Shown: one piece after another, positions 1 through 54,905 of the stretch
How positions within the stretch are numbered: position 1 is the stretch's first letter
How the letters are laid out: each line of letters starts with the position of its first letter
Assembly: GCA_019117605.1 (NCBI GenBank)
Contig: DWZK01000090.1
Coordinates: 1-54,905 of the forward strand
Direction: 5' to 3'
Source of the DNA: Candidatus Intestinimonas stercoravium
GTDB lineage: Bacteria > Bacillota > Clostridia > Oscillospirales > Oscillospiraceae
Length of the DNA: 54,905 nucleotides
The notes under the pieces: generated by a model
What the model was told of the DNA's origin: nothing
Database searches by the model: none
Seen by the model: only the letters and a program-made list of their open reading frames with translations
Program-made: the position numbers and the translations under genes

Positions 1-434
1 TGCCGCTTTGCGAGTATTTTTTGACTTCGATCAATGATTCTTACGGCATCAACAAGAAATTCTCTCCAGCCGCGCTGCTCCTGCTTGAGCGTCAGGAGTG
101 GAGAGGGAATTCCAGGGAGCTGCGAAATGTGGTAGAAAGGCTGGCGATCCTCTCTCCTACTGACGAAATATCAGAAGCATTTACCAGTAAAATCATACAA
201 GAGAGTATCTACATCCCTGCGGAGCTCCCTATCTCCGTCAGTCCCCCGCCCCAGATCATCAATTTCTATCGAGCCCTCTCCAAAGAATCAATTATCGCCG
301 CACTCAACCAATGCGGTGGAAATAAGCGCAAGGCGGCAGAAACTCTAAATGTCTCCCGCTCCTTTTTCTATAAAAAGCTCAGAGAATACGGCTTGATCGA
401 AAAGCATCCGCCCCGCACGTCCGAACAAGACTAA
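1..434 (+). CDS. sigma-54-dependent transcriptional regulator, C-terminal part (5' end outside window)
   Basis: Open frame continues upstream of the listed start (PLCEYFLTSINDSYGINKKFSPAALLLLERQEWRGNSRELRNVVERLAILSP). AAA+ sigma-54 activator C-lid motif (W-x-GN-x-REL-x-N-x-x-ER) followed by a Fis-type HTH (ALNQCGGNKRKAAETLNVSRSFFYKKLREYGL). Confidence 0.85.
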   Translation, partial: PLCEYFLTSINDSYGINKKFSPAALLLLERQEWRGNSRELRNVVERLAILSPTDEISEAFTSKIIQESIYIPAELPISVSPPPQIINFYRALSKESIIAALNQCGGNKRKAAETLNVSRSFFYKKLREYGLIEKHPPRTSEQD

Positions 435-915
435 CGCTTGAGTTTTTGAGGGGAATGTCATAAAACTGTTTTCCCAGTTTCAAGGCGGACAGGCTGTTGC
501 TCAGAGCCGGATCCGTGATCTTGCCGTTGAAGAAACGGTCGTTGGCCATATGCCCGATGACCACATCGCGGCCAGCGGCTATAGCGGCATACCGCTGATA
601 AATGCGAGAGCCTTTGGTAGCTCCCAGCTTCCCTCGGTCGAAGGCAATCAGCAGTGCCCATTCCAGGCCGACTTCCACATCGAGGATCTTGAGGCCGGTC
701 AAGTCGGCCTGCAAAGTGCAGTGTTTCCCCCGCTGGACAGTTGCGCGGCTGTATCCGCTCAAAAGCCTCTCTGCCAAAATCACATCGGTCCCGGCTGATG
801 GGAGCAGGTCTGCGCCGTGATAAAGATCGACGGTTTTATTGGTGGAATGATAGCGACCTTCGTACTCGATAAATGGCCGCTTATCATCTAAAATTTTAAT
901 CTTTCCGCGCCGCTT
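379..915 (-). pseudogene. probable remnant of a DUF3990-like protein
   Basis: Open minus frame reads ...EYEGRYHSTNKTVDLYHGADLLPSAGTDVILAERLLSGYSRATVQRGKHCTLQADLTGLKILDVEVGLEWALLIAFDRG...DVVIGHMANDRFFNGKITDPALSNSLSALKLGKQF. It resembles DUF3990-type proteins, has no convincing start/RBS, and its 3' end overlaps the sigma-54 regulator. Confidence 0.4.
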
Positions 916-945
916 ACAATAAGCGCGGCGCTACTCTCAAACATC

Positions 946-989
946 CGATGCCCGGACAAGCCTGCTCTCGCAAGGCTTTCCGGGCATCG
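946..989. repeat. long imperfect hairpin (17-bp stem, one bulge) between two diverged ~22-bp direct repeats
   Basis: CGATGCCCGGA-C-AAGCCT...AGGCTT-TCCGGGCATCG. Flanks CTTACAATAAGCGCGGCGCTAC (~913-934) and TTTACAATAGGCGTGTCGCTAT (~990-1011) match at 17/22 positions. Confidence 0.6.
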
Positions 990-1096
990 TTTACAATAGG
1001 CGTGTCGCTATGTATCCCGCATCGAGAAAAAGGCGCTCAAGAAGCTGAAGGACGCCATGGAGGGGCATTAGAGAGCAGGCGGTCCGCGCAGAAGAG

Positions 1097-1120
1097 GGCC
1101 CGCTCCGTGTGGAGCGGGCC
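1097..1120 (-). terminator. hairpin, candidate terminator for the DUF6339/GHKL operon
   Basis: GGCCCGCTCC-GTGT-GGAGCGGGCC, 10-bp perfect stem downstream of the 1237-1995 ORF; weak U-tract. Confidence 0.45.
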
Positions 1121-1236
1121 TTCCCGCGTGTACGGGCCTCCGTCCGGGTCTGCTTCCTCCGCGCCGGCCGCGCCTCGGGGCGCAGCAGAGCCTCTCGCCC
1201 CGTCCTCTGCCGGACGCCCTGTCCCGCCCCTTTCCA

Positions 1237-1995
1237 TCATCCGGCGGCCTTCTCCAGGTACCGGTCCAGGCGTCTGTCCACGATCTCGCGCACCTCTTCC
1301 CGCCCGATGGTGTCGAGGAGCATCGTCCCGCCCAGGCTGTTCAAATATCGGTTCGCTTCCACATAGTGATATCTGCCGATCCTCTCCCCCCGCGCTCTCC
1401 TGGCCGCCATGCAGTCCAGGACGCCCAGAGCGATCTCCCTGTTCGCCATGAAGTTGCTTGAGGAGAGCAGGATGACCGTGGACGCATATGCGCCGTCACA
1501 GAGCAGATCTGCCGCGTGGAAGTGGTCCGCCGCCGCCCCGTCATAGATCAGATGTCCCGTCCACCAGAGCCTGGACAGGCAATTCATGAAGCAGGAGCGC
1601 TTTGTCCCCCGCATAAAGAAGAACGAATTTTTGATGTCCTGTTCGCTGCCGCCGTCCAGCTCTCGTCCCCTTCTGTATCTCACATAGTCCCAAAACGGCC
1701 CGAACAGCGCTCCGGCCCAGAGGCGCTCGTCCGCGGCAAGGGCGGGGGACAGGCCGCGCAGGCCGGTATAGACCCGTTCGATGTTGCGCCGGTCGGAGGT
1801 GTTGAAGTCCTCGCTCATGTCCAGGTCGATCGCATCATATCGGACTTTTGAGTTCCTCCACCAGCCGTTCTCCTCGAACACTGCGATGAACCAGCTGGGG
1901 GTGGGGTCTGAAAAATGCGCCCTGTACTTGAAGAAGTTCATCTTGATATCGTCGATGGCCTCTTGAGCAAGATACGGCAGGACCATCACTCGCAC
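1237..1995 (-). CDS. DUF6339-like protein
   Basis: 252 aa; segment YDAIDLDMSEDFNTSDRRNIERVYTGLRGLSPALAADERLWAGALFGPFWDYVRYRR resembles the DUF6339 family. Start overlaps the stop of the upstream ORF. Confidence 0.7.
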   Translation of the reverse strand: MRVMVLPYLAQEAIDDIKMNFFKYRAHFSDPTPSWFIAVFEENGWWRNSKVRYDAIDLDMSEDFNTSDRRNIERVYTGLRGLSPALAADERLWAGALFGPFWDYVRYRRGRELDGGSEQDIKNSFFFMRGTKRSCFMNCLSRLWWTGHLIYDGAAADHFHAADLLCDGAYASTVILLSSSNFMANREIALGVLDCMAARRARGERIGRYHYVEANRYLNSLGGTMLLDTIGREEVREIVDRRLDRYLEKAAG

Positions 1996-2852
1996 ATCCC
2001 TTCGCTGTAAGAATCCAGTTCCCTCAGGCTGCGTGATATGGGGTCTGCGAAGATAGACTGGCAGACCGAGAGGAGCGCGTCGCTTTGGATGTCCAGCGTC
2101 TCCACCGGCTGGCGGCCCTCCTCCAGGATGGACTCGATCACCTGATACCAGTGCATGGACGTATAGCTCTCATCGTCCCGCATCAGGTACATCCTTTGGA
2201 GCACGATCACCAGCGCGGGGAGCAGGACCAGAGAGAAGGCGGTGGCCCTGAACGTGCTCTTGCCCAGGCGCGCATACAGCTCGAATACATCTTCCGAGAG
2301 CCCGATCGTTATGTGCTCCCCACTGTCGGTGTCCACGCTCATCGTCCCCTTCTTTTTGTCCTTCAGAGGGATGATGCGCAGGATGGAGGGCAGCGAGCCG
2401 ATATCTCTATCGTCCTTTTTCACTGTATAATCTTTTGCGCTCCCGATGGCGATGATCTGATGGCGGCGGAAATCGAACGACTGTCCCCGGCGGTCGGGAT
2501 GGAAGGCCCCTGAAGTGAAGCCGGCGACCTCCCTGTCCATGACGATGAACGTCCGAACTTCTATCTTGTTCGCGACCTGGTCGGCGGGGAACCTGAACCC
2601 CAGCACATCTTCGCTCGTCGAGATCGCCGTCCGGTAGCATGTGACCGGACACTCTATATGGACCACGAATCTCGCCGCCTTTGCATCTATCAGCGCGCGT
2701 ATGTCGGCATCGTCCAGATGGAAGCGGACCTCCCCATACACTTCGGAGAAGCGAGCCTCCACTTCTATCTCGGCGGAGAACGACGAGCCGATGTAGTCGT
2801 CCCCATAGTCGTTCAAGATCGGATAGGGTGAGAGCCTATTTTTTACTCGCAA
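1986..2852 (-). CDS. hypothetical protein (288 aa), part of the GHKL operon
   Basis: Full-length ORF overlapping both neighbours (17 bp with the GHKL gene, 10 bp with the DUF6339 gene). No family recognised. Confidence 0.8.
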   Translation of the reverse strand: MRVKNRLSPYPILNDYGDDYIGSSFSAEIEVEARFSEVYGEVRFHLDDADIRALIDAKAARFVVHIECPVTCYRTAISTSEDVLGFRFPADQVANKIEVRTFIVMDREVAGFTSGAFHPDRRGQSFDFRRHQIIAIGSAKDYTVKKDDRDIGSLPSILRIIPLKDKKKGTMSVDTDSGEHITIGLSEDVFELYARLGKSTFRATAFSLVLLPALVIVLQRMYLMRDDESYTSMHWYQVIESILEEGRQPVETLDIQSDALLSVCQSIFADPISRSLRELDSYSEGMCE

Positions 2853-4710
2853 AATAATCCACCTCCATCATGCAGTAGTAGCCGTCAAGATCCACCTGGA
2901 ACCCCAGCCGCAGCGGCGCTCCCTTCGTGAGGTCCTGGAGATAGACCGTGTTCCCCGCCGTTTTGACGATCTTCGCCCGGCTCCCGCCCCCCTGGAGCTG
3001 TACGGCCCGGACCGGCAGGTCCAGTTCGCTCTGCTCCCCTGAAAGGGCGAACACCATTTTCCCGTATTTGGCAGAGGACGGTGAGATGAGGTCCAACACA
3101 TACATGCCCTTCGACACATCTCTGCATGTGAGTCGTTTTTTCACGTCGATCTTTTTGTACCCGGTGCGTCCGCCCTCTCTGTCGCCCCCCGGCAGAGAGG
3201 AGGACGCCCGTGGGGACCCGCCCCGCCCCCGCGCGCCTCCCGCCTCTTGGGGCGGGCCGCCCGCTATCAGGCCGAGCTGCCTTGCCCGCTTTCTGCTCGG
3301 CGCCACTTCCTTCCCCACCAGCTCCTTTATCCCTGCGGACAGCTCGCTCTTCTCGAGGCCCCTCTGCCCCGGCGCATCGATCCGGTCAGGCAGGAAATCG
3401 CTCGCGCCGAAAGCGTCTATCGAGGCGCTGTTCGCCTTGCCGAAGTTGCGGAGCACCTGCTCTTTGAGATACTTCTTAAGGTCCCGGAGCGCGCCTGCGC
3501 AGACCTCACGGTCCTCGCGGCAGCGCCCGGGCTCCCAGGCATCGTGTGACGGGACCTCCATCTTCTTGAACGTCTCGTTCATCTTTTCTCCGTCGATAAT
3601 CAGCACCCCGTAGAATTCGATGCTCCCGCTGATGCGGTCCTGCTCCAATATGCGCATCCCCGCGCTCCTGGTGATCAGGATCTTCCTCCCAAAGCCCTCC
3701 CCCTCCTTGAGGTACAGGGTGCACTCTCCATCTGAAAAGCCGTATCTCTGGCCGTAGACACGGCTGTCCAACGGGATGCGCAGGATATCCGGGTCCGGCG
3801 ATGTGAGGATGTGGTGATAGATCAGCAGCGCCTTTATGTCCTCGCTCTCGTGCGGATCCAGCCGCGCCATGTACTGCGCCAGCGTCCCTCTGTCGATCTG
3901 TTCATCCTGGATGAGGACTTCCAGTTTCCCCTTGACCACAGAGACCATGAAATCCAGCAGGACGGCCCTGATGAATGCCGTCTTGAAGTCCCCATCCATG
4001 TGCATGCCCAGGATGTAGATGTCCGTCCCGGACGCCTTTCGCCGGTATCCCTCGTGGAGCGCGGCCAATTCCCGCATCGCCACGTATCTCTCATCTTCAG
4101 AGTAATATCCCACGCCGGTCGTCCACCCCAGATCGGGGTCCTGGAAGGAGATGAGCTTTGCCACACCGATGTTGGAGGGCAGCCCCTGGACATCCAGAGA
4201 AGAGTAGAACACGGTGCGAAGGTCGGAACATGCGAAGGCCGCCGACTTGCCGATCCCGAAACTGCCGCCGGAATCTTTCCCCTTGTTGGAAGAGCCGCTC
4301 TCTTTGACCAGGCGGCTCCAGCCCGTGCCCTTTGCACAGGTATCGCTGCCCTCCAGCCCTACGGTGCCCTGGTCGCTGATCCGCAATACGGCTATGCTGC
4401 TCCCGTCCAGCGTCCCGGCGGCACGCACGAAGAAGCGATAGGCGTCCGGCTCTTCCCGGTTGCTGTCGCGGCACATAGCCACAGCGGCTCTGAGCCGCCC
4501 CACGTCCGGGATCTCCTCCACCGGCAGCTGGAACAGCGAGAACTCTACCCGTGTGGCGCCCGCGTATCCGGGGATCGCCGCATCCAAAGCGTTCTGGATG
4601 GTCTCACGAACGAGCGAGCGGGTCAGATCCGCGGTAAAAGTCTCTATCCCCGCGTCATTGATGCCAGAGAACATGGAATTTTGGTTCGCGATGAAGCGCC
4701 ACTGTCTCAT
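2836..4710 (-). CDS. GHKL/Hsp90-like ATP-binding protein
   Basis: 624 aa with ordered GHKL motifs: RSLVRETIQNALDA (N box), LRISDQGTVGL (DxG box), GGSFGIGKSAAFA (GxGxG box). Distinct C-terminal domain (KIVKTAGNTVYLQDLTKGAPLRLGFQVDLDGYYCMMEVDYF). Confidence 0.85.
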   Translation of the reverse strand: MRQWRFIANQNSMFSGINDAGIETFTADLTRSLVRETIQNALDAAIPGYAGATRVEFSLFQLPVEEIPDVGRLRAAVAMCRDSNREEPDAYRFFVRAAGTLDGSSIAVLRISDQGTVGLEGSDTCAKGTGWSRLVKESGSSNKGKDSGGSFGIGKSAAFACSDLRTVFYSSLDVQGLPSNIGVAKLISFQDPDLGWTTGVGYYSEDERYVAMRELAALHEGYRRKASGTDIYILGMHMDGDFKTAFIRAVLLDFMVSVVKGKLEVLIQDEQIDRGTLAQYMARLDPHESEDIKALLIYHHILTSPDPDILRIPLDSRVYGQRYGFSDGECTLYLKEGEGFGRKILITRSAGMRILEQDRISGSIEFYGVLIIDGEKMNETFKKMEVPSHDAWEPGRCREDREVCAGALRDLKKYLKEQVLRNFGKANSASIDAFGASDFLPDRIDAPGQRGLEKSELSAGIKELVGKEVAPSRKRARQLGLIAGGPPQEAGGARGRGGSPRASSSLPGGDREGGRTGYKKIDVKKRLTCRDVSKGMYVLDLISPSSAKYGKMVFALSGEQSELDLPVRAVQLQGGGSRAKIVKTAGNTVYLQDLTKGAPLRLGFQVDLDGYYCMMEVDYFASKK

Positions 4711-4727
4711 CCGCCGTCCATCCCTTC

Positions 4728-4952
4728 CTACAGTTCGAACTTCTGCGACTTCGTCCGAGAGCGGAATTTTTGCTTGGTCTCTCTCACTTCCGCCTCGATC
4801 GCAGAAAAGATCTTCTTGATATCTTCGTCCGTATATGCGTAGTTGGAGCGGTTGGAGCAGTTCCCCAGCAGCCGCAGTGCTTCGATGATCCGGTTGGTCC
4901 GGCTCTCTGCGATGCGTTTGAACCTTTCAGCCTTCGTCTCTTCAGTAGCCAC
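4728..4952 (-). CDS. small conserved-looking protein (74 aa), first gene of the GHKL operon
   Basis: GTG start with AAAGGAGG 7 nt upstream. Sequence ETKAERFKRIAESRTNRIIEALRLLGNCSNRSNYAYTDEDIKKIFSAIEAEVRETKQKF. Confidence 0.75.
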   Translation of the reverse strand: MATEETKAERFKRIAESRTNRIIEALRLLGNCSNRSNYAYTDEDIKKIFSAIEAEVRETKQKFRSRTKSQKFEL

Positions 4953-4973
4953 AGTTTTTCCTCCTTTTTCTAT

Positions 4974-5002
4974 ATGATATCTCTATATATATGATATGTC
5001 AA
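4974..5002 (-). promoter_or_regulatory. sigmaA-type promoter of the GHKL operon
   Basis: On the minus strand: TTGACA (5002-4997), 17-bp spacer, TATCAT (4979-4974), followed by AAAGGAGG and the GTG start at 4952. Confidence 0.65.
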
Positions 5003-5022
5003 CAATATACGTCAAATATTGT
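5002..5022. promoter_or_regulatory. inverted repeat upstream of the -35, candidate operator
   Basis: ACAATAT-acgtcaa-ATATTGT, 7-bp perfect arms with a 7-bp spacer abutting the -35. Confidence 0.4.
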
Positions 5023-5150
5023 GTATATATTTTCTGTATCACATCGTATCCTCTATAGATCTCATCCTCTGTGTTATATGGCAGATATCGTCTCCAGCGC
5101 GATCGGCGAGACGCCGTTCCCCTCCGCCCGCCGGACCGGCCGGGATGAGA

Positions 5151-5188
5151 AAAGGCCGGGAAACACCTGTGATGTGTTTCCCGGCCTT
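5151..5188 (-). terminator. rho-independent-like terminator downstream of the YibE/F gene
   Basis: AAGGCCGGGAAACAC-ctgtgat-GTGTTTCCCGGCCTT, 15-bp perfect stem; TTTTCTC follows on the minus strand. Confidence 0.75.
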
Positions 5189-5313
5189 CGGGGCATATAG
5201 GGGATCTCTGCGCCCCGGTCCCGCCTTGCGCAGGGCATATCCGACCAGTTCGGATCTTCACCCTTCCTGTCACGATCTTGCGTGCCCACGCCCATCCGGG
5301 GGGCATGACCTCT

Positions 5314-6489
5314 TCATTTAAGGAGCTTGGCACTGAGCAGAGCCACCATAGGCACAGTGAGGATGATGCCCACGGATCCGGCCACGCTCTGGATGAGCTC
5401 TATGGCCATAGTGTCGCTGTTGATGATCTGGATCATGGGGTAACCGTAGACCTGGAAGAGCACCAGCATGTTCAGCGACGCGCCGGCGAAGGCCAGGATC
5501 AGGGTATTGGCCATGGTGCCCATGGCGTCCCGGCCGATATTCATCCCCGAGCGGAACACCCGCCCGGGCTGGATGGAGGGCTCCACCTCCCGGAGCTCGT
5601 TGCAGGCGGAGGCAATGGACATGGCTACATCCATCACCGCCCCCAGAGAGGCGATGAGGATGCCGCTGACCAGCAGGCCCCGGATCTGGAGCGGGGAGTC
5701 GTAGGCCCGGAGGACCAGGTCCTCCGCCTCCGACATATTGAAGCCGCTGATGGGTGTGATCTGCCCCACCGCCCAGGCAAAGAGCCCCGCCACGGCCACG
5801 CCGCACACGCAGCCCAAGGCCGCCACCAGGGTCTTGCGGGTGAAGCCCGTGAGCATCAACAGCGAGGCCGCCGCCGTGAGGGCGGCGATGGCCACGGACG
5901 TGGGGATCGGCGGCGCGCCCCGCAGCAGGAGCGGGATGAGGAGGAACCAGATCCCCGCCAGGGTATACGCCAGGCCCAGCAGGGCCATGATCCCCTTCTT
6001 CCCGCCGACGAGGACCAGGATCAGGCAGAACACCACCAGCATCCCGATGAGCACCGAGCCCCGGTCATAGTTGGGCACGGAGATGATGTAGGGCTCCCCC
6101 TGGTCGTCGTAGTCCAGCCGGACGATCACCCGGGTGCCCAGCTCGCAGTCCACATTGGCGTAGGCGCTGAGGTAGTTGATGGTCTCCAGCACCGCCCCTC
6201 TGTGGGGCCCGCTTAGGATCTCCACCTCGATCTCCTGGCTGCCGAGGCGCAGCCCCCCGCTCCACGGCTCCGGCTGGGCGTCATCTGCCAGGATATCAGT
6301 CACTTTCGCCACAGCGAAGGACCTCTTCTGGGCCGCGGTGCGCTCCCCGTCCTCCTGCCGGAGGAACAGGCCGCCCAGGACCAGGAGCAGGAGCAGGGCC
6401 GCCCCCACGATGATGCCCGCCCACCGCCGGCCATCCATGGGCGGCCGGTGCGGCTGGGGCGTTGGTGGCTTCTTTTCCGCTGAACGCAT
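5314..6489 (-). CDS. YibE/F-like membrane protein
   Basis: 391 aa; N-terminal OB-like extracellular part and multiple TM helices with the YibE/F-type core (SLGAVMDVAMSIASACNEL...GMNIGRDAMGTMANTLILAFAGASL). Confidence 0.85.
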   Translation of the reverse strand: MRSAEKKPPTPQPHRPPMDGRRWAGIIVGAALLLLLVLGGLFLRQEDGERTAAQKRSFAVAKVTDILADDAQPEPWSGGLRLGSQEIEVEILSGPHRGAVLETINYLSAYANVDCELGTRVIVRLDYDDQGEPYIISVPNYDRGSVLIGMLVVFCLILVLVGGKKGIMALLGLAYTLAGIWFLLIPLLLRGAPPIPTSVAIAALTAAASLLMLTGFTRKTLVAALGCVCGVAVAGLFAWAVGQITPISGFNMSEAEDLVLRAYDSPLQIRGLLVSGILIASLGAVMDVAMSIASACNELREVEPSIQPGRVFRSGMNIGRDAMGTMANTLILAFAGASLNMLVLFQVYGYPMIQIINSDTMAIELIQSVAGSVGIILTVPMVALLSAKLLK

Positions 6490-6524
6490 ATCCGTCCTCT
6501 TCCTCTCTCAGGTGCATCCAAGAC

Positions 6525-6556
6525 GGGAGCCGTCCGCCCGAAGGCGGACGGCTCCC
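6525..6556 (-). terminator. terminator hairpin of the SLH/PHP protein gene
   Basis: GGGAGCCGTCCGCC-cgaa-GGCGGACGGCTCCC, 14-bp perfect stem just after the stop at 6595. Confidence 0.6.
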
Positions 6557-6594
6557 CTTGTTCATCTCGTGTATACTGATCTCTCAGGCTCCGC

Positions 6595-9500
6595 TCAGCC
6601 TTCCAGAGCCAGATAGCGGCTCAGGATGGTGGCCAGCTCCGCACGGCTGCTCTGGCCGGCGGGGGCCAGCAGGCCGCCGTCCCGGCCCTGGATCAGGCCG
6701 GCTCCCACGGCCCAGGACATGGCATCCCGGGCATAGGCGCTCACCTGGCCCTCGTCAGGATAGGCATCCAGTGCGCTGCCGCCGGCGGTGCTGCCGCCCA
6801 TATGGGACTGGTAGCGGTAGAGCATGGCCGCCAGCTGCTCCCGGGTCACGGGGTCATTGGGGGCGAAGATGCCGGTGTCATAGCCGGTGACCACGCCCGC
6901 CTGGCTGGCCCAGCCCACCGCCTGGGCGTACCAGCTGCCGCTCTCCACGTCGGGGAAGGCGGAGCCGCCGGTATAAGTCTCGCCGGACATGCGGTAGAGC
7001 ACCGTGGCCACCATGGCCCGGCTCACCGTCATATCGGGGGCGAAGAGCCCGCCGGACACGCCCTGCATCAGGCCGTTGGCGACGACATTCTGGACTGCGC
7101 CGGCGTACCATGCGCCCGCGGGCACATCTGTGAACACGGTGGGAGCCAGAGGCGTCTCACCCTCGCCGATCTCAGTGCCGCCGCCCTGGCCGGAAGAGCC
7201 GCTCTGCCCCGGCGCGGTCACCACGGTGGAGCTGTTCTCCGGGTCGTGGTCCTCATCGGTCTCCGGGGGCTCGGGCGTGGGCTCGTCGGGCTCCTCAGGC
7301 GCTTCGGTGCATACGATGTCCGCCCGGTCCCGGATGCGGATGCGGGGCGCAGGGCCGTCGAAGGTATCGTCATAGGAGGCCAGACCGGTGGCGGTGATGG
7401 CGCAGCCTACCTCCAGCCCCTCCACGTCCTGATCGGTGGTGATGTAGCCGTCGATGAACACCCGGCCCACATCGCCGTTCTCGTCCCTGACCATGATGGT
7501 CTGGACCAGGCCGTTCTCCTCCTGGAAGGAGGTCACGGTGCCCTCCAGCGTTACCAGACTGCCCAGGACAGAGCCGTCGTTGAGCTGGGCCGCAGTGATG
7601 GCCTTGGGGGCGGGAGCGGCGCCCTCGCCGACCTTCTCGATGCTGTCCACGGCGATCTGCCGCTCGCCCTGGTAGGAGGAGGTGGTGCCGGTGATCCGAA
7701 CGATGTCGCCGATCTTGAAGTCTCCCGCCACAGGGAAGGCGTTGACGCCGGCGGTGTCGTCCTGGACGTAGATGCAGTCGAAGAAGGCGGTGTCTCTGTC
7801 ATAGCCGGAGGCGTTGGAGGTGACCACGCCCTCGATGGTGTAGCGGACGCCCTCTTCCGGCTCCGCCTGCACGTCGGCGATGTGGCTGACGGTGACAGGA
7901 TTGAGGTATTCCACCAGGTTCTCGCAGATATCATAGTTGGAGTAGTTCTTTTCCGCTCCGGAGTCCTCTACCGTGGCCTGGACCTCGAAGTTGGACATGA
8001 AGGCAGCGCCGGCGACGATGATGAGGCCCTGATCCTCCACCTGCTCGGTGGCCAGGACCATCAGGCGGTCGTCCCCTTCGGACACGGGATATTCAGGGAT
8101 ATCTCCGCCCAGGCCGTCGTGGTCGTTGTCGCTGGAGTAGGTGGAGTCGTGGCCGTAGACCACCGGCGTGACTGTCGCGGGCAAGACGCTGGTGGGCGTA
8201 CCGCTCTCATCCACCGCATAGACGGTAGAACCGCCGTAGTTGCTGTAGAGCTGGGAGTACATGTTGTTGTCGGGGTTCTCAGGGTCGAACTCCACGCCGT
8301 CCATCAAGAAGCTGTCGAAGTTATAGGTGGACAGGTAGAGCCTGCGGTTGGAGTCCCCGCCGTTGCGCTCGTCATCAGAAGCCGTGTCATCGCCCAGGCG
8401 CAGCGAGGAGCCCAGCGCCTCCAGGAGCTGGTTCTGGGTGGCGGCCATGTGCAGGATGGTGGGGTCATCCTGGATGACGCTGTAGTTCTCATAGACGTCG
8501 CCCCAGCCGGACACCACGACCGTGCCGCCGGCAGCGTTGAAGGCCGCCAGGGCGTCCAGCTCCTCCTGGGAGTAGGTCCGCGGGTCGCTCTGGGCCTCCG
8601 CCAGCCGCCGGGAGGGAGCGGTGAGGATGATGGCCTTATACTTCCCGTCCGCATTCTCGCAGGCGGCGATCAGATCGCCGCTGGTCTCCAGCTCCACGGT
8701 GCGCACCAGATGACCGGCCGCCAGGTTGCCGAAGTTGCCCATGGAGTCCTTATAGTTGCCGTTGACATACTCGTTATAGTGGGAGGCGTCGATGCCGATA
8801 TACACCAGCTTCTCCGCGTCCAGCACGTCCAGGGTCACGTCCATGCTGTAGGTGTACTGGGTCCCGCCCTGGGTCATCGCCACTGTGACGGTGATGGTGG
8901 TGAGCCGGGCCTGGGTCGGGGTGTAAGTCCACTCCACTGCCAGCGTGCCGCCGGAGGCGTCCACGGTGTAGCCGGTGGTGTCGGTATACAGGGTCTCGCC
9001 TCCGCTGGTGTAGGTGATGGAGTCCACCGCGGCCGCTTCCGTCTCGCTGTTGAAGAGGTTGGTGGTGATGGTCACCGGCTCATCCGTGACGGGATTCTCG
9101 GTGCCGCACTCCACGGAGGAGATGCCCAGCTTCAGGGTCTCGCCCACCCAGACGGGAGCGGTGACGGCCAGGTCGCCGTCGCCCTGGGTGACCCGGATGA
9201 AGTAGTAGCTGTAGTCGGCGGGGATGGTGCAGGTGAGCTCGCCGGAGGCCAGCTCCTCCGGGTCGTCCCAGGTGTGGGCCACCGCGCCGGAGTTCACCAC
9301 CACCTCCACGCGGGTGATGGAGTCGGCGGCGTCGGGGTCGTAGACCGAGACGGCGATCTCCGCGGCCTCTACGCTGTCGTCATCAATGATGGAACCCAGC
9401 ATCTGACCGTTGAGGCTGTACTGGATCTCCAGGTTCTTGTCCTCGGTGGCGTAGATGCGGCGGTCCCGGATGGCCTGATAGATGCCCTCCTCGGAGAAAT

Positions 9501-12500
9501 CGTCGGTAAGGATGACGTCACGGGCGTCGTTGGCGTTGCCCCACTTGCCCTTGTGGTTGTCCTGGTTGTTGGTGGGGCCCACATGCCAGCCCTTGTCCAG
9601 AGCCATGATGTACTGCTCATAGCTGGGATAGTAGCCGCCCGCGCCGATGGCGCCCTCGCCGTTGCCCACTTCCACCAGCTGGATGCGGGTGTCGATGACG
9701 GGGTCCCAGTAGGCGAAGTCGACGAAGTTGCCGAAGGTGGTGCCGGGGTGGTTGAACTGGTTGATGGAGTTCACGCCCTCGGCCTGGCTGAGCAGGGAGT
9801 AATAGGCCTTCAGCCCGGCGTCCGACGTCTTGCTGTTGAGGGTGTCGTTGTTGCGGGAGACCAGGCCCTCGGTGTTGAAGGTGTTGATGTGGCCGGGGCC
9901 GCCGGACCAGGTCATCTCGAAGCCGGCCAGGGCCACCAGTTCCCCGGCGTGCTCGTCGTTGAAGCCGGCCACCGCGCCCTTGTACTCCTCCCAGGTGGCC
10001 AGGCTCTCCCCGGTCATCTGGCTCTTGTCATAGAGGGCCTGCTCCGGGTTGGAGGAGCTGGTGCTGTCAAAGTAGTTGGAGTGGTCGGTGAAGGCCACGA
10101 AGTCCACGTTTGCGCTCTCGGGCAGTCCGGCCACATAGTCCAGGGCGGACTCCAGGGAGCCGGAGCCGTCAGAGTAGGTGGTGTGAGAGTGGAGCTGCCC
10201 GAAGTAGAGCTGATAGGCCGCCTCGCCCACAGTGAAGCTCCAGGTGCGGGAGGCGCTCTTGCCGCCCGTCCGGGTGACGGTGACGGCGGCGGTATAGCGG
10301 CCGTCTGCCAGATCGGCGGCGGGGGTATAGGAGGCGGTGTTCCCCTCGATGGTCATATCCGCCCCGTCCGCCACCGTCACGCCGCTGCCGGTCAGGGTCA
10401 GCTTGGCTGCGGGGGACTCTCCCGCGTTGGCAAAGGTGACCGAGATCACGGGCCGCTTATCCTCGCCGGTCTCTGCCCCGGCGTCGGGGGACACGGCGGT
10501 GATCACAGGCTCGTCCTTCACGGTGAGGATGGCCGTGCCGAGGAAGGCCGCTCCCTTGCTGTCCGTGCCGGAGACCGCCAACTCCAGGGTCCCCTCCGTC
10601 AGGGCGGAGCCGGGGATGGTAAAGGACCAGACCCCGTTCTCCAGCACAGGCTGGACCGTGGTCCCGCCGTACTGGGCGGAGACGGTCTGGACGCCGAACA
10701 CCGCGTCCACGGTAAAGGTGACGGTGTAGTCGGTCCCCACGAAGGCGTCGGTGAGGACGCCGAAGGTCACGGTGGGCACGTTGACCACACCCTCGGTGAC
10801 GTTCACGCCCTCCGCCAGGGGGCAGAACAGGAAGGTGTAGATATCATAGTCGGTGACATTGTACATGCTGTAGGTCTTGAAAGACCCGCCGTAGTACTCC
10901 AGGTACTGGGAATAGCGGCCGTTGAACTTTGCGGTGCGGCTCTCCAGGCTGTAGCCGGAGCCCAGCACGGCCAGGGTCCAGTCGGCGTCCTCGGAGGCCT
11001 CCTGGCTGTAGAAGGCGTTGTTGCCGGTGCCGTTGGAGCACAGGTATCCGTAGCTCTCGTTATGGAAGCGGTAGTACTCCCCATTGTGCTCCACGGTGAA
11101 CACCGCCGCGCCGTTGCCGGGGACAGCCGCGCCGTCTGCAAGCTCGGTGGGAGCGTTCTCAATGGAGGGGCTCTCCGCATTGTCGTCCTGGCCCGCCAGC
11201 ACGCCCTGGGCGGACAGGTTGTAGAGCACGACCTGGTCCCCCTCCTCGGGGAGGTCCCCGCCGGGCTCCGGGATGTCGCCGGTGACCTTGTAGAAGGCCA
11301 GGGCGAACATGTCCTCGCTGCCTGCGCTGATATTATAGTACGCGCTCCAGTTGTCTTTGGAGTCATACCACTCCATGTAGGCATCCCGGACGGTATTGCG
11401 GACGTACCACAGGCCGTCCTCCGCCTCTACCAGCTCCCACTTGTCGTTCTTCTCGTCAAGCGGCATACTGGTGAATTCGTCCCCCATGCTGATCTTCTGC
11501 CCGTCATAGGAGAACGACCAGGTCCCGTCACCGTTGTCGGTGACCGTCCACACATCGGAGGCGCTGTACCCGCTCAGGGTGCCGTCGCTGCCTACGGTCA
11601 CGTCGGTGCCGTTGTTGTAGTGGCCGGTATAGGTGGCCGACAGGGCCTTCCCGTAGGCCGGGTTATAGATGACCACTTCCTCCCCGTCCGCGATGGGGGC
11701 GTCCGGGTCGGAGGGGCCGGGGTCCTCTCCCTCTGCCTTGTAGAAAGCCAGGGCGAACATGTCCTCGCTGCCCGCGCTGATATTATAGTACGCGCTCCAG
11801 TTGTCTTTGGAGTCATACCACTCCATGTAGGCATCCCGGACGGTATTGCGGACATACCACAGGCCGTCCTCCGCCTCCACCAGCTCCCACTTGTCGTTTT
11901 TCCCGTCAAGCGGCATACTGGTGTGGCTGTCCCCCATGCCGATCTTCTGCCCATCATAGGAGAACGACCAGGTCCCGTCACCGTTGTCGATGACCGTCCA
12001 CACGTCAGAGGCGCTGTACCCGGTCAGGGTGCCGTCGCTGCCTACGGTCACATCGGTGCCGTTGTTGTAGTAGCCGTTATAGGTGGCCGACAGGGCCTTC
12101 CCGTAGGCGGGGTTATAGATGACCACTTCCTCCCCGTCTGCGATGGGGGCGTCCGGGTCGGAGGGGCCGGGCTCTTCCGTGCCGCCGCCCTCTAGCTTGT
12201 AGAGGGTGAAGTCGCAGGGGTAGCCGCCAGGCTGGCCGGCGATCGTACTGTCTTTATACGCACGGAATTTGTTCTCGGAGCTCTTATTGCTGGCCAGGGT
12301 CACCGTGTCCTCTCCCACGCCGTGGAACTGGAACGTCCCGTCGGCGAAGGTCACGTCCCAGACGTAGTCCCCCTTCGAAATGCCGTTCGCATTGCCGCCC
12401 TTGGGGGCCACCGTGACGCCGTTGGCGTCGGTGAGCACGGCGGTCTCGCCGTCCACCGTGATATCCCACACGATGCCGGAGGCGGGATCGGTGAGGGTAT

Positions 12501-12732
12501 CCGCGCTGGTATCCACCTCCGCGGCGGGGAGCCAGGTGCCGCTCAGCGCCTCCACCGCATAGTCGTCCACCGTCATCACATACTTGCCAGTGGTGAATTC
12601 CGCCTGTTCTGTGATCTTCTCAAAAGTTCCCGTGCCCTCCGCGGCAAAAGCCCCGGCAGGCAGGGCGCTGAAAGCCATGGAAATGGACATCAGCGCCGCC
12701 AGCGCTTTTCGTTGCCATCGTGTTTTCGTCAT
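6595..12732 (-). CDS. secreted multidomain S-layer homology protein with CehA/McbA-like PHP metallohydrolase domain
   Basis: 2045 aa: signal peptide (RKALAALMSISMAFSALPAGAFAAE); duplicated ~145-aa module; PHP motifs (GQLHSHTTYSDGSGS, FVAFTDHSNY, INQFNHPG, NNQDNHKGKWG); OB-fold-like region (VRYTIEGVVTSNASGY...FFDCIYVQDDTAGVNAF); three C-terminal SLH repeats. Confidence 0.85.
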   Translation of the reverse strand: MTKTRWQRKALAALMSISMAFSALPAGAFAAEGTGTFEKITEQAEFTTGKYVMTVDDYAVEALSGTWLPAAEVDTSADTLTDPASGIVWDITVDGETAVLTDANGVTVAPKGGNANGISKGDYVWDVTFADGTFQFHGVGEDTVTLASNKSSENKFRAYKDSTIAGQPGGYPCDFTLYKLEGGGTEEPGPSDPDAPIADGEEVVIYNPAYGKALSATYNGYYNNGTDVTVGSDGTLTGYSASDVWTVIDNGDGTWSFSYDGQKIGMGDSHTSMPLDGKNDKWELVEAEDGLWYVRNTVRDAYMEWYDSKDNWSAYYNISAGSEDMFALAFYKAEGEDPGPSDPDAPIADGEEVVIYNPAYGKALSATYTGHYNNGTDVTVGSDGTLSGYSASDVWTVTDNGDGTWSFSYDGQKISMGDEFTSMPLDEKNDKWELVEAEDGLWYVRNTVRDAYMEWYDSKDNWSAYYNISAGSEDMFALAFYKVTGDIPEPGGDLPEEGDQVVLYNLSAQGVLAGQDDNAESPSIENAPTELADGAAVPGNGAAVFTVEHNGEYYRFHNESYGYLCSNGTGNNAFYSQEASEDADWTLAVLGSGYSLESRTAKFNGRYSQYLEYYGGSFKTYSMYNVTDYDIYTFLFCPLAEGVNVTEGVVNVPTVTFGVLTDAFVGTDYTVTFTVDAVFGVQTVSAQYGGTTVQPVLENGVWSFTIPGSALTEGTLELAVSGTDSKGAAFLGTAILTVKDEPVITAVSPDAGAETGEDKRPVISVTFANAGESPAAKLTLTGSGVTVADGADMTIEGNTASYTPAADLADGRYTAAVTVTRTGGKSASRTWSFTVGEAAYQLYFGQLHSHTTYSDGSGSLESALDYVAGLPESANVDFVAFTDHSNYFDSTSSSNPEQALYDKSQMTGESLATWEEYKGAVAGFNDEHAGELVALAGFEMTWSGGPGHINTFNTEGLVSRNNDTLNSKTSDAGLKAYYSLLSQAEGVNSINQFNHPGTTFGNFVDFAYWDPVIDTRIQLVEVGNGEGAIGAGGYYPSYEQYIMALDKGWHVGPTNNQDNHKGKWGNANDARDVILTDDFSEEGIYQAIRDRRIYATEDKNLEIQYSLNGQMLGSIIDDDSVEAAEIAVSVYDPDAADSITRVEVVVNSGAVAHTWDDPEELASGELTCTIPADYSYYFIRVTQGDGDLAVTAPVWVGETLKLGISSVECGTENPVTDEPVTITTNLFNSETEAAAVDSITYTSGGETLYTDTTGYTVDASGGTLAVEWTYTPTQARLTTITVTVAMTQGGTQYTYSMDVTLDVLDAEKLVYIGIDASHYNEYVNGNYKDSMGNFGNLAAGHLVRTVELETSGDLIAACENADGKYKAIILTAPSRRLAEAQSDPRTYSQEELDALAAFNAAGGTVVVSGWGDVYENYSVIQDDPTILHMAATQNQLLEALGSSLRLGDDTASDDERNGGDSNRRLYLSTYNFDSFLMDGVEFDPENPDNNMYSQLYSNYGGSTVYAVDESGTPTSVLPATVTPVVYGHDSTYSSDNDHDGLGGDIPEYPVSEGDDRLMVLATEQVEDQGLIIVAGAAFMSNFEVQATVEDSGAEKNYSNYDICENLVEYLNPVTVSHIADVQAEPEEGVRYTIEGVVTSNASGYDRDTAFFDCIYVQDDTAGVNAFPVAGDFKIGDIVRITGTTSSYQGERQIAVDSIEKVGEGAAPAPKAITAAQLNDGSVLGSLVTLEGTVTSFQEENGLVQTIMVRDENGDVGRVFIDGYITTDQDVEGLEVGCAITATGLASYDDTFDGPAPRIRIRDRADIVCTEAPEEPDEPTPEPPETDEDHDPENSSTVVTAPGQSGSSGQGGGTEIGEGETPLAPTVFTDVPAGAWYAGAVQNVVANGLMQGVSGGLFAPDMTVSRAMVATVLYRMSGETYTGGSAFPDVESGSWYAQAVGWASQAGVVTGYDTGIFAPNDPVTREQLAAMLYRYQSHMGGSTAGGSALDAYPDEGQVSAYARDAMSWAVGAGLIQGRDGGLLAPAGQSSRAELATILSRYLALEG
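11288..12176. repeat. tandem duplication of ~440 bp inside the SLH/PHP gene
   Basis: Units start at ~11288 and ~11738 (offset 450 bp). Both encode DAPIADGEEVVIYNPAYGKALSATY...YNISAGSEDMFALAFYK, nearly identical at DNA and protein level. Confidence 0.9.
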
Positions 12733-13023
12733 TTAAAGACCATCCTTCCTCACAGACGATAGCCGCGGCTCTCTCACGAGCCGGGCCGTTTTCCTCTCGC
12801 AGGGGCACACATCCCCTCCTTTTGTCATAAAGATACGTGCGGACCTAAATTTATTGTAGCGAATTTTCGGGTCACATGCAACCTGGGCTCTGCGGTTTAT
12901 CTAATGCTTCTTGTAACGTGAATGTAAAATTCAGATGAAATGCCGGATAGATATGTGATCGTTCCAGGATGGCCAGGGGGCGCCGCCCTTTCCCTCCGAC
13001 AGATCCGAACGAGAGATGTGAAA

Positions 13024-13052
13024 CGCGCCTCAGAGCATGGCTCTGAGGCGCG
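13024..13052 (-). terminator. terminator hairpin downstream of rsfS
   Basis: CGCGCCTCAGAGC-atg-GCTCTGAGGCGCG, 13-bp perfect stem; TTT follows on the minus strand. Confidence 0.65.
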
Positions 13053-13061
13053 CCGTATCTT

Positions 13062-13439
13062 TTATCCTTCTCCCTGGGGACCATTCGGGGTGAGGACCTC
13101 CCGCAGGTCCAGCTCCGGAGCGTCCTTCCAGAGGCGCTCCAGGTCGTAAAACTCCCGGGCCTCCTCCATGAACAGATGGACCACCACCGAGGAGAAGTCC
13201 AGCAGCACCCAGGTGCCGCCCCGGTGCCCCTCCACATGGTGGGGCAGCTCTCCGGCCTCCTTCATGACCTTCTCGCACTCGTCCGCCAAGGCCTTGACCT
13301 GGGTGGTGGACGTGGCGGTACAGATCACGAAATAGTCCGCCAGCGTGGTGAGCGGGCCGGTCTCCAGGACCTTGATATCCAGGCCCTTCTTGCTGTCCAG
13401 CGCCTTTGCGATCGTCAGCGCCATCTCTCTAGGCGTCAT
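13062..13439 (-). CDS. rsfS: ribosome silencing factor RsfS
   Basis: GLDIKVLETGPLTTLADYFVICTATSTTQVKALADECEKVMKEAGELPHHVEGHRGGTWVLLDFSSVVVHLFMEEAREFYDLERLW matches the RsfS/Iojap family. Confidence 0.93.
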   Translation of the reverse strand: MTPREMALTIAKALDSKKGLDIKVLETGPLTTLADYFVICTATSTTQVKALADECEKVMKEAGELPHHVEGHRGGTWVLLDFSSVVVHLFMEEAREFYDLERLWKDAPELDLREVLTPNGPQGEG

Positions 13440-13461
13440 GTAAAGCCTCCTTCATGTGTCG

Positions 13462-15087
13462 TCAAAAGATAGGGATGCCCTCCGGCGGGGCCTCTGTCTC
13501 CCCTCCGTCCGTCTCCGGGGCGGTGCTCTCTGTCTCCGCCGGCGGCGTGGTCTCTGTCGCCTCTCCAGGCTCTTCCGAAGCGGGCGCTCCCCCCTCCGGT
13601 GTCTCCGAAACAGGTGTCTCGCTCTCTGCGGCCCCCGCCTCACCGGTGGTCTCAGTCTCCGCGGGCTCCTCTGTCCCGGCCTCTCCCGGCTCGGTCTCAG
13701 AGGGCGCGAAGGGTGCGCTCTCCTCGGGGGGATGGCTGTCCTCGGGCATGTCCGCGCCGGGCGAACTGCTCTCGGGAGGGGCCGACTCGCCCACAGGGCC
13801 TTCGGTCTCGCCGGGCGTCTCGGTGCTCTCCGGGGCCCCCGTCTCCTCCGGCGTCTCGCTCTCCTCCGGCTCGGGCGCGGTCTGGTGCGCGATCCAGGCG
13901 GAGTTGTGCCGGGTGTCCTCCAGTGTCCCCGTGCTGGAGCCGATGGTGCCGTCAGAGTTCACATACATGATATCCAATTCATTGGAGTCCAGGTCGTCCA
14001 CATAGGGGTTGAAGCACTGGTTGACCAGATCCACCAGCTCATCGGTATTGGGCACCACATAGGACTGCATATTGCCGTAGCCCCGGCTCCATACCGCCTT
14101 GTTGGTACAGGGCATGGTATAGAAGCAGACATTGTCCATGCTCAGCGTGGACCCGTCCTCCTCGTTCCCCAGCAGTGCCTGCTGGGCGAACCAGAGGAGA
14201 TTCGGGATGGTGAGATTGGTGGTCACGTTATCGGTGAACACCTGGGCCAGCTCCCGGATACGGGTGATATTGGTGATCTGGAGACACTGCTCCATAAGGG
14301 CCTTCAAGAAGCCCTGCTGAGTCTCGATGCGGCCCAGGTCGCCGTTGACATAGCCGTTGGGGCCGTCCCGGAACCGGACCACCTGCATGGCCTTGTCCCC
14401 ATCCAGCTTCTGATAGCCCTTGTCCACATCGATCAGCAAGTCCTGGGTGGGATCCCAGTAGTACATGTCCCGGGGCACATCGTACCACACACCGCCGATG
14501 GCGTCTACCAGCTCGCCCACGGCCTTCCACTCCACCACTACCTGGAAGTCGGGCACGAAGCCCACCAGCTGGCTGATCTCCCGGTCCAGGGCCTCGATGC
14601 CCTCGTCCCCGCCGCCGTACATGTTGTACACGGAGTTGATCCGCTTGATGTCCCAGGAGACGTTGACCATGGTGTCCCGGGGGATGCTCATCACGTTGAC
14701 CTCCTGGGCGGCCACGTCATAGGCCGCCAACAGGATGGTGTCGGTGTTGCCGCCTCCACCGGTGTCCCGGCCGATGACCAGGAAGGTGTAGAAATCATCC
14801 TTCCGCCCGCTGGCGTGGACCCCTGGGTCCTCCGTGTCCAGCTCTTCCGCGCCCTCTCCGCTGTTCACCGGCGCGTTGGGGCGGGCGGGGGTCTCCACCG
14901 TGGGCCGGACGAAGAGCAGCCGGGAGGCCGCGAAGACCACCACGACCAGCAGCGCCATCACCGTCACCAGCGCATAGACCACCCGGAGGATCTTCTGCCG
15001 CCGGGTGAGCTGCTTTTTGGGCTTGGGCGGCTTGGCGTCTCTTTTCAGGAGGCGGGCTCCGCCTGTCTTTGGTTTCTTTGGATCCAT
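13462..15087 (-). CDS. LytR-CpsA-Psr (LCP) family protein with long low-complexity C-terminal tail
   Basis: TM helix, then FLVIGRDTGGGGNTDTILLAAYDVAAQEVNVMSIPRDTMVNVSWDIKRINSVYNMYG (LCP motifs). Last ~130 aa are rich in E/P/S/T/G. Confidence 0.9.
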   Translation of the reverse strand: MDPKKPKTGGARLLKRDAKPPKPKKQLTRRQKILRVVYALVTVMALLVVVVFAASRLLFVRPTVETPARPNAPVNSGEGAEELDTEDPGVHASGRKDDFYTFLVIGRDTGGGGNTDTILLAAYDVAAQEVNVMSIPRDTMVNVSWDIKRINSVYNMYGGGDEGIEALDREISQLVGFVPDFQVVVEWKAVGELVDAIGGVWYDVPRDMYYWDPTQDLLIDVDKGYQKLDGDKAMQVVRFRDGPNGYVNGDLGRIETQQGFLKALMEQCLQITNITRIRELAQVFTDNVTTNLTIPNLLWFAQQALLGNEEDGSTLSMDNVCFYTMPCTNKAVWSRGYGNMQSYVVPNTDELVDLVNQCFNPYVDDLDSNELDIMYVNSDGTIGSSTGTLEDTRHNSAWIAHQTAPEPEESETPEETGAPESTETPGETEGPVGESAPPESSSPGADMPEDSHPPEESAPFAPSETEPGEAGTEEPAETETTGEAGAAESETPVSETPEGGAPASEEPGEATETTPPAETESTAPETDGGETEAPPEGIPIF

Positions 15088-16313
15088 CAGTGTGCTCGTC
15101 CTTTCAGATAGTCCCGGGCCTGGAGGGTGTTGGTATGGATAGGCATGCCCCGCTCCTCCATATCCGCGATGGTGAGCTCGCAGCCCATCAGCAGAGCCGC
15201 GTCCAGGTCCTGATAGGCCAGCTGCCGCAGCTCCTTCAGCCCGGGGAAATCGGCCCGGGAGGGCTCGATATAGTCAGCCAGATACAGCACCTTGGAGAGG
15301 AGGTCCATGTCCGCCTTCCCGGTGGTGTGCCAGTAGATGGCGTCGCAGACTTGCTCCGGCTCTCCGAATACATGCCGGGCGATGGCCGCCCCCGTCTTGG
15401 AGTGGAGCAGCTTCACCGCTTTCTTTTCCAGGCTGTCCAGTACGATATCATATTTTTCGCACAATTTCAACTGCTCTTCCAGATCCAGATATTTGGTGCA
15501 GTCGTGGAGGATGCCCGCCCGCCGGGCCAGTTCCGGGTCGGCCCCCCAGCGCTTGGCCAGGCGGACCGCCTCTCCCTCGCAGCCCAGGATATGTGGGATG
15601 CGCTTGGCCTTCACCATGGACAGGGAGGCGCAGCGGAGATCGTCGTCCGGCAGATGCTTCAGATCCGCCTCCACGCCGTAGAGCCCGTGGAGGAGGATAT
15701 AGCCGTAGACCTGCCCCCAGAGCTTGCTGCGCACTGCCGGCCGGTCCCTGTGGAGGAGATCCCGGACCTGGGTGGAGGAGAGCTCTACGATCCTGGGCAG
15801 CTGGACCACGGCCACACGGGCCCCGTACGTCTCCCCCAGGTATCTCCCCTGGATCTCCATCATCCCGCCCGCGTCCGACTCGCTGCGCGCGAAGGCTGCG
15901 ATGCCCGCCAGGGACATGATCGCCTCCGGCTCCCGCCAGTCCTGGAGCGTGAGGAACATGTCCGTCCCCATGAGGAGCCACAGCTCATCCTCCGGGAAGC
16001 GGTCCCGGAAAGCCCGCAGGGTGTCCACAGTGTAGCTTTTCCCGCCCCGGTCCAGCTCGATCGGGTCCGCCCGGGCCAGGTCCGGCCTGCCCGTCTCCAG
16101 GCACAGGCCGTCCGCCATCAGGGCCGCCATAGCCAGCCGGTCCCCCGGGGCGACCCCGTCATCCGGGAGGACCTTATGGGGCGGGAGGAACGCGGGGACG
16201 AAGCAGACCCGGTCCAGGCCGAGGACTGCGGCCGCCGCCCGGGCGGCCTCCATATGGCCCAGATGGGGGGGATCGAAGGTGCCGCCGTAGATACCGATCT
16301 TCACCGTGGACAC
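15087..16313 (-). CDS. nadD: fused nicotinate-nucleotide adenylyltransferase (NadD) and YqeK-type HD hydrolase
   Basis: N-half GIYGGTFDPPHLGHMEAARAA and LSSTQVRDLL (NadD). C-half HD motifs (RIPHILGCEGEA, ILHDCTKYLDLEEQLKLCEKYDI, HTTGKADMDLLSKVLYLADYIEPSR). Confidence 0.92.
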   Translation of the reverse strand: MSTVKIGIYGGTFDPPHLGHMEAARAAAAVLGLDRVCFVPAFLPPHKVLPDDGVAPGDRLAMAALMADGLCLETGRPDLARADPIELDRGGKSYTVDTLRAFRDRFPEDELWLLMGTDMFLTLQDWREPEAIMSLAGIAAFARSESDAGGMMEIQGRYLGETYGARVAVVQLPRIVELSSTQVRDLLHRDRPAVRSKLWGQVYGYILLHGLYGVEADLKHLPDDDLRCASLSMVKAKRIPHILGCEGEAVRLAKRWGADPELARRAGILHDCTKYLDLEEQLKLCEKYDIVLDSLEKKAVKLLHSKTGAAIARHVFGEPEQVCDAIYWHTTGKADMDLLSKVLYLADYIEPSRADFPGLKELRQLAYQDLDAALLMGCELTIADMEERGMPIHTNTLQARDYLKGRAH

Positions 16314-16362
16314 GCCTCCTCTTGATATGCCGCATCTCCCCCTCGAGATGGGGGATGCGCTC

Positions 16363-16677
16363 TTACCGCCTGTCCTTGACCAGGACGATAGGGTCCTTCT
16401 TGTCCTTCCTGTGGGTTTGACGGTACAAAACGAATCTTGTTCCGATGACCTGCACCACTTCGCTGCGGGTGGCCTGCGCCAGGGCGTCTGCGGCCTCCCG
16501 GGCGGTGAGCATAGAGTTCTCCAGCACCCGGCACTTGATGAGCTCCCTGGCCTCCAGGGCGTCGTCCGTCTGTTTGATCAGGTTCTCCCCGATCCCGTCC
16601 TTCCCGATGTGGACGATGGGGGCGAGGGCGTTGGCCATCCCCCGGAGCTGTGCGCGCTGCTTGCTTGTCAGATCCAT
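16363..16677 (-). CDS. yhbY: YhbY/CRM-domain RNA-binding protein
   Basis: LTSKQRAQLRGMANALAPIVHIGKDGIGENLIKQTDDALEARELIKCRVL matches the YhbY fold. Confidence 0.93.
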   Translation of the reverse strand: MDLTSKQRAQLRGMANALAPIVHIGKDGIGENLIKQTDDALEARELIKCRVLENSMLTAREAADALAQATRSEVVQVIGTRFVLYRQTHRKDKKDPIVLVKDRR

Positions 16678-16689
16678 ATGTTCTCCTTT

Positions 16690-17289
16690 TTATGTCGTTC
16701 TCTCGGCCAGGTAGCTGGCCAGTCTCTCCCGGAAGAGCTGGAGGGCACGTCCCCGATGGGAGATCGCGTTCTTCTCCTCCGGCGTCAGCTGGGCGAAGGT
16801 CTTCTTCTTCTCCGGCACGAAGAACACCGGGTCGTAGCCGAAGCCGTTCTCCCCCTGGGGCGCGTAGGCCAGGGTGCCCTCGCACTCCCCCCGGGCGGAG
16901 ATCACCGCGCCGTTGGGCATGCACAGGGTGATGACCGAGACGAACCGGCACTTCCGGTCCATCTGTCCCCGCATGTTCTCCAACAGGAGGCGGTAGCGGC
17001 CCACGTCATCCAGGCCATCCCCGCCATAGCGGGCGGAATACACCCCCGGGGCCCCGTTCAGGGCGTCCACCGACAGCCCGGAGTCGTCGGCGATGGCGGG
17101 CATGCCGGTGGCCTCCATGACGGCCTTGGCCTTCAGGAGAGAGTTCTCCTCGAAGGTGGCCCCCGTCTCTTCCACTTCCACATCCACGCCCACGTCGGAC
17201 TCCAGGACCACCTCCACCCCCTGGGCAGAGAGGATGTCCCGCATCTCTACCAATTTATGCTGGTTCTTGCTGGCAAGTACGACTTTCAT
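16690..17289 (-). CDS. rdgB: XTP/dITP diphosphatase (RdgB/HAM1)
   Basis: MKVVLASKNQHKLVEMRDIL..., AIADDSGLSVDALNGAPGVYSARY, GFGYDPVFFVPEKKKTFAQLTPEEKNAISHRGRAL. Confidence 0.95.
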   Translation of the reverse strand: MKVVLASKNQHKLVEMRDILSAQGVEVVLESDVGVDVEVEETGATFEENSLLKAKAVMEATGMPAIADDSGLSVDALNGAPGVYSARYGGDGLDDVGRYRLLLENMRGQMDRKCRFVSVITLCMPNGAVISARGECEGTLAYAPQGENGFGYDPVFFVPEKKKTFAQLTPEEKNAISHRGRALQLFRERLASYLAERTT

Positions 17290-17292
17290 GTC

Positions 17293-18009
17293 TTACCCTC
17301 CTAATACGCTGCGCTGGATGGCCTGGACCTCCCGGATGCCCTTGGCGCACAGGTCCACCAGCGCTCTCTGCTCGTCGATGGTGAAGGCCCGGCCCTCGCC
17401 GGTGCCCTGGAGCTCCACGATCTTCCCCTCCCCGGTCATGACGCAGTTCAGGTCCACCTGGGCGGCGGAGTCCTCCTCGTAGCACAAGTCCAGCAGTAGC
17501 TCGTCGTGGACGATGCCGGCGGAGATGGCGGCCACACAGGTCTTGAGGGGCATCTCCGTCAGGACGCCCTGTTCCACCATCTTGTGGAGGGCCAGGGACA
17601 GGGCCACGAAGCCGCCGGTGACGCTGGCGGTGCGGGTGCCGCCGTCCCCCTGGAGCACGTCGCAGTCGATGGTGATGGTGTGCTCGCCCAGCTTTTCCAT
17701 GTCCACCGCCGCCCGGAGGGCCCGGCCGATCAGCCGCTGGATCTCCGCGGAGCGGGGGGAGAGCTTCAGCTTGGATATGTCCCGCTTGGAGCGCTCCCGG
17801 TTGGCCCGGGGCAGCATGGAGTATTCGGCGGTGACCCAGCCCTCTCCCTCGGGCACATGGGGCGGGGTCTTGTCCTCCACCGAGGCGGTACACAGCACCA
17901 CCGTATCTCCGCAGCGGATGAGGCAGGAACCCTCCGCGAACCGGTTGAAGCCGGGCACGATCTCAATGGGCCGGAGCTGATCCCAGGCCCGTCCGTCCAC
18001 TCTTGCCAT
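17293..18009 (-). CDS. rph: ribonuclease PH
   Basis: EGSCLIRCGDTVVLCTASVEDKTPP, NRERSKRDISKLKLSPRSAEIQRLIGRALRAA, TITIDCDVLQGDGGTRTASVTGGFVAL. Confidence 0.96.
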   Translation of the reverse strand: MARVDGRAWDQLRPIEIVPGFNRFAEGSCLIRCGDTVVLCTASVEDKTPPHVPEGEGWVTAEYSMLPRANRERSKRDISKLKLSPRSAEIQRLIGRALRAAVDMEKLGEHTITIDCDVLQGDGGTRTASVTGGFVALSLALHKMVEQGVLTEMPLKTCVAAISAGIVHDELLLDLCYEEDSAAQVDLNCVMTGEGKIVELQGTGEGRAFTIDEQRALVDLCAKGIREVQAIQRSVLGG

Positions 18010-18071
18010 GATAACAGACCTCCCGATAGGGCCGTCCAGCGGCCCCTGTTCTTTTCCTATATAATAATAAG

Positions 18072-18938
18072 CTATACCAGCGCCTGGGTAAAGGCCTCCG
18101 CGTCAAAAGGCCGCAGATCCTCCAGGCCCTCCCCCAGGCCCACATACTTCACAGGGATCTGCAGGGTGTCCGCGATGGCCACGGTGATGCCCCCCTTGGC
18201 GGAGCCGTCCAGCTTGGTGAGGACGATGCCGGTGACCCCGGCGGTCTCCTGGAACTGTTTGGCCTGGATGAGCCCGTTCTGCCCGGTGGTGGCGTCCAGC
18301 ACCAGCAGGGTCTCCCGGTCCGCACCGGGCAGCTCCCGGTCGATGACCCGGGAGATCTTGTTCAGCTCGTTCATCAGGTTCTGCTTGTTGTGGAGGCGGC
18401 CGGCGGTGTCCACCAGCACCACGTCCATGTTCCGCGCCCGGGCGGCGCTCACCGCGTCGTATACCACCGCGGCGGGGTCCGCCCCCTCGTGCTGCTTGAC
18501 GATCTCCACTCCGGCCCGCTGGGCCCAGATGGTGAGCTGTTCGGCGGCGGCGGCCCGGAACGTGTCCCCCGCGCAGAGGAGGACCCGCTTCCCCTCCCCC
18601 TTGAGGGAGGCGGCCAGCTTGCCGATGGTGGTGGTCTTGCCCACGCCGTTGACCCCGATGAACAGGATGACCGAGGGCTTGGTGGTGAGATGGAGGCTCT
18701 GGTCCCCCACCTCCAGCATGTCCCGCAGGACCTCCCGGAGGCAGCCCCGCACTCCCTCCTCGTCCTTGATCTTCTGGGCCTTCACCCGCCGCTTGAGCTC
18801 CTCCACCGCCTTGAGCGTGGTGTCCATCCCCATGTCCGAGAGGATCAGCCGCTCCTCCAGCTCATCATAGAAGTCATCGTCGATGGCGGAAAATCCGGAA
18901 AAGATATTCAGCTTTTTAATTTTATCAAAAAATCCCAT
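18072..18938 (-). CDS. ftsY: signal recognition particle receptor FtsY
   Basis: SRP GTPase motifs GVNGVGKTTTIGKLA, DTFRAAAAEQL, DVVLVDTAGRLHNKQNLMNEL, TKLDGSAKGG. Short 288-aa form without an acidic A domain. Confidence 0.96.
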   Translation of the reverse strand: MGFFDKIKKLNIFSGFSAIDDDFYDELEERLILSDMGMDTTLKAVEELKRRVKAQKIKDEEGVRGCLREVLRDMLEVGDQSLHLTTKPSVILFIGVNGVGKTTTIGKLAASLKGEGKRVLLCAGDTFRAAAAEQLTIWAQRAGVEIVKQHEGADPAAVVYDAVSAARARNMDVVLVDTAGRLHNKQNLMNELNKISRVIDRELPGADRETLLVLDATTGQNGLIQAKQFQETAGVTGIVLTKLDGSAKGGITVAIADTLQIPVKYVGLGEGLEDLRPFDAEAFTQALV

Positions 18939-19009
18939 GTGTTACTCCTCGGATCGTCTTTTATTCAGATGGTCCCGCCTCCGGCGGGGCCCTGAAAATA
19001 CCTGCTCTT

Positions 19010-22000
19010 CTACTTGATGTGCAGCTTCTCCTCCACTTCGTTCAGGTCGATGGCCAGCAGGCGGCTGATCCCCTGTTCCTGCATCGTCACGCCGTAGAGC
19101 ACGTCCGCCTCTTCCATGGTGCCCCGGCGGTGGGTGATGACGATGAACTGGGTCTTCTCGCTCATGGTCCGCAGGTAATTGGCGAAGCGCTGGACGTTGA
19201 CATCGTCCAGGGCCGCTTCGATCTCATCCATGACGCAGAAGGGGGTGGGGCGCACTTTCAGGATGGCGAAATAGAGGGCGATGGCCACGAAGGCCTTCTC
19301 CCCGCCGGAGAGGAGAGAGAGCACCTTCAGCGCCTTCCCGGGGGGCTGCACCTTGATCTCGATGCCGCAGTTCAGGATGTCGTCCGGGTCCTCCAGCTCC
19401 AGCGCGGCGGTGCCGCCGCCGAAGAGCTCCCGGAAGGTCTCCTGGAACGCCTCGTTGATGACGGAGAACTGCTGGGAGAAGATACGTTTCATCTCGGCGG
19501 TGATCTCGCCGATGACCTTCTCCAGCTCCGCCTTGGACTGTGCCACGTCGTCCCGCTGGCCGGTGAGATAGCAGTACCGCTCGTTCACCCGCTGGAACTC
19601 CTCGATGGCGTCCAGATTGATGTTGCCCAGCGCGGACATCTCCCGCTTGAGCTCTCCCACCCGGCGCTGGGCCTTGGGAACGCTCTCCAGCTCCACCCGC
19701 TGGGCCTGGGCCGCCTGATGAGAGAGCTCATAGGTGTCCCACAGCTTGTCCAGGAGCTGCTTCTCCTCCGCAGCCACCTGGGTCTTCTTCTGCTCCAGGA
19801 CCGAGACCTCCCGCTCCATGGCCAGCAGCTCTCCGTTCTTCTCCCGGCTCTCCTTGTCCGCCCGGTTCCGCTGGGCCTCCAAGGCCAGCCGCTCCTCGTT
19901 CTTCCGGGCGATGGCCGCCCGCCGCTCCTGCTCCTCGCCTCTGATCTTCTGGAGCTCTTCCTCCTGCCGGGCGATCTGCGCGGTCAGGTCCCGGTCCTTC
20001 TCCTCATATCCGGCCAGCAGGCTCTCCCGCTGGGCCTTGTCCCCGGCGATGTCCCGGCGCAGGTCTTCCAGCTCTCCCAGCGCTTTGGAGGAGGCGGCCT
20101 CCTCTGCCTCCAGAGAGGCGATCTCCAGCCGCAGGGCGGCCATGCGGGCGTTCACCGCCTCCATCCTGGCCTGGCTCTCCCGGGCCCCGGCCTCTTTGCC
20201 CTCCGCCTCCGCCTGGAGGGCGGCCGCAGAGCCCTCCAGGGCCTCGATGCGGCCGCGGGCCTGTGCGGTGTCCGCCTCCAGCTGCCGGGCGCGCTCCTCG
20301 ATCTGGTCCAGCTCCTGCCGCTGATCCCGGGCCCGGGCCGCCAGCTCTTCCGTGGTCCGGCAGCCCGCGTCCCACCGCTCCTTCAGCTTCAAGATCCCGT
20401 CCTCCAGCTCCCGCTGGCGGCTCTGGGCGGTCTCCACGTCGTAGGCGGCCACCGCCGCCTCCCGCCGTGCGTCGTCCAGCGCCTTGACGGCCTGGGCCAG
20501 CTTCTCCTGGATGTCCGAGAGCTGGGCGCGGAGCCGGGTGAGCTCGTTGGCCCGGCTGAGGATGCCCGCCGACCGGGAGGCGGAGCCGCCCGTCATGGAG
20601 CCGCCGGGATCGAGCACCTGTCCATCCAGCGTCACGATCCGGAAGCGGTGATGGTACTTCCTGGCGATGGCGATAGCGGCGTCCAGGTCCTCGGCCACCA
20701 CCACCCGGCCCAGCAGGTTGGAGAATACCTTCGCATAGCGGGGATCGTACCGGACCAGCCGGTCCCCCATGCCGATGAAGCCGGGCTCTCTCTCCACCCC
20801 CTGATCCCGAAAGTCGGCTGGGCGGATGGAGCTCAGGGGCAGGAACGTACACCGGCCTCCGTCCCGGCGCTTGAGGTAGCCGATGGCCGCCTTGCCGTCC
20901 TCCTCCGCGTCCACCACGATGTTCTGCATGGCGCCCCCCAGGGCGGTCTCGATGGCCACGGTGTAGGCATCGGGCACCTGGACCAGGTCGGCCACCGGGC
21001 CGTGGACGTGCCGGAGCCCGCCCCGCTGGGCCTCCCCCATCACCAGCTTCACCGCCTTGGAGTAGCCCTCGTAGACCTTCTCCATCTCAGAGAGGATATG
21101 GATCCGGGAAGAGAGGGCGTTCTCCTCCATCTTCAGGCGGACGTGGCGGTCCTCCGCCTCTTTCACCCGCTTCTGCCTGGTCTCCGCCCGGAGGACGTAG
21201 CCCTGCAGGACGTTGAGCAGAGAGGCCCGCTCTTCCCTGGCCTTGTCCAGTTCGTCCTTCACCTGGTCGTTGGCCTTCCGGTTCTCCTCCAGCTTCCACT
21301 CTCCCACAGAGAGCTCCTGCCGGACCCCGTTGTCCCGGTCCAGGAGCTCCTGGGCCGCCGCCGCAAGGGCGGAGAGCAGGGCCTTGGCCTCTGCGGCGGA
21401 TGCGGTCTCGTCCGCCGCCTTGGCCCGGAGGGCCTCCAGCTCGCTCCGGAGCGCGCCGGCGCTGCGGCTCTCCTCTTCGGCGGAGCGCCGGGTGCCGTCG
21501 AGCGCCTCCCGCAGCTCTGTGAGCCGGGCCCCGATCTCCGCGAGCCGCTCCTGCCGCTGGGCGATCTGGCCGGCGATCGACCCGGCCCGCCCCTCCTGCT
21601 GGTCCAGCTCCCGCCGGACCTGGTCCGCGCTCTCCAGGTTGTGCTGGATCTGGGCCTTCAGCACGGCGATGGCCCGGTCGCACTCGTTGGCGTCCGCCTG
21701 CCGCTGCTGCATCTGGAACCGGAGGCCCTCCGCCTCCAGCTCCTTCTCCCGCATCTGGGCGGCGTAGCGCTCCGCCTGGGCGTAGAGGGCCTCCACCTGG
21801 GCGGCGGCGGCCTCCTTCTGCCGGATCGCCCCCTCGTAGTCGGTGTCCAGCTTGATCTCCTCCGCCCGGAGGTGGTCCAGCTGGTCCATCCACAGAGAGA
21901 TCTCCAGGCTCCGCAGCTCGTCCCGCAGGAGGAGGTAGCGCTTGGCCTTCTCCGCCTGGGCCCGGAGCGGCTCCACCTGGAGCTCCAGCTCGCCGATCTT

Positions 22001-22588
22001 GTCGTTGATGCGCACCAGGTTCTCCTGGGAGCGCTCCAGCTTCCGCTCCGCCTCCTCCTTCCGGTGGCGGTAGCGGGAGATGCCCGCCGCCTCCTCGAAG
22101 ACCTCCCGCCGGTCGGCGCTCTTCACCGACAGGATCTCGTCGATCTTGCCCTGGCCGATGATGGAATAGCCCTCCCGGCCCAGGCCGGTGTCCATGAAGA
22201 GCTCGTTCACGTCCCGGAGCCGCACCGCGTGGCGGTTGATGAAGTACTCGCTCTCCCCCGAGCGGTAATACCGCCGGGTGACCATGATCTCGCTCTCCTC
22301 CCGGTCGAACATGTGGCCGGTGTTGTCCAGGAGGAGGGATACCTCGGCATAGCCCAGCTGTTTGCGCTTGGTGGTGCCGCCAAAGATCACGTCCTCCATC
22401 TTCCCGCCCCGGAGGGCCTTGGTGGACTGCTCCCCCATCACCCAGCGCACCGCGTCCGATATATTGGATTTTCCGCTGCCGTTGGGGCCCACGATGGCGG
22501 TGACGTCGTGGTCGAAGGTCAACACCGTCTTATCCGGGAAAGACTTGAACCCCTGGATCTCCAGCGCTTTCAGATACAAAGCCTGCAC
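19010..22588 (-). CDS. smc: chromosome segregation protein SMC
   Basis: 1192 aa: Walker A GPNGSGKSNISDAVRWVMGE, coiled coils, hinge, C-terminal LLSGGEKAFVAIALYFAI signature and FCVMDEIEAALDDVN. Confidence 0.97.
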   Translation of the reverse strand: MQALYLKALEIQGFKSFPDKTVLTFDHDVTAIVGPNGSGKSNISDAVRWVMGEQSTKALRGGKMEDVIFGGTTKRKQLGYAEVSLLLDNTGHMFDREESEIMVTRRYYRSGESEYFINRHAVRLRDVNELFMDTGLGREGYSIIGQGKIDEILSVKSADRREVFEEAAGISRYRHRKEEAERKLERSQENLVRINDKIGELELQVEPLRAQAEKAKRYLLLRDELRSLEISLWMDQLDHLRAEEIKLDTDYEGAIRQKEAAAAQVEALYAQAERYAAQMREKELEAEGLRFQMQQRQADANECDRAIAVLKAQIQHNLESADQVRRELDQQEGRAGSIAGQIAQRQERLAEIGARLTELREALDGTRRSAEEESRSAGALRSELEALRAKAADETASAAEAKALLSALAAAAQELLDRDNGVRQELSVGEWKLEENRKANDQVKDELDKAREERASLLNVLQGYVLRAETRQKRVKEAEDRHVRLKMEENALSSRIHILSEMEKVYEGYSKAVKLVMGEAQRGGLRHVHGPVADLVQVPDAYTVAIETALGGAMQNIVVDAEEDGKAAIGYLKRRDGGRCTFLPLSSIRPADFRDQGVEREPGFIGMGDRLVRYDPRYAKVFSNLLGRVVVAEDLDAAIAIARKYHHRFRIVTLDGQVLDPGGSMTGGSASRSAGILSRANELTRLRAQLSDIQEKLAQAVKALDDARREAAVAAYDVETAQSRQRELEDGILKLKERWDAGCRTTEELAARARDQRQELDQIEERARQLEADTAQARGRIEALEGSAAALQAEAEGKEAGARESQARMEAVNARMAALRLEIASLEAEEAASSKALGELEDLRRDIAGDKAQRESLLAGYEEKDRDLTAQIARQEEELQKIRGEEQERRAAIARKNEERLALEAQRNRADKESREKNGELLAMEREVSVLEQKKTQVAAEEKQLLDKLWDTYELSHQAAQAQRVELESVPKAQRRVGELKREMSALGNINLDAIEEFQRVNERYCYLTGQRDDVAQSKAELEKVIGEITAEMKRIFSQQFSVINEAFQETFRELFGGGTAALELEDPDDILNCGIEIKVQPPGKALKVLSLLSGGEKAFVAIALYFAILKVRPTPFCVMDEIEAALDDVNVQRFANYLRTMSEKTQFIVITHRRGTMEEADVLYGVTMQEQGISRLLAIDLNEVEEKLHIK

Positions 22589-22720
22589 TCCTCACGGCCC
22601 CGCCGGCGGCGCTGCCCCCGGGCCGGGACGTCTCGTAGATACTAGATAGTACATTATACCAAGTCTCCCGTCCCTTTGCAAATCATTTCCCGGGGAGAGA
22701 CCGCTCCCACGCGCAAAACA

Positions 22721-22745
22721 GGGAGGGCGGCTGTGCCGCCCTCCC
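22721..22745 (-). terminator. terminator of the NSS transporter gene
   Basis: GGGAGGGCGGC-tgt-GCCGCCCTCCC, then TGTTTTG on the minus strand. Confidence 0.7.
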
Positions 22746-22753
22746 CGAGGTCC

Positions 22754-24142
22754 TCAGAAAAATTTCTCATAGTAGCCCATAGCGAAGATCACCAGGACGA
22801 TGAGGGGCAGGATGTAAGTGAAGTAGGGCCGCAGCTTGGCGGGGAACTTCAGCCCCTTGCCCTGGTCCGCCTCTGCCAGGAAGTTCTCATAGCCCCAGCC
22901 CACCTTGGGGGAGACCACGCAGAAGAGCAGGTAGAGCAGCGAGCCCAGGGGCAGCAGGTTCTGGGAGACGATGAAGTCCTCCAGGTCCATGACGCCGCTG
23001 CCCGCCCCGAAGGGCTGGAAGCCGGAGAGGACGTTGAAGCCCAGCAGGCAGGGCAGGCTCAGCAGGAAGATGAGCACCGTGTTGGCGATCACCGCCGTCC
23101 GGCGGCTGACCTCCCACTTGTCCATCCAGCAGGCCAGGATGTTCTCGAACACGGCGGTAACGGTGGACAGGGCCGCGAAGGACATGAACACGAAGAACAA
23201 GGCCCCCCACAGCCGCCCGCCGGGCATGTCGTTGAAGATGTTGGGCAGGGTGACGAAGATCAGGTTGGGCCCCGAGTCGGGCTCGATCCCGAAGGCGAAG
23301 GCCGAGGGGAAGATGATGAGGCCGGAGATGAAGGCCACGCAGGTATCCAGCACGGTGATGTTGATGACCTCCCCCAGCATCCGCCGCTCCCGGCCCAGAT
23401 AGCTGCCGAAGATGGCCATGGCGCCGATGCCCAGGCTGAGGGTGAAGAAAGCCTGCCCCATGGCGGCGTAGACGGCCTCTCCCAGGCGGAAGCTGCCGTC
23501 GGGCCCGTAGAACAGGTTGTGGAAATTGGGCACCAGGTAGAACTTCAGGCCCTCGATGGCCCCGGGCAGGGTCACCGCCCGGACCGCCAACACCAGCAGC
23601 AGGGCGAAGAGGCAGAGCATCATGGCCTTGTTCACCTTCTCCACGCCGTCCTTCAGGCCCCGGCTGCACACCAGCATGCCCAGCAGGACCACCAGGCCCA
23701 TGAACACCACCTGGATCGCCGGGTCGGCGGTCATGTCGCTGAAGATCTGCGCCACTCCCTGGGTGTCCTGCCCCACGAAGTCGCCCTTGAGCATCTTGCA
23801 GAAATACAGGATGAGCCAGCCGGCGATGGTGGTATAGAACATCATGAGCAGATAGTTGCCCGCCATGCCGAACCAGCCGTACCAATGCCATCTGGTCCCC
23901 TTGGGCTCCAGCTGCTGGAAGGAGCAGATGACGCTCTTCTGGCTGGCCCGGCCCACGGAGAACTCCATGACCATGATGGGGATGCCCATGACCACCAGGA
24001 AGAAGAGATAGACCAGGACGAAGGCAGCGCCGCCGTACTGTCCCACGATATAGGGGAAACGCCATACGTTGCCCAGGCCGATGGCGCAGCCCGCTGAGAT
24101 CAGGATGAAGCCGAGACGGGATGAAAACTTCTCTCTCTCCAA
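22754..24142 (-). CDS. sodium-dependent neurotransmitter:sodium symporter (NSS/SNF) family transporter
   Basis: SSRLGFILISAGCAIGLGNVWRFPYIVGQYGGAAFVLVYL is the classic NSS TM1-2 signature. A TTG start at 24142 with upstream GGAGGAG seems better than the listed GTG at 24157. Confidence 0.93.
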   Translation of the reverse strand: MEREKFSSRLGFILISAGCAIGLGNVWRFPYIVGQYGGAAFVLVYLFFLVVMGIPIMVMEFSVGRASQKSVICSFQQLEPKGTRWHWYGWFGMAGNYLLMMFYTTIAGWLILYFCKMLKGDFVGQDTQGVAQIFSDMTADPAIQVVFMGLVVLLGMLVCSRGLKDGVEKVNKAMMLCLFALLLVLAVRAVTLPGAIEGLKFYLVPNFHNLFYGPDGSFRLGEAVYAAMGQAFFTLSLGIGAMAIFGSYLGRERRMLGEVINITVLDTCVAFISGLIIFPSAFAFGIEPDSGPNLIFVTLPNIFNDMPGGRLWGALFFVFMSFAALSTVTAVFENILACWMDKWEVSRRTAVIANTVLIFLLSLPCLLGFNVLSGFQPFGAGSGVMDLEDFIVSQNLLPLGSLLYLLFCVVSPKVGWGYENFLAEADQGKGLKFPAKLRPYFTYILPLIVLVIFAMGYYEKFF

Positions 24143-24170
24143 AGGAAACTCCTCCACTCCTTTCTCGATC

Positions 24171-24239
24171 CCAGGGGATATCTGAGAAGCGGCGAAATAT
24201 TGCGGTATGGTATTTAGGCGATTCTCAGATATCCTCTGG
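24171..24239. promoter_or_regulatory. 18-bp inverted repeat with ~33-nt loop upstream of the NSS transporter
   Basis: CCAGGGGATATCTGAGAA (24171-24188) / TTCTCAGATATCCTCTGG (24222-24239), 17/18 complementary. Confidence 0.6.
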
Positions 24240-24259
24240 ACCTCCAGAGCGCGGGCGGT

Positions 24260-24940
24260 TCACCGCCCCTGGATGACGGCTATGGCCGCCTTGGCGGCGT
24301 TCTGCTCCGCCTCTTTCTTGCTGCGCCCTTCCCCGGCGCCTACCGGTTCGCCGTTGAGGGAGACCTCCACCTGGAATACCTTGGCGTGGTCAGGGCCGCT
24401 CTCTCCCATGAGCCGGTAGCTCAGGACCTGTCCGCTCTCCCGCTGGACCAGTTCCTGGAGGGCGGTCTTGTAGTCCCGGGACCCGCCGTCCAGCTCCCGC
24501 TGGTTGTTGGTCAGGATGAACTTGGTGATGAGCTTCCGGGCCGACCCGATCCCGCCGTCCAGATACACTGCGGCGATCACCGCCTCCACGGCGTCCGCCT
24601 GGATGGAGGGCCGCTGCCTGCCGCCGCCGGCGTCCTCGCCCTTGCCCAGCTGGAGGTAGCTGCCCAGCTCCAGCTTGCGGGCCACCTCCACCAGGCTCTC
24701 CTCACACACCAGGGCGGCCCGGGTACGGGTCAGCTCTCCCTCCGGCATGTCGGGGTGGTTGCGGTAGAGGTAGTCGGCCACCACCATGCCCAGCACAGAG
24801 TCCCCCAGGAACTCCAGCCTCTCGTTGCTCCCCAGGCTCTTGCCCTTGTTCTCGTTGGCGTAGGAGCTGTGAGTCAGCGCGTTCTCCAGATAGCTGCGGT
24901 CCTGGAAGGTATAGCCCAGCCGCTGTTCCAAACGCTCCAT
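24260..24940 (-). CDS. rnc: ribonuclease III
   Basis: LENALTHSSYANENKGKSLGSNERLEFLGDSVLGMVVADYLY; EAVIAAVYLDGG; C-terminal dsRBD (GAGEGRSKKEAEQNAAKAAI). Confidence 0.96.
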   Translation of the reverse strand: MERLEQRLGYTFQDRSYLENALTHSSYANENKGKSLGSNERLEFLGDSVLGMVVADYLYRNHPDMPEGELTRTRAALVCEESLVEVARKLELGSYLQLGKGEDAGGGRQRPSIQADAVEAVIAAVYLDGGIGSARKLITKFILTNNQRELDGGSRDYKTALQELVQRESGQVLSYRLMGESGPDHAKVFQVEVSLNGEPVGAGEGRSKKEAEQNAAKAAIAVIQGR

Positions 24941-24988
24941 ATGCTTTCACCTCCCTTCGGCGCCGCGAAGCGCGGATATAATGAAACG

Positions 24989-25012
24989 AAAGCCCCGCCT
25001 TCGCGGGGCTTT
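24989..25012 (-). terminator. terminator downstream of acpP
   Basis: AAAGCCCCGC-cttc-GCGGGGCTTT followed by CGTTTC on the minus strand. Confidence 0.75.
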
Positions 25013-25042
25013 CGCACTCAGCGTGAGCGTATGGGCGCAGCC

Positions 25043-25279
25043 TCAGGCGTCCAGCTTGTTCTGGATGTAGTTCACCAGATCCCCCACTGTGGCGATCTTG
25101 GCGATCTCGTCCTCGGACATCTCGGAGATGCCGAACTCCTCCTCCAAGGCCATGGAGAGCTCCACGATGTCCAGGGAATCCGCGTCCAGGTCGTTTTCGA
25201 AAGTAGTGTCCATGGTGATGGTATCCGCCTCGATGCCGAACTGCTCGGAGATGAGTTTGCACAGCTTCTCGAAAATCAT
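25043..25279 (-). CDS. acpP: acyl carrier protein
   Basis: 78-aa C-terminal part of the listed 409-aa frame: MIFEKLCKLISEQFGIEADTITMDTTFENDLDADSLDIVELSMALEEEFGISEMSEDEIAKIATVGDLVNYIQNKLDA (DSL phosphopantetheine site). Confidence 0.96.
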   Translation of the reverse strand: MIFEKLCKLISEQFGIEADTITMDTTFENDLDADSLDIVELSMALEEEFGISEMSEDEIAKIATVGDLVNYIQNKLDA

Positions 25280-25368
25280 ATCGTCCTCGACTCCTTCAAA
25301 GGATTTTACACCATCATAATAGGGACATTTCCGCTGGCTGTCAATACCAATTTTCAATTTGTGCGGGC

Positions 25369-26400
25369 TCAGCCGGCCTCCTCCCGCTCCAGGCGCATGT
25401 GGTCGATGTTCTCCACGATGTCGTCGATGATGCCGGAGCTCACGAAGGTGGCGGCCTGCCGGATGGCGTTCTTGATGGCGTAGTCGTTGGAGGAGCCGTG
25501 GGCCTTGATCACCGGCTTGGAGATGCCCAGCAGGGCGGTGCCTCCCACCTCGCCGGAGTCCATCAGCTTCTTGAAGGCCATCAGACCGTCCTTGACGCAC
25601 AGGGCCCCCAGCTTGGTGATGAGGTTCTTCTTGAACATGGCCTTGAGCTCCCTGGCCAGGAGACCGCCGGTGCCCTCCATGGTCTTGAGGAAGATATTGC
25701 CCGAGTACCCGTCGGCCACGATCACATCCACCTCGCCGTACACCGCCTCCCGGGCCTCCACGTTGCCCACGAAGTTGATGCGGCCCTCTTTCCCCGCCTT
25801 GGTGAGGAGGGCGTGGGTCTCCTTCTGGAGTTCGCCGCCCTTGGAGGGCTCCGCCCCGATGTTCAGCAGGCCCACCCGGGGCTCCGGACGGCCCAGCACA
25901 TGGTCGGCGTAATAGGAGCCCATGAAGGCGAATTGCAGAAGGTATTCCGGGGCGCACTCGGCGGTGGCGCCGGCGTCGATGAGCACCGCGCCCCCCTTCC
26001 CCGTGGGCACCACCGGTGCCAGGGCCGCCCGGCGGATGCCCCGGATCCGCTTGACCATCAGGGTGGCGGCGGAGAGCAGCGCGCCGGTGCTCCCGGCGGA
26101 GACGAAGGCGTCCCCGCCCCCCTTCTTGAGCAGGTCCAGGCCCACCGTCAGAGAGGAGTTCTTCTTCTCCCGGAAGGCGGTGGCCGGATTGTCGCACATC
26201 TCCACCACCTGGTCGGCGTGGACGATCTCGATCCCCTTGGGCAGATCGCCGATCCCGTCCGACCGGAGGCACTGGAGGATGTCCTCCCCCCGGCCTACCA
26301 GGATGACCTCCACGCCGTACTCCTTCACCGCAGTCAGTGCGCCCCGCACGTTGCTGTGGGGCGCATTGTCGCCGCCCATGGCGTCCACGATGATCTTCAT
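25369..26400 (-). CDS. plsX: phosphate acyltransferase PlsX
   Basis: MKIIVDAMGGDNAPHSNVRGALTAVKEYGVEVILVG...; SAGSTGALLSAATLMVKRIRGIRRAALAPV; NIGAEPSKG. Confidence 0.96.
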   Translation of the reverse strand: MKIIVDAMGGDNAPHSNVRGALTAVKEYGVEVILVGRGEDILQCLRSDGIGDLPKGIEIVHADQVVEMCDNPATAFREKKNSSLTVGLDLLKKGGGDAFVSAGSTGALLSAATLMVKRIRGIRRAALAPVVPTGKGGAVLIDAGATAECAPEYLLQFAFMGSYYADHVLGRPEPRVGLLNIGAEPSKGGELQKETHALLTKAGKEGRINFVGNVEAREAVYGEVDVIVADGYSGNIFLKTMEGTGGLLARELKAMFKKNLITKLGALCVKDGLMAFKKLMDSGEVGGTALLGISKPVIKAHGSSNDYAIKNAIRQAATFVSSGIIDDIVENIDHMRLEREEAG

Positions 26401-26427
26401 AGCATACCTTCTCTCTTATCAGTCTTT

Positions 26428-26694
26428 TTATCCATCGCAGGATCCCTGCGCCGCCGTCCGGTCCATCCCGATATCCCGCCGCTCATCGCTCAGTCCCAGC
26501 AGATAGTCGGCGGAGACCTGGAAAAACACGCACAGCGCGTAGAGCCTCGCCATGGATGTGGCGGAAGCCCCTTTCTCCATATCGCCGATCTGCGTGCTGG
26601 TGATGCCCAATTCCCGCCCCAGTTGGGAGGCGGTCATATTTCTCTCTCTCCGCAGCTGGGCCAGACGGGCCCCGAAGATCTTTTTATCGAACAT
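26428..26694 (-). CDS. XRE-family HTH transcriptional regulator
   Basis: LRRERNMTASQLGRELGITSTQIGDMEKGASATSMARLYALCVFFQVSADYLLGLSDER. ATG at 26694 with AAGGGGG upstream seems better than the listed GTG at 26712. Confidence 0.88.
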   Translation of the reverse strand: MFDKKIFGARLAQLRRERNMTASQLGRELGITSTQIGDMEKGASATSMARLYALCVFFQVSADYLLGLSDERRDIGMDRTAAQGSCDG

Positions 26695-26714
26695 GGCCTG
26701 TCCCCCTTGCACTT

Positions 26715-26755
26715 TCAGATCTTATCTGATATCATATATTCAGATTAAATCTGAA
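26715..26755. promoter_or_regulatory. two palindromic operators with identical half-sites
   Basis: TCAGAT-CTT-ATCTGA (26715-26729) and TTCAGAT-TAA-ATCTGAA (26739-26755): same 6-bp half-site, same 3-bp spacer, centres 25 bp apart, in the divergent intergenic region. Confidence 0.8.
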
Positions 26756-26767
26756 ATGAGGTGTTTC

Positions 26768-26998
26768 ATGATGTCGGACCCCCTCGCCCTGCTCTTCTTC
26801 CACGACCTGGAGGCCGGCCGCATCGGCTTCGAGCACATGGAGGGCTACCGCGATGCCGCCCGGGCCCTGGCCGCCCGCACAGAGGCGGATGAGGAGCTGG
26901 AGGAGCTGGTCTACCGGCGGAGCATCCTGGAGAACGAGTGCTGCTATCGCAGCGGCTTCCGGGCCGCCCTCCGCCTGCTCCTCCAGGGGTCGGACTAG
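26768..26998 (+). CDS. small hypothetical protein divergent from the XRE regulator
   Basis: MMSDPLALLFFHDLEAGRIGFEHMEGYRDAARALAARTEADEELEELVYRRSILENECCYRSGFRAALRLLLQGSD; GAGGTG upstream of the start. Start could be 26756, 26768 or 26771. Confidence 0.65.
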   Translation: MMSDPLALLFFHDLEAGRIGFEHMEGYRDAARALAARTEADEELEELVYRRSILENECCYRSGFRAALRLLLQGSD

Positions 26999-27000
26999 AG

Positions 27001-27053
27001 CTCCAGCCCCGCCAGGACCTCCAGGCCCCGTCTGCTCAGCTCCGCGTTTTTAT
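27001..27053. repeat. direct repeat copy A: duplicated 3' end of trmFO
   Basis: Identical over 53 bp to 27227-27279 (ctccagccccgccaggacctccaggccccgtctgctcagctccgcgtttttat). Confidence 0.92.
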
Positions 27054-27220
27054 CGCGCTCGTCTCCCCACGGGACGAGTCCCGTGGGGGCCCCGGTCTGG
27101 CTGCACATCCTCGGGGCAGATCGACTGCCCCTGCGGCAAGGTCCGGACCGCCGGTCCGGACGCTTGGGCGCGCCGGACGGCGCGGCTCGCTCCGCTCGCA
27201 AGGCAAGCGCCCTCAGCGCT

Positions 27221-28519
27221 TCAGATCTCCAGCCCCGCCAGGACCTCCAGGCCCCGTCTGCTCAGCTCCGCGTTTTTATTGCGCTTGCCTTTGACCTTGT
27301 AGCCCAGGGGCGGCATGATGCCGAAGTTCACGTTCATGGGCTGGAACTTCTCCACCGTCTCGTTGGATACATACAGGGCCAGGGCCCCGATGGCGGTCTC
27401 CTGGGGGAAGTCCACGGGGGGCTGTCCCAGCAGCCGCCGGGCCAGCTCCACCGCCGCCAGGAAGCCGGAGGCGGTGGACTCCACATAGCCCTCCACCCCG
27501 GTGATCTGTCCGGCGAAGCAGATCCGGGGCTCCTTCCGCAGCCGGTAGTACCGGTCCAGGAGCCGGGGGGAGTCCAGATAGGTGTTCCGGTGCATGACTC
27601 CGTAGCGGACGAACTCCGCGTGGGAGAGGGCGGGGATCATGGAGAACACCCGCTTCTGCTCCGGCCAGCGCAGGTGGGTCTGGAAGCCCACCAGATTGTA
27701 GATGGAGCCCTGGGCGTTGTCCTTGCGGAGCTGCACCACCGCATAGGGCTCCCGCCCTGTTTTGGGGTCCCGGAGGCCCTTGGGCTTCAGGGGGCCGTAG
27801 CGCAGGGTGTCCCGGCCCCGGCGGGCCATGACCTCCACAGGCATGCAGCCTTCGAATACGTTCTGGTCCTCGAAGCCGTGGACCTCCGCCGCCTCCGCCG
27901 TGGTGAGAGCCTCCCAGAAGGCGGCGTACTCCTCCTCGCTGAGGGCGCAGTTCACATAGTCCGCCGTCCCCTTGTCATAGCGGGAGGCGAACCAGGCGTG
28001 GTCCATGTCCAGGCTCTCGAAGGTCACCAGGGGGGCCGCCGCGTCGAAGAAGCTCAGGTAGTCGGCGTGGACCAGCCCCTGGATCTTCTCCGCCAGGGCG
28101 TCGGAGGTCAGGGGGCCGGAGGCCAGGATGACCTCCCCCTCGGGCGGGATCTCGGTGACCTCCCCCTCCACCACCCGGATCAGGGGGTGGGCGCGGACCT
28201 GCTCCGTGACCGCCCGGCTGAAGCCCTCCCGATCCACCGCCAGGGCGCCGCCCGCCTCCACCCGGTGGGCGTCGGCGCAGGACAGGATCAGGGAGCCGCA
28301 GCGGCGCAGCTCCTCCTTGAGGAGCCCCACCGCGTTCTCCAGCTGGTCGGAGCGCAGGGAGTTGGAGCACACCAGCTCTCCGAACCAGGGGCTGTGGTGG
28401 GCGGGCGTCATCTTTTGGGGCTTCATCTCATGCAGCTCCACGGGGATCCCCCGCCGGGCAAGCTGCCACGCCGCCTCGCTCCCCGCAAGGCCGGCGCCGA
28501 TCACGATCACGGGTCTCAT
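27221..28519 (-). CDS. trmFO: methylenetetrahydrofolate--tRNA-(uracil-5-)-methyltransferase TrmFO
   Basis: VIVIGAGLAGSEAAWQLARRGIPVELHEMKPQKMTPAHHSPWFGELVCSNSLRSDQLENAVGLLKEEL; CFAGQITGVEGYVESTASG. Confidence 0.96.
   Translation of the reverse strand: MRPVIVIGAGLAGSEAAWQLARRGIPVELHEMKPQKMTPAHHSPWFGELVCSNSLRSDQLENAVGLLKEELRRCGSLILSCADAHRVEAGGALAVDREGFSRAVTEQVRAHPLIRVVEGEVTEIPPEGEVILASGPLTSDALAEKIQGLVHADYLSFFDAAAPLVTFESLDMDHAWFASRYDKGTADYVNCALSEEEYAAFWEALTTAEAAEVHGFEDQNVFEGCMPVEVMARRGRDTLRYGPLKPKGLRDPKTGREPYAVVQLRKDNAQGSIYNLVGFQTHLRWPEQKRVFSMIPALSHAEFVRYGVMHRNTYLDSPRLLDRYYRLRKEPRICFAGQITGVEGYVESTASGFLAAVELARRLLGQPPVDFPQETAIGALALYVSNETVEKFQPMNVNFGIMPPLGYKVKGKRNKNAELSRRGLEVLAGLEI
27227..27279. 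repeat. direct repeat copy B: 3' end of the intact trmFO
   Basis: Same 53 bp as 27001-27053; encodes the TrmFO C-terminus KNAELSRRGLEVLAGLE. Confidence 0.92.
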
Positions 28520-28537
28520 ATATCTCCTCGCTGTTCG

Positions 28538-29263
28538 TCAGGATAGTCCGGCGAGCGAACGCACCGCCGCGATGACCGCCAGATGGGCGGGATAGAACAC
28601 ATAGAAAAACCATTTGGGGGTCCGCAGGCCGCTTTTGGTGGGCAGGTAGATGAGGGGCAGGGCCAGCAGGGCGAAGATCGTCCAGTTGACGGGATGCCCT
28701 CCCACCACCAGGGCCAGGGGATCCTCCAGGCTCCCGCCCCACAGGGCGGGCAGGTAGTCCAGCACATAGAGCGCCGCGCCTGCGGCCCGGTGCCGGCGGC
28801 ACAGGTAGAAGATCAGCATCAGCACCACGCCGCCGTAGCCGTAGTCGAAGTTGAACAGGGCCAGGACCACCACGCAGGCCAGGAAGAGCCACCACTTCCG
28901 CTCCTTGAAGCCCCACATGGCCAGCAGGCTCAAAAACAGGGTGAAGAAGATGTTCCAGTTGGTCAGGTTGCCCAGGATGTCGTCCGGGTGGAAGGCCAGG
29001 ATCCAGAAGGGCTGGGAGACGGCGGCGAACACCGCCAGCCGCCCCAGGTAGCGCCGGATGTCGTGGGTGTACAGCAGGCCTACGGTCATGCAGTAGCAGA
29101 ACAGGGGGAAGGCCAGCCGTCCGATCCAGCGGAAGACCGGGATCTCCGGGAAAAAGGCGCTGCCGATGTGGTCGCAGAGCATGGCCGCGCAGGCGATCCA
29201 TTTCAACAGGTCCGTGTCCAGGTTGGTGTCCAGGCGTCTCTCCTGGGTCTCTTCTCTCGTCAT
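28538..29263 (-). CDS. TraX-family membrane protein
   Basis: DLLKWIACAAMLCDHIGSAFFPEIPVFRWIGRLAFPLFCYCMTVGLLYTHDIRRYLGRLAVFA. Start moved to MTREETQ (29263), which has GGAGAGG upstream. Confidence 0.88.
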   Translation of the reverse strand: MTREETQERRLDTNLDTDLLKWIACAAMLCDHIGSAFFPEIPVFRWIGRLAFPLFCYCMTVGLLYTHDIRRYLGRLAVFAAVSQPFWILAFHPDDILGNLTNWNIFFTLFLSLLAMWGFKERKWWLFLACVVVLALFNFDYGYGGVVLMLIFYLCRRHRAAGAALYVLDYLPALWGGSLEDPLALVVGGHPVNWTIFALLALPLIYLPTKSGLRTPKWFFYVFYPAHLAVIAAVRSLAGLS

Positions 29264-29312
29264 GTCGTCCTCTCCTCGGATAAGGTCTCGCCCCGCTGCA
29301 AGGGGCGGATCA

Positions 29313-29333
29313 GTCAAGGGCAGGGCCCTTGAC
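29313..29333 (-). terminator. hairpin downstream of topA
   Basis: GTCAAGGGC-agg-GCCCTTGAC. Confidence 0.4.
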
Positions 29334-29356
29334 TCCTTCCCCGGGGAAGGACGCCG

Positions 29357-31774
29357 TCACTCGGCTTTTTTCGCCGCCGCCTTCCTGGCGGTGGTCTTCG
29401 TGGTCTTTTTGGTCCCCGCCGTCTTCTCGGCCTTGGCGGTGGACTTCTTCGCGGCGGTCTTCTTGGCCGGGGCCTTCTCCGCCCCTTCGCCCTCCGCTTT
29501 GGCCGCCGCTCTCTTCGCAGCGGTCTTTTTCGCCGCGGGGGCCTTCTCCGCCGCCGCCTTCTTCCCGGCCGTCTTCTTCTTGGCGGCCGTCTCCTGGGGC
29601 TCCGCGGCCTCCTGGGCCTCCCCGTCTTTGGCGGCGGCCTTCTTGCGGTAGCCGCCCCGCTTCTCCTCCGGGGTGAAGTTGGCGCAGTCCGGGTTGATGC
29701 AGAAGGGGCGCTTGAAGCCCCGGCCCGCCTTCTTGAACATGGTCCAGCCGCACTCGGGGCAGGTGTCCTTCACCGGCACATCCCAGGTCATGAAGTCGCA
29801 CTGCTGGGCCTTGCTGCCCTCCCTGACCACGTTGAACTCGCAGCCATAGTAGGTGTATCCCCGTTTGGAGGTCTTTTTCAGGATGCGGCCCCCGCACTTG
29901 GGGCACTTGCCGGGCATCTCCACCACGATGGGCTGGGTGAAAGTACACTCCGGATAGCCGGGGCAGGCCAGGAAGCGGCCGAACCGGCCGGACTTCACCA
30001 CCAGCTGCCTGCCGCATACCGGGCAGATCTCCTCCGACACCTCGTCGGGCACCTTGATCCGCTCCTGGTCCTTCTCCGCCTCCTGGAGCTCCTTTTCAAA
30101 GTCGCCGTAGAAGCCCTTGAGCAGGTCGCGCCAGTCCTCCTTGCCCTCCTCCACCTTGTCCAGCTGCTCCTCCATCTGGGCTGTGAAGGCGGTGTCCACG
30201 ATGTCGGGGAACTTCTCCTTCATGAGGCCGGTGACCACCTCTCCCAGGGGGGTGGGGCGGAGGTTCTTCCCCTCTTTCACCACATACTCCCGGTCCAGGA
30301 TCGTGGAGATCGTGGGGGCGTAGGTGGAGGGGCGGCCGATGCCCTTCTCCTCCAGGGCCTTGATGAGACTGGCCTCGGTGTACCGGCTGGGGGGCTGGGT
30401 GAAGTGCTGCTCCGGCTTGGTGCCGGTGAGGGCCAGGGGCTCCCCTTCCTTCAGGTCGGGCAGAGGAGACTGCTTCACCTCGTCCTCCTCATCCTTCCCC
30501 TCCACATATACAGCGGTGAAGCCGGAGAACTTGAGGGAGGAGTGGTTGGCCCGGAAGCGGTAGCCCGCGGACTCCACCTCGATGGACACGCTGTCATAGA
30601 CGGCGTTGGCCATCTGGCAGGCCAGGAACCGGCTCCAGATGAGCTTGTAGAGCCGGTACTGCTCGCTGGTCAGGTCCTTCTTCACGTCCTCGGGGGTGAG
30701 GCGCACGTCGGAGGGCCGGATGGCCTCGTGGGCATCCTGGGCCCCGGACTTGGACTTGAAGTGCCGGGTCTTCTCCGGGTAGTAGGCCGCGCCGTACCGG
30801 CTGACGATCATCTCCTTGGCGGCGGCCAGGGCCTCCTCGGACAGGCGCAGGGAGTCGGTACGCATATAGGTGATGAGGCCCACAGTGCCCTCGCCCTGGA
30901 TGTCCACGCCCTCATAGAGCTGCTGGGCCACCGCCATGGTGCGCCGGGGGGTCATGTTCAGCTTCCGGCTGGCCTCCTGCTGGAGGGTGGAGGTGATGAA
31001 GGGGGGCGCCGGAGAGCGGGTCTTGTCCTGCCGCTTGACCCCTTTCACGGTGAAGGGCGCGGCCTTCACCGCCTCCACCACCGCCTGGACCTCCTCCTCG
31101 CTGTGGAGCTCCTGCTTCTTCTCCCGGCCGTAGAAGGCGGCGGTAAAGGCGCCCTGCGCGGGCGCGATGCGGGAGAGGTCCACGTCCAGGGACCAGTACT
31201 CCTGGGGCTGGAAGGCCCGGATCTCCTCCTCCCGCTCGCACACCAGGCGGGTGGCCACCGACTGCACCCGCCCCGCCGAGAGCCCCCGGCGGATCTTCTT
31301 CCACAGGAGCGGGGAGAGCTGATAGCCCACGATCCGATCCAGCACCCGCCGGGCCTGCTGGGCGTCCACCAGGTCCATGTCGATGGCGCGGGGGGAGGCG
31401 ATGGAGTCGTTGACCACTTTCTTCGTGATCTCGTTGAAGGTGACCCGGTAGGTCTTGTCGTCGGGGATCCCCAGCAGCTCCTTCAGATGCCAGGAGATGG
31501 CCTCCCCTTCCCGGTCCGGGTCGGTGGCCAGAAAGACCTTGTCGCTGCCCTTGGCCGCCTTCTTCAGGTCGGCGATCACGTCTTCCTTCCCCTTGATGGG
31601 CTGGTAGTCCGGCTGGAACCCGTGTTCCACGTCCACCCCCAGCTTGCTCTTCGGCAGATCGCGGACGTGTCCCATGGACGCCCTGACCTCATAGCCGGGG
31701 CCCAGATACCTCCCGATGGTCTTGGCCTTCGCCGGGGACTCCACGATCACCAGATCTGTATTCGTTTTTGCCAC
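29357..31774 (-). CDS. topA: DNA topoisomerase I with Lys/Ala-rich C-terminal tail
   Basis: DLVIVESPAKAKTIGRYLGPGYEVRASMGHVRDLPKSKLGVD; VGLITYMRTDSLRLSEEA; zinc-finger CPVCGRQLVVKSGRFGRFLACPGYPEC. Tail AAKKKTAGKKAAAEKAPAAKKTAAKRAAAKAE.... Confidence 0.97.
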   Translation of the reverse strand: MAKTNTDLVIVESPAKAKTIGRYLGPGYEVRASMGHVRDLPKSKLGVDVEHGFQPDYQPIKGKEDVIADLKKAAKGSDKVFLATDPDREGEAISWHLKELLGIPDDKTYRVTFNEITKKVVNDSIASPRAIDMDLVDAQQARRVLDRIVGYQLSPLLWKKIRRGLSAGRVQSVATRLVCEREEEIRAFQPQEYWSLDVDLSRIAPAQGAFTAAFYGREKKQELHSEEEVQAVVEAVKAAPFTVKGVKRQDKTRSPAPPFITSTLQQEASRKLNMTPRRTMAVAQQLYEGVDIQGEGTVGLITYMRTDSLRLSEEALAAAKEMIVSRYGAAYYPEKTRHFKSKSGAQDAHEAIRPSDVRLTPEDVKKDLTSEQYRLYKLIWSRFLACQMANAVYDSVSIEVESAGYRFRANHSSLKFSGFTAVYVEGKDEEDEVKQSPLPDLKEGEPLALTGTKPEQHFTQPPSRYTEASLIKALEEKGIGRPSTYAPTISTILDREYVVKEGKNLRPTPLGEVVTGLMKEKFPDIVDTAFTAQMEEQLDKVEEGKEDWRDLLKGFYGDFEKELQEAEKDQERIKVPDEVSEEICPVCGRQLVVKSGRFGRFLACPGYPECTFTQPIVVEMPGKCPKCGGRILKKTSKRGYTYYGCEFNVVREGSKAQQCDFMTWDVPVKDTCPECGWTMFKKAGRGFKRPFCINPDCANFTPEEKRGGYRKKAAAKDGEAQEAAEPQETAAKKKTAGKKAAAEKAPAAKKTAAKRAAAKAEGEGAEKAPAKKTAAKKSTAKAEKTAGTKKTTKTTARKAAAKKAE

Positions 31775-31838
31775 TTCGTACCTCCATTGGTATCCTTGCC
31801 GCCCGCTTGAGACGCGGGCCGGGAATATCGTTGGAAAA

Positions 31839-31860
31839 ACGGGCGGCCGCGGCCGCCCGT
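31839..31860 (-). terminator. terminator of dprA
   Basis: Perfect 22-bp palindrome ACGGGCGGCCGCGGCCGCCCGT followed by TTTTT on the minus strand. Confidence 0.75.
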
Positions 31861-31867
31861 CTGCATA

Positions 31868-33091
31868 TCATATCTCTGCGGGCGCTCCCAAGATCTCGAA
31901 GCGCTTGCCAGGGAGCTCCGTGAGATAGCCCTGGATCTGGAGGAGGGTCAGAGCCGAGAGCACCCGCCGTGCAGGGAGCCCGGTCCGCTCCACCAGCTCG
32001 TCGGAAGTCAAGGCCGCCCCCTCCAGGGCGCTGAGGACCGCCCGCTGGTCTTCAGTCAGGCCACTTACGTCACTATATGCCCTTCGGAGCGGCTTGTCAA
32101 CCGTTTTTTCCCCGGAAGAGGGACTTCGAGGGGCCTCCGGCCCGGCCGGCGCCCCCGGTCCGGCCGTTTCTTCCGCGCCCTCCGGCAGTGGGGCGGGCGC
32201 AGGACTGCGGAGCTTGTCGGGGAAGCGTCCGGCATACTCCCGCAGCACGTCCCAGCCGCAGGTCACCAGCTTCGCCCCCTGCTGGATGAGCCGGTTGGGC
32301 CCCTCGCTCATGGGGGCATCGGCATTGCCAGGGACGGCGAATACGTCCCGGTCCTGGTCCAGGGCCTGTCCCACCGTGATCATGGTGCCGCTGCGGAGGG
32401 CACATTCCACGGCCACCACCCCCAGGCTCAGGCCGCTGATGATCCGGTTGCGGATGGGGAAATGCCAGCCCGCGGGCTCGGTCCCCGGCGGGTACTCGCT
32501 GATCAGCGCCCCGGCGGCGGCCACATCCTCATAAAGGAAGCGGCTCTGCCATGGATAGGGCACGTCGATCCCGTTCCCCAGGACAGACACCGCCCTCCCG
32601 CCGCCTTTCAGCGCGCCCCGAAGGGCCTCGGTATCCAGGCCCTGGGCGATGCCAGAGACCACCAGCCCTCCGCCGGCGGCCAGCTCCCTCCCCAGCTTGC
32701 CCGCCATGCGGCGGCCATATGCTGAAGGGCGGCGGGCCCCGACCAGGGCCACCGCCGCCTCCTCATCGAAATGGGGCAGCCTGCCCCGTATATACAGCAC
32801 CAGGGGCGGGTCGTAGATGTTCTTGAGCCGCTCCGGATAATCCGCGTCCCCCAGGGTCAGGATACGCAGGCCCAGGCGGTCGCAGTCCCCCAGGATGCGC
32901 TCCGCCTCCTCCAGGGACTGGCGGCGCAGCCGCTCCTTCGCCCCATCCGACAGGCCCGGGATCAGGTCGTATTCCGCCGGGTCCGCGAAATAGGCCCGTT
33001 CAGGGGCCCCGAAGTGCTCCAGCACCCGGAAGGCCAGGGCGGGCTGGAGCCCCCGGGTGCTCAGCCACAGCCAATATCTCAGAGGAGCCAT
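31868..33091 (-). CDS. dprA: DNA-processing protein DprA
   Basis: VALVGARRPSAYGRRMAGKLGRELAAGGGLVVSGIAQGLDTEALRGALKGGGRAVSVLGNGIDVPYP; C-terminal winged helix. Confidence 0.95.
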   Translation of the reverse strand: MAPLRYWLWLSTRGLQPALAFRVLEHFGAPERAYFADPAEYDLIPGLSDGAKERLRRQSLEEAERILGDCDRLGLRILTLGDADYPERLKNIYDPPLVLYIRGRLPHFDEEAAVALVGARRPSAYGRRMAGKLGRELAAGGGLVVSGIAQGLDTEALRGALKGGGRAVSVLGNGIDVPYPWQSRFLYEDVAAAGALISEYPPGTEPAGWHFPIRNRIISGLSLGVVAVECALRSGTMITVGQALDQDRDVFAVPGNADAPMSEGPNRLIQQGAKLVTCGWDVLREYAGRFPDKLRSPAPAPLPEGAEETAGPGAPAGPEAPRSPSSGEKTVDKPLRRAYSDVSGLTEDQRAVLSALEGAALTSDELVERTGLPARRVLSALTLLQIQGYLTELPGKRFEILGAPAEI

Positions 33092-33115
33092 CTCTCGTTC
33101 TCCTTCCTCCGCCTC

Positions 33116-33892
33116 TCAGGCCTCGCCCCGCCAGCCCTCCCAGAGGACCACTGCGGCAGCCACGGCGGCGTTGAGGGACTCGCAGCGCGCCCGCATGGGG
33201 ATCTTCAAGGTCCCGCCGCACAGGGCCAGGACCTCCGGCGAGACGCCCCTGCCCTCACTGCCGATGACCACGGCGGCCCGGCGCAGATCCACCTGCCGCA
33301 CATCGCCGGTATCCGTCCCCAGAGCGGCGGCGTAGAGGGGCAGCCCCGCCCGCTCCAGGGCGGCGGTGAGCGTCTCCCGGTCCGCCTCCCACACGGGCAG
33401 GCGGAAGCAGGCCCCCATGGAGGCCCGCACCGTCTTGGGCGCGAAGGGGTCGGCGCAACCGGGCAGGAGGATGAGGCCGTCCGCCCCGAAGGCATCGGCG
33501 GTGCGCAGCACCGTCCCCACATTGCCCGGGTCCTGCACCCCGTCCAGCACCAGGTAGCGCCGGCCCTCCATGGCCTCCGGCAGGGCCAGGCGGGGCGTCC
33601 GGCACAGGAAGAGGACCCCTTGAGGGGTCTGTGTGGTGGAGAGGGCGGAGAGCAGCTCTCCGGGAACGCGGACCATCCGCACCCCCTCCGGCACCCCGTC
33701 GGGGGCGGGGCCTGCCATATCCCACACCACGGTGGTCAGCTCCGCCCCCCACCGGAGGGCTTCCGCCAGGAGCTTCGGCCCATCACATACGAACTCCTCC
33801 CGTTCCCTGCGGTGGGAGCGGGAGGCGTTCAGCTTTCGGATATGGGCCGCCAGAGGGTTCTGGCGGCTGGTGATCGTCTCTGTGTCCATCAC
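33116..33892 (-). CDS. TrmH/SpoU-family RNA methyltransferase
   Basis: LVLDGVQDPGNVGTVLRTADAFGADGLILLPGCADPFAPKTVRASMGACFRLP; VVIGSEGRGVSPEVL; IPMRARCESLNAAVAAAVVLWE (SPOUT knot). Confidence 0.94.
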   Translation of the reverse strand: MMDTETITSRQNPLAAHIRKLNASRSHRREREEFVCDGPKLLAEALRWGAELTTVVWDMAGPAPDGVPEGVRMVRVPGELLSALSTTQTPQGVLFLCRTPRLALPEAMEGRRYLVLDGVQDPGNVGTVLRTADAFGADGLILLPGCADPFAPKTVRASMGACFRLPVWEADRETLTAALERAGLPLYAAALGTDTGDVRQVDLRRAAVVIGSEGRGVSPEVLALCGGTLKIPMRARCESLNAAVAAAVVLWEGWRGEA

Positions 33893-34545
33893 AGGTCGTG
33901 GAGCCGGCCGATGTCGTCGTTACGGCCCAGAGTGACCACCACGTCGCTCTGCTGGAGCACATAGTCCGCGCCGGGAGCCACCTCCCAGCCGTTCTCGCCG
34001 CCGTTCTTGTGCACGGCGATGATATTGACCTTGTACTTGGCCCGGACATCCAGTTCCTTGAGAGACTTGCCCAGCCAAGGCTTGGGGACGCTCAGCTCCA
34101 CGATACCGAAGTCCTCGGAGAGCTCGATGAAATTGAGCACGTTGGAGCTGGAGAGGTTCTGGGCCAGCTTCACGCCGGTCTCGTGCTCCGGGATGACCAC
34201 CCGGTCCGCCCCCACCTTCTGGAGCACCTTCTGATGCACATAGCCCTGGGCCTTGGCGATGACCTTTTTGACCCCCATCTCCTTAAGGCTCATGGTGATG
34301 AGAGCGCTGGTGCCCACGTCATCAGCCATGGCCACGATGGCACAGTCATAGTTCCGCACGCCCAGAGCCCGGAGGACGGCGGGGTCCCGGGCATCGCCGG
34401 TGACCGCATGGGTCACCTGGTCGGCGATGGCCTGCACCCGGTCTTCTGCGCCGTCGATGGCCAGCACCTCGTGGCCCAGCCGGCACAGTTCGGTAGCCAC
34501 CGCCGTGCCGAAACGTCCCAGTCCGATCACAACATAAGTTTTCAT
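33889..34545 (-). CDS. TrkA/KtrA-type potassium uptake regulator (RCK domains)
   Basis: MKTYVVIGLGRFGTAVATELCRLGHEVLAIDGAEDRVQAIADQVTHAVTGDARDPAVLRALGVRNYDCAIVAM (RCK-N) plus RCK-C. Confidence 0.94.
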   Translation of the reverse strand: MKTYVVIGLGRFGTAVATELCRLGHEVLAIDGAEDRVQAIADQVTHAVTGDARDPAVLRALGVRNYDCAIVAMADDVGTSALITMSLKEMGVKKVIAKAQGYVHQKVLQKVGADRVVIPEHETGVKLAQNLSSSNVLNFIELSEDFGIVELSVPKPWLGKSLKELDVRAKYKVNIIAVHKNGGENGWEVAPGADYVLQQSDVVVTLGRNDDIGRLHDL

Positions 34546-34593
34546 AGCTCTACACTTGCTCCTTATCCTCTTTTTATACTTTCAGTCTTCCGG

Positions 34594-35970
34594 TCAGCCG
34601 ATCATCACTTCGGCAGTGGGGTACTTGATCTTCGCCTGGTCCTTGCTGCGGGACAGGAAGGCGATGGAGAAGGACATGATCCCCACACGCCCCAGGTACA
34701 TCATGATCACCAGCATCACCCGCGCCACGTTCCCCAGACCGGGGGTGATGCCCACCGTGACGCCCACGGTGGCCATGGCGGAGGCCACCTCGTAGGCGGC
34801 ATCCAGGAAGTGGACCGACTCCAGCAGAGAGAGCACCATGGAGCCTGCCACGAAGACCCCCACCACCACCAGGGCCAGGGTCATGGCGTCCATCACCCGG
34901 CGCTGAGCGATGGTGCGGCCCCGGAAGGTCACCGCTTCCCGGCCTACCAGGCCCGCCCGCAGGGTGAGCAGCAACACCGCGATGGTGCCGGTCTTGATAC
35001 CGCCGGCGGTGGATCCGCTGGAACCTCCGATCAGCATGAGGATGCATCCCATGACCAGAGAGCTGTCCAGCAGGCCGGCCTGGCCCACCGAATCATAGCC
35101 GGCGGTACGGAGGGTGATCGCCTGGAACATGGAGTTGACCACTTTCTGCCATACCGGCATATCCCCAAGGGTAGCGGGATTGTGCCACTCCACCGCCAGG
35201 AAGAAGAGGGTCCCCCCGATGATGAGGGCAGCGGTCATACAGAGGACCATCTTGCTGTACAGGGACAGCTTGCGCAGATCCTTCCGGCAGCGGAGGATGT
35301 CCTCCCATACGAAGAAGCCCAGGCCGCCGATCACGATGAGAGACATGATGACCAGCAGTATCACCGGATCGTCGTTATAGTTGGTCAGGCTCACGAAAGG
35401 CTGATCCACGCCCAATATGTCGAAACCGGCGTTGCAGAAGGCGGATATGGAGTGGAAGATCCCCCGCCAGATCCCCTTGAGCAGGCCGAAATCGGGGATG
35501 AAGCGCAAAGCCAGGATCGCCGCCCCGATGCCTTCCAGGAGGAAGGTGCCCATCAGGGCGTGCCGGACCACCCGGACCACACCGTCCATATCGTTCAGAT
35601 TCAGAGTGGAGGCCATGAGCAGCCTCTCAGAGAGCCCGATCCTGCGGCGGAGCAGGAAGGAGATCACAGAGATGAGGGTCATAAAACCCAGGCCGCCCAA
35701 CTGGATGAGGCAGATGATGACTACTTGCCCGAACAGTGTCCAGTGCATATAGGTGTCCACCACGATCAGACCTGTGACGCATGTAGCGGAGGTAGCCGTG
35801 AAGAGGCAGCTGATGAAATCGGTGACCTGTCCGTCCCGGCTGGAGATGGGCAGCATCAAGAGCAGAGCTCCCACCAGGATGATGATCGCAAAGGAGGCGA
35901 CCACGATCCGTCCGGGGTTCAAGCTCCGCAAGAGGTTCCATTTGTACAACCGCTGAAATATCCAACGCAT
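34594..35970 (-). CDS. TrkH/KtrB-type potassium transporter
   Basis: MRWIFQRLYKWNLLRSLNPGRIVVASFAIIILVGALLLMLPISS...LFTATSATCVTGLIVVDTYMHWT; IGGSSGSTAGGIKT. Start placed at 35970 (GGAGAG RBS) rather than the listed 36123. Confidence 0.94.
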   Translation of the reverse strand: MRWIFQRLYKWNLLRSLNPGRIVVASFAIIILVGALLLMLPISSRDGQVTDFISCLFTATSATCVTGLIVVDTYMHWTLFGQVVIICLIQLGGLGFMTLISVISFLLRRRIGLSERLLMASTLNLNDMDGVVRVVRHALMGTFLLEGIGAAILALRFIPDFGLLKGIWRGIFHSISAFCNAGFDILGVDQPFVSLTNYNDDPVILLVIMSLIVIGGLGFFVWEDILRCRKDLRKLSLYSKMVLCMTAALIIGGTLFFLAVEWHNPATLGDMPVWQKVVNSMFQAITLRTAGYDSVGQAGLLDSSLVMGCILMLIGGSSGSTAGGIKTGTIAVLLLTLRAGLVGREAVTFRGRTIAQRRVMDAMTLALVVVGVFVAGSMVLSLLESVHFLDAAYEVASAMATVGVTVGITPGLGNVARVMLVIMMYLGRVGIMSFSIAFLSRSKDQAKIKYPTAEVMIG

Positions 35971-36019
35971 CTCTCTACTCTCCAAAAAACAGTTTTCTTT
36001 CTCTTCCGCCGTGGAAACG

Positions 36020-36041
36020 CGGCCCCGCAAAAGCGGGGCCG
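36020..36041 (-). promoter_or_regulatory. leader hairpin between the trkH-like promoter and start codon
   Basis: CGGCCCCGC-aaaa-GCGGGGCCG (TTTT loop on the transcript strand), ~50 nt upstream of the ATG at 35970. Confidence 0.5.
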
Positions 36042-36061
36042 TTCTCCAGTGAGTTACGGTG

Positions 36062-36090
36062 AGTATAGCACAGTCCTTCTGGAAATACAA
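36062..36090 (-). promoter_or_regulatory. putative promoter of the potassium transporter genes
   Basis: Minus strand TTGTAT (36090-36085), 17 bp, TATACT (36067-36062). Confidence 0.5.
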
Positions 36091-36241
36091 GACAGTTTCC
36101 CTTTTCTTTTTGTAAAATCGCATTTTAGTTTCATTATATTGATAATGTCATGATTTTTCCTATTATATTTTACGATATAGTTCCGTTTTTCACCATTTAT
36201 TTTTCCTCGGCTCCGGTCCGGGCCGGTGATAGAGAGGCGAA

Positions 36242-36271
36242 GCCCGGGCCGCTTCGAACAGCGGCCCGGGC
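36242..36271 (-). terminator. hairpin downstream of the SLH-esterase gene
   Basis: GCCCGGGCCGC-ttcgaaca-GCGGCCCGGGC, 11-bp perfect stem. Confidence 0.55.
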
Positions 36272-36323
36272 CCCGAATGGTCAGCGATCCATATCGCCCT
36301 TTCCTGCGCCTGGCAGGTCCGGG

Positions 36324-39300
36324 TCACTGCCCGGCGTAGATGTCAGGCAGCTCGATGTAAGAGGCGTGCTCCCCGCCGGTGTAGATGCGCACGTCGGGGG
36401 TCTCGCAGCTGCTGTCCGCCTCGTACTCGCTCCGGCCCAGATAGTAGAACCGGTCCATGGAGTTGGAGAGGGTCACGCGCAGGCAGTGGCCCTCGGGGAT
36501 GATGTAGGAGGTGGGCATCATGTCGATCTCCAGCTCGTACACCTCTCCGGTGGTGATGGGCTGGGCGTCGGCCTGGTTTGCGGGATGCCAGGGCAGGCCC
36601 AGGAAGCCGTAGGGGGGCTCCGCGGTGCCCCGCAGGGAGGCCCGCAGGTGGCCGTCGTCGAAGAGGAAGGTCTCGCCGGTCTCGGGGTCATAGTCGGACA
36701 TGGTGACGAAGAAGTCGATGTCCGTGTCGTCGGTGAGCATCTCGAACTGGATGTGGGCCATGGCGTGGCCGGTGATCTCGAAGGGCTCCTCCATGGGGGC
36801 GCTGGTGAAGGTGACGCCCTTGGCGTCCACGTCCTCGGAAGTAGTGGACTCCACGCCGGTGGTGATGCCGTAGACCACGTCATAATCCACATAGGACTCC
36901 CCGGCGGGCGCGGTCTCGGTGAGGGCGCCGTCGGTGAGGTACATGGTGGTGCGGGCGCCTTCGTCCACGGGCCACTCGGTCTGCCAGCGGTAGCCGCCGT
37001 CCTCTTCCAGATTGGCGGTCTTGAGATAGATGGGCGGCTCATCCATGATGCCGTTGTCGATGCCCTTGAGCCAGTAGTCGAACCAGCGGAGCTGCTCCAC
37101 CTCCCAGTTGGGATCCACCTTGTCCTTGGTGTGGTACCAGGGACCGACGGTGAGCTTCTTGGGCGTGGTCAGGTCCTCGTACATGACGAAGGTGTCCCGG
37201 CGGAACACGTCGTACAGGCCGCCCATGAGGTAGATGGCGGAGCCGGAGGTGTTGATGGCCTCCTGATTGGTGCTGGCGCTGACCATGTTCCAGTACTCGC
37301 CGTCCACCTCCTCGGACCAGCTGTCCCGCCACAGGAGGCGCTGGAACATGGGGATCTGCAGGCCGTTCTCCACATGCTGGGACACGGCCTCGAAGAGCAT
37401 GGTCTTGTCGGGGTCGGCGTCCACGGCGGGGGTGGTGTCCACCACGGACTGGACGGTCACGTCGCCTCCGATGGCCTCCCACTGGGTATCGGGCTCGGAG
37501 CCGAAGGCGCGGGGGATGCCGCCCCGGATCCAGCCGTCGTACTTGTTATAGTCGGTGCAGCCGATCACAGAGGCGTCCACCAGCTTGCTCTTGCTGAGGA
37601 TGGCCAGCTGGGTCTGGCCCACATAGGAGGAGCCGATGGTGCCGATCTTGCCGTTGCACCAGCTCTGCTCGTGGATCCAGGCCACGATGTCGGCGCCGTC
37701 CTGGGCCTCCTGGGGGGAGTTGGCGGAGTCACGGGTGCCGAAAGAGGCGCCCATGCCCCGGGCGTCCGCCGCCGCGAAGGCATAGCCGTAGCGGGTGAAC
37801 CACTCGGCGCTGGTCACGTTGTCCGCCCGCCGGCGGCCGTAGGGGGTGTAGGTGAATACCACGGGCAGGGGCTCGGAGGCGGGCGCACCGTCCTTGGTGG
37901 GGATATAGTAGTCCACCGCCAGCTGGGTGCCGTCGCTCACGGGCACATAGACGCTGTGGCGCTCATAGCCGTCGTATCCCGCCTCGCTGTAGCCGGCGTA
38001 CAGGCCGGGAGAGGAGTGCTGGAAGGACTCCAGGAGGGGATACTCCCGGAAGAGGGGCAGCAGGGTATCCAGGTCCTTCTGACGGACGCCCTCCACCATC
38101 TCGGGCTGGTCGCTGAAGACCAGGGTCTGCTTGTCGTCGGGGTGATAGGTCTCCCAGGTGACGCCCTTGTCCGCCAGGGCCTGGCAGTTGGGGTCGCCGG
38201 TGCGGATGAATGCCGCCCAGATGTCGCTGAGCATGTCCGCTGTCTCCTCGGAGCCGGGGACCATCTGGAAGAGCTCCTGGAGATCCCCCCAGTCTCGATC
38301 GATCACTTCGATCTCAGATCCGTGGGCAGAGCGGATCTGGTCGCCCAGCGCCGTCCCCTCCGGGGTCACATCGAACCTGTTGTAATACATGTAGACATCG
38401 GTGTACCGGCTGACCGCCTCCGCATACATGATGGAGCCGGCCCGCAGGTACAGGTCGTTCTTCAGATCCTTGGCCGCCGTGAAGTCATTCCGGCCGTACT
38501 CCTCATTGTGGGAGTAGAACTCGTCGATGACCGCCTGGGCGTTGGCGCTGTTCCAGCCCCGGTCGGAGAGCTTGCCCCAGTTCTGCTCGATGGTGAAGTC
38601 CAAAGCCTCTTCCGCGCTCATGGGCACGCCGTCGGTGAGGTACTGCTGGTCGTACTCGCCCTCGTTGGAGCCGAACACGCACTGGATGCCCTCCAGGCCG
38701 CCGTCGAGCAGATCTTCATAGTAGTCGTCGTGGATGACCACGTTGTCGATGACAGGGCTGAACATCTTGCACTCCAGGTCGGCGAAAGCGGTGGAGCCGT
38801 TGACCGAGCCGGAGGAGACCTCTGCCTGGGCGGCGTTGATCTCGTCGATGGAGCACGCCATCAGCTCGTCGATGCTGGTGACGCCCAGGACCTTGAAGAG
38901 CTCGTTGGACACGAACCGGGCGTCCTCCAGGGGCTGGAGGCTGATGTCGATGGAGAAGGAGCTCTCCATGATCGCTTTGTCGAAATACTCCCGGGCCTCC
39001 TCCATCATCAGCAGGCAGGTGCAGTTGTTGGAGCCGGAGGACTGGCCGCCGATGGTCACGTCATCGGGGTCGCCGCCGAAGGCCGCGATGTTCTGGTCGA
39101 TCCACTTCAGGCAGGCCAGCAGGTCCAGCCGGGCCAGGTTGTTGGAATACTGGTAGATGTCCTTCTGTTCCTCGTATCCGTCCAGAGAGGACAGGTCGAT
39201 GCTGCCCCAGAAGCCGCCCCGGTGGTTGGGGGTGACCACGATGATATCCGGGTTCTCCGCCACGAAGTTGGTCCAGTCCGACTTGCTGGTGACGCCGCCC

Positions 39301-40064
39301 TTCTGGGCGCTGCCATACTGCCACATGAATACGGACTTGTCGGAGCTCGTGCTGGCAGGGTTCACATATACCACCAGGTTCAGCGCGTCCGGGTCGCCGG
39401 CATCCGAGGGAGGGCCGAACTCCGTGGCCAAGACGACCTGGTCGCTCTCCCCGGCCACCACAGGGGCCTGGAACCGCTCGTGGGTGGCGAAATCGATGCC
39501 CTTATAGGCCACCACGCCGGTCTCCTCGTCCACGTCGCCGATGTAGGTCCCGGTGGGGGCTTTCGCTACACTGTTCCCGCCGCCGGTGATCTGGTCCAGG
39601 ATGGTGACCACCTCCGCCCGGCCGATCGTCTCGTCGGGGCTGAACCGCCCGTCATAGCCCTGGATATAGCCGGCGGCGGCCATGGCCTCCACCAGGCCGG
39701 CGCAGGCCGGGTCGATGGCCCCATAGTCGGAGAAGGTGCCGCTGTCCCCTGCCGCCGCCTCCAGGCCGATGGCCCGGGCGATGGCGGCCACCGCCTCCTG
39801 CCGGGTGAGCACGCCGGAGGAGGGCGAGGCGCTCTGACAGCCGAAGAGCTCCTCCAGCACCTGGGCCAGCTCGGTGCCGGTGACCCCCTGGCCGGGCAGG
39901 AACGCCCCGTCCTTCCACTGGTCCACCAGGGCATTGCTCTCCCAGCGCTGGATGGCGGGCTCCGCCCAGTGGCCGGCCACGTCGCTGTACGCCGCCGCCG
40001 TAGCGGAGAAGAGGCCCATGAGCATGGATGTCGCGAGAGCGATGGATACGAGCCGTCTTTTCAT
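36324..40064 (-). CDS. surface protein fusing SLH repeats, carboxylesterase type B and CocE/NonD-type (X-Pro dipeptidyl-peptidase-like) hydrolase
   Basis: Signal peptide MKRRLVSIALATSMLMGLFSATAAA; two SLH repeats; COesterase elbow VTIGGQSSGSN with SAHGSE His region; CocE elbow GTIGSSYVGQ and LTVGPWYHTK. Start at 40064/40070 instead of the listed 40184. Confidence 0.88.
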   Translation of the reverse strand: MKRRLVSIALATSMLMGLFSATAAAYSDVAGHWAEPAIQRWESNALVDQWKDGAFLPGQGVTGTELAQVLEELFGCQSASPSSGVLTRQEAVAAIARAIGLEAAAGDSGTFSDYGAIDPACAGLVEAMAAAGYIQGYDGRFSPDETIGRAEVVTILDQITGGGNSVAKAPTGTYIGDVDEETGVVAYKGIDFATHERFQAPVVAGESDQVVLATEFGPPSDAGDPDALNLVVYVNPASTSSDKSVFMWQYGSAQKGGVTSKSDWTNFVAENPDIIVVTPNHRGGFWGSIDLSSLDGYEEQKDIYQYSNNLARLDLLACLKWIDQNIAAFGGDPDDVTIGGQSSGSNNCTCLLMMEEAREYFDKAIMESSFSIDISLQPLEDARFVSNELFKVLGVTSIDELMACSIDEINAAQAEVSSGSVNGSTAFADLECKMFSPVIDNVVIHDDYYEDLLDGGLEGIQCVFGSNEGEYDQQYLTDGVPMSAEEALDFTIEQNWGKLSDRGWNSANAQAVIDEFYSHNEEYGRNDFTAAKDLKNDLYLRAGSIMYAEAVSRYTDVYMYYNRFDVTPEGTALGDQIRSAHGSEIEVIDRDWGDLQELFQMVPGSEETADMLSDIWAAFIRTGDPNCQALADKGVTWETYHPDDKQTLVFSDQPEMVEGVRQKDLDTLLPLFREYPLLESFQHSSPGLYAGYSEAGYDGYERHSVYVPVSDGTQLAVDYYIPTKDGAPASEPLPVVFTYTPYGRRRADNVTSAEWFTRYGYAFAAADARGMGASFGTRDSANSPQEAQDGADIVAWIHEQSWCNGKIGTIGSSYVGQTQLAILSKSKLVDASVIGCTDYNKYDGWIRGGIPRAFGSEPDTQWEAIGGDVTVQSVVDTTPAVDADPDKTMLFEAVSQHVENGLQIPMFQRLLWRDSWSEEVDGEYWNMVSASTNQEAINTSGSAIYLMGGLYDVFRRDTFVMYEDLTTPKKLTVGPWYHTKDKVDPNWEVEQLRWFDYWLKGIDNGIMDEPPIYLKTANLEEDGGYRWQTEWPVDEGARTTMYLTDGALTETAPAGESYVDYDVVYGITTGVESTTSEDVDAKGVTFTSAPMEEPFEITGHAMAHIQFEMLTDDTDIDFFVTMSDYDPETGETFLFDDGHLRASLRGTAEPPYGFLGLPWHPANQADAQPITTGEVYELEIDMMPTSYIIPEGHCLRVTLSNSMDRFYYLGRSEYEADSSCETPDVRIYTGGEHASYIELPDIYAGQ

Positions 40065-40128
40065 GTTCATTCCCTTTCTTTTCCTTTTTTGTTCTCTCCT
40101 TTGTCTTGTGGGATCTTTATTTGATAAA

Positions 40129-40180
40129 GGTGCCTGCCGGCAGCAGGTCCATCTTCTTTTCCCAGCTGCCGGCAGACACC
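40129..40180 (-). terminator. terminator downstream of the CoA-transferase gene
   Basis: GGTGCCTGCCGGCAGC...GCTGCCGGCAGACACC (15/16 complementary), then TTTAT on the minus strand. Confidence 0.6.
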
Positions 40181-40219
40181 TCACATCCTTGTTATTCTAC
40201 TGTAAAATGGGGAGGACCG

Positions 40220-41440
40220 TCAGATGGCCTTCTTCTCCTTCAGCTCCGCCAGTTCCTCAGCGGAGAGGCCCAGCAGGCCGCCGTAGATCTCCTCATTGCT
40301 GCCACCCAGCTCGGGGCTGCACTCATACTCCACATGGTTGGCGCTGAGCTTGGGGGCGAAGCCGGGGACCTTCACCTTGCCCCGCTGGGGGTGCTCGATC
40401 TCCGCGATCATGCCGCGCTCCAGGTACTGGGGGTCGTTGGTGATGTCGGCGCAGTCCAGCAGAGCGCCGGCGGGGATGTCCGCCTTGCAGAGGATATCCA
40501 TGGCGGTGAACTTGTCGTAGTTCTTCAGCCATTCCTTGATAGCGCCGTCGCAGATGTCCCGGTGTTCATAGCGGGAGTGGGGCGTGGCCATCTCGGGACA
40601 CACGTCCTGCTTCAGGTCGGGACGGCCGATCACGTCGCACAGGTTGTCCCACTGCTTGCTGCCGGGATGGCGGGAGCAGTAGATGTGCACATAGTCGTTG
40701 GGCCCGAAGGGCTTGCAGGGGTAGGTGTCGGAGGGCGCCACATCCTCCAGGGGCATGCCGTTGGCCACGCGGCGGTTGGGCTTGCCGTTGTTCAGATAGG
40801 GCTCCCACTGAGAGCGGCTCAGGCCGATCATGAAGTCCTGCATGGCCACGTCGATGCGCTGGCCGATGCCCTCCCGTTCCCGCTGGAGCAGGGCGGCGAT
40901 GATGCTCAGGGCCATCATGATGCCGGTGCCGGAATCGGCCACGGAGATGCCGCATTTGATGGGCTGGTCGGGCAGGCCGGTGGCGGAGACCATGACACCG
41001 GTGTGGGTGGCGATGGGGTCGAAGGCGGGATAGTTGGCGTAGGGACCGTCCTTGGCAAAGCCCTTCAGGCTGGCATAGACGATCTTGGGGTTGATCTCCT
41101 TGCAGTGCTCATAGGTGAGGCCCAGGTGGTCCATGGAGCCGGGGCCCATGTTCTCCACGATGACGTCGCACTTGGTGAGCAGCTTCTCCAGCAGGGCCAG
41201 GCCCTCGGGGGACTTGGCGTTGCAGGTGATGGACTTCTTGTTCATGTTCATGACCAGGAAGCCGTAGCTGTCCACGCCGGGGTTCGCCTGGGAGTAGCGG
41301 CCCAGCTCGCCCTTCACGGGGCGCTCCACCTTGAGGACCTCGGCGCCCAGCCAGGCGAGGGTCTCGGTGCAGACGGTGCCGGCCTCGAACTGAGTCATGT
41401 CCAGGATACGGTAACCGGAGAGGGGTCCTTTGCAAGCCAT
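40220..41440 (-). CDS. CaiB/BaiF-type (family III) CoA-transferase
   Basis: GPLSGYRILDMTQFEAGTVCTETLAWLGAEVLKVERPVKGELGR...VENMGPGSMDHLGLTYEHCKEINPKIVYASLKGF. Confidence 0.94.
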   Translation of the reverse strand: MACKGPLSGYRILDMTQFEAGTVCTETLAWLGAEVLKVERPVKGELGRYSQANPGVDSYGFLVMNMNKKSITCNAKSPEGLALLEKLLTKCDVIVENMGPGSMDHLGLTYEHCKEINPKIVYASLKGFAKDGPYANYPAFDPIATHTGVMVSATGLPDQPIKCGISVADSGTGIMMALSIIAALLQREREGIGQRIDVAMQDFMIGLSRSQWEPYLNNGKPNRRVANGMPLEDVAPSDTYPCKPFGPNDYVHIYCSRHPGSKQWDNLCDVIGRPDLKQDVCPEMATPHSRYEHRDICDGAIKEWLKNYDKFTAMDILCKADIPAGALLDCADITNDPQYLERGMIAEIEHPQRGKVKVPGFAPKLSANHVEYECSPELGGSNEEIYGGLLGLSAEELAELKEKKAI

Positions 41441-41479
41441 AATGATACCTCCTAAATAATGTAGAGCTCGTTGCCGGCT

Positions 41480-42829
41480 CTATTTGTTGTCCTTCTTCTC
41501 CTTGTTGGGGATCACACGGGTCTCGATGAACTCGTCCACCAGTCCGGTCATGGTCTCGGCGTTCCACTTTTTGGGGTTGACAGGATCGGCGTTGAAGGTG
41601 AGCACCGGGTAGCCGGCGTCTTCCATGACCTTCTTGATGAAGTAGCTGCCCTCCACGGCCTGGATATCGTTGTCGGGGATCATATAGACCACGCCGTCGA
41701 TATCGTTCTGCTTGGCCTGCTGCAGGAACCAGCTGCTGTTCCAGGGCGGCATGTGGAGGAAGTCCTCCATGCCGATGTACCGTGCGGCCAGGGCCCGCAG
41801 GGGGTCCTCCTCCACATGGTTGCGGATATAGGCGTCGGCGCCCATGGCCAGATACATGGACCACATGAACACGGCGCCGTACTTCTGCTCGAAGCGCTGA
41901 TAGAAGGCGAAGTCCTGCCACATGCCGCGGCCCAGCCACATCATGCGCAGCTTCTCATCGGGCACGGCGGCCTCGCCCTTGTCGGCCAGGGCCTTGACCT
42001 CCTCGTAGAGGCTCTTGGCGTGGTCGGCGGCCCACCGGGTGCCCCGCTGCCACTGGGCCTGCATCACGGCGTTGATGGTGTCCACCACGGTGACGGGCAC
42101 GGGATGGCACTGGGCGATCAGGTCCCGGGTCTTTTTATACCAGCCCTCCTGCTCGTTGATGAGGTCCATGACCTCCTGGAGCTTGTTGATGTCGAAGAGC
42201 TTGCCGGTCTTCATCTCCAGCCAGCGGATGAGCTCCTTCATCTCCTCCACGGCCAGGTCGATGCGGTCGGTATCGTACATCTCTTCCCAGCGGTCAGCGG
42301 CCAGCTCATACCAGTTCAAGGGGGTCTTGCGGGCCTGGGTGTTCTCGATCACATACAGGTCGGCGTCATAGTTCTCCGCCAGCAGGCCGAAGATCTTGTT
42401 CTGCGCGTCGCCGGTCAGGCGGGTGATGCAGATCGTGGGCTTGGGCAGTCCGCCCCAGGGGCCCATGGGGTTGCCGTCGGCATCCACCTTGTGGTCGTCG
42501 GGGTCGAAGCTCTCGGCCAGGGCCTGGGCGTCGTAGCTGTTCAGGTCGGGGCGGTAGCCGTTCTCCTGCATCAGGCCGAAGTACTTGCGGGTCATCCGCT
42601 TGGCGCCGCAGATGGCGGCCCACCACTGGTTGACCACGAAGGGGATGTCCATGGCCCGGAAGATCTCCATGGGCACGTCGGCGTTCAGGATGGCGAAGTC
42701 GCACTTCTCCTTCTCCACCCGGTCCTTCATGGAGAAGAACCACTCCTTCTGGTACACGCTGACCGTCTTGGTGGCCTTCAGCTTCTTCACGACGGTGGAG
42801 CGGGAACCGGCTTTTTTCTCCTCAGGCAT
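41480..42829 (-). CDS. 2-hydroxyacyl-CoA dehydratase family protein, subunit 1 (449 aa), atypical cysteine content
   Basis: HgdA/B-BcrB/C-like layout (DVPMEIFRAMDIPFVVNQWWAAICGAKR; DADLYVIENTQARKTPLNWYEL; IDGVVYMIPDNDIQAVEGSYFIKKVMEDAGYPVLTFNADP). Confidence 0.8.
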   Translation of the reverse strand: MPEEKKAGSRSTVVKKLKATKTVSVYQKEWFFSMKDRVEKEKCDFAILNADVPMEIFRAMDIPFVVNQWWAAICGAKRMTRKYFGLMQENGYRPDLNSYDAQALAESFDPDDHKVDADGNPMGPWGGLPKPTICITRLTGDAQNKIFGLLAENYDADLYVIENTQARKTPLNWYELAADRWEEMYDTDRIDLAVEEMKELIRWLEMKTGKLFDINKLQEVMDLINEQEGWYKKTRDLIAQCHPVPVTVVDTINAVMQAQWQRGTRWAADHAKSLYEEVKALADKGEAAVPDEKLRMMWLGRGMWQDFAFYQRFEQKYGAVFMWSMYLAMGADAYIRNHVEEDPLRALAARYIGMEDFLHMPPWNSSWFLQQAKQNDIDGVVYMIPDNDIQAVEGSYFIKKVMEDAGYPVLTFNADPVNPKKWNAETMTGLVDEFIETRVIPNKEKKDNK

Positions 42830-43998
42830 TACTGGACACCTTCTTTCATCTCGGCCGCGAACGCGGCCAGTTTCTCATCCAGGCCCTCGTTCTTGGACAC
42901 GGGCCACAGCATCCGCCCGAAGGTGACATGCTTGATGCCCCGGGCCTCCAGGCTCTTGCGCTGCTTGGGCATGTCCCAGGTGGCCACCTCATCATACTGA
43001 TTGGTGTAGAAGATCACGCCCTGGGCACCGGCGGCGTCCACCTCCCTGTCGAGGGCGCCCACCCGCTGGGCGGGGGTGGCCTTCCGGGCGGAGAACTCCC
43101 GCAGATAGTAGCGGTCCACGATGCCCCGGATCACGGGGTAGTCGGGGTCATAGTCCCGGTCGTAGTGGCGGTCGCCCCAGTCGGTGTCCTCGCCCACCAC
43201 CACCATGCCGGCAGCCTCGATCTTGTCGTAGAGGGCGGTGTCCTCCTGGTTGGCGCCGGTGTAATACACCCGGGGCCCGGTGAGGACGGGCCAGCTCTTG
43301 GCGTCCTCGGTGACCTGGCGGACCAGCCTGGCGTGCTCGGCCCGGTCCATGAAGAGGCCGGAGCCGATGATCACAAGGGCCTCGGAGCCGTTGATGCGGA
43401 CCTCCTCGCCGTGGCGGAGGGCGGCCATCTCCCGGAGGGCCTGGCGGTCCTCGTTGCAGATCTTGCCGGCGGCCCGGATCTCGTCGTCGCCGATCTCCCG
43501 GCCGGCCCACTCCTCCACCTGCTTCTTGAAGAGCTCGATGATGAACTCGTCCCGCACCTGATGCATGCGGTGGCGGGTGAAGAGCCAGTCGATGAAGGCC
43601 ACCGGCGGCACCGCCTTCTCCGGCTCCACCCGGTGGATCTCCCGCAGATAGAGGAAGACGCGGATGATGACATCGGTGCTGTTGGAGATGGCCAGAGCGT
43701 CGATCTGGTCGTGGTAAGTCCCATCCACGATCTTCTCGAACTGGGCCCGGACCACGGGATCGAAGGCGTACTCCAGATATTTGTCGGTCTCCACCAGGGG
43801 CCGTTCCGGGTCCGCATAGACCCGTACGGGGAGCATCCCGGCGGCGATGATGAGCTCGGCGGGCACGTCGCAGCCCAGCTCTCCGACTACCTTCTTCCCT
43901 TCCGCGCGCCACTTGGCGGCGGGAGCGTCCCGGTGGTCATAGACTTCTTTCAGCGCGCGGAACGCCTCGCTCTCCAGCGCTTCTTTCCGTATTGACAC
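42829..43998 (-). CDS. 2-hydroxyacyl-CoA dehydratase family protein, subunit 2 (389 aa), only two cysteines
   Basis: VGELGCDVPAELIIAAGMLPVRVYADPERPLVETDKYLEYAFDPVVRAQFEKI...; AAGAQGVIFYTNQYDEVATWDMPKQRKSLEARGIKHVTF. Overlaps the next gene at 42829. Confidence 0.82.
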   Translation of the reverse strand: MSIRKEALESEAFRALKEVYDHRDAPAAKWRAEGKKVVGELGCDVPAELIIAAGMLPVRVYADPERPLVETDKYLEYAFDPVVRAQFEKIVDGTYHDQIDALAISNSTDVIIRVFLYLREIHRVEPEKAVPPVAFIDWLFTRHRMHQVRDEFIIELFKKQVEEWAGREIGDDEIRAAGKICNEDRQALREMAALRHGEEVRINGSEALVIIGSGLFMDRAEHARLVRQVTEDAKSWPVLTGPRVYYTGANQEDTALYDKIEAAGMVVVGEDTDWGDRHYDRDYDPDYPVIRGIVDRYYLREFSARKATPAQRVGALDREVDAAGAQGVIFYTNQYDEVATWDMPKQRKSLEARGIKHVTFGRMLWPVSKNEGLDEKLAAFAAEMKEGVQ

Positions 43999-44026
43999 GA
44001 TATCCCTTCTTTCCTATACTTTACGC

Positions 44027-45820
44027 TCAGCCGCGCAGCGCCTCATATTCGCCGAACAGGGGCATCAGCGTCTCGATGTCCTCTACGCGCTGCCCGGCCT
44101 CTGTGTGCAGGTCTGTGTCGAACACCATGGTACACTTGCCCTCTGCGTCATAGGGCGCCCACTCCACGCCGGCATCTTCGAAATACGCATTGCCCGCGTT
44201 GGGATCCCCGGTGAGGGCGAAGCAGGACCAGGCTCTCCGCATGGCCTTCTGCAGCTCCTCGGGGGCGTTCTCGTCCGTGCCGAAGAGCGCGTTCCGGTCC
44301 GAGCCATGGACCGCCCGGAGGCCGTCCGCGTTCTCCGCATACCACTCGTAGGAGAAGAGGTAGGCGTTGCCGCCGCGGCTGAAGAGCTCCGCGATCATCA
44401 CCGCGCTGACCTTCTGGTTGATGTCGTTCTTCAGGTCCTTGTAGGCGGTGATGGTATCCCGGCCGTACTGCTCGTTCCGCTCCACATAGGAGCCGATGAT
44501 CTCGTCCGCGTCCTCCGCGCCTCCCCGCGCCGGGTCCAGCTTGCCCCAGTTGGCGGAGATGATGGCCTCCAGGGCCTCCTCCTCGCTCAGGCCGGCCAGA
44601 TCCCGGTCATACTCGCCGTTGGTGGAGCCCACCAGGATCTCCACGTCGTTGGAGGCGGCCACTTCCTCCAGCTGCTCCCAATAGTCATCGAACACCACAA
44701 CATTGTCGATCACGGTGGTGAACATCTTGCTCTGGGAATCGGGGAGGTAGGCGCCGATCGCGCCGGAGGACAGGTATGCCTGGGCGTCCAGCAGCTCCTG
44801 GGGCTCCAGCTCCAGAGCCTCCGCGATGGTGGTCACCCCGGTGTGCTCCCGGAATTTCTCCGCGGCCTCCAGGCTCTCCTCCCAGGTGGCCAGGGAGATG
44901 CGGTCGATGGCCACGCCGCTCTCCATGATCACCTTGTCGAAGTATTCGGTGGCTCCGGGGATCAGCAGCATGGAGGAGGCGGTGACCGCGCCCGCGGACT
45001 GGCCGCCGATGGTCACGTTCTCCGGGTCGCCGCCGAAGGCGGCCACGTTCTCGCCGATCCATTGCAGCGCCAGGAGGAAGTCCGTGCGGATGAGGTTGTT
45101 GCTGTAGCGGTACTCGTCCTCATATTCCGCATAGTCGTCGAACTCGGTGAGGTTGATGCAGCCGAAGTAGCTCACCCGGGAGTTGGGCACCGCCACGATC
45201 ACATCGGGCTCCTCCGCCACGATCTTGGAGGGGTCGGTGCTGCCGCCGCGGCTGGCAGTGCCGCCGCCCACAGGGCACCAGACGATGACCGCCTTCTTGT
45301 CCGAGGTGCCGGCGGGGTTGACGTAGATGTCCATCTGGAGGACGTCCTCGCTCTGGGTCTCCGGGTCATAGGTCCCCTGGACGGGGAGCACGCTCTCGGC
45401 GGGATAGTGGACCTCGTCGCTCTCGGCGGGCAGTTCCGCCCGCTTCCAGCGCTCTGCCGTGCCGAAGGTCACGCCCTTGTAGGCCACCACCCCGGTCTCG
45501 GGGTCCAGCCGGCCCACATAGGTGCCCGTCTTGGTCTTTACCGTCCTGCCGGGGATGGTGCCCACATAGACCGCCCCGGTCTCCGGGTCCCACTCGATGG
45601 GGATCCCCAGGTATCCGGCGATCGCCCGCAGGGGCAGATAGGTGGTGCCGTCCCGGGCGAATACCTCCACGGGCTCTCCGTTGACATCGGTGGGCGCGGC
45701 CAGCTCGCCGTCAAAATAGACTCTGACGGACACCTCCGCCGCAGCTGCGCCCGCTCCCGCGCCCAGCAGGCCGGCGGCCAGCACCGCGGCGGCGGCCCGT
45801 CTTCCCAAGTGCTTCCTCAC
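44027..45820 (-). CDS. secreted carboxylesterase type B with N-terminal copper amine oxidase N-like stalk domain
   Basis: Signal peptide; VRVYFDGELAAPTDVNGEPVEVFARDGTTYLPLRAIAGYLGIPIEWDPETGAVYVG; esterase elbow VTIGGQSAGAV and VHGSDRN His region. Confidence 0.9.
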   Translation of the reverse strand: MRKHLGRRAAAAVLAAGLLGAGAGAAAAEVSVRVYFDGELAAPTDVNGEPVEVFARDGTTYLPLRAIAGYLGIPIEWDPETGAVYVGTIPGRTVKTKTGTYVGRLDPETGVVAYKGVTFGTAERWKRAELPAESDEVHYPAESVLPVQGTYDPETQSEDVLQMDIYVNPAGTSDKKAVIVWCPVGGGTASRGGSTDPSKIVAEEPDVIVAVPNSRVSYFGCINLTEFDDYAEYEDEYRYSNNLIRTDFLLALQWIGENVAAFGGDPENVTIGGQSAGAVTASSMLLIPGATEYFDKVIMESGVAIDRISLATWEESLEAAEKFREHTGVTTIAEALELEPQELLDAQAYLSSGAIGAYLPDSQSKMFTTVIDNVVVFDDYWEQLEEVAASNDVEILVGSTNGEYDRDLAGLSEEEALEAIISANWGKLDPARGGAEDADEIIGSYVERNEQYGRDTITAYKDLKNDINQKVSAVMIAELFSRGGNAYLFSYEWYAENADGLRAVHGSDRNALFGTDENAPEELQKAMRRAWSCFALTGDPNAGNAYFEDAGVEWAPYDAEGKCTMVFDTDLHTEAGQRVEDIETLMPLFGEYEALRG

Positions 45821-45923
45821 AGGTCCCCCTCCTTGCTTCTCATGCTATCGAATACCGGCCGGGCCGCGGGCCAAGGGCCAGCGGCCCGGCCGGACGCTTC
45901 GGTCTTTTGCTCTTATCCTGCCA

Positions 45924-47264
45924 TCAGAACGGGAACACGCCGACGATGGCGCCCACGATGGCCAGGACGATGCCCAGGATCCAGGTGGGGATAAAGAGGT
46001 ACTTCAGGTTGTCCTTCATCTCCACTTCGGCCAGGCCCAGGGCCAGATAGGGAGTGGGGGCCACCAGACACAGGTTGGCGGCGATGCAGGCGCCGATGAC
46101 GCAGGCGCCGGCGGCGTGCATGGTGGTGCCGCCGAAGGCGACCGCCATGTTGCCGAAGATGGGGGCCATGATCATGTACAGGGAGTCAGAGCCCACCGCC
46201 ATGGACAGGGGCACGCTCAGCAGGGCGATGATGAAGGTCAGGTGGCTGCCCATAGCCTCGGGCACGAAGCTGATCAGGGTCTCGGTCATGGCGTTCATCA
46301 TGCCGGTATCCTTCATAACGCCCACCAGCATACCGATGGAGAAGAGGATCATGACCATGTTCAGGGCGGTAGCGCCGTGCTTCTTGATCTGGGCGGTCAT
46401 CTCCTTGGAGCCGTGGCAGTTGAGCAGCAGGGCGAAGGACAGGAAGATCATGAAGGCCACGTTGGTGTTCAGCCAGCCCAGCAGCATAGCCACGACCATC
46501 ACGACGGTCATGATCATATCGATGTACAGGACAGTGTTGCTGACCTTCAGCACGGGGTCGTCTTTCTTGCCCATGCCGGACTTGATGGCGTTGAACTCGT
46601 CGTCAGGCATACCGCAGCCGCGGGCCTTCAGGATCTTGCCCAGTACGAAGCAGGAGGCGATCAGGATGATGAAGCCCACGATCTGCACGGGCAGCAGCGC
46701 GTTCCACAGTTCGTAGGGATCCACACCGGTGGAGGCGGAGACACGGGCCAGGGCGGAGGTCCAGGGCAGCATGTTCTCCACGCCGGACCACAGGCCCACA
46801 TAGCCCAGAAGGATGACGTTGCTCACCCGCATCTTTTTGTACAGGGGGAGCATGGTGGGGATGGTGATCAGCATCGTGGTGGCGCCGGAGCCGTCCAGGT
46901 GGGAGATGAACGCCAGGAAGCAGGTCATGAGCAGGATAGCGCTGACGCTGTTGCCCATGCGCTTCATGACGGCGCCCACGATCACGTCGAACATACCGGC
47001 GTCGCTCAGGATGTTGAAATAGACGATGGCGAAGGTGAACAGCACCACCGTATTCAGGACGCTGTTGGCGCCGGTGCCGATGTAGCCCTTCAGGGCATCC
47101 AGGATGCCCAGAGGGCCCACCACATCGGGCAGAGCGCCGGTCACGCTCAGCACGATGACAGCGGCGGTGGACAGGAGGATCAGGATGGGGGGCAGCGCGA
47201 CCCTGCCCCAGATGATCAGAGCGACCATCGCGATGACCAAGATGAATCCTACAGCAGCTAGCAT
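45924..47264 (-). CDS. CitMHS-family (citrate/carboxylate) transporter
   Basis: 446 aa, ~12 TM; FISHLDGSGATTMLITIPTMLPLYKKM and VGSDSLYMIMAPIFGNMAVAFGG. Confidence 0.85.
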   Translation of the reverse strand: MLAAVGFILVIAMVALIIWGRVALPPILILLSTAAVIVLSVTGALPDVVGPLGILDALKGYIGTGANSVLNTVVLFTFAIVYFNILSDAGMFDVIVGAVMKRMGNSVSAILLMTCFLAFISHLDGSGATTMLITIPTMLPLYKKMRVSNVILLGYVGLWSGVENMLPWTSALARVSASTGVDPYELWNALLPVQIVGFIILIASCFVLGKILKARGCGMPDDEFNAIKSGMGKKDDPVLKVSNTVLYIDMIMTVVMVVAMLLGWLNTNVAFMIFLSFALLLNCHGSKEMTAQIKKHGATALNMVMILFSIGMLVGVMKDTGMMNAMTETLISFVPEAMGSHLTFIIALLSVPLSMAVGSDSLYMIMAPIFGNMAVAFGGTTMHAAGACVIGACIAANLCLVAPTPYLALGLAEVEMKDNLKYLFIPTWILGIVLAIVGAIVGVFPF

Positions 47265-47468
47265 TACACTAACACTTCCTTTCTCTTCTCCTTATCGAGT
47301 GGATCCTCTCATCTCTCTCGATAAATTTTTGATGTACATATCTCAGCGGCTCTCATATACCACCTCCTTTCACAGAGATAGGGATAAGTGGACACTTCCT
47401 GACCCAGAGCGCCAGGCTCGGGCTCCGCCCCGTCCGGAGATAGAGCAGGCCCCTCTGCGCAGCAGTGG

Positions 47469-48773
47469 TCAGAAGGGGAATACGCCGAAGAGGACGGCAA
47501 TGACCGCCATAACGATGCCGAAGATCCAGGTGGGGAGGAAATTGGCCTTCAGATGGTCGCCCATCTCCACGCCCGCCAGGCCCAGTGCCAGATAGGGGGT
47601 GGGGCCGATGAGGGCCAGGTTGGCGGACAGGCAGGAGCCGATCATCAGCGCCGCACCGGCCTGGAGCATGCTGCCGCCGAAGGCGATGGTCATCTCGCCC
47701 AGGATGGGGGCGATGACCATGTAGACGGTATCGGAACCGACGCACATGGACAGGGGCACTGAGATCAGGCAGAGGATGAAGGGCAGGTGGCTGCCCATGG
47801 ACTCGGGCATGATGCCGATCAGGGTATTGGTCATGGCCTCCATGATGCCGGTGCCGTTCATGATGCCCACCAGGATACCGATGGAGAAGATGATCATGAC
47901 CATGTACAGCGCGTTGGAGCCGTGCTTCTTGATCTGGGCCACCTGGTCTTTGGGGTTGGGGAAATTCACGATCGCGCCGATGGCCAGAGCGATCATGAAG
48001 CTGAGGTTGGCGTTGAGGATGCCTACGAGCATCAGGACGATCAGCGCCACGGTGAAGATCATGTCAAAGATGAGCACGCCCTTCTTCACCTGGACCACTG
48101 GCTCCTTCAGCGCGCCGCTTTTGAGCACCTGGAACTCCTCGTCGGTCATGCCGTATCCCCGCTTGGCCAGCCACATGCCCATGGGGAAACAAGAGAGATA
48201 GACCAGGATGAGGGCCACGATCTGTACCGGCATCACGGCGCTGTACGTCTCATAGACGTCCAGGCCGGTGGCGGAGCACAAGCGCATGACGGCGGAGGCC
48301 CAGGGGAGCATATTGACTACGCCGGAGGTGAGCCCCACATACAGGAGCAGCAGAGTGGGCTTCAGGTTCATCTTCTTGAAGAGGGGGAGCATGGTGGGGA
48401 TGGTGATCAGCATGGTGGTGGCGCCGGAGCCGTCCAGGTGGGAGATCGTAGCCACCAGGCAGGTCATGAGGAGGATCAGGTATACATGGTTCCCCATCAC
48501 CTTCAGGATCTTGGAGACGATCAGGTCGAACATCCCCACGTCGCCCAGCATATTGAAGAAGATGACGGAGAAGGTGAACAGCGCCGCTGTGTTCAGCACC
48601 GAGCTCAGACCGTTGGAGAGGAACCCGGTGATGTCGCTGATACTGAAGCCGGTGACAAGGGCGGCCAGGATCGGCAGGATGATCAGGATCGGGGGAAGGG
48701 AGATCTTTCCAGACAGCATCAGGGCTACCATCACGATGATGGTGATGAAACCAACGGCGGATAACATCGTCAT
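47469..48773 (-). CDS. CitMHS-family transporter, paralogue
   Basis: TISHLDGSGATTMLITIPTMLPLFKKM and VGSDTVYMVIAPILGEMTIAFGG, parallel to the neighbouring ORF. Start moved to MTMLSAVGF. Confidence 0.85.
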   Translation of the reverse strand: MTMLSAVGFITIIVMVALMLSGKISLPPILIILPILAALVTGFSISDITGFLSNGLSSVLNTAALFTFSVIFFNMLGDVGMFDLIVSKILKVMGNHVYLILLMTCLVATISHLDGSGATTMLITIPTMLPLFKKMNLKPTLLLLYVGLTSGVVNMLPWASAVMRLCSATGLDVYETYSAVMPVQIVALILVYLSCFPMGMWLAKRGYGMTDEEFQVLKSGALKEPVVQVKKGVLIFDMIFTVALIVLMLVGILNANLSFMIALAIGAIVNFPNPKDQVAQIKKHGSNALYMVMIIFSIGILVGIMNGTGIMEAMTNTLIGIMPESMGSHLPFILCLISVPLSMCVGSDTVYMVIAPILGEMTIAFGGSMLQAGAALMIGSCLSANLALIGPTPYLALGLAGVEMGDHLKANFLPTWIFGIVMAVIAVLFGVFPF

Positions 48774-49242
48774 AAATATGTACACTCCTTCTGTAAGATC
48801 CATACGGTCCGTCAGGACCCATATCATCATTTCTCTTTCTCGAGATCGGGAGCCTGCATTACCTCTACGCCTCTCATCTCCTAACCAGTTTTACTAAAAT
48901 ATCCCCTAAAAACCGCTTTGGTAATATACAGTCTACACAAGAACATGTTCATTGACTACGTTCACTTTTGAGATGTTTTCGCCAGCGAGATGTGCACAGT
49001 GACCACATTCTTCTCTCACCCGGCGTTTTGGCATGCCAGTTGAGCGCTCTTCCCATCCCCGGCGGCCCCTCTGTGTGCATCTCACCCACTTTGTAGATCC
49101 ACACTTGTGCGGTCCGCACATTTTTTATGCAATAGTAGCAATTTCGTCTGTGCTTATGCTAAAATATTTGTATTCGATCCCCATAAGATCGACCGCTTTG
49201 GACCGTTCCCTACATTATTATGATCATAAGGAGGACGTCCTC

Positions 49243-50391
49243 ATGTGCGATCGAGCCATCCTGTATGCCACCGGCGACATCATCATCGATGAGCCGGATC
49301 CCCACTCCTTTTTTGCCCCCTCCAAAGACCTTCTGGCGGCTGCCGACTTCGTGCTGGGACAGATCGAGGTCCCCCACACCGACCGGGGCGAGGCAAACAG
49401 CACGGATGTCCCGGCTCCGCCGGCGGACCCGTCCAATCTGGATGCCCTGGTCCCCTGCGGCTTCAACCTGTGCACCACTGCGGGCAACCATGCCCATGAC
49501 AACGGCGTCCCCGGCATCGTGGACACTATCGAGCACCTGAAGGCCCGGGGCATCTCCGTGACCGGCAGCGGCCGGAACATCACCGAGGCCAAGGCCCCCG
49601 CCACGGCCACCCGCAAGGGGATCTCTGTGGCGGTGCTGGCCTATAACGCGGTGGGCCCCCGGGAGGGCTGGGCCACCTCCAAGAAGGCCGGCGTCTCCTA
49701 TGTGAACATCCTCACCCACCACGAGCCCTCTCCCCGGGCCACTCCCGGTCTGCCCGCCACGATCTACACCTTCCCCGAGCCGGAGTCCCTGGAGCAGATG
49801 CAGGCGGACATCCGGGCCCTGCGGCCCCAGTGCGATATCCTCCTGGTGGCCCTCCACAAGGGGATGGTGCACCTGGACAGTGTGATCCAGATGTACGAGA
49901 TCCCTCTGGCCCACGCGGCGATCGATGCCGGCGCCGACGGAGTGATCGGCCACCACGCCCACATCCTCCGTGGGATCGAGGTCTACCGGGGAAAGCCCAT
50001 CTATCACAACCTGGGCAATTTCGTCTGCGTGACCCACGCCCTCACCCCCACCGCAGACAACGACAGTCCGGAGCGCCTGGCCTGGATCGCCAGCCGGAAA
50101 AAGATGTTCGGCTTCACGCCGGATATGACCATGCCCTACTACCCCTTCAACCCCGACAGCCGGAACACCATGCTGGCCAAGCTCGTCCTCACTAAGGAGG
50201 GGATCGAGTCCTTCGGCTATGTCCCCTGCTACATCGACCATGCCGGCGCGCCGGTGCCCCTCACCACTTACGAAGCGGCCCAGCCGGTGATCGGATACAT
50301 CCAGCGCATCCAGCAGGAGGAGAAGCTGCCCTGCCGCATGGAGTGGCAGGAGGACGGCTGGGTCAAGGTATCCGCAGAGGGGGGGGACTGA
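49243..50391 (+). CDS. CapA-family (metallophosphoesterase-like) protein 1
   Basis: ATG 49243 with AAGGAGG at 49227-49234; LYATGDIIIDEPDPHSFF, TTAGNHAHDNG, LVALHKGM, GVIGHHAHILRGIEVYRGKPIYHNLGNFV. Confidence 0.88.
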   Translation: MCDRAILYATGDIIIDEPDPHSFFAPSKDLLAAADFVLGQIEVPHTDRGEANSTDVPAPPADPSNLDALVPCGFNLCTTAGNHAHDNGVPGIVDTIEHLKARGISVTGSGRNITEAKAPATATRKGISVAVLAYNAVGPREGWATSKKAGVSYVNILTHHEPSPRATPGLPATIYTFPEPESLEQMQADIRALRPQCDILLVALHKGMVHLDSVIQMYEIPLAHAAIDAGADGVIGHHAHILRGIEVYRGKPIYHNLGNFVCVTHALTPTADNDSPERLAWIASRKKMFGFTPDMTMPYYPFNPDSRNTMLAKLVLTKEGIESFGYVPCYIDHAGAPVPLTTYEAAQPVIGYIQRIQQEEKLPCRMEWQEDGWVKVSAEGGD

Positions 50392-50392
50392 C

Positions 50393-51529
50393 ATGACCGA
50401 TGCGCTGGAGCTCTTGGCTGTGGGCGACCTGATCCTGGACGAGCCCGCGCCTATAGAGCCCTATTTCGCCGATACTCTCTCCGTGCTCCAGAATGCGGAC
50501 GTCCTGGCGGGCCATGTGGAGACCCCCCACACCGACCGGAGCCTTCCCTCCTGCGTGGACATCCAGGCCCCGCCCTCCAAGCCGGAGCACCTGCGGGCCC
50601 TTCTCGGCCCGGGCTTCGACGTGTGCAGCGTGGCCGGCAACCATCTCTACGACTGCGGCCCCTACGGGGTCATCGACACCGTGAACGGGCTCAAGGCCCT
50701 GGGGATCGAGTGCGCCGGCGGAGGCGCCGATATCGACGAGGCGAAGGCCCCCGCCGTCTTCGAGCGCGGAGGCGTGAAGATCGGCTTCCTGTCTTACAAC
50801 GCCACCGGCCCCAAGCTGGGTTGGGCCACCAGCCAGAAGCCCGGCTGCAACTATGTGGATGTGGCCACCTATTATCATCAGAAAATGGACATGCCCGGCT
50901 CTCCGCCCCGGATCCACACCTTCGTCTGGGAAGACAGCCTGGAGCAGATGCAGCAGGAGGTGGAGGCCCTCTCCCGGCAGGTGGATCTGACCGTGGTGGC
51001 CTTCCACAAGGGCAACGGCGGGATCACCGCCGCCCTGGACACCTACGAGCGGCCTCTCTGCTTCGCCGCGATCGACGCGGGCGCCGATGTCATCCTGGGG
51101 CACCACCACCACCTGCTCAAAGGCATCGAAGTCTATCACGGCAAGCCCATCTTCCACGGCCTGGGCAACTTCGTGACCGTGACCTATGCCATGACCGCAG
51201 GCTATAACGACACTCCCGAGATGATCCGCTATCTCAAGCAGCGGGCCGCCGAGGGGCGGGGGGACGGGCACTATCCCACTCCTTATTATCCCTGGGCGCC
51301 GGTATCCCGCAATACAGTGATCGCAAAGGTCCTCTTCCGGAAGGACGGCCTGGTGGACTACGGCTTCATCCCCTGCCTGATCGACGAGACAGGGGTCCCC
51401 CGCCTGAAGGACAGGGAGAACGGCGGACAAGAGGTCCTGGACTTCGTCGTAAAGCAAACAGAGGGGGCCCGGCTGAACACCCGCTTCTCCTGGTCGGAGG
51501 ACGGTTCCTGGGTCCGCTTCCAAGGATAG
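50393..51529 (+). CDS. CapA-family (metallophosphoesterase-like) protein 2
   Basis: LLAVGDLILDEPAPIEPYF, SVAGNHLYDCGPYG, VILGHHHHLLKGIEVYHGKPIFHGLGNFV; starts 1 nt after the previous stop. Confidence 0.88.
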   Translation: MTDALELLAVGDLILDEPAPIEPYFADTLSVLQNADVLAGHVETPHTDRSLPSCVDIQAPPSKPEHLRALLGPGFDVCSVAGNHLYDCGPYGVIDTVNGLKALGIECAGGGADIDEAKAPAVFERGGVKIGFLSYNATGPKLGWATSQKPGCNYVDVATYYHQKMDMPGSPPRIHTFVWEDSLEQMQQEVEALSRQVDLTVVAFHKGNGGITAALDTYERPLCFAAIDAGADVILGHHHHLLKGIEVYHGKPIFHGLGNFVTVTYAMTAGYNDTPEMIRYLKQRAAEGRGDGHYPTPYYPWAPVSRNTVIAKVLFRKDGLVDYGFIPCLIDETGVPRLKDRENGGQEVLDFVVKQTEGARLNTRFSWSEDGSWVRFQG

Positions 51530-51535
51530 ATATGC

Positions 51536-51570
51536 GCGTACCGGCCGTCTGAGACAGGCGGCCGGTACGC
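51536..51570 (+). terminator. hairpin after the CapA pair
   Basis: GCGTACCGGCCG...CGGCCGGTACGC, 12-bp perfect arms; no U-tract. Confidence 0.4.
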
Positions 51571-51631
51571 CATGGCCGGCATCTTGTCCATACCTGCAAC
51601 GCATCCGGAACGAGAAAGGCGGTTAAATGGA

Positions 51632-53251
51632 ATGATCAGTATCCATCAGCTCCTGGAAGGGCTGGCACCCCACATCGTGGAGCGCCATGTGCATTTCCTC
51701 CCGAAGAAAAGCTTCATCCAGATCCACATCCTGGATGGCCAGCCCATCTCCAACTCCCGCCTGCTCTATATCGGTACTCCTGATACCTTCGTGCAGACTG
51801 TGGACCAGCTCTCCGAGGGAGGCATCTTCCCCACCTTCGTGCTCTCCGGCAACAGTCCCGCTCTTTCTGCCTATGAGGGTCAGCCCCGCTTCAATCTGAT
51901 CGTCACTTCCCTGTCCCTGCCCACCTTGTGCAACCTCCTGTACCAGGTGAGCTCCAGCTACAACCTGTGGGTGCAGAGCATGAACCGGCACCTCTATGTC
52001 AAGCCGGACCTCCCCGCTCTCCTGGAGTGCGGTTCCCGCAAATTGCAATGCTATACCTGTCTGTTGGATGCCGGACAGAAACTGCTCTGTTCCAGTCCCG
52101 GCCCAGTGCCTCCTCACCCCATCTTCGAACGGCTGGAGGAGGAATCCTATCTCTCTTATGAGAGCTTCCAGGAGCTGGAGCGTCTCCGTGCCGCCTCTGA
52201 GAACAAAGCGTGGTTCTCCATCACCGCCTCTGATGGTGAGTGGAAGATATGCTGCCACCCCATCCAGTACCGCTCGCAGACGGTGGCCCACCATCTGATC
52301 GTCATCCCCGCACAGCGATCCACCATCTCCACGAAGGAGATGGCCGCCCGTTTCCAGGGCTGGACCGAGCAGTTCGTTCTGCGGTATAACCATGAAAAAT
52401 ACGAGACGAGCAACGCTCTGAGCGATCTGATGGCCGACCTCATCGAAGGCCGCCTCACCGAGTCTGAACAGTTGGTAGACCGGATCAAGCAGCTCCCCGT
52501 CCACATGAAAAAGTACTACCACTGTATCATCGTGGAGCTGAGCAGCTACTGCGATGCTTCTCTCACCGGGCGGCTCCTGCAGGAGCTGGAGCAGGTGTTC
52601 CCCAACGGATTGATCACTACCTACAAGGGGGATGTGCTCATCCTGGCCTGGAAGGCCCGCCACTATACCGAGCCGCTCTTTGACAAGAGCGCATTTCAAG
52701 AAGTGCTGAAGAACTACGACGCCTATGCCTGCATCGGCAACTTTACCCGCTGGCTCAGTTCCCTGCGCTATATGTATAATCAGGCCAAGGGCACCATCAA
52801 ATATGCCAAGGTCTTCTGTTCCGACCCGGAGGAGCGGATCTTCCGCTTCGAAGACTACAGCATGTATCAGATCGTGGGTCTGTGTGTGGACCATTGCAAG
52901 GACTTCCACGACGGCGACCCGGTCTACTTGTGCCACCCCGGGGTCATCACCCTGGTGACCTACGACCTCAGACACAAGACCAACCTCTACCAAGTCCTGT
53001 ATACCTACCTGCGGAACGACAGGAACCTCACTCAGACTGCCCGGGATCTGTTCTTCCACCGCAACACCCTGCAGCACAAGATCGAGAAGATCGAGTCCAT
53101 CGTCAACGAGAGCCTGGACTCCAGTGCCATCCGGCAACGGCTCCTCTTCTCTTGCATGGTGGTGGAGTACATGCAGAAATACATGAAACGGGAGGATATC
53201 TTCGGCCGAAAACGCAATACGCCGGCCACCGCTGCCCTGGTGGAGGAATAG
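51632..53251 (+). CDS. PucR/CdaR-type transcriptional regulator
   Basis: C-terminal PucR HTH: LVTYDLRHKTNLYQVLYTYLRNDRNLTQTARDLFFHRNTLQHKIEKIESIV. Confidence 0.88.
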   Translation: MISIHQLLEGLAPHIVERHVHFLPKKSFIQIHILDGQPISNSRLLYIGTPDTFVQTVDQLSEGGIFPTFVLSGNSPALSAYEGQPRFNLIVTSLSLPTLCNLLYQVSSSYNLWVQSMNRHLYVKPDLPALLECGSRKLQCYTCLLDAGQKLLCSSPGPVPPHPIFERLEEESYLSYESFQELERLRAASENKAWFSITASDGEWKICCHPIQYRSQTVAHHLIVIPAQRSTISTKEMAARFQGWTEQFVLRYNHEKYETSNALSDLMADLIEGRLTESEQLVDRIKQLPVHMKKYYHCIIVELSSYCDASLTGRLLQELEQVFPNGLITTYKGDVLILAWKARHYTEPLFDKSAFQEVLKNYDAYACIGNFTRWLSSLRYMYNQAKGTIKYAKVFCSDPEERIFRFEDYSMYQIVGLCVDHCKDFHDGDPVYLCHPGVITLVTYDLRHKTNLYQVLYTYLRNDRNLTQTARDLFFHRNTLQHKIEKIESIVNESLDSSAIRQRLLFSCMVVEYMQKYMKREDIFGRKRNTPATAALVEE

Positions 53252-53314
53252 CTCCCCCTTTACGGCCGTCCGCTCCGCCAGGACCACATATCTTCGATAT
53301 TGGGGGGATGACCT

Positions 53315-54667
53315 ATGCAGATCTTCGTCCGCGACCGGCAGTTCTACTCCAAGATGCTGCACATCGGCATCCCGGTGATCCTGCAGAGCGCCATCACCAT
53401 CGGCGTGAATCTGATGGACACCGTCATGCTGGCCGGCCTGGGAGAGGCTCAGATCTCCGCCTCCTCCCTGGCCAACCAAATCACCAATCTTTTCCATGTC
53501 TTCTGTATGGGGATGGGCTGCGGCGCCTCCGTCATGACCGCCCAGTACTGGGGCAAGGGGGATATCAGCTCTCTCCGCCGGGTGGTCACCATCATGCTGC
53601 GCATCGTCACTGTGGCGGGCCTCCTGGTCATGGCGGCGGCTATCCTCATCCCTGACCGGCTCATGGCTCTCTTCGCCCCGGGCGAGGCCGACGTCATCCA
53701 GGCCGGCGTTCGATACTTCACCTTCCTGGCCTACACTTTCCCCTTCTACGGCATCTCTCTGACCCTCACCCTGGTGCTGCGAAGTGTGAGTTCAGTCCGC
53801 CTGCCTCTGGTGGCCTCTATCACGGTGTTCTTCATCAATGTCTTTTTCAACTGGGTCTTCATCTTCGGCAAACTGGGGGCGCCCCGGATGGAGATCGCCG
53901 GCGCAGCGGTGGGCACCCTGATCGCCCGTCTGGTGGAGGTAGCCATGATCTGCGGCTATTTCTTCCACTGGGAGAAGAAGATCGGCTACCGGGTCCGGCA
54001 CCTCTTCCTGCCGTGCCGTTCCTTTCTGGCTTCCTTCTGCCAGTTCAGTCTCCCTGTGGTGGTCAGCGACTCCCTGCTGGGAGTAGGTTACACCGCCCTG
54101 GCTATGATCATGGGCCGTATCGGCTCCGCCTTCGTGGCCGCCAACGCCATCACCATGGTGGTCTCCCGGCTCACCAACGTGATCATCCAAGGTGTAGGCA
54201 ATGCCAGCAGCGTCATGACCGGCAACACCATCGGTGAGGGAGATGCGGATACCGCCTACCGCCAGGGCGTCACTTTCCTGGCCCTTGGCCTCATCTTCGG
54301 CGTAGCCGCCGGCGTGGTGATCTGGGCGATCAGTCCCTTCGTGGTCGGCTTCTATCAGATCAGCGAGGCCACCCGCGCCATCGCCATGGAGCAGATGTAT
54401 GCCATGGCCATCCTGATCCCTTTCCAGACCATGGCCTACGTCACCACCAAGGGGGTGCTCCGGGGCGGCGGCGACACTCGCTTCCTCATGGTGGCGGATA
54501 TCCTGTTCCTGTGGGCCGCCTCTATCCCCCTGGGCTATGCGGCGGGCCTCCTCTGGGGCCTGGATGCCTTCTGGGTCTATCTGGCCCTGCACATAGACTT
54601 CGCCATCAAGGCCGTCCTCTGTACCGGCCGCTTCTTCACCAAGAAGTGGATCAAGGTCGTGAAATAG
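53315..54667 (+). CDS. MATE-family efflux transporter
   Basis: MLHIGIPVILQSAITIGVNLMDTVMLAGLGEAQISASSLANQITNLF; duplicated 12-TM layout. Confidence 0.94.
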   Translation: MQIFVRDRQFYSKMLHIGIPVILQSAITIGVNLMDTVMLAGLGEAQISASSLANQITNLFHVFCMGMGCGASVMTAQYWGKGDISSLRRVVTIMLRIVTVAGLLVMAAAILIPDRLMALFAPGEADVIQAGVRYFTFLAYTFPFYGISLTLTLVLRSVSSVRLPLVASITVFFINVFFNWVFIFGKLGAPRMEIAGAAVGTLIARLVEVAMICGYFFHWEKKIGYRVRHLFLPCRSFLASFCQFSLPVVVSDSLLGVGYTALAMIMGRIGSAFVAANAITMVVSRLTNVIIQGVGNASSVMTGNTIGEGDADTAYRQGVTFLALGLIFGVAAGVVIWAISPFVVGFYQISEATRAIAMEQMYAMAILIPFQTMAYVTTKGVLRGGGDTRFLMVADILFLWAASIPLGYAAGLLWGLDAFWVYLALHIDFAIKAVLCTGRFFTKKWIKVVK

Positions 54668-54681
54668 ATTTGATATGCAAA

Positions 54682-54707
54682 AACGGCCCGCCTTCCGGCG
54701 GGCCGTT
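54682..54707. terminator. bidirectional-looking terminator
   Basis: AACGGCCCGCC-ttcc-GGCGGGCCGTT with A-rich left and T-containing right flank. Confidence 0.7.
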
Positions 54708-54736
54708 CCTATGTTCTGCAACACTATCTGTTTATC

Positions 54737-54905
54737 TCATGTCGCTTCTATATCGCTCTCCAGCCTTCTTTTATATTCAAATAGCAATCGTTCTTTTTCG
54801 TTGGTCAAAAATGATATCTCCTCTTCCATGAATATGTCCTGAGGAAGATCCACTTCGCTCAAAATCTTATATTCATCACGCGAGATATCATTCCAGCCTC
54901 GGTCT
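54737..54905 (-). CDS. hypothetical protein, C-terminal part only (runs off the window edge)
   Basis: Minus frame reads ...DRGWNDISRDEYKILSEVDLPQDIFMEEEISFLTNEKERLLFEYKRRLESDIEAT*; uninterrupted to the window end and AT-richer than the neighbours. Not in the ORF track. Confidence 0.5.
   Translation of the reverse strand, partial: DRGWNDISRDEYKILSEVDLPQDIFMEEEISFLTNEKERLLFEYKRRLESDIEAT

What the first reader, a model, noticed from the sequence alone, without database searches (positions are those of the whole stretch)
1237..5022. Compact four-gene GHKL-ATPase / DUF6339 operon: candidate undescribed (defence-like) system
Seen: four minus-strand ORFs (74 aa, 624 aa GHKL ATPase, 288 aa orphan, 252 aa DUF6339-like). 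The last three overlap by 17 and 10 bp, and the set has its own promoter and terminal hairpin in accessory DNA next to mobile-element-like debris. Known: bacterial MutL/Hsp90-like (MORC-type) GHKL ATPases occur in mobile restriction-modification-like operons, but no methylase, Z1 helicase or nuclease is evident here. Inference: a self-contained ATP-driven module, possibly antiphage, with a novel effector in the 288-aa or DUF6339 protein.
Basis: partly seen in the sequence, partly recalled or inferred. Interest (0 to 1): 0.82.

Follow-up and report, generated by a model that had tools for sequence, protein, structure and literature searches.

The report
Catalogued MutL-like ATPase antiviral candidate operon
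The four genes are a real operon that matches PDC-M33, an already listed but untested candidate bacterial antiviral system built around a MutL-like ATPase, and in this genome its likely restriction-modification partners sit on another contig rather than beside it.

Summary
In detail: four co-directional minus-strand ORFs (74, 624, 288, 252 aa), tightly packed and under purifying selection. But it is not undescribed. The three large proteins match the PADLOC-DB v2 candidate system PDC-M33 A/B/C (E=5e-164, 4e-79, 2e-100). The 624-aa ATPase carries the ExxxH motif that defines the paraMORC2 family (invariant in 89/89 homologues). The 252-aa protein is DUF6339.

In 94 loci A-B-C order is conserved. 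The 74-aa gene, absent from the catalogue, is a real fourth member (38/94 loci, mostly just upstream of A); it also precedes other GHKL-like genes. Module loci carry a C5-cytosine methyltransferase nearby far more often than Gabija loci (23/49 vs 1/20). The closest relatives sit beside a C5-MTase/Sau3AI-MutH/Vsr cassette. This genome's only such cassette lies on another contig, which explains why no methylase or nuclease is seen here.

DUF6339 models confidently (pLDDT 95.5) with no PDB match; the 288-aa protein is an Ig-like beta-sandwich plus helices. No nuclease motif was found in either.

Best reading: a MutL-like ATP-driven clamp with two adaptors, working with C5-methyl restriction-modification, here unlinked. 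Anti-phage activity is untested.

The parts
4728..4952 (-). D: 74-aa small protein, first gene of the operon; conserved fourth component not in PADLOC or Pfam
   Evidence: (27 aligned homologues; 8 invariant columns)
2836..4710 (-). A: 624-aa GHKL ATPase, paraMORC2 family = PDC-M33A; GHKL motifs R35-E36..N40, D113..G118, G149-K155, G228-D230; ExxxH at E385/H389
1986..2852 (-). B: 288-aa protein = PDC-M33B; N-terminal Ig/FN3-like beta-sandwich plus helical C-terminal half; TTG start
1237..1995 (-). C: 252-aa (probably 249-aa, ATG at 1986) DUF6339 protein = PDC-M33C; mostly helical, no PDB counterpart
4974..5002 (-). sigma-70-like promoter TTGACA-17-TATCAT (11/12), presumptive
1080..1140 (-). 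stem-loop downstream of the last gene, possible operon end; no T-run

Best explanation
The operon is a D-A-B-C copy of the candidate defence system PDC-M33. Inferred mechanism: A, a MutL-like paraMORC2 ATPase, dimerises on ATP and closes as a clamp on DNA. B (beta-sandwich plus helices) and C (DUF6339, helical) are non-enzymatic adaptors that recognise the invader or recruit nucleases. D is a small regulatory or assembly partner of the ATPase. The cutting and the self/non-self mark come from a C5-cytosine methyltransferase / Sau3AI-MutH-like endonuclease / Vsr cassette, as MutL works with MutH and Vsr. In the closest relatives that cassette is next door; here it is on another contig and would act in trans. 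Shown: family identity, gene order, motifs, selection, R-M linkage across the family, and presence of the cassette elsewhere in this genome. Inferred: clamp action, adaptor roles, trans cooperation and the anti-phage outcome.
For: PDC-M33A/B/C full-length matches and DUF6339. paraMORC2 ExxxH motif invariant in 89/89, with all GHKL motifs intact. A-B-C order conserved, A/B overlap median -17 bp. C5-MTase within 8 genes in 40/94 loci, Vsr 14, Sau3AI/MutH 14, type IV PLD-helicase 15, McrB-like 11, McrC 6. Specificity comparison: C5-MTase within about 9.5 kb in 23/49 module loci versus 1/20 Gabija loci, Fisher p=7e-4. 16 of 45 MTase genes are same-strand and under 250 bp from the module; in L082, L093 and L100 the MTase lies between D and A. 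The closest relatives (53-62% identity; L019-L022, Sau3AI also in L023) adjoin Sau3AI, Vsr and C5-MTase. Own genome: the only C5-MTase (72% identical to the L020 MTase), only MutH-family gene and only Vsr lie together on C70, about 4 kb from a groEL typical of the genus. Both parts are rare in the order: PDC-M33A 5/396, MutH 7/357. VcSduA, annotated as paraMORC3-like, is a tested anti-phage ATPase-nuclease (PMC12137116).
Against: No direct evidence of function. R-M partners vary across the family (type I, AlwI, Sau3AI, McrBC, Mza-like helicase), and 10 of 55 fully flanked loci have none of the R-M families counted, so the module may work alone. Neighbour association may reflect shared islands, and related loci are not independent. 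In this genome the cassette is on another contig of an incomplete assembly (82% complete, 139 contigs). Adaptor roles for B and C rest on absence of motifs.
Confidence: 0.5

Rival explanations
1. Autonomous system: D-A-B-C alone senses phage (for example a DNA structure or a phage protein) and, through an uncharacterised activity of DUF6339 or B, blocks infection or kills the cell; R-M neighbours only share the island.
For: A-B-C is the constant unit while R-M partners vary; 10/55 fully flanked loci lack the R-M families counted; modules sit on plasmids and viral contigs, some next to other systems such as AbiG and Shedu; DUF6339 is a confident fold with no PDB match.
Against: C5-MTase linkage is much stronger than for the autonomous system Gabija (23/49 vs 1/20); MTase genes lie between D and A in three loci; no recognisable effector motif in B, C or D.
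Confidence: 0.32
2. Maintenance role: the module helps a C5-MTase R-M system repair or tolerate damage (deaminated 5-methylcytosine, self-cleavage), like very short patch repair, rather than attacking phage.
For: MutL-like ATPase with Vsr in 14 and C5-MTase in 40 of 94 loci; Iyer et al. noted possible recruitment of MORC relatives into mismatch repair.
Against: Many module loci have no C5-MTase; partners include type IV restriction and McrBC, which need no such repair.
Confidence: 0.12
3. Stray or decaying copy: the operon was separated from its R-M cassette and is on the way out in this genome.
For: No R-M gene within 1.2 kb downstream or between the operon and yibE/F; nearby gene fragments.
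Against: All four ORFs are intact, with ATPase motifs and purifying selection; the matching cassette is present elsewhere in the genome.
Confidence: 0.06

Closest known systems
PDC-M33 (PADLOC-DB v2 candidate system, genes A, B, C)
   Same: All three proteins match full length; same order and strand
   Different: The 74-aa upstream gene (D) is not part of the catalogued system; no publication mentioning PDC-M33 was found in the library
paraMORC2 GHKL ATPases (Iyer, Abhiman and Aravind 2008, PMC2292703)
   Same: GHKL motifs, ExxxH motif, Gram-positive bias, R-M neighbourhoods
   Different: The passages read do not describe B, DUF6339 or D as constant partners; no adjacent R-M gene in this window
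VcSduA / paraMORC3 (type I-D Shedu, PMC12137116)
   Same: MORC-like GHKL ATPase in a tested anti-phage protein; ATPase mutant abolishes defence
   Different: VcSduA has a fused PD-(D/E)xK nuclease; A has no nuclease match
Mza system (MutL-like, Z1 and AIPR proteins; from own knowledge)
   Same: MutL-like ATPase in a multi-gene defence operon; a MzaC-like helicase lies near the module in 6 loci
   Different: A has no match to Mza models; no Z1 helicase or AIPR in the operon
MutL-MutH / Vsr mismatch repair
   Same: GHKL ATPase associated with MutH-family and Vsr nucleases
   Different: No MutL family match to A; the MutH relative is a Sau3AI-type restriction enzyme with a C5-MTase; no MutS-like partner seen

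Membership tests
PDC-M33 (PADLOC-DB) | Full-length matches to A, B and C models in adjacent co-directional genes | tested here: met
   4.7e-164, 3.8e-79, 1.7e-100; order
PDC-M33 (PADLOC-DB) | Demonstrated anti-phage activity | not testable with these tools
   no paper found mentioning PDC-M33 or DUF6339
paraMORC2 | N-terminal GHKL domain with all ATP-binding motifs | tested here: met
   E36, N40, D113, G118, G149-K155, G228-D230 at 0.98-1.00 across 89 sequences
[quoted passage not shown]
   E385 and H389 at 1.00; definition from PMC2292703
paraMORC2 | S5-fold domain after the GHKL domain | not tested
   protein A was not modelled; no PDB sequence match
paraMORC2 | R-M gene neighbourhood | tested here: met
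   family level: 40/94 loci with C5-MTase, 23/49 vs 1/20 Gabija; not adjacent in this window
DUF6339 (PF19866) | Score above gathering threshold | tested here: met
   148.5 bits vs 23.2, E=2.2e-43
Linked R-M system | Methyltransferase and nuclease genes beside the module | tested here: not met
   none near the operon in the window; cassette on contig C70 instead
paraMORC3 / Shedu | Fused PD-(D/E)xK (DUF4263) nuclease domain | tested here: not met
   no DUF4263 or Shedu model match to A
Mza | Matches to Mza components in the operon | tested here: not met
   no Mza model among hits of the four proteins
MutL | Match to MutL family models | tested here: not met
   no Pfam match to A at E<=1 and no MutL model in NCBIfam

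The most novel reading that the evidence does not exclude
The 74-aa protein is a shared small partner of several otherwise unrelated defence-associated GHKL ATPases (paraMORC2 here; a 621-aa family beside Gabija; probable 793-aa and 800-aa families), and DUF6339 is a new helical fold acting as sensor or effector, so D-GHKL pairs define a general ATPase-switch class that can act with unlinked restriction-modification genes.
Probability: 0.25. Interest if true: 0.65.

Novelty: new member of a known kind. Interest (0 to 1): 0.42.

Why it matters
PDC-M33 is listed but, as far as the searched library shows, uncharacterised; paraMORC2 has been a prediction since 2008. The comparison gives concrete, testable additions: a missing fourth gene, a link to C5-methyl R-M well above that of Gabija, a confident model of DUF6339 with no known fold match, and a genome where module and matching R-M cassette are on separate contigs, which lets one ask whether the ATPase works alone or in trans. 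Bacterial MORC relatives also bear on how eukaryotic MORC proteins arose.

Tried and rejected
Single-sequence scan of genome contigs with DUF6339 found nothing; the alignment-based scan with A worked. DUF6339 has no match in the phage collection. Sequence searches of the PDB with A, B, C and D gave only E>=0.08 hits, treated as noise. Foldseek hits for C in the PDB and viral libraries (E>=0.4, including TAL effectors and a RabGAP) were rejected as noise; hits for B (E about 1e-3, cytokine-receptor and FN3 domains, query TM about 0.2-0.25) were read only as an Ig-like sandwich. Weak hits of D (Csa5, DegQ, CNNM) were rejected. The 80-aa protein upstream of A in L. salivarius is not D. The idea that D is exclusive to PDC-M33 was rejected: D occurs without A-B-C in plasmids, conjugative elements and cyanophages. 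A profile comparison with A did not detect the 621-aa and 800-aa proteins, so they are not shown to be paraMORC2; only the 621-aa one has a weak sub-threshold HATPase match, and the 793-aa and 800-aa ones rest on motif reading. Contamination as the source of the C70 cassette was judged unlikely from the neighbouring groEL. No Rfam match in window 1-13000.
Full report
Observation. The four minus-strand ORFs are present at the stated coordinates, with the 17-bp A/B overlap. The 10-bp B/C overlap depends on the GTG start; the family start aligns to residue 4, giving a TGATG junction and a 249-aa protein. All four ORFs show the codon-position pattern of purifying selection against relatives at 52-68% amino-acid identity. 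The promoter-like site matches 11 of 12 consensus bases, but one site is what chance gives at the scan's looser threshold; the downstream hairpin is strong but has no T-run. The operon lies in a variable slot: alignment with three same-genus genomes ends at the yibE/F stop codon. The window is one whole contig (C80), and the operon is 1.2 kb from its end.

Identity. PADLOC-DB v2 identifies A, B and C as PDC-M33A, B and C over their full length; Pfam identifies C as DUF6339. Neither PDC-M33 nor DUF6339 occurs in the searched literature. A carries all GHKL motifs and an invariant E385-x3-H389, the feature by which Iyer et al. define paraMORC2, a family they place in Gram-positive bacteria and cyanobacteria and in R-M neighbourhoods (PMC2292703). 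The S5 domain itself was not tested.

Conservation. In 396 genomes of the order, DUF6339 occurs in 4 and all 4 have A; one further genome has a weak partial A match. In 94 loci with A (80 genome loci, 6 viral contigs, the rest plasmids and genomes of the order), B is found in 92 and C in 87 with the same order; most missing cases are short or truncated contigs. A/B overlap median is -17 bp and B/C -4 bp. D is found in 38 of 94 loci, mostly directly upstream of A, and also upstream of A-B-C in Deinococcus, Arthrobacter and Planococcus plasmids. PADLOC, Pfam and NCBIfam have no credible model for D.

Neighbourhood. Clustering neighbours within 8 genes gave C5-cytosine methyltransferase in 40 of 94 loci, type IV PLD-helicase in 15, Sau3AI/MutH in 14, Vsr in 14, McrB-like in 11, HsdM in 7, McrC in 6. 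As a specificity control I took 20 Gabija loci of the same phylum: C5-MTase within about 9.5 kb in 1 of 20, against 23 of 49 module loci (Fisher p=7e-4). The loci are related to different degrees and the two sets were drawn differently, so the p-value is indicative. In three loci the MTase lies between D and A. Partners vary, and 10 of 55 fully flanked loci have none of the R-M families counted.

The missing partner. The closest relatives (L019-L022) carry Vsr, a Sau3AI/MutH-like enzyme and a C5-MTase next to the module. In this genome there is exactly one C5-MTase, one Vsr and one MutH-family gene, all on contig C70 at about 34.7-38.1 kb; the MTase is 72% identical to that beside the Oribacterium module. 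The MTase has no close relative in the ten other genomes of the genus searched, and groEL about 4 kb away is 81-94% identical to copies in the genus, arguing against contamination. Module and cassette are at least about 19 kb apart, and linkage through unassembled sequence is not excluded.

Structures. C was modelled at pLDDT 95.5 and is mostly helical; no PDB or viral-library match is better than E=0.4. B was modelled at pLDDT 91.3: an Ig/FN3-like sandwich plus helices, by topology only. Conserved residues of B and C do not form a nuclease signature I recognise, and distant members lose several of them.

D elsewhere. D occurs without A-B-C: upstream of a 621-aa protein with GHKL-like motifs and a sub-threshold HATPase match, followed by Gabija genes; upstream of a 793-aa protein after a C5-MTase and of an 800-aa protein, both GHKL only by motif reading; and in conjugative elements and cyanophages with no GHKL seen. 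So D is a wider family with a recurrent, unproven, GHKL link.

Mechanism. Established knowledge: GHKL ATPases dimerise on ATP, and MutL activates MutH and cooperates with Vsr. Iyer et al. proposed that MORCs and paraMORCs loop DNA between recognition and cleavage sites. VcSduA, annotated as paraMORC3-like, needs both its ATPase and nuclease residues for defence (PMC12137116). Applying this here is inference. I put 0.5 on the R-M-assisted clamp model, 0.32 on an autonomous system, and small weights on a repair role and a decaying copy. Assignment to PDC-M33 and paraMORC2 is far firmer (about 0.95).

Novelty. A new member of a catalogued but uncharacterised kind, with three additions: gene D, the C5-MTase specificity, and the unlinked R-M cassette.

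Noticed in passing
window 379-783 (-): Fragment resembling DUF3990 (E=1.5e-4, below the curated cut-off), probably a broken gene, between the operon and the contig end.
   Followed up: partly
window 1-434 (+): 3' end of a sigma-54-type activator gene (AAA lid plus Fis-type HTH) cut by the contig end; no counterpart near yibE/F in three sister genomes.
   Followed up: partly
L137:10581-10815: About 230-bp dispersed repeat beside groEL with roughly 30 copies in this genome (most 87-98% identical) and many in sister genomes; ends in a strong inverted repeat; absent from the window.
   Followed up: partly
L082:13444-16368 and 14 other loci: About 800-1100-aa protein with a zinc-ribbon-like start and a Sigma70 region 4 match, usually directly downstream of C; 14 of 15 such loci also have D. 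No PADLOC match.
   Followed up: partly
L122:6016-11288, L125, L124, L130: The 74-aa family precedes other GHKL-like genes, in L122 followed by Gabija GajA/GajB.
   Followed up: partly
L128, L129 (Synechococcus phages): Divergent copies of the 74-aa family in cyanophage genomes, with no GHKL gene seen nearby.
   Followed up: no
window 6595-12732 (-): 2045-aa protein with three S-layer homology domains and OB-fold/Ig-like matches, next to yibE/F.
   Followed up: no

Follow-up and report, generated by a model that had tools for sequence, protein, structure and literature searches.

A 2-hydroxyacyl-CoA dehydratase-like gene pair of gut Clostridia without the cysteine ligands of the family's iron-sulfur clusters

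Introduction

What defines the family of the 2-hydroxyacyl-CoA dehydratases and their relatives is an iron-sulfur chemistry that ranks among the most demanding known. In the published mechanism, an activase delivers an electron to the cluster of the beta subunit, from which it reaches the cluster of the alpha subunit, and the beta cluster stores the electron between turnovers; both clusters and the activator are required (PMC11574389; PMC8473912). In the class I benzoyl-CoA reductase core BzdNO, the active-site cluster is held by Cys95, Cys128 and Cys380 of BzdO, the cluster ligands of BzdN are Cys36/73/100/263/293/327, and BzdO Tyr97 and Tyr298 bind the thioester oxygen (PMC11971306).

We analysed a gene pair of this family in a stretch of 54,905 nucleotides from Candidatus Intestinimonas stercoravium (Oscillospiraceae), contig DWZK01000090.1, termed the window hereafter. 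The (R)-2-hydroxyisocaproyl-CoA dehydratase HadBC (PDB 3O3M; activator HadI, CoA-transferase HadA) is like this pair in its fold, its subunit pairing, its nearby family III CoA-transferase and its thioester tyrosines, whereas the window pair lacks both cluster sites, its locus is without an activator, and the overall identity is about 20%. With regard to the class I benzoyl-CoA reductase cores BzdNO (8S02) and MbdON (9G87), the window alpha subunit is nearest MbdO by profile and the beta model is nearest BzdN, but the pair is without either [4Fe-4S] or double-cubane ligands, and the Pro-Glu of the BzdO Glu65 region is Asn-Gln in the window's subfamily. The double-cubane cluster protein DCCP (6ENO) belongs to the same superfamily and has the same fold, but all of its cluster cysteines are missing from the window pair. 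Finally, a one-cluster sister group has the operon and the cysteine-less beta subunit of the window, together with an alpha subunit that is 66-79% identical but keeps C97, C140 and C388. Neither cysteine-less nor one-cluster HGD-D pairs are described in the literature searched, whose coverage most subscription papers lay outside.

The gene pair and its fold

The two subunits are encoded as follows.

41480..42829, minus strand: alpha-like HGD-D subunit (HadB/BzdO/MbdO type), 449 aa, no cluster-ligand cysteine; PF06050, 150.9 bits
42829..43998, minus strand: beta-like HGD-D subunit (HadC/BzdN type), 389 aa, no cluster-ligand cysteine; PF06050, 151.1 bits

Both scores are far above the gathering cut-off of the Pfam HGD-D profile (PF06050, 28.4 bits). 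The beta frame begins with GTG, preceded by a Shine-Dalgarno-like GAAAGAAGG, and its stop overlaps the alpha start as TAATG. The reading frames and cysteine counts first given by a sequence-only reading of this DNA were reproduced, with four cysteines in the 449-residue subunit (C43, C74, C134, C241) and two in the 389-residue one (C43, C181).

By phmmer, the nearest solved relatives of alpha are MbdO, HadB and BzdO, and beta matches BzdN (3e-23) and HadC (3e-22); profiles built from relatives find MbdO at 3.7e-116 for alpha and HadC at 2e-88 for beta. The AlphaFold2 model of alpha (pLDDT 83.8, with low confidence at 326-330, Tyr326 included) has a Foldseek TM-score to HadB of 0.76-0.79 over the query length and 0.88 over the target length, and that of beta (pLDDT 92.5) scores 0.87-0.88 / 0.91 to BzdN/HadC. 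As predicted by these models, the three-domain HadBC/BzdNO fold is kept intact in both subunits. The more specific profiles were missed by the pair, whether those of the Bzd-type class I benzoyl-CoA reductase equivalogs (TIGR03190/TIGR03191, 101 vs 453.8 and 48 vs 448.6 bits) or that of the double-cubane reductase equivalog (NF040772, 77 and 46 vs 350 bits), whose cluster cysteines are absent as well. The subfamily is HGD-D by profile and fold, yet it lies outside the 2-hydroxyacyl-CoA dehydratases, the benzoyl-CoA reductases and the double-cubane proteins as these are delimited by their cofactors.

One scan of a genome collection and several whole-genome searches yielded about 40 loci with relatives. 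The subfamily occurs in 32 of the 401 genomes of the window's family, the Oscillospiraceae, in a few Lachnospiraceae and in one genome of another family of the class. Two groups matter for what follows. Clade I, in which alpha has lost its ligand cysteines, has five members, namely the window, L017 and L018 (Intestinimonas), L020 (Oribacterium sp. C9) and L023 (an uncultured Oscillospiraceae). Clade II is the one-cluster sister group and comprises L012, L019, L021, L022, L032-L052 and L058.

The cluster-ligand positions

Ligand positions were mapped through phmmer and profile alignments to HadB, BzdO, MbdO, HadC and BzdN, which point to the following codons.

42539..42541, minus strand: alpha codon N97, first ligand position (BzdO Cys95), by alignment to MbdO/HadB/BzdO; Cys in 26/26 clade II rows
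42410..42412, minus strand: alpha codon G140, second ligand position (BzdO Cys128), by alignment to MbdO/HadB/BzdO
41666..41668, minus strand: alpha codon D388, third ligand position (BzdO Cys380); Asp in 5/5 clade I rows, Cys in 25/25 clade II rows
43759..43761, minus strand: beta codon D80, at BzdN Cys73, by alignment; all covered members of the subfamily lack Cys here
43675..43677, minus strand: beta codon T108, at BzdN Cys100, by alignment; all covered members of the subfamily lack Cys here
42991..42993, minus strand: beta codon D336, aligned with the KFCDP-motif Cys; all covered members of the subfamily lack Cys here

As aligned, all three alpha cysteines that would hold the catalytic cluster of component D are replaced (N97, G140, D388), and the same is true in beta of the three that would hold its relay cluster (D80, T108, D336). 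The non-cysteine residues that had previously been assigned to these positions are correct with one exception: the residue at the second alpha position is G140 of TRLTGDAQ, and not one of ENTQARK. Tyr99 and Tyr326 of alpha are invariant from the canonical enzymes through to the window, and are the apparent counterparts, on the alignment, of BzdO Tyr97 and Tyr298.

Could a cluster be bound in another way? By alignment to the solved relatives, none of the leftover cysteines (alpha 43, 74, 134 and 241; beta 43 and 181) falls at a ligand position. Ligation by residual cysteines was rejected because alpha C74 is the only one common to all five clade I members and lies off the ligand positions; no beta cysteine common to the five was found. 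Selenocysteine at a ligand position, considered after in-frame TGA flags in three relatives, was also rejected: L047 and L048 carry the TGA close to the natural C-terminus, at residue 430 of the match, and the protein extracted from L042 has no internal stop. The same distribution of cysteines makes it very improbable that the pair is still a radical enzyme whose cluster sits on unusual ligands or is borrowed from an activase or a partner, even though activase genes for other systems are present in the window's genome and Asp can be the fourth ligand in some [4Fe-4S] proteins, NsrR being an example (PMC5411485).

A loss in two steps

The two subunits have different histories. In beta, every ligand cysteine covered is absent in all members examined, paralogs near 50% identity included, which argues that the electron-relay cluster was lost early. 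In alpha, the sister group keeps C97, C140 and C388, as well as C100 and C142, in 26/26 rows (25/25 at position 388, where partial rows were left out), while L023 retains C100 alone of the lost set. In a tree of concatenated alpha and beta from which the ligand columns had been removed, the five cysteine-less members group together (100/100) and are nested inside the cysteine-bearing rows, so that one change accounts for them. As read from this tree and the alignments, the whole surrounding subfamily shares the absence of the beta ligands, and the alpha ligands disappeared later, once, from within a set of relatives that keep all three alpha cysteines. The cluster-free branch proposed by the sequence-only reading therefore stands, by sequence, for the pair and its four nearest relatives; it is narrower and more structured than had been supposed.

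This change is concentrated on cysteines, beyond what chance would account for. Among the 188 alpha positions that are invariant in the sister group, 11 are changed in all four of the window, L017, L018 and L020, and these include 5 of the 6 invariant cysteines (hypergeometric P about 1.5e-6, in a test that treats sites as independent, takes the clade as given, and speaks to the concentration on cysteines and not to its cause). Beyond the three ligands, C74, C100 and C142 are invariant in the one-cluster relatives, C74 being found in the window too. A His305 > Gln change goes together with the alpha cysteine losses.

The source assembly is 82% complete and in 139 contigs, and one could suspect an artefact or a decaying gene pair. 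We find this hardly credible: the same residues are found in independent genomes of three lineages, the frames are full length and dN/dS is well below 1. A sequencing error does not explain the loss, because it recurs in four further records, which come from genomes of Intestinimonas, of Oribacterium and of another Oscillospiraceae, and a pseudogene was rejected on the conserved frames together with dN/dS. Between the window and L017, dN/dS is 0.13 for alpha, 0.25 for beta and 0.06 for the adjacent CaiB-type gene; the three genes are therefore maintained, and the beta-alpha-CaiB operon is under purifying selection.

The activator genes

The absence of an activator gene, noted initially for the window, holds for its contig, on which no PF01869 match is found. 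The window's genome has five PF01869 domain matches, on three other contigs. One of these domains forms a single protein with a dehydratase-type subunit, next to which lies another HGD-D gene; both have cysteines at the usual motifs, and the canonical HGD-D pair of this genome has its own fused activase. Another protein, of 980 aa, on contig C139 of the same genome (G000; L008 442-3384) has two activase domains and a DUF2229, a domain layout that is also found in many relatives.

In the one-cluster group, no PF01869 match was found in the draft genomes G425 (94% complete) and G522 (90%), and in G173 (99% complete, also a draft) PF01869 occurs only as the tandem-domain type plus one weak fragment. 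This leans against an activator requirement in the one-cluster group, and strict dependence is unsupported, PF01869 being missing from the drafts G425 and G522.

The operon and its neighbours

The pair belongs to a larger gene neighbourhood, of which the following members lie in the window.

40220..41440, minus strand: CaiB-type family III CoA-transferase, 39 nt downstream of alpha; PF02515, 315.7 bits
44027..45820, minus strand: carboxylesterase with a signal-peptide-like N-terminus, 28 nt upstream of beta; PF00135, 171 bits
36324..40184, minus strand: SLH + carboxylesterase + CocE/PepX protein, 1286 aa, 35 nt downstream of CaiB; by domain profiles
45924..47264, minus strand: CitMHS-type organic-acid transporter, recurrent upstream of the pair; PF03600, 8/27 loci
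47469..48830, minus strand: second CitMHS-type transporter; PF03600
49033..50391, plus strand: PGA_cap (CapA-like) protein, recurrent neighbour; PF09587, 7 loci
50393..51529, plus strand: second PGA_cap protein; PF09587
51572..53251, plus strand: PucR-type regulator, recurrent neighbour; PF13556 and PF17853, 14/27 loci

The link to CaiB, which the sequence-only reading had listed for checking, is conserved, the CoA-transferase accompanying the pair at 22 of 27 loci. Its nearest solved relatives are YfdW and the formyl-CoA:oxalate CoA-transferases, and it misses the equivalog profile of the latter (TIGR03253, 324.8 vs 504.2 bits). Recurrent neighbours of the pair are PGA_cap proteins, the PucR-type regulator and a transporter, either of CitMHS type or an ABC importer of Opp/Dpp type; beta-alpha-CaiB is constant across lineages and the type of transporter differs. 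The link to esterases turned out to be specific to the window. Both window esterases have signal-peptide-like N-termini and flank the pair on the same strand, the one at 44027-45820 carrying a copper-amine-oxidase-N domain, but L017 and L018 are without esterases and an esterase ORF lies near the pair in L021 only; being absent from the nearest relatives, the linkage was rejected as a clue to the general function.

Several other genes near these loci deserve mention. PGA_cap proteins are also found beside the operon in L017, L018, L022, L067, L070 and L071, and the two that were scanned resemble the lasso-peptide Trp epimerase MslH, but score only about 100 bits against a cut-off of 700. A glycyl radical enzyme directly follows the CaiB gene in L066 (12137-14629), and in L074 (5970-9429) another accompanies an activase-like radical SAM protein close to a paralogous pair; both enzymes are of unassigned type, below every equivalog cut-off shown. 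Flavoprotein reductases (vinyl-phenol-reductase-like and BaiCD/bilirubin-reductase-like) are present near the pair in L061 (3147-5662) and L060 (4190-7809), from genomes G522 and G463, a hint of reductive metabolism of plant or host compounds. Elsewhere in the window (6595-12732) lies a 2045-aa surface-layer-type protein, in which SLH repeats and a marginal OB-fold match are the only recognised Pfam domains.

A proposed mechanism

The published mechanism depends on the two clusters and on the activator; the substitutions therefore lead us to infer strongly that the pair is mechanistically distinct from the family, as had been suggested at the outset. The lack of a beta cluster would remove the electron relay in the whole subfamily, and the lack of an alpha cluster would leave the substrate, in the window's clade, with neither an electron donor nor an iron Lewis acid. 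With relay and Lewis acid gone and the thioester tyrosines kept, non-reductive acyl-CoA chemistry is what we infer. We give even chances to the proposal that the pair is an intact HGD-D heterodimer that has lost both [4Fe-4S] sites and has left the ATP- and activator-dependent ketyl-radical mechanism for such chemistry.

In this proposal, the adjacent CoA-transferase would convert an imported carboxylic acid to the CoA thioester, on which the heterodimer would then act by addition or elimination of water, by isomerisation, or by epimerisation at the acidified carbon. Tyr99 and Tyr326 would bind the substrate carbonyl, and new polar residues at the former cluster site, such as D388, N97 and D100, could provide acid/base catalysis or oxygen ligands for an ordinary metal ion. 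In the window's organism, it is plausible that the esterases free an organic acid from an ester outside the cell, that CitMHS imports it, and that its CoA thioester is made for the pair.

A rival, and unlikely, reading is that the alpha site now binds a mononuclear metal (Mg, Mn, Zn or Fe) through D388, N97/D97, D100 and possibly D/E386, the pair being a Lewis-acid hydro-lyase. Oxygen donors would here have taken the place of the cluster ligands in a single step, and this reading agrees with an Asp at 388 and an Asn or Asp at 97 in all five clade I members, but G140 supplies no ligand. These candidate residues were chosen from the sequence alone, and L023 differs at several of the new polar positions (Asn and Ala in beta; D97, C100 and S140 in alpha), so strict conservation of a replacement metal site is limited to D388; the Cys at its position 100 counts against D100 as a ligand.

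That the pair is no longer an enzyme, and serves in a pseudoenzyme-like manner as an acyl-CoA-binding sensor, a chaperone or a partner of the CoA-transferase, seems doubtful to us. Every known catalytic cofactor ligand is gone and the operon with CaiB is tight, as one would expect of such a role; however, the pathway-like operon and its transporter are the same in the one-cluster and no-cluster versions, the substitutions are limited to a few sites, and a purely structural role leaves the retention of both thioester tyrosines unexplained.

For the non-reductive heterodimer, the history would be that the beta relay cluster was lost first, leaving an alpha-only site as a possible Lewis acid, and that the window's clade later lost the alpha site in one event. 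In aconitase, an iron-sulfur cluster serves as a Lewis acid, and by analogy the alpha-only cluster of the one-cluster group could act in this way. We find it nearly, though not quite, an even proposition that the subfamily left reductive radical chemistry in two steps, through a one-cluster enzyme (possibly aconitase-like, needing neither ATP nor activator) to a cluster-free acyl-CoA enzyme, both of which would be extant in gut Clostridia.

Implications

Annotation based on profiles would label these genes as oxygen-sensitive radical dehydratases or reductases; predictions made from gut metagenomes on family profiles only would therefore be wrong for this subfamily. A cluster-free branch in which the fold, the acyl-CoA contacts and the operon are kept would separate the role of the scaffold from that of the clusters, and a natural pair with one cluster or none would allow one to test this separation. 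In these gut Clostridia, the scaffold of a family of oxygen-sensitive iron-sulfur radical enzymes may be working by a different chemistry.
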